A DNA stretch of 64,000 nucleotides. Source: Planctomycetota bacterium. GTDB taxonomy: Bacteria; Planctomycetota; Planctomycetia; Pirellulales; Pirellulaceae. Under the pieces are notes generated by a model that saw only the letters and a program-made list of their open reading frames with translations, was not told where the DNA came from and did no database searches. Shown here piece by piece: positions 1 to 64,000 of the stretch. How positions within the stretch are numbered: the stretch's first letter is position 1; every line of letters begins with the position of its first letter. The stretch lies in assembly GCA_014381825.1 (NCBI GenBank), contig JACNKX010000092.1, forward strand, positions 97,794-161,793. Direction: 5' to 3'. Made by a program: the position numbers and the translations under genes.

Positions 1-795
<795 letters not shown>

Positions 796-804
796 CTAGC
801 TTCC

Positions 805-3585
805 TTACTCATCGCTGGCTGGAGCTTCAGGTGATGAATCCAAGCTGTTCGTTGTGGGATCTATTTGTTCTGGACTTGTCTGATCTGGGGCAGACTCTCC
901 TTCAGCTTCCGCATCTGCAGCATCGTCCCGCGGCACGCGGACAATCGCGGCGAGCTTGTCATCATCCAAGCTCATGATCCGCACGCCTTGCGTGTTGCGA
1001 CCAATGACGTTGATTTCACGAGCCGCGACTCGTTGGATCTTTCCACGAGCCGTCATCATCATCAACTCGTCCTCATCCGTGACTCGTGTAATGCCAATGA
1101 CATTGCCGTTACGCTTCGTTGTCTTAATGTCACGTACGCCCTTACCACCGCGACGTTGTGTGCGATACCGAGAACCGGAGCTAACTTCGTCCTCGCCTTC
1201 CGCCGAGGACTCGTCTGCTGCTCCGTCTGCTTGCTCGCCGTCTCCTTCTTCTTCAACAGCCAGCGAAGGGCCAAAGTTCGTCCGCTTCCCATAGCCGTTT
1301 TCGCACGCCGTGAGCAGCGTCGAATCGGGATCAGCAACCACCATTCCGACAAGATCATCGTCTTTGCCAAGCCGAATGCCCTTTACGCCAGATGTGTTCC
1401 GCCCCATCGAGCGGGCATCGGACTCGTTGAACCGGATCGCCATGCCAGCTGCTGTTGCGAGGACAACTTCGTCGCCGGCTTTCGTAACGACGACATCCAC
1501 CAGTTCGTCATCTTCCCGCAACTTGATCGCAATGATGCCACCCTGTCGCGGTCGACTGTATGCTTCGAGCGGCGTCTTCTTTATCAAACCCTTTCGAGTG
1601 GCCATCATCAAATAGTGATCGGGAAGATTGAAATCTCGGACCGCACGACAATCGGCGATTTTCTCGTCCTCGTCCAGATTCAGCAAGTTAACGATCGCGC
1701 GACCCTTCGCTTCGCGTGACAACTGCGGCAACCCGTACACCTTTTGCCAATGGACTCGCCCCTTGTTGGTAAAGAACAGCAAGTAGGCATGCGTACTGGC
1801 AACGAACAGATGTTCGATCGGATCTTCGTCGTCCAGCTTCGCGCCCTTGAGGCCCTTGCCACCACGCCGTTGTGCCCGATAGGTATTCGCCGGCGTTCGC
1901 TTGATGTAACCTTCGTGGCTGATCGAGACCACCATCGTTTCCTCGACGATCAGATCTTCCAGATCAACATCGCCCAACTCTTCCATCGATATTTCTGTCC
2001 GTCGATCCTCGCCAAAGCGCCGCCTGATCTCTTCGAGATCCTCTTTGACAATATCCAAAATGTTCTGGTCGTCCGATAGAATACGCAGATACTCGATGAT
2101 CTCCTCGAGCAACTTGCGATGTTCGCCGCCTAGCTTCTCTTGCTCAAGATTAACCAATTGACCCAGCGTCATTCGCAGAATTGCGTCCGATTGCACTGCA
2201 GTCAGCGCGTAGCCATCGGCTTCTCCGCGTTCTTCTTGGAAGTGTGCGAACCCCTCGTCGCCTAGGGCTCGCTGCATCATCGCCGCAGGGCACTCGACGC
2301 CCATCAAGCCAACTTTCGCTTCTGCCTGCGTCCGAGACGCGCGAATGATCCGAATTATCTCGTCGATGTTGGCCAATGCCAGCAACAAGCCTTCGACCGT
2401 ATGCTTTCGGCGTCGGGCTTTCGCTAACAGGAACTGCGTCCGCCGACGAATCACTGTCACCCGATGTCGGATGTACTCTTGAAGTAGTTCTTTGAGCGTC
2501 AAAGTTCGCGGCTTGCCATCAACGAGCGCCAGATAATTCAGTGAAAACGTGTCCTGCAATTGCGAATACTGATAGAGCTGATTCAGGACAACTTCTGGAT
2601 CGGCGTCGCGCTTCAGTTCAATTATCAGCCGCACGGGCTCTTTGAGATCGCTCTCGTCGCGAATTCCCGATATGCCTTTGATCCGATCATCGTTGACCAA
2701 CTCGGCGATCTTCTCGACCACCGAATCACGAGATTTCTGGTACGGAATCTCGCTGACGACAATACGGCTGCGACCACGCGTATACTCTTCGATCACAGCG
2801 CGACCGCGAACGATAACCGTCGATCGCCCAGTCCGGAATCCACGTCGAATCCCACTACGACCGCAAATGATGCCGCCCGTCGGAAAGTCCGGCCCCTTCA
2901 CTAACTCCATCAGTTCGTCAACCGATACGTCCGGATCGTCGATCACGCGTACCGCAGCGTCGCAAACTTCGCGCAAGTTGTGCGGTGGAATTGACGTGGC
3001 CATGCCGACCGCAATACCCTGCGCTCCGTTGACCAGCAAATTGGGGAATTTCGAAGGCAAGACGCTCGGTTCGGTATTCCGTTCGTCGTAAGTCGGAACG
3101 AATTCAACCGTGTCGAGCTTGAGATCTTCCAAGATCGTCGCTGCGACGGCCGAAAGGCGAGCTTCGGTATACCGCATGGCCGCGGGCGGCAGTCCGGCGA
3201 TTGAACCAAAGTTCCCTTGCTTATCGACCAGCGTGTGTCGCATGTTCCATTCTTGAGCCATGCGAACGAGCGTTGGGTAGATCACGCTTTCACCATGCGG
3301 ATGATAATTACCGCTGGTATCACCGGAGATTTTCGCGCATTTGACTCGACCCGACGCCGGCCCCAGATTTAAATCGTTCATCGCCACAAGAATGCGGCGT
3401 TGAGAAGGCTTCAATCCATCACGAGCGTCAGGCAAAGCGCGACTGACGATCACGCTCATTGCGTACGTCAGATAGCTCTGTTTTAGCTCGTCTTCGATCG
3501 GCAGATCGATCAGACGCGTGCCTGGATTATCCAGTGAAAGGGGATTGTTTTCCGGATCATTCGGGTCGCTGGAGTCGGTCGACAA
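805..3585 (-). CDS. gyrA: DNA gyrase subunit A
   Basis: Breakage-reunion subunit of gyrase, which introduces negative supercoils with GyrB. 926 aa. The catalytic tyrosine is Y139 in AAMRYTE. The quinolone pocket reads [17 protein letters not shown]: the Ser equivalent to E. coli S83 is kept (S100), but the acidic residue equivalent to D87 is proline (P104). The C-terminal beta-pinwheel carries two identical GyrA boxes QRRGGKG, at 572-578 and 810-816; most GyrA proteins have one. An acidic, low-complexity insert (about 775-805) precedes the second box, and the tail after 887 is acidic. The start is TTG at 3585, supported by AAAGGA six bases upstream and by the family N-terminus ([19 protein letters not shown]). 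gyrB is not in the window. Identity is certain; only the effect of the odd features is inference. Confidence 0.98.
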
Positions 3586-3819
3586 CGGGAATCCTTTCGG
3601 TCGATATCGCCTTTACGAGGCCTTGTCGCAAATAGCGGAACGAGGCGCTTCAGATGAGCGGGATCTAGCAAGAATACGAAGCCGCACAGTTTACCAGTTT
3701 TACCGTTGACGAACAACCGGCGTGCGTGATTCTCCGTGTTCGCAAGTCCCCTGGAGAAAGGAGTTTGCGACGACGGATATGGGGGGCTTAGGTTCCCGTC
3801 GAACCGGCTCGTCTCGAGC

Positions 3820-5307
3820 TCAGTTTTCGCTCGCTTCGGCAGCTTCTTCCAGTCGAATATCTTCCGCCAAAACGGCTTCGTCGCAGCACCAAGTCAGTCG
3901 GCCCAGCAAGCGAAAATAGAGCGCGAAGACGACGATCAATAGCACCGCAAGGATGAAGTTCATGACCGCATAGTCCGGCCAAAGTATACGTACGGCTGCC
4001 AAACAAAGTCCAACACCGACCAACAATGTTGCCATGATTGTAAAGACAATCCAGCTGCCGCACGCCAATCGCAAGCTGCGTCTGATCGGCGTCGAAACAA
4101 CCGCTAAGGGCGAACCAGACTCAAGCATCGACACAAGGACAAATGGGAAGAGGGCGATGATTCCTGCGGCACTTCCTAGGATAGATACAAGCCAAAACAA
4201 CGCGTCAGGCGCACCAGCTAGATTCAGGAGCTTCGCGATGAAGCACGCCGGAAACACGGCAATGAACAATCCGCTAGACATATAGAACGCGTCGCCAAGC
4301 CAATCTAAGAAATTGATGTCTGGCCAGCTCTCGATCTGATCCTTGCCGTTGGCGGTGTCCTGAAGAATGCCCAGCAAACTAACGGCAAGATTCGTCAAGA
4401 AAACAGCTCCCACGGGGATCGCGAACATGCGGTATAGAACGCTCATGAACTGCGACTGTGGACCTTCGTTCGCGCTTACGATCGCTGCCTGAATTGCACC
4501 TAGTACGACGAACAATACCAGACCCAGAACTAACAGTCGGGCGATGCTCAGCGGGTCGATCAGGAACTTCATAACACCAGTACGAAGCGGTGCGTCGGGC
4601 AATTTCGGTCGCTCGTGCTCATCGGCTTCGTCGAGCGACTCCTTTGCCCGCTGCAAGGAATCTAATACTGGGTCGCGTTTAGGCTGCGAGGCGGCCGGTG
4701 TCTCCTGAGCAACTTCGGACTCAGCCTTTGCTAGTAAGTCGTTGGCGATCGAGTTGTACGGAGATGGCGTCGCGACGGCGGCGGGTAAATTCCCCAGACC
4801 AAAGTCATCATCGTCCTCATCGCTTGGCGACGCGTGAACCGGCGTGCGGCGTTTATCGGGCCGTGGCGTACGAATGGCGATCGGGTTGTGGCAATCGGGG
4901 CACTTCACCTTCTTGCCAATCAGCGAATCATTCACGTCCAGCCGCGTGCCACAGATCGAACACGCTATGCTGAATTCGTAATCACTTTCGAGTGTTTGCT
5001 TCTTATGCGTTGGGTAATCGTCGCTCGATAAGTCATCGTCAAGACGGATCGTTCCCGAATCCGCGGGCGTCGCGTCGAGGCTTGGGTTCAACAAGCGTTC
5101 GAGGGAATCCGTGTCGGTGTCGAGTGAATTCAGTGTCGGAGCGCTAGGTGATGCGGAAGGCCGCGTTCGATCTACCGTTGGATTCGCGATGAAATCCTCT
5201 AAGCAATCCGAACACGTGATCGTCGTGCCGGCGGAAGCCGCTGGCACAGAAGTCGCCGCTTGACACTGCGGGCAATTTACTTGAAACGTTCGGGGCGGTT
5301 GGTTCAC
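3820..5307 (-). CDS. Double zinc-ribbon, multi-pass membrane protein of unknown function
   Basis: 495 aa. Two CxxC...CxxC ribbons are visible: C12/C15/C32/C35 and C116/C119/C136/C139, the MJ0042-type layout common in planctomycetal proteins. They are joined by an acidic, Ser/Pro-rich linker. After about residue 245 there are four or five hydrophobic segments (for example around LLVLGLVLFVVLGAI, GAVFLTNLAVSLLG and FILAVLLIVVFALYF), so the C-terminal half is an inner-membrane domain and the ribbons probably face the cytoplasm. A charged EAAEASEN tail ends the protein. ATG start at 5307; the stop lies 234 nt before the gyrA start, so transcription in common with gyrA is possible but unproven. 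I do not recognise a characterised relative. A similar but smaller design is encoded at 14659-15348. Confidence 0.8.
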   Translation of the reverse strand: MNQPPRTFQVNCPQCQAATSVPAASAGTTITCSDCLEDFIANPTVDRTRPSASPSAPTLNSLDTDTDSLERLLNPSLDATPADSGTIRLDDDLSSDDYPTHKKQTLESDYEFSIACSICGTRLDVNDSLIGKKVKCPDCHNPIAIRTPRPDKRRTPVHASPSDEDDDDFGLGNLPAAVATPSPYNSIANDLLAKAESEVAQETPAASQPKRDPVLDSLQRAKESLDEADEHERPKLPDAPLRTGVMKFLIDPLSIARLLVLGLVLFVVLGAIQAAIVSANEGPQSQFMSVLYRMFAIPVGAVFLTNLAVSLLGILQDTANGKDQIESWPDINFLDWLGDAFYMSSGLFIAVFPACFIAKLLNLAGAPDALFWLVSILGSAAGIIALFPFVLVSMLESGSPLAVVSTPIRRSLRLACGSWIVFTIMATLLVGVGLCLAAVRILWPDYAVMNFILAVLLIVVFALYFRLLGRLTWCCDEAVLAEDIRLEEAAEASEN

Positions 5308-5442
5308 TCAACGTTCCTACTGATTTACGAATGAAGTTCTTTGGGCAAGAGGGTATTCTAATCTCGCCGGAGAATCTTTCCCATTCGCCCATCGATCTAA
5401 TCAAGGGTGCGGCGAACGCCACACCCTACGAGAGACTGCGAA

Positions 5443-6552
5443 CTAGACGAGCAGTCTTCCCACATCGTTTTTAGTCAGGAAGTTCATGACCAGGGGTTGA
5501 GATAGATCATTCTGCGATTGCTGCCATGTTGCATACAAGCCGTCGCTCGTCGCCAAGACATCAACGTAACGACTGCAGCCCGTGCCGTAGGGGCTAATGA
5601 AGAGTGGCTTGTGCCGCGAGAGTCGAAAGACGCGACTCATGTCGCCGCCAAGGAAATAGGCGACGCCTCCAATTTCTTCGCACGAGTATCCACGTGGTCG
5701 CTTGACCGCTCGATCGTGCTCGTCCAAGTTGCGAAGTGCTTCACCCCCATCATAAAACAACAAACTGACTTGCTGATGGGCAAACGCACCGATTCTTGGA
5801 ACGTCGAGGATCGAAGTGCCGCGAGTGATCGCGATATCCCACGCGAATCCACGTGGAAAGAAGTCAAGGTGTGATTCGCTCAGCGTGTCGCTGCGATCCG
5901 CCCGAGTCGCATACGCGGTGTTTGAACTGGACCAGCAGTAAGGGTGCGTGCAATACAACAACACGAGATCGCCATCCGGAGCGGTATACACGGATGGGTC
6001 TTTGACGTGCAATACTGATGGATCGGTTGATTCGAGTACCGTTTCGATCACCGCATTCTTCAGCTCATCAATCGTGGGCGCCTGAAGCCGGTCGATCGTC
6101 CAGACACCAGTGCCGGGCTTGAGGAACGACTGGAACTCAGCCGGATAATCGATTCCCGCTTTCTCTGTCGAGACGAACAGCTCGACACCCCGCTCCGTGA
6201 TACCAAGCGCGCTGCCTTCGATCGACAACACGTCACGATCACCAACATTCAGCTCCAGCTTCGAAAAGCTAACTTGCTTCTGCCAACTTTGGCCGCCATC
6301 ATCGGAGCGGAAGATCGCCAGCTCCAATCCTCGCTCCCCAGCACCCAAACCAGTTCGGGAATCACCAAAGTTGCGGTATCGCCCCACCAAATAGAGTTGG
6401 CCGTCAGCATCTTCGACCATGTTTCCGCCGCCAAACCAGAAGCCAGTGGAGCTACGTTGCGGAGGGACGGCGATGCGAGCCTTTTGTTGATCGATCAGCG
6501 CGAGAGCAAATTCGGTGAGCTTGGTCTCCAGCTCCATCCCAAGACGCGACAT
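5443..6552 (-). CDS. Sialidase/glycosidase-like beta-propeller protein without signal peptide
   Basis: 369 aa. An Asp-box (SDDGGQSW, about residue 88) and repeated 'DxxGxLYLVG' / 'DPSVYTAPDGDLVLLY' segments are those of five- or six-bladed propeller folds such as sialidases and related GH32/43/68-type enzymes. The N-terminus (MSRLGMELETKLTEFALALI) is charged and amphipathic with no export signal, so the protein is probably cytoplasmic, unusual for sialidase-like proteins in this group. The ATG at 6552 lies two bases after the stop of the receiver-domain gene upstream, which strongly suggests translational coupling. The substrate cannot be deduced, and a non-enzymatic propeller is possible. 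Confidence is good for the gene and moderate for the fold. Confidence 0.72.
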   Translation of the reverse strand: MSRLGMELETKLTEFALALIDQQKARIAVPPQRSSTGFWFGGGNMVEDADGQLYLVGRYRNFGDSRTGLGAGERGLELAIFRSDDGGQSWQKQVSFSKLELNVGDRDVLSIEGSALGITERGVELFVSTEKAGIDYPAEFQSFLKPGTGVWTIDRLQAPTIDELKNAVIETVLESTDPSVLHVKDPSVYTAPDGDLVLLYCTHPYCWSSSNTAYATRADRSDTLSESHLDFFPRGFAWDIAITRGTSILDVPRIGAFAHQQVSLLFYDGGEALRNLDEHDRAVKRPRGYSCEEIGGVAYFLGGDMSRVFRLSRHKPLFISPYGTGCSRYVDVLATSDGLYATWQQSQNDLSQPLVMNFLTKNDVGRLLV

Positions 6553-6554
6553 AA

Positions 6555-7001
6555 TTAGCTGTCGTCCCCGCCTCGGTCGTCGCCCATCTCTTCGATGTAT
6601 CGCCGCAGTCGCTCGTTTTCGTCCGTGACGTCCTTCAGCCGGAGCATGTTCTCTACTCGCTTTGTCAACTCGACCTTGTTGACTGGCTTGGAGAGAAAAT
6701 CATCCGTTCCCGCCGTCACGGCTCGTTCAATGTCGCCAAGTTCGTTCAGCGCCGTAACCATCAAGATCATGATCCTCTTCGACGCGGGATCTTCTTTGAT
6801 CTTCTTACAGACTTCAAAACCGCTGAGCTTCGGCATCATAATGTCGAGCAAGATCAGGTCCGGCTTGAACGATGCAACTTTGTCTAGCGTGTCTTGTCCG
6901 TCGACTGCGATCGCTGTCTCACAATCGACGCCTGCAAGATAAGCGTCCAGCAACTCGCGATTCGGTTCGTTATCGTCGGCGATTAGGATTCGATTTGGCA
7001 T
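6555..7001 (-). CDS. Single-domain response regulator (receiver only)
   Basis: 148 aa CheY-like receiver. Acidic pair D9/D10 (IADDNEPNRELL), phospho-acceptor D53 (LILLDIMMPKLSG), T83 and K105 (DFLSKPVNK) are all present, so it should be phosphorylated. No output domain follows; the C-terminal ERLRRYIEEMGDDRGGDDS is a short helix and acidic tail. No histidine kinase is adjacent; the only one in the window is 9.6 kb away. The gene sits 24 nt downstream of glyA and 2 nt upstream of the propeller gene, so the three are probably one transcript. Its partner and target are unknown. Confidence 0.93.
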   Translation of the reverse strand: MPNRILIADDNEPNRELLDAYLAGVDCETAIAVDGQDTLDKVASFKPDLILLDIMMPKLSGFEVCKKIKEDPASKRIMILMVTALNELGDIERAVTAGTDDFLSKPVNKVELTKRVENMLRLKDVTDENERLRRYIEEMGDDRGGDDS

Positions 7002-7025
7002 TGGTCACTGGCCGTTGGTTACTGG

Positions 7026-8285
7026 TCATTCAGATTCGGTCAATTGTCGATCAGCTGGGACCGGAAACTGCTCGCACATCTCACGGACTTCGCCGCGAAC
7101 TTTCGTTCGTAATGCTTCGTCTTTGGGGCTCTTGAGTACTTCTAGCATCCAGTTGCCGATGCGACGCATTTCGTCGACACCCATTCCACGTGAGGTGAGC
7201 GCTGGAGTGCCGACTCGGATTCCCGATGGGTCAACCGGCTTTCGTTGGTCGAAGGGGATCATGTTCATGTTGACAGTGATACCCGATGCTTCGAGCGACG
7301 ACTCGGCGATCTTGCCACCGATATTCAGAGGTGTGACGTCGACCAACATCAAGTGATTGTCTGTGCCCCCGCTCACTAGCCGCAATCCGCCAGCTGCGAG
7401 AACTTCGGCCAAGGTTTTGGCGTTGTCGATGATGGATTGGGCGTATTGCTTGAACTCGGGTCGCAAGGCCTCGCCGAAGCAAATCGCCTTTCCAGCGACA
7501 ACGTGCATGAGCGGACCGCCTTGCAGGCCGGGAAACACGCTGCGATTGACTTCTTTGACATACTCTTTCTTCGAGAGTACCAAACCAGCTCTTGGGCCAC
7601 GCAATGTCTTGTGCGTCGTCGTCGTGACGAAGTCGGCTACCGGCACTGGACTGTTATGCAAACCAGCTGCAACCAGCCCAGCGTAATGCGCCATGTCAAC
7701 GAACAACTTGGCACCGACCTCTTCCGCGATCTCGGCAAACCGAGCGTGATGGATTTCACGCGGATAGGCACTCGCGCCAGCGACGATCAATTTCGGCTTG
7801 TGTTCGCGCGCTAAATTCGCGATTTGATCGAAGTCGATCAGGTGCGTATCGGGCGTTACGCCGTAGCTGACGAAGTTGTACAAGCGACCGGAAATGTTGA
7901 GCTTCATCCCGTGCGTCAGGTGACCGCCGTGAGCCAGATCTAAACCGAGAACTGTATCGCCAGGTTGCAGCGCCGTTAGGTAAACTGCCATGTTGGCTTG
8001 CGAACCGGAATGCGGCTGGACGTTGGCGTGTTCCGCACTGAACAATTGCTTGGCTCGATCGATCGCCAGCGTCTCGATCGTGTCGACGTGTTCGCATCCG
8101 CCGTAGTATCGACGCCCGGGATAGCCTTCGGCGTACTTGTTGGTTAGCACGCTGCCCATCGCCTGCATGACGGCAGGGCTGGTGTAATTCTCGCTCGCGA
8201 TCATCTCCAAACCATCTCGCTGTCTCTCGACTTCAGCGGCAATCGCGGCCCAAACATCAGGATCTTCTGCTTCGATATGGTTCAT
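7026..8285 (-). CDS. glyA: Serine hydroxymethyltransferase
   Basis: Interconverts serine plus tetrahydrofolate with glycine plus 5,10-methylene-tetrahydrofolate, the main source of one-carbon units; cytoplasmic, PLP-dependent homotetramer in this family. 419 aa, normal length. The PLP lysine is K226 in [15 protein letters not shown]. Other family signatures are [20 protein letters not shown] near residue 32, the [15 protein letters not shown] segment at 55-68, and HxGxxxHGMKLN at 119-130. ATG start at 8285. It heads a probable three-gene unit with the receiver and propeller genes (24 and 2 nt gaps). Confidence 0.98.
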
Positions 8286-8369
8286 TTAGCTTACGTAAAA
8301 GAGAGTTCTGTAGCGTCTAAGCCTTGCATTGTTGGGGCTGGGTATAAGTTCGTCAATGAGGGACGAAAG

Positions 8370-9926
8370 CTAGCTCGCGGGCAGCTTGGTAATACGCACT
8401 TCGAGTTCCCCTGCGTTGTCATCGAGTTCGGCGGGCGAGTCGTTAATTCGCAAGTAGAGAGTGCCGCCCTCTTCGATCGGATACTCACCACCGAAACCGA
8501 TCGGCTTTGGAGTGACGAGCGGAATGGCTCCACCGTCGACCGCCGATTCATCAACGATCGCGCCTAGCAGAATGCCAAGCGGTAACCCTCGGTGGTAGCG
8601 AATCGTGACTCCGTTTGGCTCACACCACCAAATCTTTGGCTGGTCTGCCAACTGATATCGGCCAGTTGCTTCGAGCTTATATTTCGATCCGGATTCGAGT
8701 CGATAGCCGGACGCCTGCCACCCTCGATTCGCCACAATCGTGACTGTTACCGACTCCGACGGCATGTCGATCGACGGCTTGGCGTCGATCGATTCTCGCG
8801 CCACGTCAAACCCGTAATCCATGTTGGCAACAAAGACATGCCATTGCCGCGCGATGCTTGGCCAATCATCCCGTAGCGAATCATAGAACCGTTGCGAGAA
8901 TGTGAACGTATCGTCCGGAGCGAACTTGCGCAGCTCGCGAAACCGCTCGCTATAGACAGGATGCGCGTCGAAGAACGCCGCCGCCGCCCAGCTCCACGCG
9001 TATGGCTCTACGCGCAAATGCGAGTTCTTGTCGTAACGCAAGATCTCTTCGATCGCGAGTCCTTTCCCTGCGCGGATCGCGTCTTGCACAACTTTTATGC
9101 GACCCCACATCTCCGTCAATTCCTTGCCTTCGGGGAACCAGCGAAGCGTCAGCTGCTTGTCTTGCCAACGGTGAGTCCCGAACAGCTCGGCGGTCCCTTC
9201 CATGTACCAAGGCGGACCGGCACCACCGAGGAATCGCTTCATGAATCCATGAGTTCCTTCGTGCAGTAGCAAATGTCGTCGATAGTAATCAGACGGCTGC
9301 TCGTATAACCACAGCTCGGCTCCACGCTGGTAGCCGTGGAGAAATTGCGGCAAGTCGTTCGGTAACAAACCAGCAGCAATGAACCGCCGTTTGTCTTGCA
9401 TCAAGTATCCGAATTGTTGCCAGGAGTCAGCCGCTGCGGCATCAACTCCAAAGTACTCGGACCAAAACGGAATCGCCGCATCAAACACCTCAGGCAATTC
9501 GTCGATCGCGGGCGCGTCTGGCAGGTCCGTATACAGCGTCAAATGCTTGCCCGTTAACGTTCGAATACCTACGGCGGCTACTCGTTCTTCGTCGATCTTG
9601 GGAAGCGCCGAATCGTTGGCAGCCAAAATCATTGGAGCTTCTTCGAACGGTTTCGTACCAGCTTCTTCAAACAAGGCTTCCAGCGTGGGTTCTTGCGGCA
9701 TGGGCTCCGTCGGTTCGTCGGGCGGCACGGGAGATGAATCCGAGAGATTCGAATCCGCGGCTGCTGCTTGTCGGCTCTTGACTGCATCGCCAGCTTGTGT
9801 CAGACGGCTGCCCGTCTGTTTGGGTGCTGGTTTCGAACCACCACAGCCGCTGGCAACCATGACGACCAAGACCAGCATCCAACACAACGCCCATCGAAAA
9901 TCAAACAATTTGAAAGAGCATGGCAT
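8370..9926 (-). CDS. Lipoprotein with gluzincin-type metallopeptidase motif
   Basis: 518 aa from the chosen start. The ATG at 9926 gives a classic lipoprotein leader: hydrophobic LVLVVMVASG then C28 (lipobox VASGC). The frame stays open 49 codons further upstream, but that stretch precedes the signal peptide and overlaps the divergent promoter region, so I reject it. A low-complexity Pro/Glu linker follows. The catalytic motif is HEGTH at 222-226 with a downstream EGTAELFG (E243), the HExxH...E pattern of gluzincin or peptidase-MA-like zinc enzymes. The last 150 residues look beta-rich and may bind a ligand. It is probably anchored in the cell envelope. Substrate unknown. It is divergent from the solute-binding lipoprotein at 10021. 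Confidence 0.78.
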   Translation of the reverse strand: MPCSFKLFDFRWALCWMLVLVVMVASGCGGSKPAPKQTGSRLTQAGDAVKSRQAAAADSNLSDSSPVPPDEPTEPMPQEPTLEALFEEAGTKPFEEAPMILAANDSALPKIDEERVAAVGIRTLTGKHLTLYTDLPDAPAIDELPEVFDAAIPFWSEYFGVDAAAADSWQQFGYLMQDKRRFIAAGLLPNDLPQFLHGYQRGAELWLYEQPSDYYRRHLLLHEGTHGFMKRFLGGAGPPWYMEGTAELFGTHRWQDKQLTLRWFPEGKELTEMWGRIKVVQDAIRAGKGLAIEEILRYDKNSHLRVEPYAWSWAAAAFFDAHPVYSERFRELRKFAPDDTFTFSQRFYDSLRDDWPSIARQWHVFVANMDYGFDVARESIDAKPSIDMPSESVTVTIVANRGWQASGYRLESGSKYKLEATGRYQLADQPKIWWCEPNGVTIRYHRGLPLGILLGAIVDESAVDGGAIPLVTPKPIGFGGEYPIEEGGTLYLRINDSPAELDDNAGELEVRITKLPAS

Positions 9927-10020
9927 TGTCTGGGAACTCCAAGCGACGTGGTCAGCGGCAAACGCAACCGCTATTCTAGCCGCTGTTGTACAAAGTTCGA
10001 TGGTCAGGAGGACGTCTCGC

Positions 10021-11046
10021 GTGGTCCGCAAATTGCTTGTTGCCAGTTTGTTGTTCGGAGTTATTGCGTCCACCGCTGGTTGCTGGTCGCGTGCGGAGCA
10101 GGAGGTTGTTGTCTATGCGGCGCTCGATCGCGAGTTCTCCGAACCGATTTTGAAGGACTTTCACGTTGCAACCGGCATCGAAGTTCCCGACAAGTACGAC
10201 ATCGAGTCGACCAAGACAGTTGGCTTGGTGAGCGCGATCATCCAGGAGCAGAGTCGACCGCGCTGCGACGTTTTCTGGAACAACGAGATCATTCACACAC
10301 TGCGATTAAAAAAGCTCGGGCTGCTGGATGTTTACTTTTCTCCGAGTGCGGATGTGTTTCCAGAAAACTATCGTTCTCCAGACGGAACTTGGCACGGGCT
10401 GGCCGCGCGGGCGCGCGTGTTGATAGTCAACACGGAGCTTGTCAAACGAGACGCCTTTCCAAGCTCCATTCACGACTTGGCCGACCCAAAGTGGAAGGGA
10501 CAAGTCGGAATCGCAAAGCCGTTGTTCGGCACCACTGCAACTCACGCGGCGGTGTTGTTCGTGACTTGGGGTGACGAACAGGCGACGGACTATTTTAAGG
10601 CGGTTCAACAGAACGCCGAGGTCATGTCTGGTAACAAACAAGTTGCGACTGCGGTCGGTCGCGGACAACTCGCGTTCGGTATTACTGACACGGACGACGC
10701 GATCATCGAGATCGACAACGGTCTGCCTGTCGAAATTATCTTCCCGGATCAAGCCGATGACCAGATCGGATCGCTCTTCATTCCCAACAGCTTGTGCATC
10801 ATCAAGGGAGGCCCGAACACAGCCAATGCACGGCGGCTGATTGACTACTTGTTGTCCGCTGAAGTCGAAGAACGACTCGCCGCAGGCAGCAGCGCACAGT
10901 TTCCCGTCAACCCGAATGTTACGACAACTTCACGAGCGTTGCCGGATCAACCAGTTCGTTGGATGGACGTTGATTTTGAAGCTGCGGCTGAAGATTGGGA
11001 TACGGCTTCGGAAACGCTCCGCGAGATCTTTGTCGCGGTTGACTGA
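10021..11046 (+). CDS. ABC transporter substrate-binding lipoprotein, Fe(III)/anion type
   Basis: 341 aa. Resembles the AfuA/FbpA class of periplasmic binding proteins: VVVYAALDREFSEPIL near the N-terminus, then the DVFWNNEIIHT, GLAARARVLIVNT and KPLFGTTATHAAVLF segments, and a C-terminal 'LIDYLLSAEVEERLA' region. The start is GTG at 10021, because AGGAGG lies nine bases upstream; an in-frame ATG at 10000 lacks this. The leader ends in TAGC, giving a plausible lipidated cysteine. No permease or ATPase gene lies nearby, so this is an orphan binding protein that must work with a transporter encoded elsewhere, or have another role. Ferric iron is the usual ligand of the class, but the ligand is not determined here. 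Confidence 0.87.
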   Translation: MVRKLLVASLLFGVIASTAGCWSRAEQEVVVYAALDREFSEPILKDFHVATGIEVPDKYDIESTKTVGLVSAIIQEQSRPRCDVFWNNEIIHTLRLKKLGLLDVYFSPSADVFPENYRSPDGTWHGLAARARVLIVNTELVKRDAFPSSIHDLADPKWKGQVGIAKPLFGTTATHAAVLFVTWGDEQATDYFKAVQQNAEVMSGNKQVATAVGRGQLAFGITDTDDAIIEIDNGLPVEIIFPDQADDQIGSLFIPNSLCIIKGGPNTANARRLIDYLLSAEVEERLAAGSSAQFPVNPNVTTTSRALPDQPVRWMDVDFEAAAEDWDTASETLREIFVAVD

Positions 11047-11071
11047 GGATGATCGCAGAGATATTTCCAGG

Positions 11072-12421
11072 CTAGATTGCCAACTCGCGAATCGGTTCGC
11101 CTTGCGGAATGAGTGGGATGCCGCGACCGAGGCGGTCGGGGACCGATTGTCGGTGATCGATTCCGAGCGTGTTGTAGATCGTGGCAAGCAAGTCGCCAGG
11201 GACCAGAGGTCGATCGTGTGGCTCGGCACCGTCACGTGTCGTAGAGCCTACGATTTGACCAGCCGGGATGCCGCCCCCACTGAGAACAACCGACATCGCT
11301 TTGGGCCAATGGCCTCGTCCTGCATGGTTGTCAATTCGCGGAGCCCGACCGAACTCGCCGTAGGCCGCGACCAACACGTCGTTGGTGAGGCCGCGTTGCT
11401 CTAGATCGGCGATCAAAGCGCTGAAGGCTTGATCGTATCGGGGCAATCGTTTCACGAGATTGGGCTCGATCGTATAGTGATCATCCCACCAGTCGACGTC
11501 CTTCTCATACAGATTGATCGTGACAAATCGAACACCAGCTTCGACCAACCGCCTGGCTAACAACGCGGCTTGGCCCCAGGCATGGCGACCGTACAACGCG
11601 TGTGTCACTTCGGCTTCCTGCGAACAATCGAAGGCGTCACGAGCATGCCGGCTGCCAATTAACTCGAACGCTTGCTGTCGTACGGAATCAGCATCGCGGA
11701 GCGCGTTGCTTGCTTCGGTTTCCTCGCGAAATTGATCGAACTGCTTCAATAACCCTCGGCGATCGGCGAGGCGATCGCCGGTAACGTCTTCGGGCAGCGT
11801 GAAACCAGGCCCGCTGTACTTTCGGTTATTCGGATCGCTGGCAGCATTCAACGCGTCGTATCGCTTTCCCAAGTACGCCGCCGATTGAAAGAAACCGAGA
11901 TGCGTTTGATAGTCTTCTGGAATGCAAACATAGGCCGGCATCCCAGAGCGTTGGGGGCCTCGCATGTAAGAAACGATCGAGCCTTCGCACGGATACTGTT
12001 GGCCGGCACTCCGAGCATCGAGTTGCGGGTAGCCGGTTTGCATCCAGTGTGCCCCGTCGTCGTGTACCGCATGGCTGTGCGAGATAGATCGAATGATTGA
12101 TAGCTTATCCGCGATCTTGGCGTGGTGCGGCATGTGTTCATTGACAAGCAAGCCGGGAAGATTCGTTTCGATCGGCTCGAACGGCCCACGAACTTCGCTC
12201 GTTGCGTGTGGCTTCATGTCGTACATGTCGATGTGCGACGGCCCACCCGCCATCCAGAACAAGATCGCGGACTTCGCTTTGCCGCGACTGGCACCTTGAA
12301 CGGTCTGCAATCGCATCATTTGCTCAAGCGTTAATCCACCCAGTCCGAACGCTCCGACGCGGAGAATGGCACGGCGATCGATACGAAGCGGCGATTGAGC
12401 GGAGGCAAAAGAATTTGGCAT
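11072..12421 (-). CDS. DUF1501 family protein
   Basis: 449 aa. The DUF1501 family, greatly expanded in planctomycetes, has an alkaline-phosphatase/sulfatase-like fold. Signatures seen: an N-terminal twin-arginine-like leader (DRRAILRVGAFGLGGLTL), 'SAILFWMAGGPSHIDMYDMKP', 'HDDGAHWMQTGYP', 'ARRLVEAGVRFVTINLY' and 'NDVLVAAYGEFGRAPRID'. The leader implies export of a folded protein by Tat. I chose the ATG at 12421; an in-frame GTG at 12454 is possible but adds residues before the leader. In planctomycetes these genes usually sit beside DUF1549/DUF1553 cytochrome genes; here none is adjacent. It converges with the binding-protein gene, 25 nt apart. Biochemical role is not established for the family. 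Confidence 0.9.
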   Translation of the reverse strand: MPNSFASAQSPLRIDRRAILRVGAFGLGGLTLEQMMRLQTVQGASRGKAKSAILFWMAGGPSHIDMYDMKPHATSEVRGPFEPIETNLPGLLVNEHMPHHAKIADKLSIIRSISHSHAVHDDGAHWMQTGYPQLDARSAGQQYPCEGSIVSYMRGPQRSGMPAYVCIPEDYQTHLGFFQSAAYLGKRYDALNAASDPNNRKYSGPGFTLPEDVTGDRLADRRGLLKQFDQFREETEASNALRDADSVRQQAFELIGSRHARDAFDCSQEAEVTHALYGRHAWGQAALLARRLVEAGVRFVTINLYEKDVDWWDDHYTIEPNLVKRLPRYDQAFSALIADLEQRGLTNDVLVAAYGEFGRAPRIDNHAGRGHWPKAMSVVLSGGGIPAGQIVGSTTRDGAEPHDRPLVPGDLLATIYNTLGIDHRQSVPDRLGRGIPLIPQGEPIRELAI

Positions 12422-12501
12422 CGAAAATCTCGTCGGTCCTGATCTCAGAGACACTAGCAGTTACCCGATCATACCGAAGACGCGAGGCCCACCGCAACTT
12501 G

Positions 12502-13269
12502 TTATTTCGCCTGCATCCGCATTGCTCCGTCCAATCGGAGGACGGAACCGTTCAGCATCGTATTTTCGATGATATGTTGTGCAAATGCTGCATAGTCTGC
12601 TGGATCGCCCAATCGCGTTGGAAACACGGTTTGTGCTGTTAGCGACTCTTGAACCGCCTCCGGTGCGGCGGCGATCATCGCCGTGTTAAAGACACCGGGA
12701 GCGATCGATACGACGCGAATACCGACTCGCGCCAACTCGCGAGCGATCGGCAAGGTCATCGAAGCGACACCTCCCTTCGATGCGGCATAGGCTGCTTGGC
12801 CGAGCTGTCCTTCGAATGCGGAGACCGATGCTGTGTTGATGATCACACCCCGCTCGCCTTGCTCGTTAGGATCTGAGGCCGACATCGCCGCCGCAGCAAG
12901 ACGCAATACGTTAAATGTACCGATTAAATTGATGTGGATGACACGAGAGAACAGTTCCAAATCGTGGGGCCCTTCGCGACCGACGACTCGCGACGCCCCG
13001 AGAATCCCGGCGCAGTTGACGACGCCGTGTAGTCCGCCGAAAGTATCAACGGCAGCGGCAATCGCCGCTTCAACTTGTTCGGTCGAAGTGACATCGGTCC
13101 GGATAAACATGACCGGCGATCCAAGGTCATCCATCAACGTGCCGCCCGCCGCGTCGTTGATATCACAAACAACAACGTTCGCTCCTTGCTCGACAAAGCG
13201 ACGGACACACCCTTCGCCGAGTCCGGAACTACCACCTGTCACTAAGAACGTATTGCCGGCGAGTTTCAT
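12502..13269 (-). CDS. Short-chain dehydrogenase, 3-hydroxyacyl-CoA dehydrogenase (HSD10)-like
   Basis: 255 aa classical SDR. Cofactor motif TGGSSGLG (11-18) with D36 after the second strand, which favours NAD(H). The catalytic set is S148, Y161 and K165 (YAASK). The residues around the site and the C-terminal '[16 protein letters not shown]' resemble type-10 hydroxysteroid / short-chain 3-hydroxyacyl-CoA dehydrogenases, which oxidise hydroxyacyl-CoA in fatty-acid or branched-chain amino-acid breakdown; this is similarity, not proof of substrate. The start codon overlaps the stop of the HD-hydrolase gene (ATGA), so the two are translationally coupled. Confidence 0.9.
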
Positions 13270-14615
13270 TGTGCGTCTGCTCCAGTCGTCACGGAGATTG
13301 CTTCGCGGAGCAAGCCGTTGATGTCATGAGTCGGATTAATCTCGGCGGCAAGATCGGGATGGGCGAACAAGCGGACTCGTTTTACGAAATCGTCAAACTG
13401 TTGCCGCGCCAACGTTCGGACAACTGGGGAAACGTCGCCCAATTGCCGGTAGCGAGATTCTTTGGGGTACTGAACTTCGATGTTGAATTCGACCTCTAGC
13501 TTGATGGGTGGGGCATCGAACAGGATTTCGTGTGGCGCGACACGGCGACCGAGTTTGCGGCTCAGAAGGTTCGTAAAATGCTCGGCACAACCAACTAGCC
13601 ACGGATAGGGGCGACGCGCAAGTTGGTCGTAGATGTCTCGTTCCTGGAAGTAACTGTATTGAGCCAATCGCTTGTAGAGTCGGCGTGCCGGGCCGAACAA
13701 GCCGTCCAACAGCTCGTTAGCTGGCCCGATGCCGGCACATTTAACCAGCTCGTCGATCATCCGTTGTTCGTGTTGACGGAACAACAAGTCGAGATCGACA
13801 TCCGCGTAAAGCAAGTAGAAAGCTCGCTGCAGCATCGCCGTCGCTGCGCGAACCGAGTGGTGCCAGTAGACTTCGCTGAACATGACATAACGAGCAAAGA
13901 CCATCATCTCGGCGGCCGTTCGCCCCTTCTCCGTGATCGCCAATCCGTCACCGGCCTCGTTCAGACACAAGCTGCCAATGAGACGTTGTTGATCGAAGTT
14001 CTGGCCATAGGGAACGCCCGCATGCAAGCTGTCGCGAAACAGGTAATCCATCTTGTCGACGTCGATCGGTCCCGACAGCATGCTGTGCAAGATGCTGGAC
14101 TTTGAGTCGCGAGGCTTTTCGGAAAGAAGTGCGACGACTTCTCGAGGATTAATGCCCCAGTCGTCACGTAACGCGTCGGCGATTTCCCCTTCCAACAGGA
14201 AGCTGTTCGCGAACAATTCGTGTTCGGGAACGCCAACAAGGTCCAGGTCTTCGATGGGATGGCAAAACGGCCAATGTCCGAGATCGTGAAGAAGTGACGA
14301 GGCAATGAAGACCTCCGCGTCGTGAACCGAGATCGCGTCCGCAAACCGATCGTCGAAAGACAGTCGCTTGAGATAGAGCAGCGCCATGCGATAGACGCCA
14401 AGCGAGTGTTCGAATCTTGTGTGATGTGCTGCTGGATAGACGAGCGAGACGAGGCCAAGCTGGCTAATACGAGAGAGGCGACGGAACTCAGCAGTGTCGA
14501 TGATCTGTCGAACACGCGGCGTGAGCGGCACATCGAGTTGGGGTGGGATACGAAGCAGTTGTTGCCGCGCGTCGAGCCCCTGGATTTCTGGGATCTCACC
14601 GATAGTGCTGGACAC
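13266..14615 (-). CDS. HD-domain phosphohydrolase, dGTPase-related
   Basis: 449 aa. The HD metal site is clear: H70 ([12 protein letters not shown]), H110-D111 ([16 protein letters not shown]) and the later [12 protein letters not shown] aspartate. This pattern and the length match the dNTPase-like HD group (deoxynucleotide triphosphohydrolase relatives, YdhJ/SAMHD1-like), which remove triphosphate from dNTPs; nucleotide specificity cannot be told here. The C-terminal third is variable. ATG at 14615. Its last four bases overlap the SDR gene start, and the zinc-ribbon membrane protein gene lies 43 nt upstream, so all three may be co-transcribed. Confidence 0.88.
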
Positions 14616-14658
14616 GGCTATCTCCCGGCCTCGAACTCAGCAAAGGAATCTCGCGCGG

Positions 14659-15348
14659 CTAGCCTGCCGCCGGCACATACAATTCGATGCCGACAAACAA
14701 CGCCAGTCCACCGGTGACAAGAAGATAGAACGCGTAGTGAACAAGGCCCATCAAGTAGTCGAGATCGAGACTCGCAAAGGCGGCAAATCCACCGGCCAAA
14801 ACTAATACCGGCGTGATCATGGCAACCTGCGTAAAACCAAATGGACCGAGTTGTGACGAAAGAAACCAATAGGCTCCCCAGAGAAATGCATAAGCCGCCG
14901 CACATGATGCACCTCGAATCAGCAAGTCCATCCCATCGTACGGTTCCAGCTCGTCGCTACGAAGGAATGTATAGCTGCCAATCACCAGCGGCGGAGCCAG
15001 CAATACAGCAGCGAGGATCGGAATGATCGCTGGGAGTGGATCAGAATCGGGACCGCGACGCAGGATCACTGCGAGGACCAACACGACGAGAACTGCCGCC
15101 CCAATGCCGATCGCAACTTTCGGCGAGAACTTGGTCTCTTCCCGGAGAATTGGCTTCGAGACAGATCGGCCCTTCGAATCCTTCAGGGTTTCCGACTCCG
15201 GCGCGTGAACGACGATCTCTTCCCCGAGCTCCGGGATAGTAATCTCGCCCTTACACTTGGGGCATGGTCCCTTTTGACCCGCGAACTTTTCGCTGACGGT
15301 AAAACTCTTCTTGCAGCCGGGGCAAACGACAGTAAGCGGCACAGGCAA
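14659..15348 (-). CDS. Zinc-ribbon membrane protein of unknown function
   Basis: 229 aa from the chosen TTG start at 15348. The N-terminus VCPGCKKSFTVSEKFAGQ...CPKC is a single CxxC...CxxC ribbon of a kind often placed at the extreme N-terminus in planctomycetal membrane proteins. A charged linker leads to five or six hydrophobic helices from about residue 80 on (AIGIGAAVLVVLVLAVIL first). Start choice is uncertain: in-frame ATG codons at 15423 and 15495 exist, but would put 25 or 49 extra residues before the ribbon, and no position has a strong Shine-Dalgarno sequence. No function is recognisable. Related in design to the protein at 3820-5307. Confidence 0.7.
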   Translation of the reverse strand: MPVPLTVVCPGCKKSFTVSEKFAGQKGPCPKCKGEITIPELGEEIVVHAPESETLKDSKGRSVSKPILREETKFSPKVAIGIGAAVLVVLVLAVILRRGPDSDPLPAIIPILAAVLLAPPLVIGSYTFLRSDELEPYDGMDLLIRGASCAAAYAFLWGAYWFLSSQLGPFGFTQVAMITPVLVLAGGFAAFASLDLDYLMGLVHYAFYLLVTGGLALFVGIELYVPAAG

Positions 15349-15534
15349 ACTCGATCTGAATGGAAAAAACAGGACGAAAGGCAATGACTTAGTGTTGGCG
15401 AACTGAAAGGCGGAGTCAAGCATCCCGATTTCCGTGAGCTTTGCCACTTGTTTGCCGCGCGACAACCGTTCAGAATTAACGGCCCCGCACTCCAATCCAC
15501 CATAACCAGATCCCCAATAGATGGAGCCTGTTCG

Positions 15535-16524
15535 ATGCCCGTTTCTTTTCGTTGCTTGGCACTCGTGATGATGTTGTCCACTGCCGCCTTATTCGCTGCC
15601 GACCCGGACGCCGTTGTTTTCAACGATCCGGCCAAGGCCGGTGTCGATTATGAGCTACAGGGTGAGTATGCCGGCACTGTAAAGACTGACGAGGAGGAGT
15701 TGAAGATCGGCGTTCAGATCATCGCACTCGGCGACGGAAACTTCCGGTCGGTCGGTTTCATCGGCGGATTACCCGGTGACGGCTGGTCCCGTGGCGACAA
15801 GTCGCACACGTCTGAAGGCAAGTTGCAAGATGGACAACTTCGGTTTGCGGCGAAAGAAAAAAAGATCACTGCCCAGGTGAAGGACGGCTCGATCGTCGTT
15901 TATGGTGGTGACACGAAGGTCGCTGAGTTCACAAAGGTCCATCGTCAGAGTCCTACGCTGGGCGCCAAGCCGCCGCAAGGCGCGACCATTCTGTTTGACG
16001 GCAGTTCAACTGACGCTTGGGAAAGCGGCGAGATAATTGACGGTAAGTGGCTCGGCGCACAGAACGTGGCGACGAAAGAGAAGTTCGGCGACCATCAGTT
16101 GCATATCGAATTCCGTACGCCGTTCATGCCAGCTTCACGCGGGCAAGGTCGCGGTAACAGCGGCGTCTATCTCCAAAGTCGCTACGAAGTGCAGGTGCTG
16201 GATTCATTCGGGTTGGAAGGCAAGAATAACGAGTGTGGTGGGATCTACTCGATCGCCGAACCGATTGTAAATATGTGTTTCCCACCTCTGACTTGGCAGA
16301 CGTACGACGTCGATTTCACTGCCGCTCGCTACGACGACAGCGGCGAGAAGGTGAAGAACGCTCGCGCGACAGTTCGGCACAACGGAGTCGTGATTCACGA
16401 CGACTTGGAACTCACACACGGAACGCCTGGACGCCACGCGGAAGGACCCGAGCCAGACGGTTTGTTCTTGCAGAACCACGGCAACCCCGTGGTCTTTCAA
16501 AACGTCTGGATTGTGAAGAAGTAG
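15535..16524 (+). CDS. Secreted DUF1080 (3-keto-disaccharide hydrolase-like) protein
   Basis: 329 aa. Sec signal peptide (LALVMMLSTAALFAA). The C-terminal domain (about 150-329) is DUF1080, a concanavalin-like beta-sandwich related to GH16 and lately annotated as 3-keto-disaccharide hydrolase: 'ATILFDGSSTDAWES', 'GDHQLHIEFRTPFMP', 'GRGNSGVYLQSRYEVQVLDSFG', 'NPVVFQNVWIV'. The first 120 mature residues form a separate beta-rich domain of unknown role. The start ATG at 15535 has GGAG about nine bases upstream; the frame is open further 5' but without a signal peptide. Probably acts on carbohydrate in the periplasm or outside the cell. Divergent from the zinc-ribbon gene. Confidence 0.88.
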   Translation: MPVSFRCLALVMMLSTAALFAADPDAVVFNDPAKAGVDYELQGEYAGTVKTDEEELKIGVQIIALGDGNFRSVGFIGGLPGDGWSRGDKSHTSEGKLQDGQLRFAAKEKKITAQVKDGSIVVYGGDTKVAEFTKVHRQSPTLGAKPPQGATILFDGSSTDAWESGEIIDGKWLGAQNVATKEKFGDHQLHIEFRTPFMPASRGQGRGNSGVYLQSRYEVQVLDSFGLEGKNNECGGIYSIAEPIVNMCFPPLTWQTYDVDFTAARYDDSGEKVKNARATVRHNGVVIHDDLELTHGTPGRHAEGPEPDGLFLQNHGNPVVFQNVWIVKK

Positions 16525-16567
16525 AGAATCAGCTGGCGACGACTAGCTAACCGGTTAGGATCGCCAA

Positions 16568-18628
16568 TTACGCCGAAGCCTTCTGCAGCTTGAGCGGCAG
16601 CGAGAGCGTGAAGGTTGCTCCGGTCCGTGGCCCATCGCTTGCGACGGTCAATGATCCACCCATCTCTTTGGCCGAGAGTATCGCGCCGTGGAGCCCAAAG
16701 CCGTGACCATCTTTCTTCGTCGTGAAGCCGTGTCGAAAGATCTTCTCTATGTTCTCTGCAGCAATACCGATCCCATTATCGACAACATGCACCCTGATCC
16801 AGTGCTCTTCGCGAACTATTCGGAGATGAATCTCTCCGTTTCTCTCGCCTGCATCGCGAATCGCTTGCTTAGCGTTACCGATCAAGTTGATCAAAATTTG
16901 CATAACCTTTTGTTTGTCAAGACTCACCGGCGGCAAGCTGTCATACTCTCTCTGCACTTCTATGTGATGGCGGTCCAGTGAACCGACATTAATGCTCAAG
17001 GCGTCATCGACCAAGTCGTCGAGTGCGACGACTTGGTCCACACCCGACATCCCAGCATACGATTGCTGCGTCGACACGATATCCTTGATGTGATCGATGT
17101 TCTTTGTGAGTGAAGCCAGTTTTTCGATCAAAGTCGCCTGCTCGCCACTGAGAGCTTGGCCAGCCTCGATCAAGTAACTCGGCAAGTGCTTACCGCGCGG
17201 ATCGGTCGTGAGAAAAACGCCCAGATCATCCTTGTTTTGCGAGACAAGTTGGAGGACTCGATTCAAGTCTCCGACTTCCGAATTGCGGACGGTTTCGCTA
17301 AGCAATGCCGCGGCAACATTGACGCTATTCAATACATTTCCAACGTTGTGCAGCACGTTGTTGGCGACTTCGGCCATTCCAGCGGTTCGAGAAGCCTCGA
17401 CAAGTTGGTCGTTCATTTGGAGTAACTGCGTCTCGGCTTCTTTAATTGCAGTCAGATCGCGCACGAAGCCCGTGAACACTACTTGATCACGAAGAGCCGC
17501 TTCACAAATGGTAAGTTCCATCGGGAAGTGTGTACCGTCGAGACGAACGCCTTCAACTTCACGCCGTTCGCCTAGCAGCTTGCGATCTTCTGTTCCGATA
17601 TACTCCGTGAGGATTGCAGCGTCTTGAGTTCCCTCCGTAACTGCCATTAACGTTTGCACGCTTCGACCGATCAATGCATCGCCCTTGTAACCGAAGATAA
17701 CCTCGGCAGCGTGATTCGCCGATTGGATGATCAAGTCACCGTCGATTGTAAAGATGCCATCACTAGCAGATTCTACGATCGCGCGTACTCGATTCTCGTT
17801 GTATTCCAAACTTGCGTTTGCTTGTGACAATTCCTCGGTGCGATCGCGAACATGCCCTTCCAGATCCGCGTTTATTACGCGCAGGTCCTCGTGAGCCCGA
17901 TGCAACGCACCATCCGCGAATTCGATCCGGGCGAGCATCGCGTTAAATTCGTCATACAACTCGCCGATTTCGTCGTCGGAAGGCCGTTCCACACGAATCG
18001 AATAGTCACCATCGTCTTTCACGCGATGAATGGTCGCAGCTAGGGTTACGAGCGGATCTGAGATGAATCTTTGCAACCTCGATCCGATCAGTACGGCGAC
18101 CAACAACGAAGCCAAGGATACGCCCGCCGCGATTCCGATGTAGCGATAAATCTGCCCCTGAAGCTCGCCAACTGTAGCACGTAGAACAATCACGCCGAGT
18201 TGTTCTTCGGCGTCGACAACCGGAACCGAGACGGTCAGGAATCCGTCCTTCGAGAAAGAATGACCCATCGCCGTCGGGCACTCAGGCGCTCCTTCACTTG
18301 GATCGGTCGTGTGGTAACGCGCAAACACTTCGCCGTTTGTGTCGAAGAGGTATGCGCTTTCCACGTTGTGACGCTCGTGTAGTGAACGGAGAAGCCCTTC
18401 CGCTGAGCCCGGCTGCATGAACGCCAAGGCGGCGGTACTGTTCGATGCCAAAACCTGTGCGACGGACGCCAGTTCGTTGACCTTGTTCTTCCGCAGCAGC
18501 GAGATGTCATTGACAACGAAACCGATGCAGCTGAGCAGCAGCGCGATACCGCTGGACAAAGCCAGCAGCATTGTTAGCTTGCTCGTAATCGAAGGTCGCC
18601 GTCGTTTTCTTGTGACATTAAGGTTCAT
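16568..18628 (-). CDS. Membrane sensor histidine kinase: CHASE8-HAMP-PAS-HisKA-HATPase
   Basis: 686 aa. TM1 about 18-40; a periplasmic domain 45-155 that starts with the 'VAQVLASNSTAALAF' pattern of CHASE8; TM2 162-183; HAMP 183-240 and a coiled coil; PAS 280-395 (IVESASDGIFTIDGD, FTGFVRDLTAIKEAE); dimerisation helix with phospho-acceptor H427 (NNVLHNVGNVLNSV); then a long insert and an ATPase domain with N-box LINLIGNAKQAI, G1 DNGIGI and G2 HGFGLHG. No receiver domain is fused and no regulator gene is adjacent. It is the last gene of an operon: TonB receptor, YfiR, kinase, with a 6-nt gap from yfiR. CHASE8 is the input domain that YfiR controls in YfiN, so regulation of this kinase by the neighbouring YfiR is a strong inference. 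Confidence 0.9.
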   Translation of the reverse strand: MNLNVTRKRRRPSITSKLTMLLALSSGIALLLSCIGFVVNDISLLRKNKVNELASVAQVLASNSTAALAFMQPGSAEGLLRSLHERHNVESAYLFDTNGEVFARYHTTDPSEGAPECPTAMGHSFSKDGFLTVSVPVVDAEEQLGVIVLRATVGELQGQIYRYIGIAAGVSLASLLVAVLIGSRLQRFISDPLVTLAATIHRVKDDGDYSIRVERPSDDEIGELYDEFNAMLARIEFADGALHRAHEDLRVINADLEGHVRDRTEELSQANASLEYNENRVRAIVESASDGIFTIDGDLIIQSANHAAEVIFGYKGDALIGRSVQTLMAVTEGTQDAAILTEYIGTEDRKLLGERREVEGVRLDGTHFPMELTICEAALRDQVVFTGFVRDLTAIKEAETQLLQMNDQLVEASRTAGMAEVANNVLHNVGNVLNSVNVAAALLSETVRNSEVGDLNRVLQLVSQNKDDLGVFLTTDPRGKHLPSYLIEAGQALSGEQATLIEKLASLTKNIDHIKDIVSTQQSYAGMSGVDQVVALDDLVDDALSINVGSLDRHHIEVQREYDSLPPVSLDKQKVMQILINLIGNAKQAIRDAGERNGEIHLRIVREEHWIRVHVVDNGIGIAAENIEKIFRHGFTTKKDGHGFGLHGAILSAKEMGGSLTVASDGPRTGATFTLSLPLKLQKASA

Positions 18629-18634
18629 CGACCG

Positions 18635-19243
18635 CTACTCTTCTCCTTGATCGCGGACAACCGTCGCCAGTTTCAAGAGTAGCGCGTTGGCCTGCATTTT
18701 GCGTCGGTTCATCGCGTCGATATTGATCTCGATCTTGATCGATCCGTCTTCTAGCAACACAAAGTTTACCGTTGAGCCCTCCACGCCGTACCCCACGTTC
18801 TCGCCGACGACCAGTACCGGCTGGTTACGCGTCTGACGGATGATAGCCGCTCGAACATCGGGAGGAGTCGATGCAGCCACGAACAGCATGTGGCACGGCT
18901 TATAATCAGCCAGCGACTTGAAATACCTGACGGCAATCGGCCGCTTCTGGGCGAGTTTCGCCGCCGCAAGTTTATTCAGCGTCTGCCCAAAGGGATTTTC
19001 ACCGATAACACCGATAACGAACGCGCCTTGAGATGGCGGCAAAGCATCAGCAGGCCAAGATACGAACTTGGTGAAGTTATAGAGATAGGCAACCTTCAGG
19101 GTATGTTCCTTCGGTTGAGCCGCAAACGCCGCACTGGCCGAGAAGCAAACGGACAGGGTCGCAGCAAGTACGAGAATAGCTCGCACGACCCGCAGGTGGC
19201 GGTTCGTCCCAGCTCGCACTTGTTGTCGCTTCTGTTTGCTCAT
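18635..19243 (-). CDS. YfiR-family (DUF4154) periplasmic regulator
   Basis: 202 aa. A basic N-terminus and signal peptide (AILVLAATLSVCFSASAAFA) precede the DUF4154 domain: 'LKVAYLYNFTKFVSWP' near residue 49, 'FVIGVIGENPFG', 'CHMLFVAAS', 'PVLVVGEN', 'VNFVLLEDGSIKIEIN'. In Pseudomonas, YfiR is the periplasmic repressor of the diguanylate cyclase YfiN. Only one cysteine (C117) remains in the predicted mature protein, so the disulfide bridges described for the Pseudomonas protein cannot form within a monomer. It sits between a TonB receptor (38 nt upstream) and the CHASE8 kinase (6 nt downstream). Confidence 0.9.
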   Translation of the reverse strand: MSKQKRQQVRAGTNRHLRVVRAILVLAATLSVCFSASAAFAAQPKEHTLKVAYLYNFTKFVSWPADALPPSQGAFVIGVIGENPFGQTLNKLAAAKLAQKRPIAVRYFKSLADYKPCHMLFVAASTPPDVRAAIIRQTRNQPVLVVGENVGYGVEGSTVNFVLLEDGSIKIEINIDAMNRRKMQANALLLKLATVVRDQGEE

Positions 19244-19281
19244 CTTGGATGCGTTCTCAACTGCCCTAAAGAACTAAGGAC

Positions 19282-21375
19282 TCAATACGTCCACGTCGCA
19301 ACGCCGTAAACGCTACGTTCAACTTCTGTCCCGATATCGCCAGTGAACGGATCGCCTATAAACTCAGGGTGGTGATTGTCGAGCAAGTTGCGACCGACGA
19401 GGGATAGTTCAAGCTGGTCGGTCGCCTGCCACCCCAGTCGTGCATCCAGTTCCAGATAGCTTGGAATTGGTACGCCCTCGAAGCTGATTGCGTCGACGTA
19501 GCGCAACATCAAGTCGAACTGCACATCGCAACGAATATCCCCGGACAGCCACAGATAGGCTTGATTCTTCGGAGTGGCATCTGCATCGCGATTGGTGGAC
19601 GAATTCTGGAGTTCAACACGCTGGAAGCTGTAATTCGCGGACAGCCGCCAACAATCGTTAATCGCATAGTTACCTGTCAATTCGATCCCGTATGAGTGGC
19701 CGTCCGTGTTGTTGTTAAACGTCGAGACTCCTGGAGCCATAGGTACAGGTGCCGTCGCGATCAGATCGTTGTATTGGTTGAAATAGGTTGCGACATCCCA
19801 CGAAAACGACTCGCTCGGCTGAGACCGGTAACCCAACTCGTAGGCCAGCAAGTCCTCGGATTGAATATTTCGATTACCCAAGAGTAAATCACCTGACAGT
19901 AGCAGTATCCCGAGATCGTCAGCCGTCCGCGTCGGTCGTCGGATCGCTCGCGAGACGGCACCCCAGATTGCCTCGCGTTCATTGGGCTGCCAGACGATCC
20001 GACCGCTAGGTTGATATTCAAAGCCGGTGAACGAGTTCCCATCGAACTTCGAACCGACGGTAAAGTAGAGTTCGTCTTCAAGCAGTGTGATCTCGTCCTG
20101 AACGAATCCACTGACGACGCCCACGGCCCGCCGCAATGGCGATGAGAACAAGAACGGGGCGGTCTGCGCCAAGCGATCCTTGCTCGTCTGATATCCCGCT
20201 CCCCAAATGACGTTGTGATTTCGTCCCATCAGAAAACGATGCTGGAAGTCAAAGTCAGCCGTTTCGCGATCTTCCGAGAAAGTAAATGCTCGCCGGACGG
20301 TGCGGTCAAAGTAACTTTGGAAGGAGAAGCTGGAACCCTCACCTAACTGCCGAGTCCAACGCAACAATACATTTTGCCCGTTGACCCGATCATCGAAGTC
20401 GCTAACACCGACCCCAGGCACTACGGTAGGCGTCAGACTTGGGTGGGCCAAAGGAAGTACCTGGCGTGTGCCTACCGTGCCGTTGTAGAAGTCGCCTTGA
20501 AAGGTTACTTCGTCGCTGCAGGTGGGCGTCCAATCCATTCGAAAGCCGCCTCGCCCTTGTCGCCAATCGTCGCTGACTCTTCCCGGTAACGGGGGCAGTC
20601 CCGGGAACGTGCTAAGCGGTCCCGTGAAACCATTGTCGCGATCCGCGTACTTGCCATAGGCCCGCCAGCTCAATTCGTCATTCACGTGTCCGCCAACACG
20701 ACCGCTGGCAAAAGCGCGTTCTTCCTTACCGCCGCCGGCAGCAACGAGCGCACCCGTCGAATCACGACTGTGCTTTGTCAGAATGTTGATCACTCCGTTT
20801 ACCGCATTGGCTCCCCATACGGTCGCCCCCGGACCGCGTACAACCTCAATTCGCTCGACGTCTTCGAGCATCACGTCTTGAGCATCCCAATAAGTTCCGC
20901 CAAACAGGGGCGTGTAGACGACGCGGCCGTCGATTTGCACGAGCAGCTTGTTGGCATAGCGGCTGTTGAAACCGCGAATCGAGATTGCCCACTTGTTGGC
21001 GTCGATGCGAGCGACTTGCAGTCCCGGCACCATCCGCAAGACCTCTGGCAAGGTGCGAGCACCCGAACGACGAATCATGTCCTGGGTAACGACAAAGACA
21101 GCTGCTGGTGTCTTCCCGACAGTACTCTCCTGGCGAGACACGGTTGTTACGATTTGTTCGAGTGCCGGCGCGGAGACTCGCGTCTGCGTTAGCTCTTCAA
21201 GGCTCAACTCGAGAAGGCCCTCAAGTGAATCGATATCGGAATCGACATCATCGTCCGCGGCATTCACCGGGGGCGGATCTAAGGAATTCACCGTTCCGTC
21301 CTGTGCGAGACTTGCCGTCGCTACACATGTGGCAAGAAAGGTGGCAACTCCCCAGCGGCAAATGAATCCGTTCAT
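19282..21375 (-). CDS. TonB-dependent outer-membrane receptor
   Basis: 697 aa. Signal peptide, then an acidic segment with 'LLELSLEELTQTRVSAPA', a pre-plug sequence I know from TonB receptors found near YfiR genes. The plug domain (about 70-190) is clear: 'AVFVVTQDMIRRSGARTLPEVLRMVPG', 'WAISIRGFNSRYANKLLVQIDG', 'IEVVRGPGATVWGANAVNG'. The rest is a beta-barrel ending in 'VYGVATWTY' with a C-terminal aromatic residue. Ligand unknown; closest in feel to siderophore/vitamin receptors of the Fiu/CirA type. First gene of the receptor-YfiR-kinase operon. ATG at 21375 in an AAA-rich context with only a weak ribosome-binding site. Confidence 0.93.
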   Translation of the reverse strand: MNGFICRWGVATFLATCVATASLAQDGTVNSLDPPPVNAADDDVDSDIDSLEGLLELSLEELTQTRVSAPALEQIVTTVSRQESTVGKTPAAVFVVTQDMIRRSGARTLPEVLRMVPGLQVARIDANKWAISIRGFNSRYANKLLVQIDGRVVYTPLFGGTYWDAQDVMLEDVERIEVVRGPGATVWGANAVNGVINILTKHSRDSTGALVAAGGGKEERAFASGRVGGHVNDELSWRAYGKYADRDNGFTGPLSTFPGLPPLPGRVSDDWRQGRGGFRMDWTPTCSDEVTFQGDFYNGTVGTRQVLPLAHPSLTPTVVPGVGVSDFDDRVNGQNVLLRWTRQLGEGSSFSFQSYFDRTVRRAFTFSEDRETADFDFQHRFLMGRNHNVIWGAGYQTSKDRLAQTAPFLFSSPLRRAVGVVSGFVQDEITLLEDELYFTVGSKFDGNSFTGFEYQPSGRIVWQPNEREAIWGAVSRAIRRPTRTADDLGILLLSGDLLLGNRNIQSEDLLAYELGYRSQPSESFSWDVATYFNQYNDLIATAPVPMAPGVSTFNNNTDGHSYGIELTGNYAINDCWRLSANYSFQRVELQNSSTNRDADATPKNQAYLWLSGDIRCDVQFDLMLRYVDAISFEGVPIPSYLELDARLGWQATDQLELSLVGRNLLDNHHPEFIGDPFTGDIGTEVERSVYGVATWTY

Positions 21376-21652
21376 TTTTTAAACTCATTGATAGCGTTAT
21401 GTTGAACCGATGTGCTGCACGCGAACTCGCTGCTACCCAAATTGAACAGACAGCTTGCCCCCGAAATCGCCGCATTCGGTTCGATCAGAATTCAAAATCT
21501 CTCGCATAAGGTCGTATCGGGAGTATCTACGGATCTCATGAAGCAATTCAGCGGGATGCGGGTCGCCACGATCCGCCGTAACGATGGCGCAAACTTTAAC
21601 GGCAGCATTTACTCCGCTAAGGATGCTTACTGTGCAGAAGTGGGACGCCAAC
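21376..21652. other. Intergenic region 5' of the TonB receptor operon
   Basis: About 280 bases between the receptor start and the hairpin after the upstream gene. It must hold the promoter of the receptor-YfiR-kinase operon. I looked for a cobalamin or GEMM-type riboswitch core and for a Fur-like palindrome and could not support either. Short open frames here have no ribosome-binding site and are not called. Confidence 0.4.
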
Positions 21653-21685
21653 TTGCGGTAGCCCACTAGTACTGGGCTACCGCAA
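21653..21685 (-). terminator. Perfect 12-bp inverted repeat after the PA14/malectin gene
   Basis: Arms 21653-21664 (TTGCGGTAGCCC) and 21674-21685 are exact inverse complements around a 9-base loop. It begins 4 bases after the stop codon at 21689. There is no T-run on the minus strand after the stem, so it may be a factor-independent barrier or a 3'-protecting hairpin rather than a standard terminator. Confidence 0.6.
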
Positions 21686-21688
21686 ATC

Positions 21689-24004
21689 TTACCGCACTTG
21701 CTTGATACGGATGGCATTCAGGATCGTCGACGCGCCCTTGCTGGTCGCTTGGAACTGAAGGTCCAAGCGTCCGTCTTTAACCGCCACGCCTCGGATCGGA
21801 TAAACCATCGGCTTCGCAAAACCGCCAGAAACACGCAGTAGATCGAAGTTCGCAGCAACAACGCGCTGCTCGACAGCGATCGCAAACTGACGGCTAGTTG
21901 GCGTCGTGGACCAATACTCGCAGAAGTACAAAGTCACGTCATAAGTTCCATCCGGAACGACCGCTCGAAATGCTGTGACGCCTCGCAGCGCGGAGCCTTG
22001 AACTTTGTTGGCGATCAAGTCTTCCGTAACGCTTCGGCCCCCTTCATGCCCGAAAGTGTCGTTGTCGTAGAATTTTGAGGCCAGCCAACGTGTACCGTCC
22101 GGCGCTGTGAACTCGCCGCCACCGAGATTCACCGATAGTGAGTACAGCGATTGTTCAATGCCCGCCAGTTCTTCGGAACGCGCGGCCAGACTTGGATCAG
22201 GAGCTGACGTTGCGAGTACGCGAAATCGCCCCAAGCCTTCTCTTTGATTCAACTCGAGGTGAACGGTCGCGCCGCTGTCTCGCGAGACCGGATCTTCAAC
22301 AATCAGGATTGCAGCAGATGCTTTGCCACGACCCGATACCCGCCACAACGTCTTCTCATCGCCATCGATAATGCGGCGAACGTCGTTTCCTTCGCCATCC
22401 GCCGCCGAGGCGAATTTCACGGGCTCAACAACTTCCGGCGCGTCGCGGTTGGCCGTAAACGCAGTTATCTCGCCGAGAGTAAACCGTCCGCCGACGCCGC
22501 GCCCCGGTCCTGACGCGGGGAAACTCTCGTTCGGAATCGCCTCGACTTGAAGCGCGGTGATGGTCTCGATCTCAGTCTCGAACGTTAACCGATAGGTGTC
22601 GTCGCTGCGCGGAGAACCCGATGCCACGATTTGCCCACCTTCGACCAACGCTAACTTCGTTCCCGATGAAGCCTTCGCGGACATCGGAGTTAGCACGACA
22701 AACTCAGATTCGTGCCGCGGTGCAATACGATGCTGCACGGAGCAGCAAGCACCTGGAATCGGCTTCTCTTCCGTGCCGTCCGGCAACTTCCAACCGATGC
22801 TGAGATAATCCCGCCCCGTGCTTTCTTTGTGAAACGCTTCGAAGTAGTAAGCCTGATCTGCCAGCAGCTCGATCGCCGTCTTCGGTTCCACGCGGCGCTT
22901 ATTCTCAGGTGTCGCGTCGGTGCTGACGTAAAGCCATCCTTCTGCATTCGCACGAATCGAGAATTCGTAACTGCCGGACGTCGGCGGATGCAGATAACCG
23001 CGAAGCCGTTGCCCGTACTGATCGCCGAAGTCCTCAGAAGTCTCAAACCGATCGATCGTTTCTGTCTGATCCGGCTCTGGATGCTCCGCCACGTACAGGA
23101 TAAACTCCTCGACTTTGTTGCCGACTACTTCATTCCATACCTCTCGCAGCAGCCCGCCGCGACCAACCGCTTGAACCTCCTCGCGAGTCGCCGACAACTC
23201 GCCCCTGGACTTCAGGACTTTCGGCTCTTCTCCAGACTCTGGCGTTCCAACGGGAATAGGCTCGTCGCTAAGTTCTAGAATAGGTTCTTTCGCGCTTGGT
23301 TCCACGGCGCGCCCTGCCTTGACGCTTGATTGATCTGAGTCCGACTCTTTATCTTCGAATTCCGGCAGCAATGGCTCTGGCTCAGCCGGTTTTGGGATGA
23401 TTGTTTCAACGTCGGACGAGCGTGTATCGGGACTGAAGGCTTCGTCCTCTGTTGTACTTTGGGTGACTTCGATCGGTCTCCGCACTTCCGAAGTATTTGC
23501 GACGCGCTTCTCGCTGTCGGAATCGCCACGAAACATCAAAACGCCAAGACCGCCTGCCGCGATCAGTACGATCGCTAGTCCAGCGGCCATTAACGGTAAA
23601 GGCAGACGAGAAGGCTTGAGTCGGCGACGCACTTCCGTTCGATTCGTTGCCACAACGGGCGCTGCCTTTACCGCCGTCAGTGGCTTGGTCGTCTGTGCAG
23701 GAGTTTTGTTGGGAGTCCCCGTCCCGCCAGCGCGAAGCCCAGCATCATACGCCTGTTTGTGCGCGGCAATCAGCAAACATCGTTTGGCGGCCGATAACTC
23801 GTCGACGACGCGCCGAGCGTGTCTTCGCTGTTCGACGGTCGCGACATCACGAACGTACTTCAGCAAGCGATCCGCGGCACCTTCGATCGCATCGAGGTCG
23901 TCTTCAAACGGCTCAAGGCCAAGCAAGCGATAATAGTTGGCCGGCTGTTCGCGCGACGGTATGCCCAGCCACTTGTGATAAGGATCAAACCCATCCGACA
24001 TCAC
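21689..24004 (-). CDS. Planctomycetal multidomain membrane protein: J-like N-domain, TM, PA14, discoidin-like, malectin
   Basis: 771 aa. Residues 1-95 form the 'FDPYHKWLGIP...NYYRLLGL...AYDAGL' module, with a DnaJ-like helical pattern but no HPD motif. A single TM helix lies at 135-157, so the N-domain is cytoplasmic and the rest is outside. After an acidic linker come a PA14-like domain (about 285-430; 'GYLHPPTSGSYEFSIRANAEGWLYVS'), a region like F5/8 discoidin domains (about 480-600), and a malectin domain (615-771; 'VNLGGG', 'GTYDVTLYFCEYW', 'ILNAIRIKQV'). These bind carbohydrate, so the protein may sense or hold glycans and pass this to the cytoplasmic module. Start is the first of two adjacent ATGs. 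Role unproven. Confidence 0.8.
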   Translation of the reverse strand: MMSDGFDPYHKWLGIPSREQPANYYRLLGLEPFEDDLDAIEGAADRLLKYVRDVATVEQRRHARRVVDELSAAKRCLLIAAHKQAYDAGLRAGGTGTPNKTPAQTTKPLTAVKAAPVVATNRTEVRRRLKPSRLPLPLMAAGLAIVLIAAGGLGVLMFRGDSDSEKRVANTSEVRRPIEVTQSTTEDEAFSPDTRSSDVETIIPKPAEPEPLLPEFEDKESDSDQSSVKAGRAVEPSAKEPILELSDEPIPVGTPESGEEPKVLKSRGELSATREEVQAVGRGGLLREVWNEVVGNKVEEFILYVAEHPEPDQTETIDRFETSEDFGDQYGQRLRGYLHPPTSGSYEFSIRANAEGWLYVSTDATPENKRRVEPKTAIELLADQAYYFEAFHKESTGRDYLSIGWKLPDGTEEKPIPGACCSVQHRIAPRHESEFVVLTPMSAKASSGTKLALVEGGQIVASGSPRSDDTYRLTFETEIETITALQVEAIPNESFPASGPGRGVGGRFTLGEITAFTANRDAPEVVEPVKFASAADGEGNDVRRIIDGDEKTLWRVSGRGKASAAILIVEDPVSRDSGATVHLELNQREGLGRFRVLATSAPDPSLAARSEELAGIEQSLYSLSVNLGGGEFTAPDGTRWLASKFYDNDTFGHEGGRSVTEDLIANKVQGSALRGVTAFRAVVPDGTYDVTLYFCEYWSTTPTSRQFAIAVEQRVVAANFDLLRVSGGFAKPMVYPIRGVAVKDGRLDLQFQATSKGASTILNAIRIKQVR

Positions 24005-24121
24005 TACCCCCTTTTCTAAGCGAAGCGGTAGTGATTGTTTTAGCAGAGGGATTCCGCGGAATCCAACAAAATTTCGAGAGGTTATTTCACCGCTTACGAT
24101 TTCGCATGGGGCACACCAGGA

Positions 24122-27100
24122 CTACTTGCCGGCGACAAGTTGCGCTTGAGCTTTGGAGCCAGGAGCAGGAATCAGCTCCACGCGAAGCGGCGTTTTGCGC
24201 GATTCACGATCAACCGAGAGCGTCAGTCGATGGCGGCCTCGATTCAACTCCAACGTCACATCGCCGGTAAGCGGTGTCGGTTTTGAATCGACCCAGAGCG
24301 AGAGTGCGTCGATCGAATTGAAACGAAAACCGATCGCTCCACTCGTCGAGACTTCTAGATCGAAATCGACAAAAGTCGTTTGCGGCGTCTCGCGATGTGG
24401 CTTCAGCTGGGGTAGACCGTCAAGTGGAAGGTCACCGCCGACCCGACTATACGCCGACTCCCAGGTCAACGCAGGGTCCTCCGTCGCAGCAATGTCATAG
24501 CTCGTTCGATTCAATCGGTGATGTCCTTCTTGCGTCCATGTTAGCGCCCGCCAGCGCCGCACGACCTGGGCGCTTCCAACGGCAAAATCACCGACCTTGC
24601 CGACCTCGGAGAGGAATCGCACGAGATCAACCAACTCGTCGCGCGTCAGCTGGTCGACGGAACCATCGGGCATCAGCGAACGACCGTCTTTCTTCTCTTC
24701 GATCGAGCTGGTTGGGATCGTTAGCTCACGATCTTCCGCGTCGCGAAGCACCACCTCGGTATCATTCTGACGAATCGGAATCCCCGAAACGACTCGCCCA
24801 TCGTCCGTCGCAATCACGAGCGAATGGAAGTTCTCTTTTAACTTACTGTTGGGCGTGATTAGCGATTGGACGAGGTAGTCGACTTGAGCGCTCGCGCCAA
24901 CACTGATCAAATCCGGTCCAACGCGGCCACCTGCACCGGCGATCGCGTGACACTTGGCGCACTGAAGTTCTTTGCGGCGATAAATGGCTTCGCCGCGATG
25001 CGCGTTGCCGTTCGAGGCGACTTCCGCGACTAGCTCCTCCAACAGCTTGGGCGTCAACTTCCAGCCAGCCTCGGATAATCCGCCCGCCTTCTGAATTGCG
25101 GCGATCAGTTCAGGTGACTGTTGGCTGCCGGATCGAACAGCACGCAACGTTCGCTTTGCAGCATCGACACTGAGTTTGCCGTCCGCCAAAGCGGTCGTTA
25201 GCTCCGCAGGGCCATTCTTGCGTCCGAGGAGTACTGTCAGCACCAGCGAAGGATCAATTCCTTCAGGGAGTCTACCGAGTAATTCGACAGCGCGCTTTGC
25301 GGCGTTTCTGGGAGCAATCACGGACAGACTTCGTACTGCACGAAGTTGGTCGTCGAAGTTGTCGAGCATCGCGAGTTGGTTCAAGGTCTTAACGCCTTCT
25401 GATCCACCAAGCGAGGTGACAGCATCAATCGCCGCATCACGTTCGTTTCGATTTGCAGTCGTGTCTAGCGCCAAGTTCGAGACAGCATCACGAAGTGACT
25501 CCTGTTTCCACACGCCCGCTGCCCGCAGACCTGCCGCCCGCAGTCGCAGATGCTGCGTTGCAATTAGCTCCTTCAATGCGCCAAGATTTCCCGCTGGAAT
25601 GACTTTACGCTGAATCGTTGTTGCAACAAGCGCTTCGAGCAATGTTGCTTTTGTCTCGGTCGAGAGCTTCGATTCAGCACTGCTGGCCATTGCGAAGACT
25701 TTTCCTAACTCGTCCGCTCCTCCCAACGTCGCGATCAAAGTAAGAACATTCGTCGCGCGATCGTCAGCGACTTTGCCTTGTGCGACCAGTTGCAATAATG
25801 GAGCGACAACGGTCGGCGAATCGACGGCCTTAAGCGCGAAGGTCAGTCGAGTGATGTCGCCGTCAAAAACGCGTTCGCCGTCCATTACGGCAGGTAACCA
25901 ATGTGATTCCAACTCGCGCATCGTTCGCCATAAGGCGAAGTCCAGAAATCGATCCATGGGGCGGTCGAGCGCTTGAATCGCGGCTTTGGCAGCTTCGCGG
26001 GAAGGAATCTTCTCGAGCGCGCAGACACCTTCAAGTCGCACACGAGGATGTTCATCCCGCACGGCTCGCATGTAGTACTGTAGGGCTTCCCTACCAAGTT
26101 GCTCTTGCCAATCGGACGCAACTCGAACTGCGGCGGCCCGAACTCGATGATCGGTCGAACCAGCAAGTTCTTGTAACAACGATCGGTTGATTCCGCCAAT
26201 CGTTTGATATGACCACAACGCTTCGAGCCGATGGTGCTCGTACTGCGATTCGCTCTTGTCGAGCTTGGTCAGCCACTGGTCTAATGCTGCGACGACTTTG
26301 CCTTTGTCTCGAGTCTTCAGAATCAGCTTCGCGTGTTGCCGATTCCATTCTTCGGGTTGCTTCAACACATCAAGTAACTGCGCGATCGACGCATCCGTCA
26401 GCTTCGGTCGCTTCACAGCCGGTCGTCCTTTGGCGGAGACTCGCCAGATGCGACCGTGGACATGATCGCGTCGTGGATCACGGAAGTCGACTTCGCCATG
26501 TTGGATGATCGGGTTGTACCAGTCGGCGATGTAGATCGCGCCGTCGGGTCCCATCTTCACGTCGATCGGGCGAAAGGCGACGTGCGTCGATTTGATGACT
26601 TCAACTTCTTGCCGCGACGCGTAGCCTGCACCGTCTTCGGACAGTACGAATCGGCAAACACGATGGGCTCGAAAGTCATTCGCTACTAAGCTGCCTTGCC
26701 AATCGTCCGGCAAGTGGCGACCACTGACTACCTCCAAGCCACAATGTTTCGGGCTACCCGGATTCAATCCGCTCACGAATCGCTTCGCTCCGGGCGACGT
26801 CACGAACACCGACCCTGGGAAGACGTAGTTGATGCCTTCTCGACCAGCGCCATCCGTAGCAAATGACTGGCCCCAGGCATCGAAGTGGTGCCCCCAAGGA
26901 TTGACCAATCCGTACGAGAGAACATCGAGTTCGAGCGTCTCCGGCCGGAAGCGCCAGATGCCGCCGCCATTCAGCCGCTTCACACCGTACGGCGTTTCGA
27001 CATGGCTGTGGATGTAGATTGACTGATTCATGTACAGACAACCATCGTGACCCCAGCGCAGCGTATGCAAGAGATGGTGCGTATCTTCGGTACCAAATCC

Positions 27101-27601
27101 GGACAGCACGATTCGACGGCGATCGGCTTTACCATCATTGTCTGTGTCGCTCAAATGCAGCACTTCCGTGCTATTGACGACATAGGCACCGCCATCACCG
27201 GGAATCACGCCTGTCGGAATGAGCAAGCCGCCAGCAAAGACCGACGTCGTGTCCGCCGTGCCATCTTGGTCTTTGTCTTCGATGATCAGCACTTTGTCGT
27301 CGGCCTTTTGGCCCGGCATGATATGCGGATAGACAGTGCTGCTTGCAACCCAAAGGCGACCATCCGCATCGAAGTTCATTTGAATCGGTTTCGCGATCAG
27401 CGGATCGGACGCGTAAAGATTCACCTCAAAGCCATCCGCGACGATGAAGGAGCTTCGCTCGATCTCTGGATCGGAATCGGGGATGTCTTTGAGGTCCCGT
27501 TGTGCGTGGACGCGCGCCGTCAATACGCACGTTAGAAGGCAAAAACACAGAGACACGGAGGTCACAGAGTTGGGAGAGGTATTTAAGTTGATAGTATTCA
27601 T
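24122..27601 (-). CDS. PVC-type cytochrome c / HEAT-repeat dehydrogenase
   Basis: 1159 aa secreted protein. Signal peptide ends near TARVHAQ. The N-terminal 400 residues are a beta-propeller of the sorbosone/glucose dehydrogenase-like type ('FDADGRLWVASSTVYPH', 'GPDGAIYIADWYNPI'). A long HEAT-repeat middle follows. A c-type haem site CAKCH lies near residue 880 (24947-24964) with 'GRVGPDLISVGASA' after it, and a beta-rich C-terminal domain resembling a carbohydrate-binding sandwich ends the protein. This architecture is characteristic of Planctomycetes and Verrucomicrobia and is thought to oxidise sugars or polyol substrates in the periplasm; no substrate is known. The DNA for the signal peptide (27541-27575) resembles a dispersed repeat. 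The gene is 82 nt downstream of the SGNH-like gene. Confidence 0.9.
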   Translation of the reverse strand: MNTINLNTSPNSVTSVSLCFCLLTCVLTARVHAQRDLKDIPDSDPEIERSSFIVADGFEVNLYASDPLIAKPIQMNFDADGRLWVASSTVYPHIMPGQKADDKVLIIEDKDQDGTADTTSVFAGGLLIPTGVIPGDGGAYVVNSTEVLHLSDTDNDGKADRRRIVLSGFGTEDTHHLLHTLRWGHDGCLYMNQSIYIHSHVETPYGVKRLNGGGIWRFRPETLELDVLSYGLVNPWGHHFDAWGQSFATDGAGREGINYVFPGSVFVTSPGAKRFVSGLNPGSPKHCGLEVVSGRHLPDDWQGSLVANDFRAHRVCRFVLSEDGAGYASRQEVEVIKSTHVAFRPIDVKMGPDGAIYIADWYNPIIQHGEVDFRDPRRDHVHGRIWRVSAKGRPAVKRPKLTDASIAQLLDVLKQPEEWNRQHAKLILKTRDKGKVVAALDQWLTKLDKSESQYEHHRLEALWSYQTIGGINRSLLQELAGSTDHRVRAAAVRVASDWQEQLGREALQYYMRAVRDEHPRVRLEGVCALEKIPSREAAKAAIQALDRPMDRFLDFALWRTMRELESHWLPAVMDGERVFDGDITRLTFALKAVDSPTVVAPLLQLVAQGKVADDRATNVLTLIATLGGADELGKVFAMASSAESKLSTETKATLLEALVATTIQRKVIPAGNLGALKELIATQHLRLRAAGLRAAGVWKQESLRDAVSNLALDTTANRNERDAAIDAVTSLGGSEGVKTLNQLAMLDNFDDQLRAVRSLSVIAPRNAAKRAVELLGRLPEGIDPSLVLTVLLGRKNGPAELTTALADGKLSVDAAKRTLRAVRSGSQQSPELIAAIQKAGGLSEAGWKLTPKLLEELVAEVASNGNAHRGEAIYRRKELQCAKCHAIAGAGGRVGPDLISVGASAQVDYLVQSLITPNSKLKENFHSLVIATDDGRVVSGIPIRQNDTEVVLRDAEDRELTIPTSSIEEKKDGRSLMPDGSVDQLTRDELVDLVRFLSEVGKVGDFAVGSAQVVRRWRALTWTQEGHHRLNRTSYDIAATEDPALTWESAYSRVGGDLPLDGLPQLKPHRETPQTTFVDFDLEVSTSGAIGFRFNSIDALSLWVDSKPTPLTGDVTLELNRGRHRLTLSVDRESRKTPLRVELIPAPGSKAQAQLVAGK

Positions 27602-27683
27602 AAGGTCCAGTTAACGTTGGTAATGATCGGAAATAACGACGGCGGTATTGGGCGTCGCTCTTCCCTCCGGGTGGATTTCTCAA

Positions 27684-28622
27684 CTATCGGCGTAACGTCT
27701 TCAGCTTCGCGATCACCTTCTCTTGCTCTTCGACCAGCGGATCGAACTGTGGTATCTCGACCGCGTTGTTTCCTTGCTCGTGCTTACGAAACAGGAACAA
27801 GTACGTTTCGTTTTGCGGCCGATAGCGGTAGAAGTACAGCTCGTTCTTCAAGTGGATCGCCGCACGTAGCTTAGTTAAGTGCTCATTGGCTTTGCCAAAG
27901 TCCAATTCTGGCACGTCGACTCCGAGACGCTTTGCAATTTCAAAAGCTGCCAACCGCTTTCCGGATTGCGTGAAGTGAATTCCGTTCTCAGTCACAGGCC
28001 GTTCATTTCGCCTTACATTCTCTTCGACGACGATAAGCAAGTCGAACAGCGAGACGTATTGAGCGTTTCTTTTTACGGCAACTTTGGAGATGGCGTCGCA
28101 ATACGATTTCAGAACTGAGTTGTAGGCTTCCGGCGAAGGAGCGCCGGGCGGTCCAGGTCGATATGCGTAAGGTGATAATAGAACCACGCGTGCCTTCGTA
28201 TCCGCTAGTTGGTTGAGCAACTGATTCAGCCCGTCGATAAAGCGCTGTTGGCCCGCCACTCCCGCGTGGGCTTCGTTTGCTCCGTAGCAGATCGCCAACA
28301 CGGTTGGCTTCGCTTCTTTGACATCCTTGATCAATCGGGCAAAACCGTCTGCTTGCGTGCCGAACAGCGCCCGCGACTCGCCCCACACGGTATCGCCGCT
28401 CCAGCCCAGGTTGCGGAATGTGATGTGCTTGTCAGGATGAGCAACCGTCAGCAGTGTTTCCAAGTAACCGAACTGCTGCATTCGCTCGACAAATGTCCCG
28501 CCGACAAAGACGACTCGATCGCCGTCCTGCAGATCCAGTGGAGCCGATTGGGCGAGGGGCAGAGTTCCCGCCAGCAACAGAAATGCGGCAAGGGCAGATT
28601 GCGGATGCAATGCACGAATCAC
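27684..28622 (-). CDS. Secreted SGNH/GDSL-fold protein with altered catalytic residues
   Basis: 312 aa. Signal peptide (ALAAFLLLAGTLPLAQSA). The fold is given by 'GDRVVFVGGTFVERMQ' (block I), 'RNLGWSGDTVWGESR' (block II), 'LAICYGANEAH' (block III) and 'VTENGIHFTQSGKRLAAFE' (block V). In block I the usual G-D-S is G41-G42-T43, so the nucleophile serine is replaced by threonine; in block V the Asp of DxxH is Asn. It may be inactive, use Thr, or bind without hydrolysis. Located directly upstream of the cytochrome c gene on the same strand, a pairing that fits polysaccharide degradation, but this is only contextual. Confidence 0.82.
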   Translation of the reverse strand: MIRALHPQSALAAFLLLAGTLPLAQSAPLDLQDGDRVVFVGGTFVERMQQFGYLETLLTVAHPDKHITFRNLGWSGDTVWGESRALFGTQADGFARLIKDVKEAKPTVLAICYGANEAHAGVAGQQRFIDGLNQLLNQLADTKARVVLLSPYAYRPGPPGAPSPEAYNSVLKSYCDAISKVAVKRNAQYVSLFDLLIVVEENVRRNERPVTENGIHFTQSGKRLAAFEIAKRLGVDVPELDFGKANEHLTKLRAAIHLKNELYFYRYRPQNETYLFLFRKHEQGNNAVEIPQFDPLVEEQEKVIAKLKTLRR

Positions 28623-28820
28623 GAGAAATGTCTCCAGGGTTAATGCCCGCGAACAATAGAAAGCGAGGACTGGACGATCCTTGAGCTCTTAAGATGAACC
28701 GCAATGATACTTGAGTCGCCGTTGAGTTTCCATGATCGAACACACTTCTACCGATCAAACCCATGTCCGTTTAGAATTGAAGAATCAACCTGAAGGAGCG
28801 CCAGAAGGAGCGGGAGCGAA

Positions 28821-29594
28821 ATGGAATCGGACTTCCAAAGCATGATCGAACGCCAGCGACGCTCTCGCGCAGAGATTTCCGCCGCCACACGAGCCATTTA
28901 CGAAGACTCGCTACGGGGTTCGAATCATCTCAGCGGCGGAAACTTCAGCTCGATTCATACCGGCGACCTGGAACGTTTGTTTGATTTGTATGACGAGAGG
29001 TGTTTCGACGGTGGCTGTCGGGAAATGCTGGGGGACACACCACTCTCCTTTCGTCTCTCGAAACGGATGACGAGCGCGGCGGGAAAAGCCACTCGCTTGC
29101 GACATCGTGATCGTCGTACGAAAGAGGTTTCGACGGAATATGAAATCGCCGTCTCGACGACACTTCTGTTTCAAACGTTTGAGGATGACGATCGATCGAT
29201 CGTGATGAGCGGCATCGAGTGCCGCAATCGACTTGAGGCACTGCAGAGAGTTCTCGAACACGAAATGGTCCATCTGATCGAGTTCTTGATCTGGCAGAAT
29301 TCCAGTTGCTCGGCCAAGCGATTTCAGTCGGTCGCGAATCGCTTCTTCAGTCACACTGAACACACGCACCAGTTGATCACCCCCCGCGAGCGAGCGCTTA
29401 CAAAGTTTGGCATCAAACCGGGCACTCGCGTTTCGTTTCGGCTGGATGGCGAGCACTATATGGGCGTTGTCAATCGCATCACAAAACGTGCCACGGTGTT
29501 GGTGGAAGACCGTCGCGGCGTTCGTTATACAGATGGAAAGCGGTACACCAAGTTCTACGTTCCGGTCGCGTTGTTGAACCCCGCCGAGAAGTGA
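28821..29594 (+). CDS. SprT-like zinc metallopeptidase
   Basis: 257 aa, no signal peptide. HExxH is H147-E148-M-V-H151 (LEHEMVHLIEF); H178 in FFSHTEHTH is a good third ligand. The 'YDERCFDGGCREMLG...LSFRLSKRMTSAAGKA' part matches the SprT/Spartan layout, in which a beta-strand with 'ag.a....' precedes the active site. SprT-like proteins cleave DNA-protein crosslinks in eukaryotes; bacterial ones are poorly known. The C-terminal 60 residues (KPGTRVSFRLDGEHYMGVV) look like an SH3/KOW barrel instead of the usual zinc ribbon. ATG at 28821 with GGGAG upstream. Confidence 0.85.
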   Translation: MESDFQSMIERQRRSRAEISAATRAIYEDSLRGSNHLSGGNFSSIHTGDLERLFDLYDERCFDGGCREMLGDTPLSFRLSKRMTSAAGKATRLRHRDRRTKEVSTEYEIAVSTTLLFQTFEDDDRSIVMSGIECRNRLEALQRVLEHEMVHLIEFLIWQNSSCSAKRFQSVANRFFSHTEHTHQLITPRERALTKFGIKPGTRVSFRLDGEHYMGVVNRITKRATVLVEDRRGVRYTDGKRYTKFYVPVALLNPAEK

Positions 29595-29890
29595 GCGGCA
29601 AGAGCGTTGCGAAACTTGAGTTCCTTCAGCAAGAAGCTTGCAGTTGCTTGCATTTCGTGAGGTTTCAAAAGGGTTTGCAATTTGTTCTTAGAGACGATAC
29701 CCGAAGACATTGTCGACGTGCTCTGATAAAAAACTCTTGTCGCTGCAAGTGCATGCCATATCAGCAGTTCTCTTTCGCGTTCCGTCCGTCGGCAGGCATG
29801 CGACGCATGAATTGGCATTCCAATTGCGATGGTTGTAGAGCGTTAGCAGGCAACTTCAACATGTGTACTTAAGGACGAGGAGTAATAATC
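29595..29890. other. Intergenic region, no confident gene
   Basis: About 300 bases between the SprT-like gene and a small ORF. One 93-codon frame (29591-29872) is open but Cys/Arg-rich, lacks a ribosome-binding site and has no natural protein composition. A short inverted repeat, AATTGG...CCAATT near 29815, could be a regulatory site for the small ORF. Confidence 0.3.
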
Positions 29891-30088
29891 ATGGATGACA
29901 AGCAAACTCGAATCGCAACCATCGCCCGCACCACCGAACGAGACATTCTCGATCGAATCGTCAACGCGATGTTGGCCGCCGAACAGGAATTGTGCAACGC
30001 GAGCGTACAAGAATGGACGCGAGTATTGACCGACTCGTGCCGCGTTCAAAAACACTCAGACGGCGAGGCATTAGCCACGACTTGTTAG
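29891..30088 (+). CDS. Small hypothetical protein, 65 aa
   Basis: MDDKQTRIATIARTTERD opens a mostly helical, charged protein with two cysteines in the second half (C35, C50) and one at the C-terminus. The case for it is a strong GAGGAG nine bases before the ATG and a sensible amino-acid mix. The case against is short length and no recognisable family. It ends just before an inverted repeat that separates it from the convergent glnA. Confidence 0.45.
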   Translation: MDDKQTRIATIARTTERDILDRIVNAMLAAEQELCNASVQEWTRVLTDSCRVQKHSDGEALATTC

Positions 30089-30089
30089 G

Positions 30090-30155
30090 CCGTGGGGTAA
30101 GCTTCTAGCTTGTCGTTTCGCGATCAACCGCTGGCTGAAAGCTTATACGCCACGG
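30090..30155. repeat. Imperfect inverted repeat between convergent genes
   Basis: CCGTGGGGTAAGCTT (30090-30104) and GCTTATACGCCACGG (30141-30155) pair with one mismatch and a two-base bulge. I know 'CCGTGGCGTAAGCTT'-type palindromes as dispersed elements in planctomycete genomes (memory, not checked). It could act as a bidirectional transcription barrier between the small ORF and glnA. Confidence 0.6.
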
Positions 30156-30161
30156 AGCTGA

Positions 30162-31574
30162 CTAAATGTCATAGTACAAGCAAAACTCATACGGATGCGG
30201 TCTCAATCGAACCGCATCGGCTTCTTGCTCCCGCTTGTATGTGATCCAGGTGGAAATCACATCAGACGTGAAGACATCCCCGCGAAGCAAGAAATCGTGA
30301 TCGTCGGCGAGGGCATCTAGCGCTTCGTCGAGTGAACCAGGGGCTGTCGGCACATTCGCCGCTTCTTCTGGTTCGAGATCGTAGATATCTTTATCCAGCG
30401 GATCGCCGGGGCTGATCTTGTTTTGAATGCCATCGATCGCAGCCATTGTGAGTGCCGCAAATGCGAGATACGGATTGCAACTTGGGTCTGGACAACGGAA
30501 CTCGACTCGCTTCGACTTAGGACTGGGACTGTACATCGGAATTCGGCAGGCTGCAGATCGGTTGTGTTGCGAGTAGGCAAGGTTCACCGGAGCTTCGTAG
30601 CCGGGAACCAAACGCTTGTAGCTGTTCGTTGTTGGATTAGTGAATGCGAGCAGAGCCGGCGCGTGGCGCAACAATCCACCAATCGCATGTAGCGCCATAT
30701 CGCTCAGCCCGGCATATCCGCTGCCAGCGAACAGCGGCTCGTCGTCTTTCCAGAACGAGATGTGAGTGTGCATGCCGCTGCCGTTATCGCCAAAGAGTGG
30801 CTTGGGCATGAAGGTTGCCGTCTTGTTGTTTCGCGCTGCGACGTTCTTGACGATGTATTTGTACAGCGCCAAGTCGTCGGCCATCTTTACGAGTTCGTTA
30901 AATCGAAGATCGATTTCCGATTGGCCCGCCGTTCCAACTTCGTGGTGTTGGCACTCGACATCGAGACCGCAGTCAATCATCGTCTGCATCATCTCGTTGC
31001 GGATGTTCATCATTTGATCAGCTGGCGGCACCGGGAAGTAGCCTTCCTTGTAACGCAACTTGTGCCCCAGATTGGGTCCTTCATCCTTGCCGCGATTCCA
31101 CTGACCTTCGATGCTGTCGACGTGATAGAAACCTTCGCGAGCGTTTTGATCGAAACGAACGTCATCGAAGATAAAAAACTCTGCCTCCGGCCCAATGCAG
31201 GCAGTATCCGCAATCCCCGTGCTATTCAGGTAGTTCGCTGATTTCCGAGCCACGTTCCTCGGATCGCGGGAGTAGTCTTCGCGCGTGATCGGATCTTGAA
31301 TGTTGCAGATCATACAGAGCGTAGGCAAGGTGGCGAACGGGTCGATGAATGCCGTTTCTGCCTGCGGCACGATGAGCATGTCGCTTTCGTTGATCGTTTG
31401 CCAACCGCGGATGCTCGAACCATCAAAGCCGAGCCCATCTTCGAAGATATCTTCGTTCAAGCGACGGACAGGAATTGTGAAGTGCTGCCATACACCTGGA
31501 AAGTCCATGAAGCGAAAATCAACAGCCTTCACATCCTTTTCGCGACAGAGCGCAAGTACTTCTCGGGGAGTCAT
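30162..31574 (-). CDS. glnA: Glutamine synthetase type I
   Basis: ATP-dependent glutamate + ammonia to glutamine; cytoplasmic dodecamer in this type. 470 aa from the ATG at 31574, which has GGAG seven bases upstream and the normal family N-terminus ([20 protein letters not shown]). The open frame extends 34 codons further but is not needed. GSI signatures: FDGSSIRGW (50-58), PEAEFFIFD (129-137), [13 protein letters not shown] (264-276), NRSAACRIP (338-346). Y398 in [11 protein letters not shown] is the adenylylation tyrosine, so it is of the GSI-beta class controlled by GlnE; that gene is not in this window. It follows the GSII gene, with a terminator between them, so the two are likely regulated separately. 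Confidence 0.97.
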
Positions 31575-31676
31575 TTTTCGTCTCCAGGACCAACAACGCA
31601 GTGAACGACTTCTGTTATAGCAACACCAATGCCGGGCGTCTTGCCCGAAGAAACCGAACGCGCCCAAGAAACACAA

Positions 31677-31706
31677 AGCGGTTGCCCAATTGCTTGGACA
31701 ACCGCT
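31677..31706 (-). terminator. Rho-independent terminator after the GSII gene
   Basis: AGCGGTTG pairs with CAACCGCT, then one mismatch, then CCAA/TTGG around a TTGC loop. On the minus strand the stem runs into TTTGTGTTTCTT, a U-rich tail. It lies between the type II and type I synthetase genes and would end the GSII transcript. Confidence 0.75.
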
Positions 31707-31772
31707 CGCAATCCATTCACCAGAAGGAAATTGAATACCGCCTACGCGATACCTAGCATCCCTGCTTACTGT

Positions 31773-31820
31773 GTTGTTGCATCAGAGGGTTGTTGCATCA
31801 GAGGGTTGTTGCATCAGAGA
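31773..31820. repeat. Three tandem copies of a 16-bp unit over the GSII stop codon
   Basis: GTTGTTGCATCAGAGG occurs at 31773-31788 and 31789-31804, and again at 31805-31820 with the last base changed. The third copy contains the TGA stop of the GSII gene (31814-31816), so the 3' end was made or remade by local duplication. No spacers or longer array follow, so this is not a CRISPR. Confidence 0.9.
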
Positions 31821-32827
31821 GACACACCCTTGACCGTCTTGACGATCTCCGCCGCAACTTTGTATGGATCCGCGTTCGATGCGGGACGGCGATCTTCCAG
31901 CCACCCCTTCCAGTCGTTTTTGACCGTCGCGATTGGAATGCGAATCGACGCACCACGATCAGAGACGCCGTAGCTGAATTGATCGATGCGTTGCGTTTCG
32001 TGCAGACCGGTCAGACGCTGATCGTTGTCAGCACCATAAACACCGATGTGCTCATTCACTCGCGGCGCAAACGCCTGACAGATCTTGTCGTAAGTCTCCT
32101 TGCTGCCACACGTGCGAAGTGTTGTGTTCGAGAAGTTCGCGTGCATACCAGATCCGTTCCAATCGGTGGGACCGAGTGGCTTTGGATGGTAGTTGATCGC
32201 GTAGCCATACTTCTCGGCCGTTCGCTCCAGCAGGTAACGCGCGACCCAAGTCTCGTCGCCAGCCGCTTGAGCGCCTTTCGCGAAAGTCTGGAACTCCCAT
32301 TGCCCAGCGGCGACTTCGCCGTTGATTCCTTCGACATTAATGCCAGCTTCGAGGCAAATATCGAGGTGCTCTTCGATGATCGGACGACCGTACGCGTTCT
32401 TGGCACCGACCGAACAATAGTAAGGTCCTTGCGGCGCTGGATAGCCTCCGGGCGGGAAGCCTGGGGGCAAGTTGTGCTCGGCATCCCACAAAAAGTACTC
32501 TTGCTCGAAGCCAAACCAAAAATCATCATCCGAATCATCGATCGTGGCTCGACCATTCGACACGTGCGGCGAACCGTCAGCATTAAGCACTTCGGTCATC
32601 ACGAGGAAAGCATTATTGCGGCCAGCATCGGGGAATACCGCGACGGGCTTCAATTGACAATCCGATGATCCGCCCTCGGCTTGTTCGGTTGAACTGCCGT
32701 CGAATGCCCACATGGGGCAGTCATCGAGTGAACCACCAAAGTCGCTAACAACCTTCGTTTTTGAGCGTAAGCTTTGTGTTGGTTTGTAACCGTCCAGCCA
32801 AATGTACTCCAGTTTGGTCTTACTCAT
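31814..32827 (-). CDS. Glutamine synthetase type II (eukaryote-like)
   Basis: 337 aa. Same reaction as GSI but of the shorter, heat-labile, decameric type known from plants, rhizobia and actinomycetes. Signatures: 'LEYIWLDGYKPTQSLRSKT' at the N-terminus, 'WAFDGSSTEQAEG', 'FGFEQEYFLWD', 'GPYYCSVGAKNAYGR', 'GQWEFQTF', 'WNGSGMHANFS' and 'DRGASIRIP'. There is no adenylylation tyrosine region, so GlnE control is not expected. The ATG at 32827 is preceded by AGGGAGAAAG; an upstream in-frame GTG at 32851 is less likely. Having GSII immediately upstream of GSI suggests a two-enzyme ammonia assimilation locus, each with its own control. Confidence 0.95.
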   Translation of the reverse strand: MSKTKLEYIWLDGYKPTQSLRSKTKVVSDFGGSLDDCPMWAFDGSSTEQAEGGSSDCQLKPVAVFPDAGRNNAFLVMTEVLNADGSPHVSNGRATIDDSDDDFWFGFEQEYFLWDAEHNLPPGFPPGGYPAPQGPYYCSVGAKNAYGRPIIEEHLDICLEAGINVEGINGEVAAGQWEFQTFAKGAQAAGDETWVARYLLERTAEKYGYAINYHPKPLGPTDWNGSGMHANFSNTTLRTCGSKETYDKICQAFAPRVNEHIGVYGADNDQRLTGLHETQRIDQFSYGVSDRGASIRIPIATVKNDWKGWLEDRRPASNADPYKVAAEIVKTVKGVSL

Positions 32828-33392
32828 CTTTCTTCTTTCTCCCTTTAGCACTTCGCAATCGGTGTATCAGTTGTTTACTCGCACTGTCTTCGAATCGTTC
32901 TGCTTCGAGTCGTACTGCGTTCAACTTACACAATCACGACACGACTGTTCGACCCCGTGAGTACCAAACTCATTGGGGACGAGTTGTTGGAGCGATCCGT
33001 GCATCATCCTCGCCAGAACACATCCTCGTGCTCGGCAACGCAAGGGCTGCTGAAGTCGGACAGCGATGAGTTTGAAGAATCGTTGTCCGCTACGAACGCT
33101 CAGCACTTTCAAAGAGGCCGAGCGCCGCCGCCTACGGTTCCGTCTCGTTATGCAAGGCCCCTGTAGAGCAAGCGCTGTGCCAGAGAACGGAAGGAACGAG
33201 CATGATAGGGAAAACACGCGGGATTGCAATCGCCTAAGCGGTGGTTTCCCCGCGACTTTTTCCAATCGTCGCGCAGGTTGCCTAAATCGCGTGCATCGTC
33301 TGTCGCCTTCCTAGGCAAATCCTCCGACTATGCGGAGACCCCACGAAGGTATGAGTCGGACGTTGTAATCGTTGAAGGCACACGCCTTGAGC
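32828..33392. other. 565-base intergenic region upstream of the GSII gene
   Basis: Should contain the GSII promoter. I searched by eye for a sigma-54 GG...GC element and for NtrC-like dyads and found nothing convincing. Open frames on both strands (up to 114 codons) are Arg/Cys-rich shadows. No repeat of the window's palindrome families is present. Confidence 0.4.
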
Positions 33393-34754
33393 CTATTCGC
33401 CCGTTGCACCTCGCCAGTTGTCTGTTTGAAACGGCGACGCTGGCAGCCCCGCGTCGTTTACGAGATTGGGGTTTGCGAGTTTATGCCAGCCGAACCGAAC
33501 GTGCTTTGGCTCTGCAACTTGCTCCGCTGAAACCACGATCGTCTTTCCATCGATCTCGGCAACCGCTTCAACAAACTTCCCGTCAGCCCCTGCGATCCTA
33601 AACTCCGTCAAAGCCTTTCCGTCTCGCGATTTGAGAGCGGCCCCGGCATGTGCAAACTCGACTCGAATCCGATTGCCATCAATCTTCATCGACTTATACA
33701 ACGGGCCCGAGTAGACGACGTCGCTTCTGCCGTAAGACTTTGCCAACGCCCAAAACGCAAGGCGATTGCCGACGTCCAGCTTGTTTTGTGGATGAATGTC
33801 GGCGATGTTGTCGACCAAGTCGGTGGTCACCGCCATGCCTGTTCCAGGAATCTTCAGGCTCGCAACTTGAGCCTCCCACAATGCAGGTAGCTGTCCCGGC
33901 TTGTAAGCGTCTCCCGACCAAGGAGCGATTTGGACGAAGTAGAATGCGAGGTCTTGTCCCCACGAGCTGCGCCAGCCGCTGATCAAAGCGTTCATTTTGT
34001 CGTAGTAGGCAAAGCCGTTATTGTGAATGACGTTAGTTTCGCCCTGGTACCAGATAGAGCCTCGAATCGCGAACGGCTGAAGCGGAGCAATCATTCCGTT
34101 GTACATGCCGCCGGACTTCCCATCGGCGATTGTCCAGGGTTCGATCGGCGAACCGCCCCACGAGCTGTTAATCAAGCCGATCGGGACATCAACTTCCTCG
34201 TTTAACTTGAGCCCGAAGTAGTACAACACGGCCGAGAAGGCTGGCACGTTTTCGGGTGTACAAGTTTTCCACGTGGCGACGACGTCGGCAGCCGGTTCGG
34301 GCGCCTGAACCTTTGGCACATGTAACAGACGGATCTTCGAGTGGTCGGCCGCCGCGATCGCCTCTTTGGCACTGTGCGTGTTCGCGAGCGGCCATTCCAT
34401 GTTGGATTGACCCGAACCAACCCAAACGTCTCCGATCAGAATGTCTTCGAGCGAAATCGTGTTATTACCTTTTACGGTCAACTTGTGCGACTTGCCATCG
34501 GCCTTCATTGCTGGCAGCGTAACGCGCCAACTCCCCGCATCATCCGCAGTCGCCGTGGCCGATTGCTCATCGAGCGTTACAGTCACTTCTTCACCAGCAT
34601 CCGCCGAACCCCATATTGGTAAGGGCATTTCTCGTTGCAATACCATGTGGCTATCGAGCACAGCTGGGAGCTTAACGTCGGCTGTTACCCGGTCGGAATG
34701 AAACACAACCGAGACCAAAATGAGTACCGGAAACCAATACAGTAATCTGTTCAT
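33393..34754 (-). CDS. Sialate O-acetylesterase-like SGNH hydrolase
   Basis: 453 aa. Signal peptide (LILVSVVFHSDRVTA). An N-terminal beta-sandwich ('LPAVLDSHMVLQREMPLPIWG', near 28-48) precedes an SGNH esterase domain: nucleophile motif VGSGQSNMEWPL, 'LINSSWGGSPIEPW' and 'WYQGETNV'. A third motif near the end ('DIHPQNKLDVGNRLA') holds the DxxH-type histidine. This is the planctomycete/Bacteroidetes SIAE-like family that removes acetyl groups from sialic acids or plant and algal glycans; specificity is not known. The start at 34754 is chosen because the signal peptide begins there; the frame is open 102 codons upstream without one. Exported, periplasmic. Confidence 0.92.
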   Translation of the reverse strand: MNRLLYWFPVLILVSVVFHSDRVTADVKLPAVLDSHMVLQREMPLPIWGSADAGEEVTVTLDEQSATATADDAGSWRVTLPAMKADGKSHKLTVKGNNTISLEDILIGDVWVGSGQSNMEWPLANTHSAKEAIAAADHSKIRLLHVPKVQAPEPAADVVATWKTCTPENVPAFSAVLYYFGLKLNEEVDVPIGLINSSWGGSPIEPWTIADGKSGGMYNGMIAPLQPFAIRGSIWYQGETNVIHNNGFAYYDKMNALISGWRSSWGQDLAFYFVQIAPWSGDAYKPGQLPALWEAQVASLKIPGTGMAVTTDLVDNIADIHPQNKLDVGNRLAFWALAKSYGRSDVVYSGPLYKSMKIDGNRIRVEFAHAGAALKSRDGKALTEFRIAGADGKFVEAVAEIDGKTIVVSAEQVAEPKHVRFGWHKLANPNLVNDAGLPASPFQTDNWRGATGE

Positions 34755-35091
34755 TGCCGTATGCTTTCGATGGAGGGAGAGTCGTAATTTACGCCAAAAG
34801 CGATCGACCGCGATTCTACACCAGTGGCGGACGCAATGCTCGTCATTAAGCAAATGACGATGCAAATAAGATCGCACGCGCAATAAGAGGCCGACGATGT
34901 GTGTTATTGTGAGTCGGGGATGCGATACAACATGCAGGCTAGAGAGCGCCACATCAAACGTAAATACTTGCGGCACGGAAATTGCGGAAATAAATTCACC
35001 TCTAGTTGCTGCGCGTTCTACTGCGAATCGTCTGCAGATTAACACACAGGGCGCGCACAAGAATTAATAGTTCGGCAGTCGGAGAATTGGA
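34755..35091. other. Divergent intergenic region, AT-rich centre
   Basis: About 340 bases between the esterase (leftward) and a secreted protein (rightward). It must hold both promoters. No repeat, RNA gene or confident promoter hexamer could be assigned by eye. Confidence 0.35.
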
Positions 35092-35604
35092 ATGCGGGCG
35101 ACGATCACAATCATCGTTTTACTCGTACTGCAGAACGTTGGCTCCGGGCAGCTTATACGCCCGATTCGCGAGCGGCTTCCGGGCGAAATTGAACTCGCGG
35201 CTGATGTTCCGGCGGAGTTCGTAGGAAAGGCAACGCTCACCTTCGTCGAGTTGAGCGTCATCTTTGATGGTGGATCGTATGGTGCCACATTTCGATGTGA
35301 CAACGACCGCGATGTTGCGATCTATTTTTTGCATCCGGGCTACTGGACAAAGCAGGCAATAAAGAACGAAACCCAGCCAATTGTCGTTGATCTTTATCGA
35401 GACGAAGAAAAGGCGAAACTTGAGGTTGAACGAGATTCACCGTTCGAGAAACGACTTATTGAACTTCTGACCAATGATCTCTCCAATAGAGAACTCAGTC
35501 CGGAACAGATCAAGACGTTAATACGGATTCGTGAGTGTATTCGAACTCGCCAACCGCTAACTGAGATTCGAAAACGGTTTCCCAAAGCGTTTGACGACGA
35601 ATAA
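35092..35604 (+). CDS. Secreted hypothetical protein
   Basis: 170 aa. Start ATG 35092 has GGAG eight bases upstream and opens a signal peptide (TIIVLLVLQNVGSG). The mature part has a beta-rich half with 'TFVELSVIFDGGSYGATFRCDNDRDVAIYFLHPGYW' character, then a charged helical half (EKRLIELLTNDLSNRELSPEQIKTL) that ends at DDE. Not recognised. It borders a decayed region, so it may be a survivor of an accessory cluster. Confidence 0.68.
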   Translation: MRATITIIVLLVLQNVGSGQLIRPIRERLPGEIELAADVPAEFVGKATLTFVELSVIFDGGSYGATFRCDNDRDVAIYFLHPGYWTKQAIKNETQPIVVDLYRDEEKAKLEVERDSPFEKRLIELLTNDLSNRELSPEQIKTLIRIRECIRTRQPLTEIRKRFPKAFDDE

Positions 35605-36140
35605 TGACCAGATCGGCTCGCCCGCCATGCTGCAATCATACGACGACATGCCGAACTTGCGGATGAAAGGGAGACCTCGCCAGCGTCCGTTCTGACCCCA
35701 AACTCGATCGCTCGGTCCCCGTTATCCTGGACGCCTATGAAGTCCGTGGTTTGGCAAGTGGGCTTTGCGTCATGTGTTGCTCTTCTTGGTTAGCGCATGG
35801 TTCAACGGCGAACCAGCCGTCATCTGCTTTGGTGACATCCAACTTGAAATTACTGTCTATCAAATCGGCCTGCTGGCAATCACTTGGAATACGATCGATT
35901 TGTCCGGCCCCGCAAATTGGCTTGGCTGCTGGGACTTGGACGACGATCATTATCGATGGCGCCGCGCGACCAACCACCCTTTCGCCGCTGCTATCGGGCA
36001 AGGCATTCAAAACATTCACGTTGCCGATGGTCAATCTGGTGTCGATGCCATCCGATTCGAATGCGACGCGGGTGTCTTGGTGCTCTACAATGCTCGTGAT
36101 GAATTGGGCGGTTGTGACCAGGCGCTCGATCCCAAGAACT
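35605..36140. other. Decayed or unassigned region
   Basis: Two long open frames overlap here on opposite strands: plus 35765-36292 and minus 35735 up to about 36135. Each has a partly protein-like composition, but neither has a ribosome-binding site or a recognisable family, and the plus one runs out of frame with the transposase relic that follows. I do not call either. The next interpretable sequence is the IS91 relic. Confidence 0.35.
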
Positions 36141-36320
36141 ATTTGTTACACCCGATACCCGCGTCAAGCCGTGCCGCAAGTGCAGAGCACATTGGCCAAG
36201 CTGTCGTTGTGTCGCACGGCAGCCTTGGGAGGCAGGAAACTGCGTCGCCAGTCGTGCGATCATCAAGGCATCGCTTACAACTCGTGCGGTGATCGGCACT
36301 GTCCCGGTTGTCGTGGCGCG
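36141..36320 (+). pseudogene. IS91-family transposase relic, N-terminal zinc-binding part
   Basis: The frame reads 'AVPQVQSTLAKLSLCRTAAL' then 'GGRKLRRQSCDHQGIAYNSC' and 'GDRHCPGCRGA'. This is the typical N-terminal zinc domain of IS91-like Y2 transposases (CRTAALGG..., C..H..I.YNSCxxRHCPxC). One cysteine of the first pair has been lost (RQSCDHQ). The match stops abruptly near 36320; the catalytic Y2 domain, both ends and any start codon are missing. It is a remnant only, and dates an old rolling-circle type insertion here. Confidence 0.72.
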
Positions 36321-36655
36321 ATTCCCTCCCACTAACATGCCTCTCTCAAACTTTACGCAAGCCAGCCAACTCTCCACCCCGCTCGCGGTACGCACCGACC
36401 GCATTTGCCCACGCCTCACCGGTCTGCACAACCGACTCATCACCATCCATGCGATTGCTCCCAGTCCCCAATCTGTTCAACATCAACTTGCTTGGCGACC
36501 CAGTTGCCCATTAAACTAACGCTCAGTACCTCCGTGGTGTGATTGAAATCGCATAGTTGACTTCATCCACGCAGCAGCAAAGTTCAACCCACCATCTATC
36601 CGTCTCAAAGCAGCCGGATAGATGGCAATTCGTTAGGCCGACTTGAAGCACGAGC
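36321..36655. other. Non-coding stretch after the transposase relic
   Basis: About 330 bases with no convincing gene on either strand. A pair of repeated words, GATAGATGG near 36595-36620 and its neighbours, may be the edge of a rearrangement: 'CCATCTATCCG' is followed shortly by 'CCGGATAGATGG', forming an imperfect inverted repeat. Confidence 0.3.
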
Positions 36656-37144
36656 ATGGAGTACCCCAAGCCCATGAAAAGATGGTTCGGTAGCGAGCGA
36701 CTCCAAGAAGTCGATCGCCGACTGGCCGATTGGATGGAACAATGGGGACATCGCATTCACCGTCTCACGTTGGCGATTGTCTTCCTCTGGTTCGGGACGC
36801 TCAAGGTTGCGGGCTACAAGTCCGCAACGTCGCTCATTGCTCACACTGTGTACTTCACTACTCCGGAGATTGTGGTTCCAATCCTGGGCGTTTGGGAGGT
36901 GGCTATAGGAATTTGTCTGGTCATTCACCCTTTGGTCCGCATCGCTCTGCTACTTCTGGCCATCCGACTACCAGGAACTCTCTTGGCGCTCGTCTTGCGG
37001 GCCGATGTTTGTTTTGTTGAATTCCCCTTCGTCCCAAGTTTGGAGGGACAGTATCTGGTGAAGGACTTCCTTCTTTTCGGTGCCGCATTAGTTATTGGCG
37101 GCACCATTCGAGAAGAACAACGAAAGCCTGGAATCCGACACTAA
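36656..37144 (+). CDS. DoxX/DUF417-like integral membrane protein
   Basis: 162 aa. Four hydrophobic segments: LTLAIVFLWFGTLKV, TPEIVVPILGVWEVAIGICLVI, IALLLLAIRLPGTLLALVL and VKDFLLFGAALVIGG. 'FLWFGTLKVAGYKS' and 'LVKDFLLFGAA' are close to the YkgB/DUF417 branch of the DoxX group, small inner-membrane proteins of unclear role, sometimes tied to redox or stress. ATG at 36656, or a second ATG at 36674. It lies intact between two decayed stretches. Confidence 0.78.
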   Translation: MEYPKPMKRWFGSERLQEVDRRLADWMEQWGHRIHRLTLAIVFLWFGTLKVAGYKSATSLIAHTVYFTTPEIVVPILGVWEVAIGICLVIHPLVRIALLLLAIRLPGTLLALVLRADVCFVEFPFVPSLEGQYLVKDFLLFGAALVIGGTIREEQRKPGIRH

Positions 37145-37410
37145 ACCTACAATTTCGGTATAACACATGAGATTTGACTTCGCGGGCGATGTCGTTTGGA
37201 TGATGAAGGGGGGTGGAGTTTGGATTGCGGGGCAGAGGTTGAGCTGCGTTGGAGTGAGCCGAAGCTCAAAGTATTTGTTCAAGGAGTCCGGTGGAAGCGA
37301 GTCGCACGCCCACTTCTTGCGTTTCGTTCGCACAAGGCGCAGCACGAAGCGACTCGGCGCGGATTGGTGGCTGCGAGCGAAGGATTTCCACGGGTGACGA
37401 CAGAGTGCGC
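37145..37410. other. Unassigned intergenic DNA
   Basis: Frames of 76-83 codons are open on the plus strand (37167, 37196) but have no ribosome-binding site or family resemblance. No repeat is recognised in this part. Confidence 0.25.
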
Positions 37411-37561
37411 TCAGCCTGAATCGAGATTGGGCAGCGGGTGGTTGTAGCGTAACCGACCATCGCCGTCGGTGATCGCCACGAGTTGCATCGCGGCATCACA
37501 CTCGGCACAACGAACCGGCGGTTTGTCGATCGGCTCGGGAGTCGTCTGCCGGGACAGTTGC
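37411..37561 (-). pseudogene. C-terminal relic with a CxxC motif
   Basis: The minus frame reads 'QPTQLSRQTTPEPIDKPPV', 'RCAECDAAMQLVAITDGDG' and 'RLRYNHPLPNLDSG' then TGA. It looks like the end of a protein with a zinc-ribbon CxxC, possibly a transposase C-terminus. Its 5' side is cut by the palindrome at 37562. No start is available. The parent family is not identified. Confidence 0.4.
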
Positions 37562-37621
37562 GTAGGCTGGGTTGCAACCCAGCGTTATTCGTTGCTTGCG
37601 CTGGGTCGCGACCCAGCCTAC
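37562..37621. repeat. 60-bp double palindrome between two gene relics
   Basis: Arms 37562-37584 and 37599-37621 match at 21 of 23 positions in inverted orientation around a 14-base loop. Each arm is itself a palindrome (CTGGGT...ACCCAG), so it can form either one long stem or two small ones. This REP/BIME-like layout is one of the dispersed families in this window. Confidence 0.85.
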
Positions 37622-37854
37622 TGAACTACATCATCGCGGTCGATCAGTTCGTTCACAATCAGTTTTCGTACGGTGTTTGTGAACGTCCTAATACCGCCGT
37701 CGATTTGCTTAAATTCACGAAGGGACGTTGTGGCGAATACGCGAAACTCAAGCAGTCCCTTCTTCGTTCCGCAGGTATTCCGACAACCGAGCCGATTGAC
37801 GAGGTACTCGCTGCTCGTTTCATTTGCATGCGAGTAAGTCGCGCTCGGAGGTAG
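37622..37854 (+). pseudogene. Transglutaminase-like domain relic
   Basis: The frame reads 'IAVDQFVHNQFSYGV' then 'LLKFTKGRCGEYAKLKQSLL' and 'RSAGIPTTEPIDEVLA'. GRCGEYAxLxxxLLRxAGIP is the catalytic cysteine segment of bacterial transglutaminase/protease-like domains (Cys in GxCxxxA). Everything upstream is replaced by the palindrome, and the His and Asp parts downstream are missing (TAG at 37852). A truncated, probably dead remnant; the parent would have been a protein-crosslinking or peptidase enzyme. Confidence 0.62.
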
Positions 37855-38016
37855 CTCCCTAGTCATCTAGTTTCTGTTTCCAATGCGGAGCGTCTCGTTG
37901 CTCGCAGTTACGCACACCCGAGCGTGTTGTGCCGAGTTGCCTGTCTAATTTCTACGCCCGCTACTACGGGGCTATCGCAATAGGGCAATTTGGAGCGTTG
38001 TGTAGTGCGCATTAAG
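37855..38016. other. Intergenic DNA
   Basis: No gene seen. It ends at the terminator of the tRNA-His gene. Confidence 0.4.
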
Positions 38017-38056
38017 AAAGCCCGGAAACGCGATTGAGTCAACGTTTCCGGGCTTT
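38017..38056 (-). terminator. Strong terminator of the tRNA-His gene
   Basis: A perfect 14-bp stem (AAAGCCCGGAAACG with CGTTTCCGGGCTTT) around a 12-base loop. On the minus strand it follows the tRNA by 7 bases and runs into TTTCTTAATG; on the plus strand it is followed by TTCT after the paired T-run, so it can work in both directions. Confidence 0.88.
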
Positions 38057-38063
38057 TTCTAGG

Positions 38064-38138
38064 GGTGGCTAAGGGGACTCGAACCCCCGACCCTCGGAAT
38101 CACAATCCGATGCTCTAACCAACTGAGCTATAGCCACC
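38064..38138 (-). tRNA. tRNA-His (anticodon GTG)
   Basis: The minus strand folds as a full cloverleaf: acceptor GTGGCTA/TAGCCAC, D arm with GCTCAGTTGG, anticodon stem around TTGTGAT giving GTG, and T arm GGGGGTTCGAGTCCCC. The extra G at the 5' end (G-1) opposite C73 is the identity element of bacterial histidine tRNA. CCA is not encoded. Confidence 0.97.
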
Positions 38139-38399
38139 GCACCGTTGAAGGTCTGATTCTAGCCGTCGCTTTTGGGGTGGTCAACGGCTTCGAGTTACGG
38201 CGAAATCAGCGTGGCGCACTGCCCCTGGCAACTCGTTTTACTGCCAAGAAGCAACATCATTCGCACGACCGACGACGCACGACCGCTTCGATCAGCGGGG
38301 CGCGAAAACATTGACCTGCTACAGCGTACCCAACATACTAACGACCTAGCCCACCAGCCGCGCATTCCGCCAATCCTGGCGACCGACGAAAGTCCCACC

Positions 38400-39821
38400 A
38401 TGCGTAACTTCGATCGACTAGAACGCCCTCGTGCAGCCAACGTTGCCACGTATCGGAATTCGATTGCGACATTCGTCGTCTTGCTTTTGTCTGTTAACGC
38501 AATCGCTGCCAACCAAACTCGACCCAATATCGTTCTAATCATGGCCGACGACTTGGGTTATGGAGACCTTGGGTGTTACGGACAGAAGACGCTGAAAACG
38601 CCGAACGTGGATCGCATGGCAGCTGAAGGAATGCGGTTCACGCAGCACTACGCGGGCTCGACCGTTTGCGCTCCATCGCGTTGTGTTTTGCTAACGGGCT
38701 TACACACGGGGCATTGCCGCATACGTGGCAACGGCCCAGGGTTGTTGCTGGACGAAGATGTGACGATTGCCGAAGTGCTGAAGCAAGCCGGTTACCGAAC
38801 CGGCTGCGTTGGCAAATGGGGAGTCGGTAATCCACCACCGCTCGACGACCCGCTACGACAAGGCTTTGACTATTTCTATGGCTACATCAGCATGTGGCAC
38901 GCCCACAACTTCTATCCTGAGTTCATCATTCGTAACGGCAAGAAAGTGCCTTTGCGAAACGAAGTCGAAGCAAAATGGAAAGACAGCGACGGTCGAGGCA
39001 TCGCAACAAAGCGAGTCGACTACGTTCCGGATCTTGTCACTGCCGAAGCGCTTTCTTTCATCGAACGCAATCGCGACGAGCCGTTCTTTCTTTACTTCGC
39101 GATGAACGTGCCGCATGCCAACAACGAAGCGGGTCGCGGCGCGCGGCCAGAACGTGGTATGGAAGTACCACGCTTTGGCGAATTCGCTGACAAAGACTGG
39201 CCAGCGCCCGAAAAGGGTTTCGCCTCGATGATTCGCAACATCGACAGTGACGTAGGGAAAGTACTGAGGCGACTAGAAGAACTTGGACTCGACGAGAACA
39301 CGCTCGTCATCTTCACCAGCGACAACGGCCCTCACCAGGAAGGCGGGCACCAGATGCCGTTCTTCGATTCGAACGGACAACTTCAAGGCATGAAGCGAGA
39401 TCTCTACGAAGGAGGGATACGTGTGCCGACGATCGCTCGCTGGCCCCGTCGCATCAAGGCCGGAGCCGATTCGAGTCATATTTCAGGCTTCCAGGACATC
39501 CTCCCCACGCTCGCAGAGATCAGCGGTGCAGAAGCACCTGCGACAGACGGTGTCTCTATGGCACCGACGTTGTTGGGCAAAGGCAACCAAACGCAACACG
39601 ACTACTTGTACTGGGAGTTCTCAGAAAGAGGCGGACGACAAGCGGTGTTAAAGGACACGTGGAAGGGGATCAGACTGAACACCACAAAGAATCCAGACAG
39701 TCCCATCGAACTCTACGACATCTCCAAGGACATCGAAGAAGCCAACAACGTCGCAGATCAACATCCAGAAGTCGTTGCAAAGTTGGCGACGATCATGCGG
39801 GAGGCGCACGTCGACCAGTGA
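38400..39821 (+). CDS. Secreted arylsulfatase-family sulfatase
   Basis: 473 aa. Signal-like N-terminus (SIATFVVLLLSVNAIA). The type I sulfatase core is plain: 'RPNIVLIMADDLGYGDLGCYG' split as RPNIVLIMADDLGYGD with the metal aspartates, CAPSR (the cysteine converted to formylglycine by the sulfatase-modifying enzyme), 'LLTGLHTGHCRIRGN', 'VGKWGVGN' and 'LVIFTSDNGPHQEGGH'. Such enzymes remove sulfate from algal or animal polysaccharides and are greatly expanded in marine planctomycetes. The start at 38400 gives the signal peptide directly; the frame is open 76 codons further but overlaps the tRNA side region. Substrate unknown. Convergent with the deacetylase-like gene. Confidence 0.93.
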   Translation: MRNFDRLERPRAANVATYRNSIATFVVLLLSVNAIAANQTRPNIVLIMADDLGYGDLGCYGQKTLKTPNVDRMAAEGMRFTQHYAGSTVCAPSRCVLLTGLHTGHCRIRGNGPGLLLDEDVTIAEVLKQAGYRTGCVGKWGVGNPPPLDDPLRQGFDYFYGYISMWHAHNFYPEFIIRNGKKVPLRNEVEAKWKDSDGRGIATKRVDYVPDLVTAEALSFIERNRDEPFFLYFAMNVPHANNEAGRGARPERGMEVPRFGEFADKDWPAPEKGFASMIRNIDSDVGKVLRRLEELGLDENTLVIFTSDNGPHQEGGHQMPFFDSNGQLQGMKRDLYEGGIRVPTIARWPRRIKAGADSSHISGFQDILPTLAEISGAEAPATDGVSMAPTLLGKGNQTQHDYLYWEFSERGGRQAVLKDTWKGIRLNTTKNPDSPIELYDISKDIEEANNVADQHPEVVAKLATIMREAHVDQ

Positions 39822-39824
39822 TCA

Positions 39825-39938
39825 GTAGCCATCACGCTCCGAGTGATGAGCAGTTTGCGGGCAGTTACAGTAAATAGGGACCTGTCATTAAATCTCCGAG
39901 GAACGGCCTGGGCTCATCACTCGGAGATTGATGACTAC
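39825..39938. repeat. Inverted repeat of the GCCATCAC...CCGAGTGA family, copy 1
   Basis: Arms 39825-39851 and 39912-39938 are inverse complements with three mismatches (core TCCGAGTGATGAGC) around a 60-base loop. It lies between the convergent sulfatase and deacetylase-like genes; the TAG stop of the latter (39935-39937) is inside the right arm. A second, tighter copy is at 57078-57125. Confidence 0.85.
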
Positions 39939-40873
39939 GTTGCAAGCAACTTGTCTAGATGGATCGCAACACATTCGGTCAGCGCTGACGGGTTGTATCC
40001 GCCTTCGAGAACGCTGACGATTCGTCCCTCTGCATGCGCCGTCGCGACATCAATGACAAGTTCCGTTAACGGCCCAAAGTCTTCGCGCTCTAACCCAAGT
40101 GATCCAATCGGATCGGATCGATGACTGTCGAAGCCAGCGCTGACGATGACTAGCTGTGGTTTGATCTCGTCAGCAAATCGTTCGAGTTCTGCCTTAAATC
40201 CTGCGATATAGTCCTCGCGCGAGATTCCAAACTTGATCGGGAGATTACTGGTCGTTCCAAGTCCCGCTCCAGCCCCCGTCTCGTCCGCTGCTCCCGTACC
40301 GGGATAGAACGGATAGCGATGCGCAGAGAAGAAGCCTACTTGTGAGTCTTCCCAGAAGATCGCCTGTGTTCCGTTTCCGTGGTGAACGTCCCAGTCCACA
40401 ATCAGCACTCGCTCCAATTCGAACTCATCGATCGCTAATCGAGCACCGGTCGCCACATTGTTGAACAAGCAAAATCCCATCGGTTTGCCGGCGAGCGCGT
40501 GATGACCGGGTGGTCGTACGAGACATAAGGCTCGCTGCTCGTCACCTTGCACCACTCGCGTCATCGCATCACACACAGCGCCCGCAGCGGTTCGCGCAAC
40601 GTCATACGATTTGGGGGAAACAACAGTATCGGCTTCAATCTGCCCACCTCCGCGCTCGGCAAACGCCTTAACGGCGTCGACGTGTTGCGATGAATGCACT
40701 CGACAGAGCCGCTCGATCGAGATTGGTTCCCACTCCACTCGCTCGCATCGCGAACTCAAGCCACTTTCATCCAGGTGCTTAACGACCGGACGCAGACGTC
40801 CTGCGTTCTCGGGATGACTCCCGGTATCGTGTTCCAGGAAGATTGGATCGTAATAGAGAAGCGTCTTCGTCAC
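39935..40873 (-). CDS. Histone deacetylase-family (AcuC/HDAC-like) amidohydrolase
   Basis: 312 aa from a GTG at 40873. All catalytic parts are present: H124-H125 (RPPGHHAL), zinc ligands D162 and H164 (VDWDVHHGNGT) and D249 (SAGFDSHRSDP), and the Y293 region (LEGGYN). This family removes acetyl or other acyl groups from lysine or polyamines in bacteria. The start is uncertain: GTG at 40924 is also in frame but would overlap the nuclease gene by 50 bases; from 40873 the protein opens with the usual 'TLLYYDPIFLEHDTGSHPE' and lies one base after the nuclease stop. Third gene after mrfA- and mrfB-like genes. Substrate is unknown. Confidence 0.9.
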   Translation of the reverse strand: MTKTLLYYDPIFLEHDTGSHPENAGRLRPVVKHLDESGLSSRCERVEWEPISIERLCRVHSSQHVDAVKAFAERGGGQIEADTVVSPKSYDVARTAAGAVCDAMTRVVQGDEQRALCLVRPPGHHALAGKPMGFCLFNNVATGARLAIDEFELERVLIVDWDVHHGNGTQAIFWEDSQVGFFSAHRYPFYPGTGAADETGAGAGLGTTSNLPIKFGISREDYIAGFKAELERFADEIKPQLVIVSAGFDSHRSDPIGSLGLEREDFGPLTELVIDVATAHAEGRIVSVLEGGYNPSALTECVAIHLDKLLAT

Positions 40874-40874
40874 C

Positions 40875-41741
40875 TCAAGCAGTTCGTTTACCTCGGGCCC
40901 GCAGCTTAGACGGGCTGCCAACACCGAAAGTGCTTCGGGTTGTTGACGCGACCGGAGTTGCTGCGCATGGCAGTTCTGTTTTGGACGGCAGGGGCAGCCA
41001 CCAATCCGCGGGCGAAGTGATAACTCTGTCAGCTAATCGATGCGCTAACATCGCCAGTAGAATTACATCCGACGCACAGTAACGAAGCAATAAGTCGCGA
41101 GCTCCATGATCTTGATCGAGTGTCCAGCGATTCCACAAATGGACCGCCAATTCACCGTCAGCGTCTTGCAAATCAAAGGGCCGCGCGAAACCGAGTCGCG
41201 CTGTGATACTCTTCAAGCTTCCCCTAAAGCCTTTGTGATAACAGGGCCACCGAAGGTCGAGATGAGGGCACGGCAAATGCGGAATGTGAAACGCATCGAG
41301 TACTCGTGGCACATCAAACGAACTGCCATTAAACGAAGCAAGCAAAGTCACGTCGTCCAGCAAACGCAGAAAGTCGTCCAAATTCTCATGCTCGACAAAC
41401 GTAAGCACTTCTCCCCGATGCCAACACGCGATCACCGTAATCCGCGAATCGTGTTCCAACCCCGTCGTTTCAATGTCAAAGAACGACGTCTCGTCGAGGA
41501 ATTCAGAAACGATTCGCCACTTATCAAGTGGCGCTAAATGATCGACGAAGTAGCGGATGTTTTTCGTTTCGAGTGCGTCGATACAGCGATCGCATTCTTC
41601 GACAAGCGGAGCCGACGAACCGATTGGAAGTCGTTCGACATCGCGCAAGACGTCGTGCCACGAACGGACACCCGCTTCGTGAAGCTGGGCGAGTCGAACG
41701 GGCCCAATCCCTGCGCAATGTAAAAGCGATTCCTTGATCAA
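40875..41741 (-). CDS. MrfB/YprB-like RNase H-fold exonuclease
   Basis: 288 aa. A short helix-hairpin-helix-like start (CAGIGPVRLAQLHEAGV) precedes the nuclease domain with a DEDD set: D89 and E91 (FFDIETTGLEH), D143 (ASFNGSSFDVPRV) and D225 (YCASDVILLA). The same domain order is seen in YprB (MrfB) of Bacillus, a 3'-5' exonuclease that acts with the helicase MrfA in repair of mitomycin C damage outside the Uvr pathway. The ATG overlaps the stop of the helicase gene by four bases, as expected for a coupled pair. The basic tail (KLRARGKRTA) may touch DNA. Function by homology only. Confidence 0.87.
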   Translation of the reverse strand: MIKESLLHCAGIGPVRLAQLHEAGVRSWHDVLRDVERLPIGSSAPLVEECDRCIDALETKNIRYFVDHLAPLDKWRIVSEFLDETSFFDIETTGLEHDSRITVIACWHRGEVLTFVEHENLDDFLRLLDDVTLLASFNGSSFDVPRVLDAFHIPHLPCPHLDLRWPCYHKGFRGSLKSITARLGFARPFDLQDADGELAVHLWNRWTLDQDHGARDLLLRYCASDVILLAMLAHRLADRVITSPADWWLPLPSKTELPCAATPVASTTRSTFGVGSPSKLRARGKRTA

Positions 41742-44188
41742 TGGATTCGCGCTCGTTTGTCTTGAAGTAGCTTGCTTGCTTTGCCAAGTCGTTGCTTCAA
41801 CCGCTCCGTCTCAGGATCAAGTGTGGGTGGGCTGACTGGCGAACTGGTCGCAACTTCGTGGTAAGTCACCTCTGGAAGGATGACTTCGCCGTCAAGCAAC
41901 GCCGTCAACAAACTTCTCGTGCAAGCGACCGATGCGTTGGATTCGACGAGCAACTGCTCGAGATCTTCGTCCGCGACGCCTGGTGGCAGCGATGTTACAC
42001 ACGACGGACAACCAGCCGCACACGGACACTCGTCGATGATCGCTCGACACAACTTCAAAGCATCGTCGAATACTTCGAAGATCTTCTCCGAGTAGCCAAC
42101 GCCCCCTTCGATCGTGTCGTACAGGTAAAGAGCGCTATTCCATTTGTTGCCTTCAAGCTCTTTGAGCGAGACGTCGGTCTCGATGTTCTCGACGTCGCCC
42201 AGACATAGACTTGGAGCGGTCCGCTTAAGGATGTAACTCAATCCATAAAGCGCTGCGCCGACGTGACGTTTGTCAATCGCTTCGACCGCGCAACGCCAAT
42301 CTTCTGGTGGGTGAAGACTGAAGCCGGTTGTGTCGTAGATGAATGGGTCAAGCGTGATGGGGCCATACCCAATGTTCTCAAACGTTCGCTCGCGGATCTT
42401 TTTGTACAGCTTTGGCTGTCGATTGACGTTGACGTAACCGAACTCCAACTCCGCTCCATGCGTTTGGGTACTATCAAGCGATTCGGTCAACGTCACACGA
42501 CTTTCCCAAACCGCTTCGGTGTAATAGTCAACGTCCACCGTCTCCACGCGACAAAGCTTCTTCTCCAGATCAAGGTCCATCGACATATAACGATTGCCGA
42601 GATGCTGATAGATCGCGTCCTTGTACAACGTGCCACGAGCACCAATCGGATCAAGCTCGCCGATAACTTCCGTGCCGCAATAGATCTCGACGTTATAATC
42701 CGTCATCCCTCGAAGATTGACGCCTTTGGCCGGATAGTCGCGCAGCGCATAACGATAGTTGCCGTGATACTCGGTCAAGCTGCCGTCCTCTTTCAGCACC
42801 TCCATCGCGGCAGGATACGCCGGTTCGGAGAACGTCGGTTCGTCTTCGCGTAGCGGGTGTTCATGAGCCGCACAGGGCAAGTGCTGAAGCAAGATGTACG
42901 GGTTATCGGCGTTCAGCCACGCTCGTTCGATCGGAGCCGACGTGACGAACTCGGGATGATGTACAAAGAATTGATCGATCGGAGTGTCTCGCGCGACGTA
43001 TACGATGACGGCTCGCGAACCGCGACGTCCCACGCGACCTGCCTGTTGCCAGAAGCTGGCCATCGAACCCGGATAGCCGCTCAGGATACACAAGTCGAGA
43101 TCGCCGATGTCGATTCCCAACTCTAATGCATTAGTACTGATGATCGTTGTCACGCGACCACTGGCTAAGTCGCGTTCGAGCTTGCGTCGCTCGTTCGGCA
43201 ACAGCCCGCCGCGATACGGTTTCACCTTGCTGCGCAGCTCTGGATGCCCGTCGGTAACGGCTCGACACAAGCGTTCTACTTGTTGTCTTGCTCGACAGAA
43301 ACATATTGTGCGTACACCGCGCCGGGTTGCCTCGCGAATCATCGGGATGCTGACCGAACCCGGTCCTTTACGATACAACGCGTGGCCGTGGCTTTGCACG
43401 ACCGGCGGATTGATCATGTACAAGTCGCGTTGCGGTCGGGGCGCTCCGTCGCGAGTGATCACATGGAACGGACGTTGGAACAGCGCCTCGACATGTTCGG
43501 CGGGATTACCGATCGTCGCCGACGAACAAACAAATGTCGGACGACTGCCATGCATCTCGCAAACACGCAGCAACCGTCGCATCACATTTGCCACGTGCGA
43601 TCCGAAAGCACCTCGATAGGTATGCACTTCATCAATGACAATGTACTTCAATCGAGAGAGAAACGTCCGCCAGCGACGATTGTGATTAGGCAGAATCCCC
43701 GAGTGCAGCATATCGGGATTCGTGATCATAAAATCGGCTTGCGATTGAATTCGCGTTCGTTCTTCGCGTGGCGTGTCGCCATCGAAGGTGCCAAGTCGAA
43801 GATCCGCGCCGCTGGCCTCAAGCAGCTTGCCGAGCGTTCCTTCTTGATCGCGCGAGAGGGCTTTTGTCGGGTACAGCAACATCACACCAAACGGCGCGTC
43901 GGCTTGAAGGTAGTCGTGCAAAATAGGAAGCAGGAACGAGAGCGTCTTGCCGCTAGCGGTTCGCGAGACGAGGACGGTATCGTTGCCTTCACGTATCGAT
44001 TCGAACGCTTCCCGCTGGTGCGAGTACAGCTGGTTCAAGCCGCCGTTTCGCAGCGCCTCTGCCAAACGCGGGTCGAGATGATCCGGAAGACTTTCGAATT
44101 CGCCGCTCGAAGGTTCCAGCACAGAACGCGCGGCGATCTGAGGAGCGAACTTCCGCTCCATGAAGTCCACGACAGATTGAATTCCCAT
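41738..44188 (-). CDS. MrfA/YprA-like DEAD-box helicase with C-terminal cysteine cluster
   Basis: 816 aa SF2 helicase. Motif I SRTASGKT (75-82), motif II DEVH (186-189), motif III SSAT, and motif VI QQAGRVGRRG are present. The C-terminal DUF1998 region holds C714 and the CPCAAGCPSC cluster (721-730), the metal-binding cysteines of MrfA. MrfA acts with MrfB in mitomycin-lesion repair. It is followed by the nuclease gene (4-nt overlap) and then the deacetylase-like gene (1-nt gap), so three proteins come from one message. Divergent from the symporter gene by about 170 bases, where the operon promoter must lie; no LexA-like site was recognised. Confidence 0.9.
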   Translation of the reverse strand: MGIQSVVDFMERKFAPQIAARSVLEPSSGEFESLPDHLDPRLAEALRNGGLNQLYSHQREAFESIREGNDTVLVSRTASGKTLSFLLPILHDYLQADAPFGVMLLYPTKALSRDQEGTLGKLLEASGADLRLGTFDGDTPREERTRIQSQADFMITNPDMLHSGILPNHNRRWRTFLSRLKYIVIDEVHTYRGAFGSHVANVMRRLLRVCEMHGSRPTFVCSSATIGNPAEHVEALFQRPFHVITRDGAPRPQRDLYMINPPVVQSHGHALYRKGPGSVSIPMIREATRRGVRTICFCRARQQVERLCRAVTDGHPELRSKVKPYRGGLLPNERRKLERDLASGRVTTIISTNALELGIDIGDLDLCILSGYPGSMASFWQQAGRVGRRGSRAVIVYVARDTPIDQFFVHHPEFVTSAPIERAWLNADNPYILLQHLPCAAHEHPLREDEPTFSEPAYPAAMEVLKEDGSLTEYHGNYRYALRDYPAKGVNLRGMTDYNVEIYCGTEVIGELDPIGARGTLYKDAIYQHLGNRYMSMDLDLEKKLCRVETVDVDYYTEAVWESRVTLTESLDSTQTHGAELEFGYVNVNRQPKLYKKIRERTFENIGYGPITLDPFIYDTTGFSLHPPEDWRCAVEAIDKRHVGAALYGLSYILKRTAPSLCLGDVENIETDVSLKELEGNKWNSALYLYDTIEGGVGYSEKIFEVFDDALKLCRAIIDECPCAAGCPSCVTSLPPGVADEDLEQLLVESNASVACTRSLLTALLDGEVILPEVTYHEVATSSPVSPPTLDPETERLKQRLGKASKLLQDKRARIH

Positions 44189-44360
44189 CCTTGTCTCCCA
44201 TCCTTGGCGTCACACAGCGAAGTGGTCATCCGTCCACGTAAGATATCATGACGGCGGTAAAAGACAAACCGGAAATCAATGAGGCTGGCGAGGAAACTGA
44301 TTGCCCGGTGATGTAGGATCATGCGTCCCGCCGCGTCCCATTGAGAAGGCACTCCCTCGC

Positions 44361-45962
44361 ATGCATCCACTTGATCACATTGTTGTTGTCGCTTATTTGC
44401 TCTTTACGCTGGCTCTTGGCATCTACTTCGGGCGGCGTCAATCGCGGCGCGAGTTCTTTGCTGCGGGCGGATCGATGGGGTGGATGGTGGTGGGCTTGAG
44501 CGTTATGGCGACGTTGTTTTCTTCGAACAGCTTCGTGATGTATCCGTCCGTCTCTTACGGCGACAGCTTGCGAGTCGGGCTCGCGCTATTGGCGTTTACG
44601 GCCATGTCACCGTTGGTCATTTGGGTGTTCATCCCGGTTTACTCACGATTGGCTTGTTCAACGGCTTACGAGTATTTGGAGAAGCGGTTTCACGTTTCCG
44701 TGCGTTGCCTGGCAAGCGGCTTGTTCATCTTGCTGCGAATCGGTTGGATGGCGTCAGCGACTTTCGCAGCGTCGCTGGTCATTGCCAGCGTCGCGGGGAT
44801 TCCGCAAGTCGCTGTCATCCTATCGCTCGGCGTCGTTGCCATCGTTTACACGATGATGGGTGGACTGCGAGCCGTGATGTGGACTGACGTGATTCAGTTC
44901 TTTATCTTCGCAGCGACGATCTTACTCGCCCTCGGACTGTTGGTGTCGCGCAGCGGCCTTAGCATTGGCGAGATCACGACCACGTACTTCGAAGGTCGGT
45001 CAAACCTAGTTCTCGACTTCACGCCGTCGATGACGTTGAAGTTTGGCACGTGGGCGATATTGGTGGGATCGTTCCTTGAAGGCCTATCGGCGTTCGGAGC
45101 TGATCAAGTCGCTGTTCAGCGTTACATCTCGGCTCGCAGCGCGCGAACTTCGCAGATTGGTTTCGGAATCAATGTGCTGGGAATGTGGCTAGTCATTCCC
45201 GGTCTGCTGGCAATTGGAGTCGGCTTGTTTGCGTACTTCGAGCATCATCCAAGCGAGCTGCTCCCGCTGCTCCAAGACGTTAGAAGCGAAGCGGGGGACG
45301 AGCTGGCGATGGATCAAGTCGGCAGCACCTTCCGAGCGGCGGAACTGCAGGATCAAGCATTGCCGCAGTTCGTAAGACTACACTTTCCGCCGGGTATGGT
45401 GGGACTGTTTCTCGCGGCGCTCATGGCAGCCGTGATGTCGAGCATCGACTCGGGGATTCATTCGGTAACGACAGCAATCATCATCGACTTTCGAGATCGA
45501 TTGCTACCGAGTTGGCGACCGCAAGATGCCGCGCGGGATGTGACGCTAATTCGATGTCTGGTTGTTGTCATCGGAGTCACGTCGATCGTTCTGGCGTGTT
45601 TCGTTGGGCCGCTGGGCGACGTGTTTGCAATTGCGAAGAAGACCACGGCGGCGTTTGGCGGTCCGCTGTTGGCCGTGTTCATTTTGGCATTGTTCTTTCG
45701 ACGGGCGAGTACGCCCGGCGCCTTTATCGGTGCGTTGTTGGGTGCTGCCGTGACGATGCTGTTATTGGAACGTCGCGGCGATTGGTTTTCGATGTGGTTT
45801 TGGCCAATCGGGTTCACTGTCACAATGATCATCGGCTACGCGATAAGCCTCGTCTGGCGGACGGAGGCAGCCGAAGAGCAAACTCCGCTTACGTATTGGG
45901 AAGTGATGCGGCACAACCCTGAACCAGTAACCATGGACGGAGTGAGCGATGAAGTTTCATGA
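44361..45962 (+). CDS. Sodium:solute symporter (SSS family)
   Basis: 533 aa, about 13 hydrophobic helices. The first half has 'FGRRQSRREFFAAGGSMGWMVVGLSVMATLFSS' split here as RREFFAAGGSMGWMVVGLS and the LeuT-fold region around 'YTMMGGLRAVMWTDVIQFFIF'; 'LFLAALMAAVMSSIDSGIHS' is the usual TM8 sodium-site motif. Such proteins take up sugars, myo-inositol, sialic acid, or organic acids with Na+. The start at 44361 is chosen because the first helix begins right after it; an upstream in-frame ATG at 44301 adds 20 non-hydrophobic residues. Substrate is unknown. The stop overlaps ATGA of nothing else; the next gene converges at 46018. Confidence 0.92.
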   Translation: MHPLDHIVVVAYLLFTLALGIYFGRRQSRREFFAAGGSMGWMVVGLSVMATLFSSNSFVMYPSVSYGDSLRVGLALLAFTAMSPLVIWVFIPVYSRLACSTAYEYLEKRFHVSVRCLASGLFILLRIGWMASATFAASLVIASVAGIPQVAVILSLGVVAIVYTMMGGLRAVMWTDVIQFFIFAATILLALGLLVSRSGLSIGEITTTYFEGRSNLVLDFTPSMTLKFGTWAILVGSFLEGLSAFGADQVAVQRYISARSARTSQIGFGINVLGMWLVIPGLLAIGVGLFAYFEHHPSELLPLLQDVRSEAGDELAMDQVGSTFRAAELQDQALPQFVRLHFPPGMVGLFLAALMAAVMSSIDSGIHSVTTAIIIDFRDRLLPSWRPQDAARDVTLIRCLVVVIGVTSIVLACFVGPLGDVFAIAKKTTAAFGGPLLAVFILALFFRRASTPGAFIGALLGAAVTMLLLERRGDWFSMWFWPIGFTVTMIIGYAISLVWRTEAAEEQTPLTYWEVMRHNPEPVTMDGVSDEVS

Positions 45963-46017
45963 GATGACGGCGGAACTTTCGACATCATCATCTAATCCAC
46001 TTCTCGCGCCCAGATCG

Positions 46018-46899
46018 CTAGTTAATCCACGTGAACGACGTGAAGTACTGGGCGTCGAATCGCTGCATGTTCGATACTGGCAGCAATACGCCAAACCGCA
46101 ACTCAGCATGCTCCGTTAGCACATAGCTGATGCCGGGCATGAGCTCGATGAACGTTCGCTCAGCGCCTCCGAGTTCACTCTCGCCTGTCATTTCCAGGTA
46201 CAAGGACGTCATGCCTGGCGGAAAATGTTGGTGCCCACCTTCATCGGAATGATCGATGTCGTGGTCGTCATTGAGAAGCTCAGGACCGAGCCATGAATGT
46301 GTGAGCGAGAGGGCGTAGGTCATTGATGTCTCGCCCGATTCCAGACCGATGTTAGGTCCGAAATTGAATAGCAGCGTGTTCCAATTGCCCAAGTCGTGCC
46401 ATGTTGTCAGGTAGGGACTGATGACTGTTTCACCGGCGCCCAAGTCGCGCGTCGCATCGCCTGTTGGAAAGGTCATGAAAAGATTAGCGGCGAGAATGAA
46501 CTTGTCTTGATTAATCAGCATCGCGCGCGGCCCAAATTCGATATCGCCGAAGCCGGCGCTTTGCGTGCCTGTCGCATCTTCCAAACCGAGCAACGGCGCG
46601 GCAAGTACGAATCCAAGACGCTTCGTCAACGCCCAGTCGAGATGAGCTTCGGCCTCATGTTCGTTCTCGCCGTCGATTGTGTTGTCGGTGTACTTATAGA
46701 TAAAGAACGCGTCCTGGTGGATCTGTGGCGGCTCGAAGTTAAACGGATGGACGAATGGCGTTCCCGACTCCGTAAAGTGCGTGTGATGGACGGGTTCAAA
46801 GACTTCATCGAAGAAGCCGCCTTGTCCACGAACGGGAAAAGCAGTCGTAGCCATCAACGCTAGCGTGACGATTGCCATGATCATCGACCGATTCTTCAT
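46018..46899 (-). CDS. Predicted outer-membrane beta-barrel protein
   Basis: 293 aa. Signal peptide (IMAIVTLALMATTAFPVRG). The mature part has alternating strands with aromatic girdles ('LGFVLAAPLLGLEDATG', 'FILAANLFMTFPTGDATRDLG', 'AELRFGVLLPVSNMQRF') and ends with 'YFTSFTWIN'. The pattern is like the transporter/MetA-type barrels used for hydrophobic compounds, but the family is not certain. The His/Asp-rich loop 'NDDHDIDHSDEGGHQHF' could bind metal. Start ATG 46899 has AAGGGA six bases upstream; 45 more codons are open upstream but carry no signal. Stands alone between convergent and same-strand neighbours (135 nt from the ABC-F stop). Confidence 0.7.
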   Translation of the reverse strand: MKNRSMIMAIVTLALMATTAFPVRGQGGFFDEVFEPVHHTHFTESGTPFVHPFNFEPPQIHQDAFFIYKYTDNTIDGENEHEAEAHLDWALTKRLGFVLAAPLLGLEDATGTQSAGFGDIEFGPRAMLINQDKFILAANLFMTFPTGDATRDLGAGETVISPYLTTWHDLGNWNTLLFNFGPNIGLESGETSMTYALSLTHSWLGPELLNDDHDIDHSDEGGHQHFPPGMTSLYLEMTGESELGGAERTFIELMPGISYVLTEHAELRFGVLLPVSNMQRFDAQYFTSFTWIN

Positions 46900-47034
46900 C
46901 CCAATTCCCTTGGCATATTGTTTCCAGGCTGTCCGCGCGCACATGCGCGCAGTCCGTCCAGTAATAGATCGGCAGATCGGAGCCCGAATAATCGCCAAAC
47001 TCCAATTAATCGATGCGATCGAACCCGACGACAA

Positions 47035-48813
47035 CTAGGTGCCGTTCAGCTCGCACCAGCGCTCTTCGGCTTGGCCAAGCTCTTCGGCGAGCGCTTCGAT
47101 CTCGTTGTGCAAACGCAAGGCTTCATCGGGATCGGTCGCTGTGAGCAGCTTTTCGTTCCGCGCGCGCTTCTCGTCATCCAGTCGCGCGATCTTGCGCTCG
47201 ATGTTCGTGATCTCTTTGCGGATCTTACGGTGGTCTTTCTCGGAGACTGACGAAGCAGCCTTCGACGCCTTGCCGTTGGGCTTCGGCGGCTTCGATAACT
47301 TGCGAGCGTTCAACTCACGCTCGCCGTCATCAATCTCCTTGTTCATGGCGTACAAATACGCGTCGTAATTGCCAATGTAGTTCTTCGCCTGGCCATCACG
47401 GACTTCGATCACGGATGTAGCGATGCGCTTCATGAAGTGACGATCATGGCTGGTGAACAGCACGGTCCCTTTGTACTTGAGCAACGCCTCGGCCAACGTT
47501 TCGACCGTCTCGACATCCAGATGGTTGCCCGGTTCGTCGAGTACCAGAATGTTGTATGTGCCAAGCAACAGGCCAGCCATACACAAGCGGGCGCGTTCGC
47601 CTCCGGACAGTACGGAGATCTTTTTATGGACATGAGCATCGCGGAACAGCAGCGCGCCGGCTTGCGCCAGAATCTCTTGATTGGTCGTGCCGGGGTTCGC
47701 TTGGTATTCGAGGTATTCGAGAACAGTTTGATCTTGTGGGAGGCTGGTGTAGACGTGTTGTGCGTAGGTCCCGATCTCGCAACCGAAGCCCCAGCGGACG
47801 TCACCCTTGCGCGGATCAAGCGAGCCGACAAGCGTCCGCAGCAGTGTTGTCTTGCCTTGGCCGTTGTCCCCCACGATGGCAGCTCGCTCGCCATGTTCGA
47901 TCTCAAGAATGATGCCCTTCGCAACATCGTGGTCTGGATAGCCGATGGCCAGATCTTCGCAGCGAAATGCTGGACCCTGGCGCGGTTCGACGACCGGAGC
48001 TCGCATGTGAGCCGTTGGCTCATCGATTTCGATCTCGGTCGTACTCAGACGATCGAGTTGCTTTTGTTTCGATCGCGCTTGGCTGGCCGTGTTCGCACCA
48101 GCTCGATTCTTGTCGATGAAGCGTTTGAGTTGCTTTTGTTTTGCTTGGACCGTCGCATTGACTCGCAAGTCATGTTCGCGGCGCTCCTTTTGGTACTCGA
48201 TGAAGCCATCGATCTTTCCGGGATACATTGTCAGCTTGCCACGAGTAATGTCGAGCGTCTGGGTGCAAGTCGCTTTCAAGAAAGCTCGATCGTGCGAGAC
48301 GATCAGACAAGCTTGGCGAAACCCACGCAGAAAGTGTTCGAGCAGGATTTGCGTTCGAAGATCAAGAAAGTTCGTTGGCTCGTCCAACAGCAGCAGGTTC
48401 GGTTCATGCAGCAACAGCGCCGCCAATTTGACTCGTGTTTGCCAACCGCCCGACAGCTCAGCAACGGGCCCTTCGAGGTAAGCCCCCTTTAACTCGAACT
48501 GCCCCGCGACCTCGCCACACTTCCACTCTGGCTGACCGCTGTCGCGAATCAGGAAATCGTGGGCCGACTCGCCAGGCAAGAACGGATCGTGCTGACGGAG
48601 ATAGCCGATGTTGAGCCGTGGATGTGGAATTACTTCGCCCGAATCGAGTTCCTCTTCACCGAGCAAAACCCGAAGCAATGTCGACTTTCCGGCCCCGTTT
48701 CGGCCAACGAAGCCGACCTTCACATCTTCGATCAGCGTCGCTTCCGCGCCATCGAGCAACACTTGATCGCCGTAACTCTTGTGAGCGTCCCGAATTTGCA
48801 ACAATACAGCCAT
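47035..48813 (-). CDS. ABC-F subfamily ATPase
   Basis: 592 aa with two ABC domains and no membrane part. Walker A: VGRNGAGKSTLLRVL (36-50) and GDNGQGKTTLLRTL; signature LSGGWQTRVKLAALL and LSGGERARLCMAGLL; Walker B with LLLLDEPTNFLD and LVLDEPGNHLD (the usual T of the second is G). The linker region carries the basic 'QKQLKRFIDKNRAGANTASQARSKQKQLDRL' arm, and the C-terminal coiled coil is present (SEKDHRKIRKEITNIERKIARL). ABC-F proteins act on the ribosome E site, in translation rescue or resistance to some antibiotics; this one is of the Uup/EttA/YheS housekeeping type rather than a clear resistance protein. Confidence 0.95.
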   Translation of the reverse strand: MAVLLQIRDAHKSYGDQVLLDGAEATLIEDVKVGFVGRNGAGKSTLLRVLLGEEELDSGEVIPHPRLNIGYLRQHDPFLPGESAHDFLIRDSGQPEWKCGEVAGQFELKGAYLEGPVAELSGGWQTRVKLAALLLHEPNLLLLDEPTNFLDLRTQILLEHFLRGFRQACLIVSHDRAFLKATCTQTLDITRGKLTMYPGKIDGFIEYQKERREHDLRVNATVQAKQKQLKRFIDKNRAGANTASQARSKQKQLDRLSTTEIEIDEPTAHMRAPVVEPRQGPAFRCEDLAIGYPDHDVAKGIILEIEHGERAAIVGDNGQGKTTLLRTLVGSLDPRKGDVRWGFGCEIGTYAQHVYTSLPQDQTVLEYLEYQANPGTTNQEILAQAGALLFRDAHVHKKISVLSGGERARLCMAGLLLGTYNILVLDEPGNHLDVETVETLAEALLKYKGTVLFTSHDRHFMKRIATSVIEVRDGQAKNYIGNYDAYLYAMNKEIDDGERELNARKLSKPPKPNGKASKAASSVSEKDHRKIRKEITNIERKIARLDDEKRARNEKLLTATDPDEALRLHNEIEALAEELGQAEERWCELNGT

Positions 48814-48984
48814 AGCGTCTCATCAGCCCTCGAGATGGTCTCGAAACGACGATGTTAGAAGGACAGGCAAACCTGGTAAAGGGCGGGCATGGAGCCGAGC
48901 GATGTCAGCACGATGCGCGAGAGTGGACATACCCGATTCAGGTCCTGGCGTCCGACCCGACCACGATACTTAGCGGCATCATTG

Positions 48985-49944
48985 CTAGGCAGCATCGTAC
49001 AACTGTTCCGAAGCACCATCGCGGAGGGCCACGATCGCGAGCTGATGTTGATTGGCGTAGGCAACGACTTCTGCTTGGTCGAGAAAGATCGTTTTATGCG
49101 CTTCAACAGCTAAGACTCTCGCGCCGGCGTTGACCAACATCTCGACAGTGCCCTTGCCAAACGTCGGAACATCGAAACGCATATCTTGTTGCGGTTTGGC
49201 AACTTTAACGACTGTGAATCCATCCCCTTCGCTTAACTCGCCCGCTCGGTGAATGCATGCATCGGTCCCTTCGATGGCTTCCACGGCAAGAACGACTTGG
49301 CCTTTCACCGCGACGCTCTGGCCGATATCAACTTCGCCAATCTTCTTCGCGATTTTCCAACCGAACTCGATGTCCTTTCGTTCAGCTCGACTCGGTTGGC
49401 GCTTCGTAATGGTGCCTGCTTTCACGAGAATCTCCGGTACAAATTCGGTGGCGGGAACGAACATAATTCCGCCGTCGGCAAAGACATCAACGACAGCTCT
49501 GAGCAGCGTGTCGTCCTTCCGATCTTTGCTCATGCTAAAAAAATGAGGGAAGAAGGTCCGACAGGCTCGCAAGTCCGGTAAGTGCTTGATCCAATGTCCT
49601 TTCAACAAGCGTGTCTTGTGAATCTTGCCGGCCATGGTGGCCCGCGTGACACCTTGTTGTCGGAAGTAGCGAATCGCTCCACCGATCTTTCCAATTCCAA
49701 TATCCAAGTAAGCGTCGCTCATGTCTCGGAGTATGGGGTCGGCGTGCTGCTTGACCCCCAAACAAACGACTTCACAGCCTTGAGCGCGTAAGGCTTCGGC
49801 TACGACAATCGGATAGCGACCCCATCCGGCGATGAGTCCTACGCGCGGTACTTTGGAGTGCAGCGCCTTCGAGTTGACTTGCAGGTCGTGCATGATCACA
49901 AAAGCGAGCCAGAACTGCGAAGCTTGTTCCGGCCTACTTGTCAT
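48985..49944 (-). CDS. lpxI: UDP-2,3-diacylglucosamine diphosphatase LpxI
   Basis: 319 aa. Cleaves UDP-2,3-diacylglucosamine to lipid X and UMP, the fourth step of lipid A synthesis; replaces LpxH in many bacteria. Family segments: 'RVGLIAGWGRYPIVVAEALRAQG', 'YLDIGIGKIGGAIRYFRQQGV', 'ATMAGKIHK', 'EGTDACIHRAGEL', and 'VDVPTFGKGTVEMLVNAGARVLAVEA' near the end, seen here as FDVPTFGKGTVEMLVNAGA. Lies 20 nt after lpxD on the same strand. The N-terminus before VGLIAGWG is longer than usual by about 30 residues, so the true start may be the in-frame ATG at 49893. Confidence 0.92.
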   Translation of the reverse strand: MTSRPEQASQFWLAFVIMHDLQVNSKALHSKVPRVGLIAGWGRYPIVVAEALRAQGCEVVCLGVKQHADPILRDMSDAYLDIGIGKIGGAIRYFRQQGVTRATMAGKIHKTRLLKGHWIKHLPDLRACRTFFPHFFSMSKDRKDDTLLRAVVDVFADGGIMFVPATEFVPEILVKAGTITKRQPSRAERKDIEFGWKIAKKIGEVDIGQSVAVKGQVVLAVEAIEGTDACIHRAGELSEGDGFTVVKVAKPQQDMRFDVPTFGKGTVEMLVNAGARVLAVEAHKTIFLDQAEVVAYANQHQLAIVALRDGASEQLYDAA

Positions 49945-49963
49945 TCTTCAAAATCGGCTGAGT

Positions 49964-51004
49964 TCAGGCTGCTTCGTTGAGCTTCTCGGACAAGTCCGCA
50001 ACTTGTTTTTGTAACGCTTTGAATTGCTTCCGCATTTCCGGCAACTTTGACCAGGCGGCTTGTTTGAGAAGTTGCTCGCGATCGGGAGTTGCGGGGGTCC
50101 CAAAGTAGGAGCTGTCAGCGGGGATGTTATTCATCACTCCGGACTTCGCACCCAAGACCGTTCGGTCACCAATATCGACGTGATCTCGGATGCCAACTTG
50201 CCCGGCCATCACGACGCAGTCGCCGGTCGTCGAGCTCCCTGCGATTCCGACTTGCGAACAAAGCAGATTGTGACGACCGATTCGACAATTGTGAGCAATC
50301 ATGACTAGATTATCGATCTTGGTTCCTTCACCAATCGTCGTTGGACCATAAGTGCCGCGGTCGATCGTCGTACCGGCTCCGATTTCGACATCATCGCCAA
50401 CAATTACATTGCCTAGCTGCGCTGACAACCTATGCTTTCCGTCGATCGTATCGTAACCAAAGCCATAAGCGCCAATTACTGCTCCCGCGTGGATGATAAC
50501 TCGATTTCCGATCACCGTGCTTTCGTACAATACAACGTTGGGAAACAGCGTGACGTCGTTACCGATTCGTGACCCAGGCAAAATCTGAACGCCAGGATGA
50601 ATGATAGCTCCATCACCAACATGGACGTCTTCGCCAATCGTTGCCGTCGGGTGGACTACGACGTTACGCCCGAGCTGAGCAGTCGGGCTGACATGTGCCG
50701 CGGCACTAACTCCGGAAGGTTGGATGTCCGCGTGCGGTCGGAAATGTTGCACGATCTTGGCGAAAGATGCGTGAACATTACTTACCGTCACAAAAGGGAC
50801 GCCGTCGGGAGTCACTTCCGGAGGAACCAAGACTGCGGCCGCGCGGCAATCCGACAACTTGTTCGCCAGTTGAGGCTTATCGGCAAGCGTGATATCTCCC
50901 GCATCCGCATCGCGAATGATCGCGGCCCCCGAGATTGGGATGCCTGCGTCTCCATTCAGCTGCCCACCTACTAGGTTAGCGATATCGCCGAGCACCAGAT
51001 CCAT
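49964..51004 (-). CDS. lpxD: UDP-3-O-acylglucosamine N-acyltransferase LpxD
   Basis: 346 aa. Adds the second acyl chain to UDP-3-O-acyl-glucosamine in lipid A synthesis. N-terminal uridine-binding domain (GDITLADKPQLANKL) then a left-handed beta-helix of hexapeptide repeats ('VGDGAIIHPGVQILPGSRIG', 'VIGNRVIIHAGAVIGAYGFG'). The catalytic histidine is in DNLVMIAHN (H238 here, matching H239 of E. coli). C-terminal helix (LPEMRKQFKALQKQVADLSEKL). The ATG at 51004 has AAAGGA six bases upstream; 106 more codons are open upstream but cross a palindromic repeat. First gene of an lpxD-lpxI pair; lpxA, lpxB and fabZ are not nearby. Confidence 0.95.
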   Translation of the reverse strand: MDLVLGDIANLVGGQLNGDAGIPISGAAIIRDADAGDITLADKPQLANKLSDCRAAAVLVPPEVTPDGVPFVTVSNVHASFAKIVQHFRPHADIQPSGVSAAAHVSPTAQLGRNVVVHPTATIGEDVHVGDGAIIHPGVQILPGSRIGNDVTLFPNVVLYESTVIGNRVIIHAGAVIGAYGFGYDTIDGKHRLSAQLGNVIVGDDVEIGAGTTIDRGTYGPTTIGEGTKIDNLVMIAHNCRIGRHNLLCSQVGIAGSSTTGDCVVMAGQVGIRDHVDIGDRTVLGAKSGVMNNIPADSSYFGTPATPDREQLLKQAAWSKLPEMRKQFKALQKQVADLSEKLNEAA

Positions 51005-51173
51005 GCGGAATCCTTTCCACATCCAGAGTGATTCATCTGAGTTTGGTTCAATCGCCCCGAAATTCGCGAACGAACGACCGGGCAACGATGTTACCGAGAC
51101 TCGACGGCTGGGACAAGGTCGCACGTGTGAACGCTGATCGTCCAGAGGTGCTAGCAACGCGAGCGAAGTTTTT

Positions 51174-51242
51174 TGTAGCTGAAGTCGCCAAGACTTCAGG
51201 GATTTGCAATGTGCACCTGAAGTCTTGGCGACGTCAGCTACA
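51174..51242. repeat. 26-bp inverted repeat of the AGTCGCCAAGACTTCAG family
   Basis: Arms 51174-51199 and 51217-51242 are inverse complements with one mismatch around a 17-base loop. The right arm contains the TAG stop of the 295-aa gene. The minus strand has no T-run after the stem. I recall 'GTCGCCAAGACTTC' palindromes as a frequent dispersed element in planctomycetes (memory, unchecked). Confidence 0.88.
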
Positions 51243-52125
51243 CAGACGCGCCGATCATCTGGTCCAACGCGGCCAGTGCGACCTCCCACGACGGCTTGGT
51301 CGCGCGATACGTGTGCCACCAATCGAGAAGCGTCGCCGAAACGTCCTCGTCAGCCGCGACTTCGATTTGCCACGCGGGCAAGGCTTCAGCGATCGTGAAG
51401 GGCGACAGCTGAGACAGCTCGACGGTCTCGCTAGCTTGCAACGTCGCGGGCAGCATGGCGAGCTGTGCGATCAGCGGCAATCGCGATCCATGAACGCGCT
51501 CGCTGAAAATGGGCAGCTCGTGATTCAACTGTGACAACAGCCAACCAAGCCTCACCACTTCCGGTAAACCATCAACGACGTTAGTGAGTACTGCTTCGAT
51601 CCGAACCGCATTGGTAGCAAGACTTGCGTTTCCACCACCTCCGAATGCAGGATGAACGGCCACGATCTTGGCTTGGTCGATCAACAACCGCTCGTCAGTC
51701 AATTGCCCGATTTCGTGTAGCAGCCCGGGACCGCGTGCCTCCCAATGCTCCTGCAGCGGACGCATGCGATGAGTGAGATCGTCGAGCATTTGCGGCAGAG
51801 CTTGTCGTGCGGCAGCGTCGATTTCGCGGATCCTGTCAGCGACACCCGCCACCATCTCTTCGGAAGTCGACTCGATTCCGATCGTTTTGCGAAGTGTGGT
51901 GCGCACCAAGGATTGACGGTCATCCAACTGATGCGAGTAAGCAAGCAAATTCGACCAAAACGCGCGGATCGGAAGCTGGCGAACCGAAATCTCCTTGCTC
52001 AGCGCTTGAGAGGCGGCAACAAATTGATCGCCCATTCGCGAATCGGCCAGCGGCAATCCGCGAGCGATCCCTTCGGCCGCGTAGCAACAACTTGCCAGAT
52101 GATTCGTGACCCACTCGACTTCCAT
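51238..52125 (-). CDS. Hypothetical protein, mostly helical
   Basis: 295 aa, no signal peptide or membrane segment. Long amphipathic helices ('AAEGIARGLPLADSRMGDQFVAAS', 'GVADRIREIDAAARQALPQMLDDLTHRMRPL') and the motif 'VAVHPAFGGGGNASLATNAVRIEAVLTNVVDGL'. A C-terminal part 'TLLDWWHTYRATKPSWEVALAALDQM' is seen. I do not recognise a family. ATG at 52125; stop inside the palindrome arm, so the original C-terminus may have been different. Placed upstream of lpxD on the same strand, with the palindrome between them. Confidence 0.75.
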   Translation of the reverse strand: MEVEWVTNHLASCCYAAEGIARGLPLADSRMGDQFVAASQALSKEISVRQLPIRAFWSNLLAYSHQLDDRQSLVRTTLRKTIGIESTSEEMVAGVADRIREIDAAARQALPQMLDDLTHRMRPLQEHWEARGPGLLHEIGQLTDERLLIDQAKIVAVHPAFGGGGNASLATNAVRIEAVLTNVVDGLPEVVRLGWLLSQLNHELPIFSERVHGSRLPLIAQLAMLPATLQASETVELSQLSPFTIAEALPAWQIEVAADEDVSATLLDWWHTYRATKPSWEVALAALDQMIGASV

Positions 52126-52394
52126 GTTTCGTCCTCAACAAACCGTTTTAGGGGGAGTCCGGCGATGTCGGCTGCGATCGACAGGCGGCTGGTTCCAACC
52201 AACTATAGCATGCAACTCGTTTCGCACGGCCGGGCATTTAGCACTCGATTGGCATCCGCTATGATGGCGGGGCTATCGACGGCTTGATGATGTGCCACTG
52301 TGGATACGATCCGTCGAACAACTATTGTCGTTGCTCTTTCCGCGAACTTAACGTTTAGATCGCGGAGCGATCAACGACCACTTGGAATCGGCGA
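52126..52394. other. Divergent intergenic region
   Basis: About 270 bases between the helical hypothetical gene and speA. Both promoters should lie here. No repeat or RNA feature recognised. Confidence 0.35.
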
Positions 52395-54317
52395 ATGATC
52401 AGCGATCCCGCACAGCGTTGGGTGACACAAGACGCCAGCGATTTGTATGACGTGGCGCGGTGGGGAAAGGGCTACTTCTCGGTTTCCGAAGCGGGAACGC
52501 TGCTGGTCCACCCCAACCGTGATCCAAGTCGATCGATCGATATGAAAGAATTGATCGACCGACTCCAAATGCGCGGGATGGACTTGCCAATCCTGCTCCG
52601 TTTCAACGGGATCTTGCAAGATCGCATGCACGCAATCGCGGACGCATTCTCGCAAGCAATCAGAGAGCATGACTATCAAGGCAACTACTCGTGTGTCTAT
52701 CCGATCAAGGTGAATCAACAACGACAGGTCGTCGAGAAAATCGTCGAGTATGGCCGCGAACTTGGATTTGGCTTGGAAGCTGGCAGCAAACCCGAGCTGC
52801 TCGCCGTCGTCGCCATGACCGACGCGGATACGCCAATTATCTGTAACGGCTTCAAAGATGCCGAGTTCATCGAGATGGCGATGCTCGCGCAGAAGATCGG
52901 GCGGCGAGTGATTCCGGTCGTCGAGAAGTACACCGAGCTGGAAATGATCCTGGACTGTGCCGAAAAAGTTGGCGTCCGGCCGCAGATTGGGATGCGAGTC
53001 AAGCTGGCCGCCCGCGGCTCGGGGCGTTGGCAAGGCTCCGGCGGCTTTCGATCCAAGTTCGGTCTGACCGTCAGCGAAGTCCTACGCGGCGCAAAGGAGT
53101 TGGAGTCGCGCGGCATGGCCGACTGTTTCAAGTTGCTGCACTTTCACTTAGGCAGCCAAATCACCAACATTCGACACATTAAGAGTGCGTTGACCGAAGC
53201 CGGTCGAATCTACAGTGATTTGGTCAAACGAGGCGCCGGGCTCGAAATCATGGACGTCGGAGGCGGGCTCGGCGTCGACTACGACGGATCTCAAACGAAC
53301 TTCGAATCGAGTGTGAACTATACGCTTCAGGAGTACGCCAACGACGTCGTCTATCACCTGCATACGGTTTGCGAGGACGCGGGCGTGCCGCATCCGAACA
53401 TCATGTCAGAAAGCGGACGCGCCATCGCGGCCTATCATGCCGTACTGGTCTTCGGCGTTCTTGGTGTATCGGGGCAGGGCGATAGCGATGTGGTCCCGGA
53501 TTCGTTTCCCGACGACTTCGAGCAACCGCTACACACTTTGCTCGACACGTATCATCGGCTCTCGCCGCGCAACCTCTTGGAAAGCTTTCACGACGCGCAA
53601 CAGGCCATGGATGTGGCAATGAACTCGTTCGCCTCCGGCTACCTGCCGCTCGACCAACGAAGCTCTGTGGAGATGTTGTACTGGGCGATTTGTCGCAGGC
53701 TCCGCGATCATGCACACGAACTAGAGTTCATGCCAGACGAACTAAAAGGCCTGGACCGGATGTTGTCGGACACCTATTTCTGCAATTTTTCGTTGTTCCA
53801 GTCGATTCCCGACAGCTGGGCGATCAAGCAGCTGTTTCCTGTAATGCCGATCCATCGACTCGATGAAGAACCGACGCGCCACGCAGTGCTTGGCGACATT
53901 ACCTGTGATAGCGACGGCAAGATCGACCAGTTCATTGATCGACGTGATGTGAAGCACTCGCTCCGGTTGCACGAATTCGATGGGAAGCCATATTGCTTAG
54001 GCACGTTCTTGGTCGGTGCGTATCAGGAGATTCTCGGAGACTTGCACAACCTGTTCGGAGATACAAACACCGTGCATATCGACATCGCAGAGAACGGCGA
54101 AGCCGTCTTTGGCGAACTCGTAAAAGGCGACACCGTACACGAAGTGCTTCGCTACGTCAGTTTCAACTACGACGATCTTGTTAACCGCCTGCAAGGAGCG
54201 GTCGAGAGGGCCGTCCGGGGCGGCTTGTTGGGTCACGCCGAAGCCGGACGGTTTGTCAAATTCTACGAAGCGGCTCTCCATGGTTACACTTATCTGGAAG
54301 AGCCTCAAGAGTCGTAG
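52395..54317 (+). CDS. speA: Biosynthetic arginine decarboxylase
   Basis: 640 aa. Converts arginine to agmatine, the entry into putrescine and polyamine synthesis; PLP-dependent, fold type III. The N-terminus DLYDVARWGKGYFSVSEAG, the PLP lysine K105 in YPIKVNQQ, 'GFGLEAGSKPEL', 'LAARGSGRWQGSGGFRSKFG', 'LHFHLGSQ' and 'ESGRAIAAYHAV' are standard for SpeA. Length is normal. The agmatinase partner speB is not adjacent. ATG at 52395 with only a weak ribosome-binding site. Confidence 0.97.
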   Translation: MISDPAQRWVTQDASDLYDVARWGKGYFSVSEAGTLLVHPNRDPSRSIDMKELIDRLQMRGMDLPILLRFNGILQDRMHAIADAFSQAIREHDYQGNYSCVYPIKVNQQRQVVEKIVEYGRELGFGLEAGSKPELLAVVAMTDADTPIICNGFKDAEFIEMAMLAQKIGRRVIPVVEKYTELEMILDCAEKVGVRPQIGMRVKLAARGSGRWQGSGGFRSKFGLTVSEVLRGAKELESRGMADCFKLLHFHLGSQITNIRHIKSALTEAGRIYSDLVKRGAGLEIMDVGGGLGVDYDGSQTNFESSVNYTLQEYANDVVYHLHTVCEDAGVPHPNIMSESGRAIAAYHAVLVFGVLGVSGQGDSDVVPDSFPDDFEQPLHTLLDTYHRLSPRNLLESFHDAQQAMDVAMNSFASGYLPLDQRSSVEMLYWAICRRLRDHAHELEFMPDELKGLDRMLSDTYFCNFSLFQSIPDSWAIKQLFPVMPIHRLDEEPTRHAVLGDITCDSDGKIDQFIDRRDVKHSLRLHEFDGKPYCLGTFLVGAYQEILGDLHNLFGDTNTVHIDIAENGEAVFGELVKGDTVHEVLRYVSFNYDDLVNRLQGAVERAVRGGLLGHAEAGRFVKFYEAALHGYTYLEEPQES

Positions 54318-54359
54318 GTTCCGTTTTCGTTTTCCACCGCGAGACATGCAGCAACACTC

Positions 54360-54977
54360 ATGATCCCCGTTCCCATTGGCATTGACGATCGCATACGTAC
54401 AACAGGAAAAGGCGCGTTTCACTGCCCGAATTGTGGTCCGAATCGCGAGTATCTTCGGAAACGTCGCGCACAGTACTTCAACATCTTTTTCATTCCGGTG
54501 TTCCCGATCAATGAATGGCCTGAACGGGTGACGTGCAAGAACTGTTGCTCGCAGTTCGACAAGTCCGTTTTCTTCTACAATCCAGAACTCGAACGCCAAG
54601 AGCGGGAACAACGCCCGGACCGGATCAAATTAGTCATGATTCTGATGCTGATTCGCGGCGATCACATCTCCGAAGCAGCGATGCGAAAGATTGAAGAAGT
54701 GTTTGAAGCGGAAGGTGGCGAAACGTTGTCGCGAGAAGACTTGGAACAGGACATCGCTGCAACACGAGAATTGGAGATGGATCCGTTGATTGATCTCATT
54801 CAGATTGCTCAGAAGCTTCAACCAAAGGGTGCCTCGACGGTACTCCGACATGCGTTTCATGCCGCATCCTCCGACGGGACGCTCAACGAAGCAGACCGCG
54901 ACTTTCTCGAGGAACTTCGCGAAGCACTTGGCGTTTCTGAAGTTGCGTTCCATCGAATCACCGCCAAACCCAACTAG
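54360..54977 (+). CDS. Zinc-ribbon plus TerB-like protein
   Basis: 205 aa. An N-terminal ribbon of the zinc_ribbon_15 type (FHCPNCGPNREY...TCKNCCSQF, cysteines near 22, 25, 60, 63) with the usual 'RRAQYFNIFFIPVFPI' between, then a 130-residue helical domain with the TerB signature 'LRHAFHAASSDGTLNEADRDFLEELREALG'. TerB-like domains act in metal or membrane-stress related systems; the function of this two-domain form is not known. 42 nt downstream of speA, so possibly co-transcribed, though no shared role is evident. Confidence 0.82.
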   Translation: MIPVPIGIDDRIRTTGKGAFHCPNCGPNREYLRKRRAQYFNIFFIPVFPINEWPERVTCKNCCSQFDKSVFFYNPELERQEREQRPDRIKLVMILMLIRGDHISEAAMRKIEEVFEAEGGETLSREDLEQDIAATRELEMDPLIDLIQIAQKLQPKGASTVLRHAFHAASSDGTLNEADRDFLEELREALGVSEVAFHRITAKPN

Positions 54978-55090
54978 ACCGGCTTCCTCCGGAACTGAGA
55001 AGCGCGTTAGGATTGTGCGAAAGCCGACCCCGGTTGTCCGCGACGCAGTTTCGCGTGGACCCAATTAGCTAACGTGCCGCGAAAACGCCA

Positions 55091-55729
55091 ATGACTTCTG
55101 TAACCGCTGTCAATCACCCGCTCGTCAAACATCACCTTGCGCGACTTCGTGACGGCGAGACTCCACCTGCAGAGTTCCGGACGTTGGTCCAACGATTGGC
55201 AGTCTTGCTCGCGTATGAAGCAACAAAGGACCTTCAGCTTGCCGAGATTGAAGTGCAAACGCCTCTCACGACAACGCCCGGGCAAGTCTTACAGCAACGG
55301 GTCGGCGTGGTTCCGATCCTGCGAGCTGGTCTCGGGATGGTCGATCCCGTGTTAGATCTCATTCCGGATGCCGAAGTGTGGCACCTCGGATTGTATCGCG
55401 ACGAGGCGACGGCCCAGCCGGTCGAATACTACAGCAAGTTGCCGACGGCCAGTCCGGTCGACGTCGCATTGGTACTCGATCCGATGCTGGCAACGGGCGG
55501 CTCGGCGGCTTCTGCGTTGGCGGCCCTGCAACGATGGGGCGTTCCGACATTGAAGCTTCTATCGTTGATCGCAGCCCCGGAAGGGATCGCGGCGCTAGAA
55601 GCTCAGTTTCCCGACGCCCAAGTCTATGTCTGCGCTATCGACGACCGATTGAACGACCAGAAGTTCATCGTGCCGGGGCTAGGCGACGCCGGTGATCGTA
55701 GCTTCAACACCGTTCCAACTGATTCTTGA
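55091..55729 (+). CDS. upp: Uracil phosphoribosyltransferase
   Basis: 212 aa. Makes UMP from uracil and PRPP in pyrimidine salvage; cytoplasmic. N-terminal 'HPLVKHHLARLRDGETPPAEFR', 'VPILRAGLGMVDPVLDLIPDAEV', the PRPP loop 'LDPMLATGGSAASALAAL' and 'IVPGLGDAGDR' near the end are the family signatures. Followed 18 nt later by a nucleoside transporter gene, which supplies a clear shared purpose: uptake and reuse of uracil or nucleosides. Confidence 0.97.
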   Translation: MTSVTAVNHPLVKHHLARLRDGETPPAEFRTLVQRLAVLLAYEATKDLQLAEIEVQTPLTTTPGQVLQQRVGVVPILRAGLGMVDPVLDLIPDAEVWHLGLYRDEATAQPVEYYSKLPTASPVDVALVLDPMLATGGSAASALAALQRWGVPTLKLLSLIAAPEGIAALEAQFPDAQVYVCAIDDRLNDQKFIVPGLGDAGDRSFNTVPTDS

Positions 55730-55747
55730 CTGCGAAATTGCCCGCTC

Positions 55748-57037
55748 ATGGAACGACTCATCAGCCTTCTCGGACTGTTCGTGATGATCGGTTTGGCGTG
55801 GCTGATGAGTTCGCACAAGAAGCGCATCAGCGCGAGGATCATCGTTGGCGGACTGCTGCTTCAGTTTGCTTTTGCGGGCTTCATCCTCTGGACACCTCCC
55901 GGATTGAAAGCACCGCTAGGACAATGGCTTAGCGACGGTGTGACGTTGTTCTTTGTTCAACTGCAGAGCTTCGTGGAAGCCGGCTCGTCGTTCATGTTCG
56001 GCATCTTTCCGCGAGAGAGCGACGAGGGCTTTCCGCCATCGGTCGTGCTGCTCCGTTCTTTTGCGTTCGGAGTCTTACCAACGATCATCGTCTTCTCGGC
56101 GCTGATGTCGGTGCTTTACTACTACGGTGTGGTTCAGTTTGTCGTGTCGATCATGGCTCGCATCATGCAAAGGACACTCCACGTTTCCGGCGCCGAGAGC
56201 CTATCCTCAGCGGCTAACATCTTTGTCGGACACACGGAAGCACCACTCGTCATCCGTCCGTATCTTGATGACATGACCAAGTCGGAGTTGAACGCCGTGA
56301 TGGTCGGTGGGTTCGCCACGATCTCTGGCGGATTGCTCGCCGCGTATGCCGGCATGGGAATCGACGCTGGGCATCTCGTCACTGCAGCCGTCATCTCGGC
56401 GCCCGCCGCACTTTTGATCGCAAAAGTCATGCAGCCAGAGATCGACACGCCTCAGACGCTCGGCGCGGCGCACGTCGATGTGCCGCGCCGTGGCGTCAAT
56501 GTCATCGAAGCCGCAGCGATCGGAGCGACCGATGGCATGAAGTTGGCAATCAATGTCGCGGCGATGTTGATTGCGTTCCTCGCCCTCATCGCGATGCTCG
56601 ACTGGCTCATTGGATGCGCCGGTTGGTTGATCGGTTTTCGCAACGCCACCGGCGAGTCGACTTGGTCGTTGGCCGCGGCACTCGGCTACAGCTTTGCTCC
56701 AATCGCGTGGCTGATGGGGATCGAAACTGGTGATTGTTTGCAAGCGGGGCAACTGCTCGGACTGAAAACCGTCGCAAACGAATTCGTCGCCTATCAACAA
56801 CTCGGCGAATGGACATCCGCCAATTCAACCGCCGACCTCAGTCCACGCACGGTCAAGATAATGACTTACGCCCTATCGGGATTCGCGAACTTCGGCGCGA
56901 TCGGCATCCAGATCGGCGGCATTGGCGGACTCGCTCCGAAGCGACGCTCGGATCTTGCTCGACTTGGCCTGCGAGCCATGATCGGCGGCGCGCTCGCGTG
57001 CTGTATGACGGCCTGCGTCGCTGGCATTTTGATCTAA
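55748..57037 (+). CDS. Concentrative nucleoside transporter (NupC/CNT)
   Basis: 429 aa, about ten hydrophobic helices. CNT signatures: 'FGVLPTIIVFSALMSVLYYYGV', 'VSGAESLSSAANIFVGHTEAPLVIRPYL' (here split as SAANIFVGHTEAPLVIRPY) and 'MTKSELNAVMVGGFATISGG', plus 'ALSGFANFGAIGIQIGGIGGL' at the end. Takes up nucleosides with Na+ or H+; inner membrane. In the same unit as upp. Ends before an inverted repeat. Confidence 0.94.
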   Translation: MERLISLLGLFVMIGLAWLMSSHKKRISARIIVGGLLLQFAFAGFILWTPPGLKAPLGQWLSDGVTLFFVQLQSFVEAGSSFMFGIFPRESDEGFPPSVVLLRSFAFGVLPTIIVFSALMSVLYYYGVVQFVVSIMARIMQRTLHVSGAESLSSAANIFVGHTEAPLVIRPYLDDMTKSELNAVMVGGFATISGGLLAAYAGMGIDAGHLVTAAVISAPAALLIAKVMQPEIDTPQTLGAAHVDVPRRGVNVIEAAAIGATDGMKLAINVAAMLIAFLALIAMLDWLIGCAGWLIGFRNATGESTWSLAAALGYSFAPIAWLMGIETGDCLQAGQLLGLKTVANEFVAYQQLGEWTSANSTADLSPRTVKIMTYALSGFANFGAIGIQIGGIGGLAPKRRSDLARLGLRAMIGGALACCMTACVAGILI

Positions 57038-57077
57038 GACAGATCAAGATAGCCATTTCGTAGCTATCACTTTTATA

Positions 57078-57125
57078 GCCATCACTCTCCGAGTGACGAG
57101 CGCTCATCACTCGGAGAGTGATGGC
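57078..57125. repeat. Perfect 19-bp inverted repeat, copy 2 of the GCCATCAC...CCGAGTGA family
   Basis: Arms 57078-57096 and 57107-57125 are exact inverse complements around a 10-base loop. It follows the nupC stop by 41 bases, so it can act as a 3' barrier or mRNA-protecting hairpin. Same sequence family as the repeat at 39825-39938. Confidence 0.9.
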
Positions 57126-57218
57126 CACAATCGAATGACTACTGCTTGTTTTCCGAAAGAGCCCAAGAGGTTTGCTCGCGCTGCGGGTGAATAATGTGAA
57201 CTAAGAAAGAAGAATCAT

Positions 57219-60041
57219 ATGCTTCGTCTGATCAATTCACTGATCGCATTTACCGTCCTGACGACCTTCGCGAACGCGGTCGAAGAGACAGAATTCGACC
57301 TCGTTCTCAAAGGCGGTCGAATCGTCGATGGAACCGGCGCGCCGTGGTACGTCGCCGACATCGGCATTCAAGGTGGCAAGATCGCCAAGATCGGACACAT
57401 CGCTGCGGACAAGGCAGAGACGGTGATCGATGCAAGCGGCTTGACTGTGGCACCGGGATTCGTCGACATGATGGGGCAAACGGCAACGCCCATGATGGAC
57501 GATCCGAAGACGGCTATCAATCTGCTGACGCAAGGAATCACGACGATCAACGCCGGCGAAGGTGCTTCAGCCGCACCGCTCGACAAAGAAGCGGGAGCGG
57601 CTCGCGGCTGGACGACGATGGCCGAGTACTTTCAGCTGGTCGAGCTAAAAGGTTTGCCCGTGAACGTCGTGCAGACCGTCGGACACACGCAAGTTCGTCG
57701 GCAAGTGCTTGGCGAAGTCGATCGGCGGCCGAGCGATGAAGAACTGAAGCAGATGCAAGCGCTAGTTAGCGAGGCGATGGAAGCTGGCGCGATCGGTGTC
57801 TCGACCGCATTGATCTACCCGCCAGCAGTGTACGCTCGAACGGAGGAGATCGCGGCGCTCGCCGAAGTCGCGGGCCAACACGGCGGTCGGTACTACACCC
57901 ATATGCGCAACGAAGGCGATCTGCTGCTGGAAGCAATCGACGAGGCGCTCGATATCGGACGCACCGGCAACACGCCGGTTCATATCTTCCACTTGAAGGC
58001 TGCTGGCCAACAGAATTGGGGCAAGATGCAACTTGCGATCGCCAAGATCAAAGCCGCGCGAGCCGAAGGCCAGCAAGTCACCGCCGACATCTATCCGTAC
58101 ATCAACAACGGACTCGGTATCGCCGCGTTCATTCATCCCCGACACTTCAGCGAAGGGCGCAGCCGATTGATCGGGCGGCTGGATGACCCCAGCTATCGCG
58201 ATGAAATCCGCAAAGAGATGGAGACAACGGGCGGCTGGGAAAACTGGTATCGGCACGTCGGACACGACTGGGACCGAGTCGTCATCGGTCAAGCCGAAGA
58301 CGAGCGATACGCCAAGCTAACCGGGCAAACCATTGCGGCCATCGCGAAGACTCGGGAGGAAGATCCCTGGGAGACGTTCTTTAACCTCGTACGAACTGGT
58401 GCCTTCGCGCTGCCGCAAAGCATGACCGATGCCAACAAAATCTTGGCGATGCAGCAGGAATTCATCTCGTTCTGCACGGATGTTGGACCGGCGGGTGGTT
58501 CCCGAATCGCCTCGCATCCCCGAGCGTTCGGTGCGTTCCCGCGTTTGCTATCGCGTTATGTGCGTGATCTCGGAGCCATCTCCTTAGAACGAGCTGTCGC
58601 GCAAGCCAGCGCCGCCGCCGCAAATGACGTGCTTGCTTTCGATCGAGGCCGAATCGCGGAAGGGCTTGCGGCCGACATCATCGCGTTTGACTACAACGCA
58701 CTGACCGACAAAGCGACCTTCGCCAATCCCAGCGAACTCGCCCAGGGGATGCGATATGTGATCGTAAACGGCAAGCTCGTGTTGAACGACGGTAAGCAAA
58801 CCGACCAGTTGCCGGGACGCGTATTGCGTGGCCCCGGATATCGTGCCGAGACAGCGCCCTTTGCTGTCGCGACCGGCGAACCAGATCCACGGTTTGCCAG
58901 CTTCGATCAGATGATGCGTGAGTTTATGAGACAGAACCGTGTGCCAGGCGCTTCGCTCGCAGTCACCGATCGGGGCAAACTCGTCTACACACGTGCTTAC
59001 GGCTACTCGGACGTGGCGACTCGCGAGCAAGTCACGTCGGAAAGTTTGTTCCGCGTTGCCAGTATCTCGAAACCAATCACCGCTGTCGCGATTCTGCAGC
59101 TTGTCGAGCAGAAGAAGACGAATCTGGATGACAAAGTTTTCGACGTATTGGATTACGAAGACGATATCAAAGCACAGGGCGATAACTTCGACGCGCGACA
59201 ACGCGACATCACGATCCGACACTTGCTGCAACATCGTGGTGGATGGGATCGAAACGTTTCGTTCGATGGCATGTTCCGCTCCGTCGAGTTCGCTGCAAAG
59301 TTCGACGTACCCGCGCCAGCCGGTCCGAACACCGTGATTCGCTCGATGCTCGGCCATTCGCTCGACTTCGATCCGGGACATCGGTACGCCTATTCCAACT
59401 ACGGCTACTGTTTGCTGGGTCGCGTGGTCGAGAGGTTGACCGAACAAAGCTACGAACAGTACGTCCGCGAGAACGTCCTTGCCCCACTCGATATCCACTC
59501 GATGCGGATCGGCAAGACTCGGCTCGACGGACGACAGCAGAACGAAGTTCGCTACTACTACGCCGGACGCGGACCTTCGGTCTTTCAAGACAACCTTGGA
59601 GACGATGTCCCATGGCCCTACGGCGGCTGGCACCTGGAAGCGATGGACTCGCACGGAGCTTGGATCGCTTCGGCTACGGACCTTGCGAAATTCGCCGCCG
59701 CGTTCGACGACCCGGAGAACTGCAAGATCCTCTCCTCAGATAGCATCGCCGCAATGTTCGCTCGACCACCGGGACTCGCTGGCCAAGATGAAGAAGGCAA
59801 GGCAGAGCCAACCTTCTACTCGCTCGGCTGGTTCAATCGACCCGTTGGCGAGGACAAGCAGAACAATTGGCACACCGGTTCGCTAGCCGGAACGGCAACG
59901 ATCCTGATTCGCCGCCACGACGGACGCAACTTCGTCGCCCTGTTCAACGCCCGCAGCAGCCCCAACGCGTCGCACTTTGGTCGATCAATTGATCCCTTGT
60001 TGCATCAGGCCGCCAGTGCCGTTAGCGAGTGGCCGGAGTAA
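57219..60041 (+). CDS. Secreted amidohydrolase/beta-lactamase-fold fusion protein
   Basis: 940 aa. Signal peptide (LINSLIAFTVLTTFANA). Residues 27-540 are a D-aminoacylase-like amidohydrolase: 'DLVLKGGRIVDGTGAPWYVADIGI', 'IGVSTALIYPPAVYARTEEI', 'YYTHMRNEGD' (H228), 'HIFHLKAAG' (H258). The first metal motif, usually PGFIDMHSH, reads PGFVDMMGQT, so both histidines are lost. Residues about 560-940 are a class C beta-lactamase/D-peptidase-like domain: SISK (S615, K618), YSNYG near 725 and HTGSLAG near 885 in place of KTG. It is probably a periplasmic enzyme for acylated D-amino acids, peptides or esters. The start ATG follows GAAAGAAG. Parts may act on the same substrate in turn. Confidence 0.88.
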   Translation: MLRLINSLIAFTVLTTFANAVEETEFDLVLKGGRIVDGTGAPWYVADIGIQGGKIAKIGHIAADKAETVIDASGLTVAPGFVDMMGQTATPMMDDPKTAINLLTQGITTINAGEGASAAPLDKEAGAARGWTTMAEYFQLVELKGLPVNVVQTVGHTQVRRQVLGEVDRRPSDEELKQMQALVSEAMEAGAIGVSTALIYPPAVYARTEEIAALAEVAGQHGGRYYTHMRNEGDLLLEAIDEALDIGRTGNTPVHIFHLKAAGQQNWGKMQLAIAKIKAARAEGQQVTADIYPYINNGLGIAAFIHPRHFSEGRSRLIGRLDDPSYRDEIRKEMETTGGWENWYRHVGHDWDRVVIGQAEDERYAKLTGQTIAAIAKTREEDPWETFFNLVRTGAFALPQSMTDANKILAMQQEFISFCTDVGPAGGSRIASHPRAFGAFPRLLSRYVRDLGAISLERAVAQASAAAANDVLAFDRGRIAEGLAADIIAFDYNALTDKATFANPSELAQGMRYVIVNGKLVLNDGKQTDQLPGRVLRGPGYRAETAPFAVATGEPDPRFASFDQMMREFMRQNRVPGASLAVTDRGKLVYTRAYGYSDVATREQVTSESLFRVASISKPITAVAILQLVEQKKTNLDDKVFDVLDYEDDIKAQGDNFDARQRDITIRHLLQHRGGWDRNVSFDGMFRSVEFAAKFDVPAPAGPNTVIRSMLGHSLDFDPGHRYAYSNYGYCLLGRVVERLTEQSYEQYVRENVLAPLDIHSMRIGKTRLDGRQQNEVRYYYAGRGPSVFQDNLGDDVPWPYGGWHLEAMDSHGAWIASATDLAKFAAAFDDPENCKILSSDSIAAMFARPPGLAGQDEEGKAEPTFYSLGWFNRPVGEDKQNNWHTGSLAGTATILIRRHDGRNFVALFNARSSPNASHFGRSIDPLLHQAASAVSEWPE

Positions 60042-60096
60042 GTCCATGCCGGGTCACGACCCGGTCGACGATGACCCAACCCCCACAATCATGCCC

Positions 60097-60196
60097 TACG
60101 CCGAAGGCGTTACATTCCACAGCCCAGGGTCGCGGCGCGGCCGTACACCCTGGGTTGGTGTTACGCCCAGACCAATCGAACCCCGAGGGGGTTTTA
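60097..60196 (-). repeat. Dispersed palindromic repeat, inverted copy
   Basis: Element layout on the minus strand: AAACCCC...GGGGTT hairpin, a spacer, CCCAGGGTG...GCGACCCTGGGC hairpin, and an AACGCCTTCGGCGT hairpin. It is the mirror image of the copy that starts at 60208. Three such copies are in this window. Confidence 0.8.
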
Positions 60197-60207
60197 CGAA
60201 AGGTGGC

Positions 60208-60306
60208 TATGAAACCCCGTTGGGGTATGCGTTGACTTTTTGTTTCGATACCCAGGGTGTGCTGCGCGACCCTGGGCTTTGGAATGAAACCGCTTCGCGG
60301 TAGAAA
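60208..60306 (+). repeat. Dispersed palindromic repeat, direct copy A
   Basis: Contains GAAACCCCGTTGGGGTATG, then CCCAGGGTG...GCGACCCTGGGC, then AACCGCTTCGCGGTAGAA: three short hairpins in a row. Nearly the same as copy B at 61731. It lies just after the pseudopilin pseudogene (on its 3' side). Confidence 0.85.
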
Positions 60307-60410
60307 CACCGCGATTCGGGCGGGCGATCGCGGGTAGCTGAGTTTGCAAAAACTCAGAGGTTGGTGCGAGGCGGCTGAGCTTTTTGCAAGCCCAGCCACA
60401 CAAGGGAGCG

Positions 60411-61598
60411 TCAATACTTGCCGACCACGATTCCGTCGTCAATAACACAAATCGCCTGCCAGACGCCGTAAGCTTTGCCGGGATTGCGGATGTTGGGAAT
60501 CGCGTCCAGCGTTGCTTCGTCCGCGCTATCAATCGTGTCGCTGATAAACCGCACCGAACCATCCATCAAGCACATTTGTAAGCCGCCCGGATGGAGGCTG
60601 CTGAACGTTCCGACGCAACCATCTAAGTCAGCATGGGGAGTCTTACGATTGCACTTGTTGGGACGGAAGTAGGCGCTGGCCAAGACGTGCGAATGCATCG
60701 ACCCATACGACCAAAATGTTTGTCCGGCTGTCAGGAATGAACTCAACGGCACTGAGTCCGTTAAGTCACCCCGCCGTTCTCCAAGCAACACTGTGTTGCT
60801 GGACCCATCGAGGACGTCCCGCAGCGCAGTATTGCTGTTGCTGTAGAGCGGACCCACTCCGCGAGCGTTCATGTAGCCTGTTGGCGTCAACGAACTAACC
60901 CATCCTGCTGAGAGGCGCACGGACAACCAAGTAACGTTCGCGGCACCGTTCGGAATATATCCATTAGTCCCAAAGTTACCGACATAGCTCGAAGCGCCCA
61001 TGTTTGGGGCGGGCATGTAGTCGGCGTCTTGAGGCCGTCTAGGGTCCGACGGACATAGAAACTCTTCGAGAGGAGCTGTCGTGAGTAGATCTTCATTGTA
61101 ATTAGATGCCGGTGGCCAACCTGGCATCGCGACGGCTCCCATTGTGAAATCAATACGATCATAGAGCGGTTGTTCTTCAAGAAATGGGAGAAGGAATGTT
61201 CCCCACGAGAATCCTCGATATGCCTTGTTGAAATCACCACCATACTTCTTCGCATCATCACCAATCACCCCAGGTGGAAACGTCTTATGAACATCGTGAT
61301 AGAGCTGAAGCGCAAGCCCAAGTTGCTTCACGTTGTTGCCGCATGACATCCTCCGCGCCGCTTCACGTGCCGCCTGAACTGCCGGGAGCAGCAAAGCCAC
61401 CAACACACCGATGATGGCGATCACGACAAGTAACTAGACGAGGGTGAAGGCACCTCGATCGAAGCGATTCCTGTTGCTTCGGCTGTCGTTAGAACGATGT
61501 ACGCCGGATCGAACCGAATGCCCCACTATGCCGCCGCCTGCCGAGAAAACTCTGACCGACATCGTCGGGAATCTGCCATCTGCCGCTTGTTTCGTCAT
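60411..61598 (-). pseudogene. DUF1559 (H-x9-DG) pseudopilin with an amber codon at Glu+5
   Basis: Planctomycetal type IV pilin-like protein. The minus frame reads AFTLV-TAG-LLVVIAIIGVLVAL; the family consensus is FTLVELLVVIAIIG, so TAG (61434-61436) stands exactly at the conserved Glu+5 codon. A single G-to-T change from GAG would make it. All 337 codons after it are open, with 'LLPAVQAAREAARRMSCGNNV' and the C-terminal 'LHPGGLQMCLMDGSVRF' motif intact, so the mutation looks recent, or the read is in error, or the stop is read through. An internal GTG at 61424 could start a protein without the pilin leader. The 5' start is uncertain (ATG 61598 or 61562). Flanked by two direct copies of a palindromic repeat. 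Confidence 0.85.
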
Positions 61599-61730
61599 GC
61601 CCCATTCCAGTTCGATCAAAACCACTCGGGGAGTCGCCTCGTCAGTTTACATCGTTCGGTTGCGTATTGCCAACGTGGAAACGCCGAGCCGGTCGGTCGG
61701 TCGGCGATCGAAGCGGACTCACGGCGAGCT

Positions 61731-61836
61731 AATGTGAAACCCCGTTGGGGTATGTTCCGAATCGAATCTGGTTCCCAGGGTGCGCGGCGGTGCCGCGACC
61801 CTGGGCTGTGGAGTGTAACCGCTTCGCGGTAGAAGC
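61731..61836 (+). repeat. Dispersed palindromic repeat, direct copy B
   Basis: Same order of hairpins as copy A: GAAACCCCGTTGGGGTATG, CCCAGGGTG...GCGACCCTGGGC, AACCGCTTCGCGGTAGAA. It lies on the 5' side of the pseudopilin gene, 46 bases after the stop of the kinase gene. Confidence 0.85.
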
Positions 61837-61881
61837 AAACCAATCGAGATCAAGCCCTCGAATCCTACCTGCGAATTCTTC

Positions 61882-62877
61882 CTACGACGCATCCGCTTCG
61901 AGCGCTTCGGCTCGAACGCCTCGGATGTCGTTGATCATGGCTTGCATCGATTGATAGCGATCAGCGGGCTTCTTCTGAATCGCTTTTAGACAGATATCGT
62001 CGAGCCGCTTTGGTACCTTGCGACCCTGCGCAGCTTCGCTTGGCGGTTTGGGAGTGGCGTACAATACGTTCTGAAACGTCTCTTCAATCGTGCGGCCGCG
62101 GAACGGTTCGCGCAATGCAAGCGTTTCGTAGAGCACGACCCCCATACTGAAGACATCGGTGCGTTCGTCGATATGTTTGCTGCCGTTGACTTGTTCGGGT
62201 GACATGTACAGAGGCGTGCCGGGGCGTTGGCCGGGCGAAGTCAGCCGCTCCATCAAGTCTTCGCCTGTGTCTTTCGACCGGTCGTCTTCCGCATGTTCGT
62301 CGGGCAGCCCCCAGACCTTGGCGACTCCCCAGTCCATCAGCATCACTTCGCCGAACATCCCGACCATGATATTCTCGGGTTTGATGTCGCGATGGATCAC
62401 GCCATGAGCATGTGCGTAGGCAAGGGCGTTGGATGCTTGGACTAAGATGCTTAGCAGCCGCTCGATCGAGAATTCGGCGACAGCGACAGGATTCTTTCGC
62501 GCGATCTGGCTTAGAATTCGGAATAGATCTTGGCCCTCGATCTTCTTCATCGCAAAGTAAATCGCCCCGGTGTCGTCCTTGCCCAATTCGTACACGGGCA
62601 CGGTGTTCGGATGCGACATCTGCGCGGTCACGCGAGCTTCGCGCAACAATCGCCGACGCTCTAACTTGTTATTGGTCGACTCTGGCGCGAGCCGCTTGAT
62701 ACAGACCGTTCGCCCGAGATTGCTGTCGTAACACGCAAACAGTTGCCCGTTGCCGCCGCCCGCCATCTGCTGCAGATTTTTGTACTTGCAAAAATCATTC
62801 GTGAACCAACTCGGCAAGCCAATATCGGTGCCCGTCAGATGGATCGTGGGGTACTCGTCTTTCGGCTGCTCTGCCAT
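61882..62877 (-). CDS. Hanks-type serine/threonine protein kinase
   Basis: 331 aa, no transmembrane segment or sensor domain, so a soluble kinase. Glycine loop AGGGNGQLFACYD (39-51), K61 (VCIKRL), catalytic loop HRDIKPEN (163-170; D164), metal motif DWG (182-184; usually DFG), activation segment 'GTPLYMSPEQVNG' and 'DVFSMGVVLYETLALREPF'. All active residues are kept, so it should be active. The N-terminal 30 residues (PTIHLTGTDIGLPSWFTNDF) look like a short regulatory leader. Targets are unknown. Its 5' side has an inverted repeat of the GTGGCTGGGGCTTC family. Confidence 0.93.
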   Translation of the reverse strand: MAEQPKDEYPTIHLTGTDIGLPSWFTNDFCKYKNLQQMAGGGNGQLFACYDSNLGRTVCIKRLAPESTNNKLERRRLLREARVTAQMSHPNTVPVYELGKDDTGAIYFAMKKIEGQDLFRILSQIARKNPVAVAEFSIERLLSILVQASNALAYAHAHGVIHRDIKPENIMVGMFGEVMLMDWGVAKVWGLPDEHAEDDRSKDTGEDLMERLTSPGQRPGTPLYMSPEQVNGSKHIDERTDVFSMGVVLYETLALREPFRGRTIEETFQNVLYATPKPPSEAAQGRKVPKRLDDICLKAIQKKPADRYQSMQAMINDIRGVRAEALEADAS

Positions 62878-62928
62878 GCCATTACTCCGACAACATCCGT
62901 GAAGCTCTAGGCATCGTCGGAAATTAAC

Positions 62929-62996
62929 GTGGCTGGGGCTTCTAGCCGCAGGTCGACACGTGTTCTCCCGATGCTGCGGCTGGAAGCCCCAGCCAC
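62929..62996. repeat. 23-bp inverted repeat of the GTGGCTGGGGCTTC family
   Basis: Arms 62929-62951 and 62974-62996 are inverse complements with one mismatch around a 22-base loop. Located between the divergent kinase and RraA-like genes, so it lies in a promoter region rather than at a 3' end. I recall this family as very frequent in planctomycetes (memory, unchecked). Confidence 0.87.
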
Positions 62997-63159
62997 AATC
63001 GAGTTTTCTGACAAAGCCTGATCGTGAAAGTTTCGTTATGACACAAGCACGTCGCGAAGTAAATCAGCCGCTTGAGGATCGAACGCTCGGCTGTTAAGTT
63101 TCAACTTCCGCCTACCAGTCTCCCGCCAATCAATCACGCCACGAGAAAGCCCGTCCACT

Positions 63160-63885
63160 ATGAGCATCACGCAAGCCACACTCGACAAACTTGCCGAGTT
63201 CGATACTCCCACGATCTGTAATGTGATTGAGTTGTTTGATATTCGGCCGCGCAACGCTGGCTACATGGATCATCGCGTGCAATCGAATTTCCCGGAGTTG
63301 CCGCCGATGGTTGGCTTCGCTTGCACCGCCCAGTTTCGCTCGGATGCGCCTCCGGTTGGTGGCGATGCTTACGGTTCAATCGGCAAACAACTCGAATTGT
63401 TCGGCGATTTGCTGGGGCCAGCGGTTGTGGTGTTTCAGGATGCCGACGATCCTGCCGTAGCGGCCGTCTTTGGTGAAGTCATGTGCTCCACTTACAAAGC
63501 CTATGGTTCGGTTGGCTTAGTCACCAATGGTGGCGGTCGCGATCTGGAACAGGTACGGGAGCTGAAGTATCCGGTCTTCACGGGCTCGACGATTTGCTCG
63601 CATGCTTACTGTCACATGCTACATCTGGCGCTTCCAGTTCGTGTTGGCGGACTGATGGTGTATCAGAACGATTTGCTGCACGGCGATGCCAATGGCGTGA
63701 CGAACATTCCGCCGGAAATTGCCAGCGAAGTCGCGGACATCTCCGACGAATTCATCGCCGCCGAAGCCATCATGCTCGACTACGTAAAAGCTCCCGGCGA
63801 AAAGACCGTTGCGAAGTTCAACGAGCTGCGTGAGGAGTTCCAAGCGGTTGTCGGCAAGCTGAAAGAGCGAGTTGTTCGGACGTAA
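63160..63885 (+). CDS. RraA-like/HMG aldolase-family protein
   Basis: 241 aa. The fold and motifs are those of the RraA/4-hydroxy-4-methyl-2-oxoglutarate aldolase family: 'FDTPTICNVIELFDI' near 14-28, 'GEVMCSTYKAYGSVGLVTNGGGRD' shown as E106, R127 and D128, and 'NDLLHGDANGVTNIPPEI'. Members either cleave hydroxy-keto acids with a divalent metal or bind RNase E; which applies here cannot be told. Its extra N-terminal 'YMDHRVQSNFPELPPMVGFACT' is usual for the longer variant. ATG at 63160. Confidence 0.9.
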   Translation: MSITQATLDKLAEFDTPTICNVIELFDIRPRNAGYMDHRVQSNFPELPPMVGFACTAQFRSDAPPVGGDAYGSIGKQLELFGDLLGPAVVVFQDADDPAVAAVFGEVMCSTYKAYGSVGLVTNGGGRDLEQVRELKYPVFTGSTICSHAYCHMLHLALPVRVGGLMVYQNDLLHGDANGVTNIPPEIASEVADISDEFIAAEAIMLDYVKAPGEKTVAKFNELREEFQAVVGKLKERVVRT

Positions 63886-63937
63886 GAGTGGCCTGAACAG
63901 TACTCGCTAGAAGAATCCGCCTGTCGGGTGCGATGAA

Positions 63938-64000
63938 TCAACGGCGGGCGGGTGCATGCTCTTCGACCACGACCTCCACCGAGTCGACATCGTCCCACGT
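63938..64000 (-). CDS. C-terminal end of an unidentified protein, cut by window edge
   Basis: The minus frame from 64000 reads TWDDVDSVEVVVEEHAPARR and a TGA stop (63938-63940). The acidic, Val/Glu-rich, protein-like composition suggests the end of a real gene, but 20 residues are too few to identify it. Confidence 0.4.
   Translation of the reverse strand, partial: TWDDVDSVEVVVEEHAPARR

Follow-up and report, generated by a model that had tools for sequence, protein, structure and literature searches.

A TonB-dependent receptor, a YfiR-like protein and a CHASE8 histidine kinase as a possible relay across the envelope

The inward reporting of outer-membrane receptor occupancy is understood closely in few cases, chiefly systems of the FecA type, in which a TonB-dependent transducer signals inward by periplasmic contact and works with an anti-sigma factor and a sigma factor. 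Three adjoining genes of a Planctomycetota bacterium, found in a stretch of 64,000 nucleotides (contig JACNKX010000092.1; hereafter the window), raise the question of whether such a receptor could also signal through a YfiR-like periplasmic protein to a histidine kinase. A preliminary description had read the locus as a possible rewired switch of the YfiBNR type, a reading that is partly supported by the analysis reported here.

Layout of the locus and its known counterparts

ORF and Pfam analyses agree with the preliminary description on three genes on one strand, encoding a TonB-dependent receptor (TBDT), a YfiR-like protein and a CHASE8 kinase, with gaps of 38 and 6 nt between them, a spacing like that of an operon (Table 1). 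The receptor matches the Pfam models Plug (4.3e-22) and TonB_dep_Rec_b-barrel (2e-29). The Pfam scan that had been suggested for the kinase sensor region located the expected CHASE8 domain and likewise the HAMP and PAS domains, whereas H427 was assigned by motif because the scan gave no HisKA match in this kinase; the same box is present at the loci L098 and L011. Neither a receiver domain nor GGDEF was found in the kinase by Pfam, and no response regulator receiver was seen among the examined ORFs adjoining it (ORF list and Pfam). A paralogous kinase at L011, whose core is 46% identical to that of the window, is adjoined by a receiver protein.

Table 1 Features of the three-gene locus in the window.
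Feature	Position	Strand	Basis
TonB-dependent receptor (TBDT), first gene, 697 aa, TOL_0244-type	19282..21375	minus	ORF, Pfam, NCBIfam
Candidate YfiR-docking segment GLLELSLEELTQTRV, receptor residues 53-67, N-terminal to plug	21175..21219	minus	PSSM score 24.8
Receptor plug domain, residues 88-195	20791..21114	minus	Pfam
YfiR-like periplasmic protein, second gene, 202 aa	18635..19243	minus	PF13689 (DUF4154, YfiR/HmsC-like) 2e-34, NF053591, fold match
CHASE8-HAMP-PAS-histidine kinase, third gene, 686 aa, ends in HATPase_c	16568..18628	minus	Pfam, NF053592
CHASE8 periplasmic domain, kinase residues 46-149	18182..18493	minus	PF17152 5.6e-15
AALAF, kinase residues 66-70, counterpart of YfiN AAVVF	18419..18433	minus	Motif alignment; PMC3375315
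HAMP domain, kinase residues 185-236	17921..18076	minus	Pfam 2.9e-9
PAS domain, kinase residues 280-391	17456..17791	minus	Pfam 1.4e-12
H427, probable phospho-acceptor in VLHNVGNVLNS	17348..17350	minus	Motif
HATPase_c, kinase residues 571-680	16589..16918	minus	Pfam 9.6e-20

YfiBNR of Pseudomonas aeruginosa and HmsC-HmsD of Yersinia resemble this locus in having a periplasmic protein of the YfiR fold and an inner-membrane partner with a periplasmic PAS/CHASE8 domain and HAMP, in which the contact motif is kept; an outer-membrane third partner is a further shared feature. YfiBNR has a GGDEF output and the OmpA-like lipoprotein YfiB as third partner, whereas the window has a kinase with PAS and HATPase_c domains and, as first gene, a TBDT. 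FecA-type systems also use a TonB-dependent receptor that signals inward via periplasmic contact, but no STN domain was found in the window receptor (Pfam scan), a kinase stands in place of the anti-sigma factor, and the genes for YfiR and the kinase come next on the strand.

The model of the window YfiR matches the solved YfiR chains 4zhu, 4yn7 and 5eb1 (Foldseek TM 0.73-0.78 by target), and AALAF of the kinase takes the position of AAVVF in YfiN, the reported YfiR-binding motif in Pseudomonas (PMC3375315), its Phe being kept in 96% of 119 CHASE8 domains. Structure prediction of the YfiR-CHASE8 complex, as suggested in the preliminary description, gave no confident docking: AlphaFold2 with YfiR and CHASE8 as concatenated chains (input from the window read-through, with TAG as Q) folded both proteins well (pLDDT 93) but reached a pTM of 0.53, in what is a weak test, since the docking runs treated the partners as a single chain and had 12 and 25 paired rows. 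The window YfiR has two cysteines: C33 falls within the signal-peptide region, and C117 aligns with C110 of the Pseudomonas protein. The single mature cysteine and the lack of the Pseudomonas redox disulfides were thus correctly described and, because the C145-C152 pair is missing, a disulfide switch cannot match that of Pseudomonas.

The coupling of YfiR to a kinase is not new. Malone et al. 2012 (PMC3375315) report YfiR together with YfiN-like partners that carry a kinase, GGDEF-EAL or MCP output, in most cases with no YfiB, and all three proteins are already modelled in NCBIfam as the TOL_0244 receptor (NF053590), the TOL_0243 YfiR-like protein (NF053591) and HK_near_YfiR_like (NF053592). 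Compared by name and score, the window receptor (4.8e-185, 616.7 bits) and YfiR (121.6 bits) fall just below the cut-offs of 645 and 125, respectively, and the kinase (197.2 bits) just above that of 194. The receptor family is named after TOL_0244 of Thalassolituus oleivorans, which in one study rose sevenfold on n-C28 alkane compared with Tween 80 and showed 40.3% similarity to OmpS of Alcanivorax dieselolei, reported to detect alkanes and trigger chemotaxis; the accessible part of that source mentions no YfiR or kinase (PMC6304351).

Gene order and outputs among relatives

The receptor-YfiR-CHASE8 order is conserved far beyond chance. Among 60 YfiR ORFs in loci of the phylum, 51 have CHASE8 downstream, 35 have a TBDT upstream and 32 have both, and the corresponding values for 82 YfiR ORFs in 80 named loci from many phyla are 67, 58 and 50, a TBDT being counted only on the same strand and within 1.5 kb of YfiR. 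The gene order proposed earlier is thus kept in related genomes, as is the presence of a TBDT in the place of YfiB. Across 392 genomes, CHASE8 occurs in 43 of the 46 that have YfiR (62 of 392 overall) and a TOL_0244-type TBDT in 37 of the 46 (44 of 392 overall); one scan alone gave at least 454 YfiR relatives. One locus, L090, holds three TBDT-YfiR pairs and a single CHASE8 kinase, and TBDT and YfiR therefore travel as a pair. Plasmid copies show the same order, two as annotated (L250 and L252) and one by its ORFs (L251). Occurring on plasmids and in many phyla, the trio is neither specific to planctomycetes nor previously unrecognised.

Two long ORFs were considered as gene fusions. A 748-aa TBDT-YfiR candidate (L054) was rejected, since the ORF crosses unknown bases, and an 854-aa ORF (L060), with no receptor similarity upstream of YfiR, was taken as an ORF extension.

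The TBDT-YfiR-CHASE8 cassette is modular, being joined in relatives to a kinase, GGDEF-EAL or chemotaxis (MCP) output. Three relatives (L116, L171 and L310) end in CHASE8-GGDEF-EAL, and REC-GGDEF(-EAL) or REC-HD regulators, their receiver domains assigned by Pfam, come after several of the CHASE8 kinases. Signalling without c-di-GMP, as postulated for the window, does not hold as a rule among these systems.

An N-terminal receptor segment associated with YfiR neighbours

TBDTs linked to YfiR share an N-terminal segment with the consensus DLTDMSLEDLMNVQV. A PSSM was built from 36 TBDTs of the named loci, among them a close relative of the window (L098). It recovered the segment in 36 of the 38 YfiR-linked TBDTs that lie outside those loci and were kept out of training, and in none of the 7 TBDTs of the same family that adjoin a PF04392 protein and possess an N-terminus. 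L244, which also scores below 12, was excluded from this count because it is a barrel fragment without N-terminus. At L193 a PF04392 gene lies 2.1 kb away from the TBDT, and at L249 no PF04392 neighbour was seen within 1.5 kb. Shuffled sequences reached a score of 12 or more once in 2320, and a score of at least 16 selected 136 of 5666 locus ORFs, namely 135 TBDTs and one 363-aa protein adjoining YfiR (L045). The L209 TBDT, misplaced by the plug finder of the held-out scan, scores 29.1. A clear segment is missing from the YfiR-linked TBDTs of L009 (score 7, in the window's own genome), L164 and L182, and two TBDTs from Sphingobium plasmids reach no more than 8-10. Both the segment and its tie to neighbouring YfiR genes are new here. 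The accessible text of PMC3375315 contains no occurrence of TonB and describes neither a receptor as standing third partner nor the segment, and a literature search for the segment, variously spelled, brought up no publication.

The L045 protein is unrelated to TBDTs and probably a barrel; it has no Pfam match and no plug domain, and its relatives bear PF13557. The segment is carried by none of its 39 relatives with known context, none of which has YfiR beside it. Among the matches listed, 75 of 120 relatives including the protein itself carry the segment, the YfiR context being known for L045 alone, and the 74 others would count against YfiR-specificity if they lack YfiR. Each of two segment-bearing PF13557-type proteins matched 8 plasmid records, and the 4 examined encode a barrel without segment or YfiR. 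Whole-genome searches with them gave 2 matches among 50 genomes that have YfiR and 4 among another 200, none with the segment or an adjoining YfiR.

A proposed relay and its alternatives

We consider it likely that the receptor, the YfiR-like protein and the CHASE8 kinase form one relay across the envelope, with the receptor segment capturing YfiR. As has been proposed for YfiN of Pseudomonas, YfiR would hold CHASE8 through the AALAF surface and its own conserved C-terminal face. A loaded receptor would present the N-terminal segment GLLELSLEELTQTRV, which is predicted to dock and capture YfiR as YfiB does; the CHASE8 domain would thereby be freed, the activity of the kinase would change in one direction or the other, and phosphate would probably pass to a response regulator encoded elsewhere.

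YfiR and the kinase could instead be a switch by themselves, responding to redox, envelope stress or a small ligand on YfiR, with the TBDT as a co-regulated transporter whose uptake the kinase controls or reports and with no receptor-YfiR contact. A TBDT is indeed absent within 1.5 kb upstream on the same strand for 25 of the 60 phylum-locus and 24 of the 82 named-locus YfiR ORFs, a redox role has been reported for Pseudomonas YfiR and Yersinia HmsC in the parts of the literature consulted, and AlphaFold2 predicted no docking between the L137 TBDT and its YfiR (segment pLDDT about 46-55, pTM 0.81). However, the segment tracks with YfiR in two protein families that are unrelated to each other, TBDT-YfiR pairs are repeated beside one kinase at L090, and the window YfiR offers a single mature cysteine, which makes this explanation unlikely in our view.

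It is still less probable that the LSLEDLM segment is a general outer-membrane feature, such as a helix for TonB, folding or export, whose absence from PF04392-linked receptors reflects common descent: TBDTs away from YfiR carry it in genomes that have YfiR elsewhere (L183, L185, L186, L188-L191 and L195-L197), L187 scores 15.3 in a genome without a YfiR match (G036, 69% complete), and although the segment followed all 3 independent switches between YfiR and PF04392 neighbours in a tree test, these are too few for significance (sign test p 0.25), but TonB is an unlikely partner in L045 because that carrier has no plug, the YfiR-adjoining L045 copy is the only one with the segment among 40 relatives of known context, and genome G412 has both kinds of receptor, YfiR-linked with the segment (L228 and L239) and PF04392-linked without it by profile (L245).

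Beyond the relay proposed for the window, we suggest a wider scheme, tentatively and at somewhat less than even chances. At least two unrelated outer-membrane families would share DLTDMSLEDLMNVQV as a detachable docking segment that recruits YfiR, and YfiR would serve as the standard connector in a trans-envelope chassis that is spread over many phyla. Any CHASE8 output, be it a kinase, GGDEF-EAL or a chemotaxis receptor, could then be driven by a segment-bearing barrel, one kinase could take input from several receptors, and replacement of the adaptor by a PF04392 binding protein would go with loss of the segment.

YfiR-based signalling would thus be a widespread second route for reporting receptor occupancy, in which receptor partners could be predicted from one short segment and a single adaptor would connect occupancy with kinases, c-di-GMP enzymes and chemotaxis. 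It suggests what may stand in for YfiB in bacteria other than the Pseudomonas-like ones and proposes, for probably hundreds of receptors of unassigned function, both a partner and a predicted binding site.

A three-gene unit and its occurrence

The window encodes a TonB-dependent receptor, a YfiR-like periplasmic protein and a CHASE8 kinase (the trio), and the coordinates and gaps (38 and 6 nt) given in the preliminary description were reproduced. The CHASE8 domain proposed for the sensor region of the kinase was also recovered by Pfam, with the remaining domains behind it. Past the kinase, the next gene is on the opposite strand; upstream of the receptor, 313 nt separate it from the nearest gene on its own strand. 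The unit therefore appears to consist of three genes. That upstream gene, with PA14 and malectin domains, shows no sign of membership in the unit.

Features of the window at and around the trio
Feature	Positions	Strand	Content
Gene past the kinase	15448-16524	plus	
Kinase	16568-18628	minus	Pfam CHASE8-HAMP-PAS-HATPase_c
YfiR	18635-19243	minus	Pfam DUF4154 (YfiR/HmsC-like)
TonB-dependent receptor	19282-21375	minus	Pfam Plug + TonB barrel
Next upstream gene	21689-24004	minus	Pfam PA14 + malectin

The order is kept in L098, a locus from a closely related planctomycete MAG, with 62% (receptor), 64% (YfiR) and 77% (kinase) identity. Two more trios (L009 and L010) are present in the genome from which the window comes, along with two CHASE8 kinases apart from YfiR (L011 and L012). 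The L011 kinase (6425-8649), 46% identical to the window kinase in its core, adjoins a protein with a receiver domain alone (DDNRAIHQDF), which offers a lead on the partner of the window kinase; no response regulator was found among the ORFs examined beside the latter.

Among 392 genomes of the phylum, YfiR (PF13689) occurs in 46, CHASE8 in at least 62 and a TOL_0244-type receptor (E <= 1e-80) in at least 44, the last two being lower bounds, with a limited number of candidates scored per genome. CHASE8 is present in 43 and the receptor in 37 of the 46 YfiR genomes (Fisher 1e-38 and 3e-36, respectively, ignoring phylogeny). We then counted same-strand neighbors within 1.5 kb of the domains. The phylum set comprised the surroundings of 61 YfiR places, window included, where the profile recognized 60 YfiR ORFs (the miss being L096): 51 had CHASE8 downstream, 35 a receptor upstream, and 32 both. 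Named genome contigs, searched with 20 aligned YfiR proteins, gave at least 454 relatives; because only the best 80 loci were retained, this set leans to window-like YfiR, and its 82 ORFs had CHASE8 downstream in 67 cases, a receptor upstream in 58 and both in 50. At least two loci are shared between the sets, L119 and L138 apparently being the same records as L049 and L061, given their matching gene layouts. The check on conserved receptor/YfiR/kinase order suggested in the preliminary description thus found both neighbors at 32/60 and 50/82 ORFs.

Full trios also occur in MAGs or genomes labelled Acidobacteria, Desulfobacterales, Nitrospirae, Verrucomicrobiales, Ignavibacteriae, KSB1, Bacteroidetes, Armatimonadota and others, and on plasmids of Sphingobium (L250 and L252, annotated as TonB-dependent receptor, YfiR family or hypothetical protein, and ATP-binding or hypothetical protein) and Indioceanicola (L251, by ORF search). 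The exceptions are some contig ends, some other gene orders (L045, L053, L122, L145) and some YfiR-CHASE8 pairs with no such receptor in view. At L182 (3570-6464) a YfiR-like gene precedes a TOL_0244-type receptor lacking the N-terminal segment described below, with no CHASE8 within the 10 kb examined; this reversed arrangement is possibly decayed or different.

A receptor segment that accompanies YfiR

YfiR-linked receptors share a short segment before the plug, a predicted YfiR-docking candidate (PSSM consensus DLTDMSLEDLMNVQV, built from 36 named-locus receptors), which in the window receptor is GLLELSLEELTQTRV (residues 53-67). The test set was formed by receptors outside the named loci; L098, the window's near relative, belongs to the named set. 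A score of at least 12 was reached by 36 of 38 YfiR-linked receptors, by none of 8 same-family rows beside a PF04392 binding protein (7 with an N-terminus; neighbor identified by Pfam in L178, L179, L193 and L194, otherwise by a profile built from those), and by 1 of 2320 shuffled N-termini. One genome, G412, has both receptor kinds, each with the matching N-terminus. Where neither neighbor was in view, 21 of 26 receptors scored at least 12, the assignable ones mostly from genomes with YfiR elsewhere; the L187 receptor scores 15.3 in a genome (69% complete) without a YfiR match. When 82 receptors are placed on a tree built from their barrels alone, the periplasmic partner switches three times and the segment follows each time, a concordance that cannot reach significance with only three switches. 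In an AlphaFold2 model of the L137 receptor with its own YfiR, the segment had low confidence and there was no sign of YfiR being placed.

Seven loci (L178, L179, L181, L193, L194, L245 and L247) carry an arrangement parallel to the trio, a TOL_0244-type receptor with a PF04392 substrate-binding protein (some also with PF12974) and, where seen, a sensor kinase (Pfam-checked in L178 and L194). Their receptors lack the LSLEDLM segment; those of L179, L181 and L193 have EELxWLxxE or EEIxWLxxE at its position.

A score of at least 16 was reached by 136 of the 5666 ORFs in the loci, 135 of them receptors. The sole non-receptor is a 363-aa protein (L045, 6763-7854) directly 5' of YfiR, at a locus where no receptor was found. 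It has no Pfam match of its own; many of its relatives match PF13557, an outer-membrane barrel family. The L045 copy, beside YfiR, has the segment. Relatives whose surroundings could be examined and showed no adjacent YfiR (29 from the phylum, 4 from plasmids, 6 from elsewhere) all lack it, a few of them being truncated at the N-terminus. However, among 120 listed database relatives (P0046-P0165), 75, the L045 protein included, score at least 12, and gene context is available only for the L045 protein.

Contact surfaces and outputs

YfiR has been proposed to bind YfiN at an AAVVF motif whose Phe is exposed, and to do so via a C-terminal hydrophobic region of its own (Malone et al. 2012, PMC3375315). 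The counterpart of this motif in the window kinase is AALAF (residues 66-70), and 96% of 119 YfiR-adjacent CHASE8 domains retain the Phe. The C-terminal YfiR region includes some of the best-conserved positions (for example N174 91%, L189 94%, L190 93%; n=139), and the N-terminal W63 and K50 are also conserved; YfiB contacts an overlapping face of YfiR, according to the YfiB-YfiR structure paper. Compared with solved YfiR chains, the structure predicted for the window YfiR scores TM 0.73-0.78 (by target). A YfiR + CHASE8 read-through model had pLDDT 93, but its pTM of 0.53 means that it shows no docking.

Inputs and outputs appear modular. L090 has three receptor-YfiR pairs ahead of one kinase, and several receptors occur in L067, L081 and L087 (two each) and L141 (three). 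The output behind the receptor-YfiR-CHASE8 input is mostly a kinase. CHASE8 is joined to GGDEF-EAL in L116 (Aromatoleum evansii), L171 (Sphingobium nicotianae) and L310 (a Pseudoalteromonas plasmid), and CHASE8-HAMP-MCP chemotaxis receptors adjoin YfiR in L056 (8493-10535) and L081 (6203-7777, behind two TonB receptors). Several kinases are followed by a regulator, with GGDEF-EAL (L101, L107, L109, L157), GGDEF (L128 and L133, the latter with no receptor in view) or HD (L099) outputs. With such GGDEF-type outputs in relatives, the phosphorelay without c-di-GMP proposed earlier does not hold as a general rule.

Relation to known systems

NCBIfam models exist for all three proteins, and the association is therefore known to annotators. 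A literature search, with subscription papers mostly outside it, gave no title pointing to a receptor-YfiR-kinase unit; PMC9611778, PMC8228696 and PMC8959810 contain YfiR and a TonB-dependent term, but none is, by title, on this arrangement. The same search found no paper joining CHASE8 with "TonB-dependent receptor" and none with the letters of the segment; a review on c-di-GMP sensing (PMC8846402) mentions CHASE8 a single time and does not mention TonB. TOL_0244, namesake of the receptor family, is up sevenfold on n-C28 alkane and reportedly 40.3% similar to OmpS, reported as an alkane detector triggering a chemotaxis response (PMC6304351). These data fit a signaling receptor but have no bearing on the ligand in the window. 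With the composition and conservation of the trio established, its best-supported reading is a YfiBNR-like switch, whose docking, sign and output we infer, and in which the receptor would play the part of YfiB toward YfiR.
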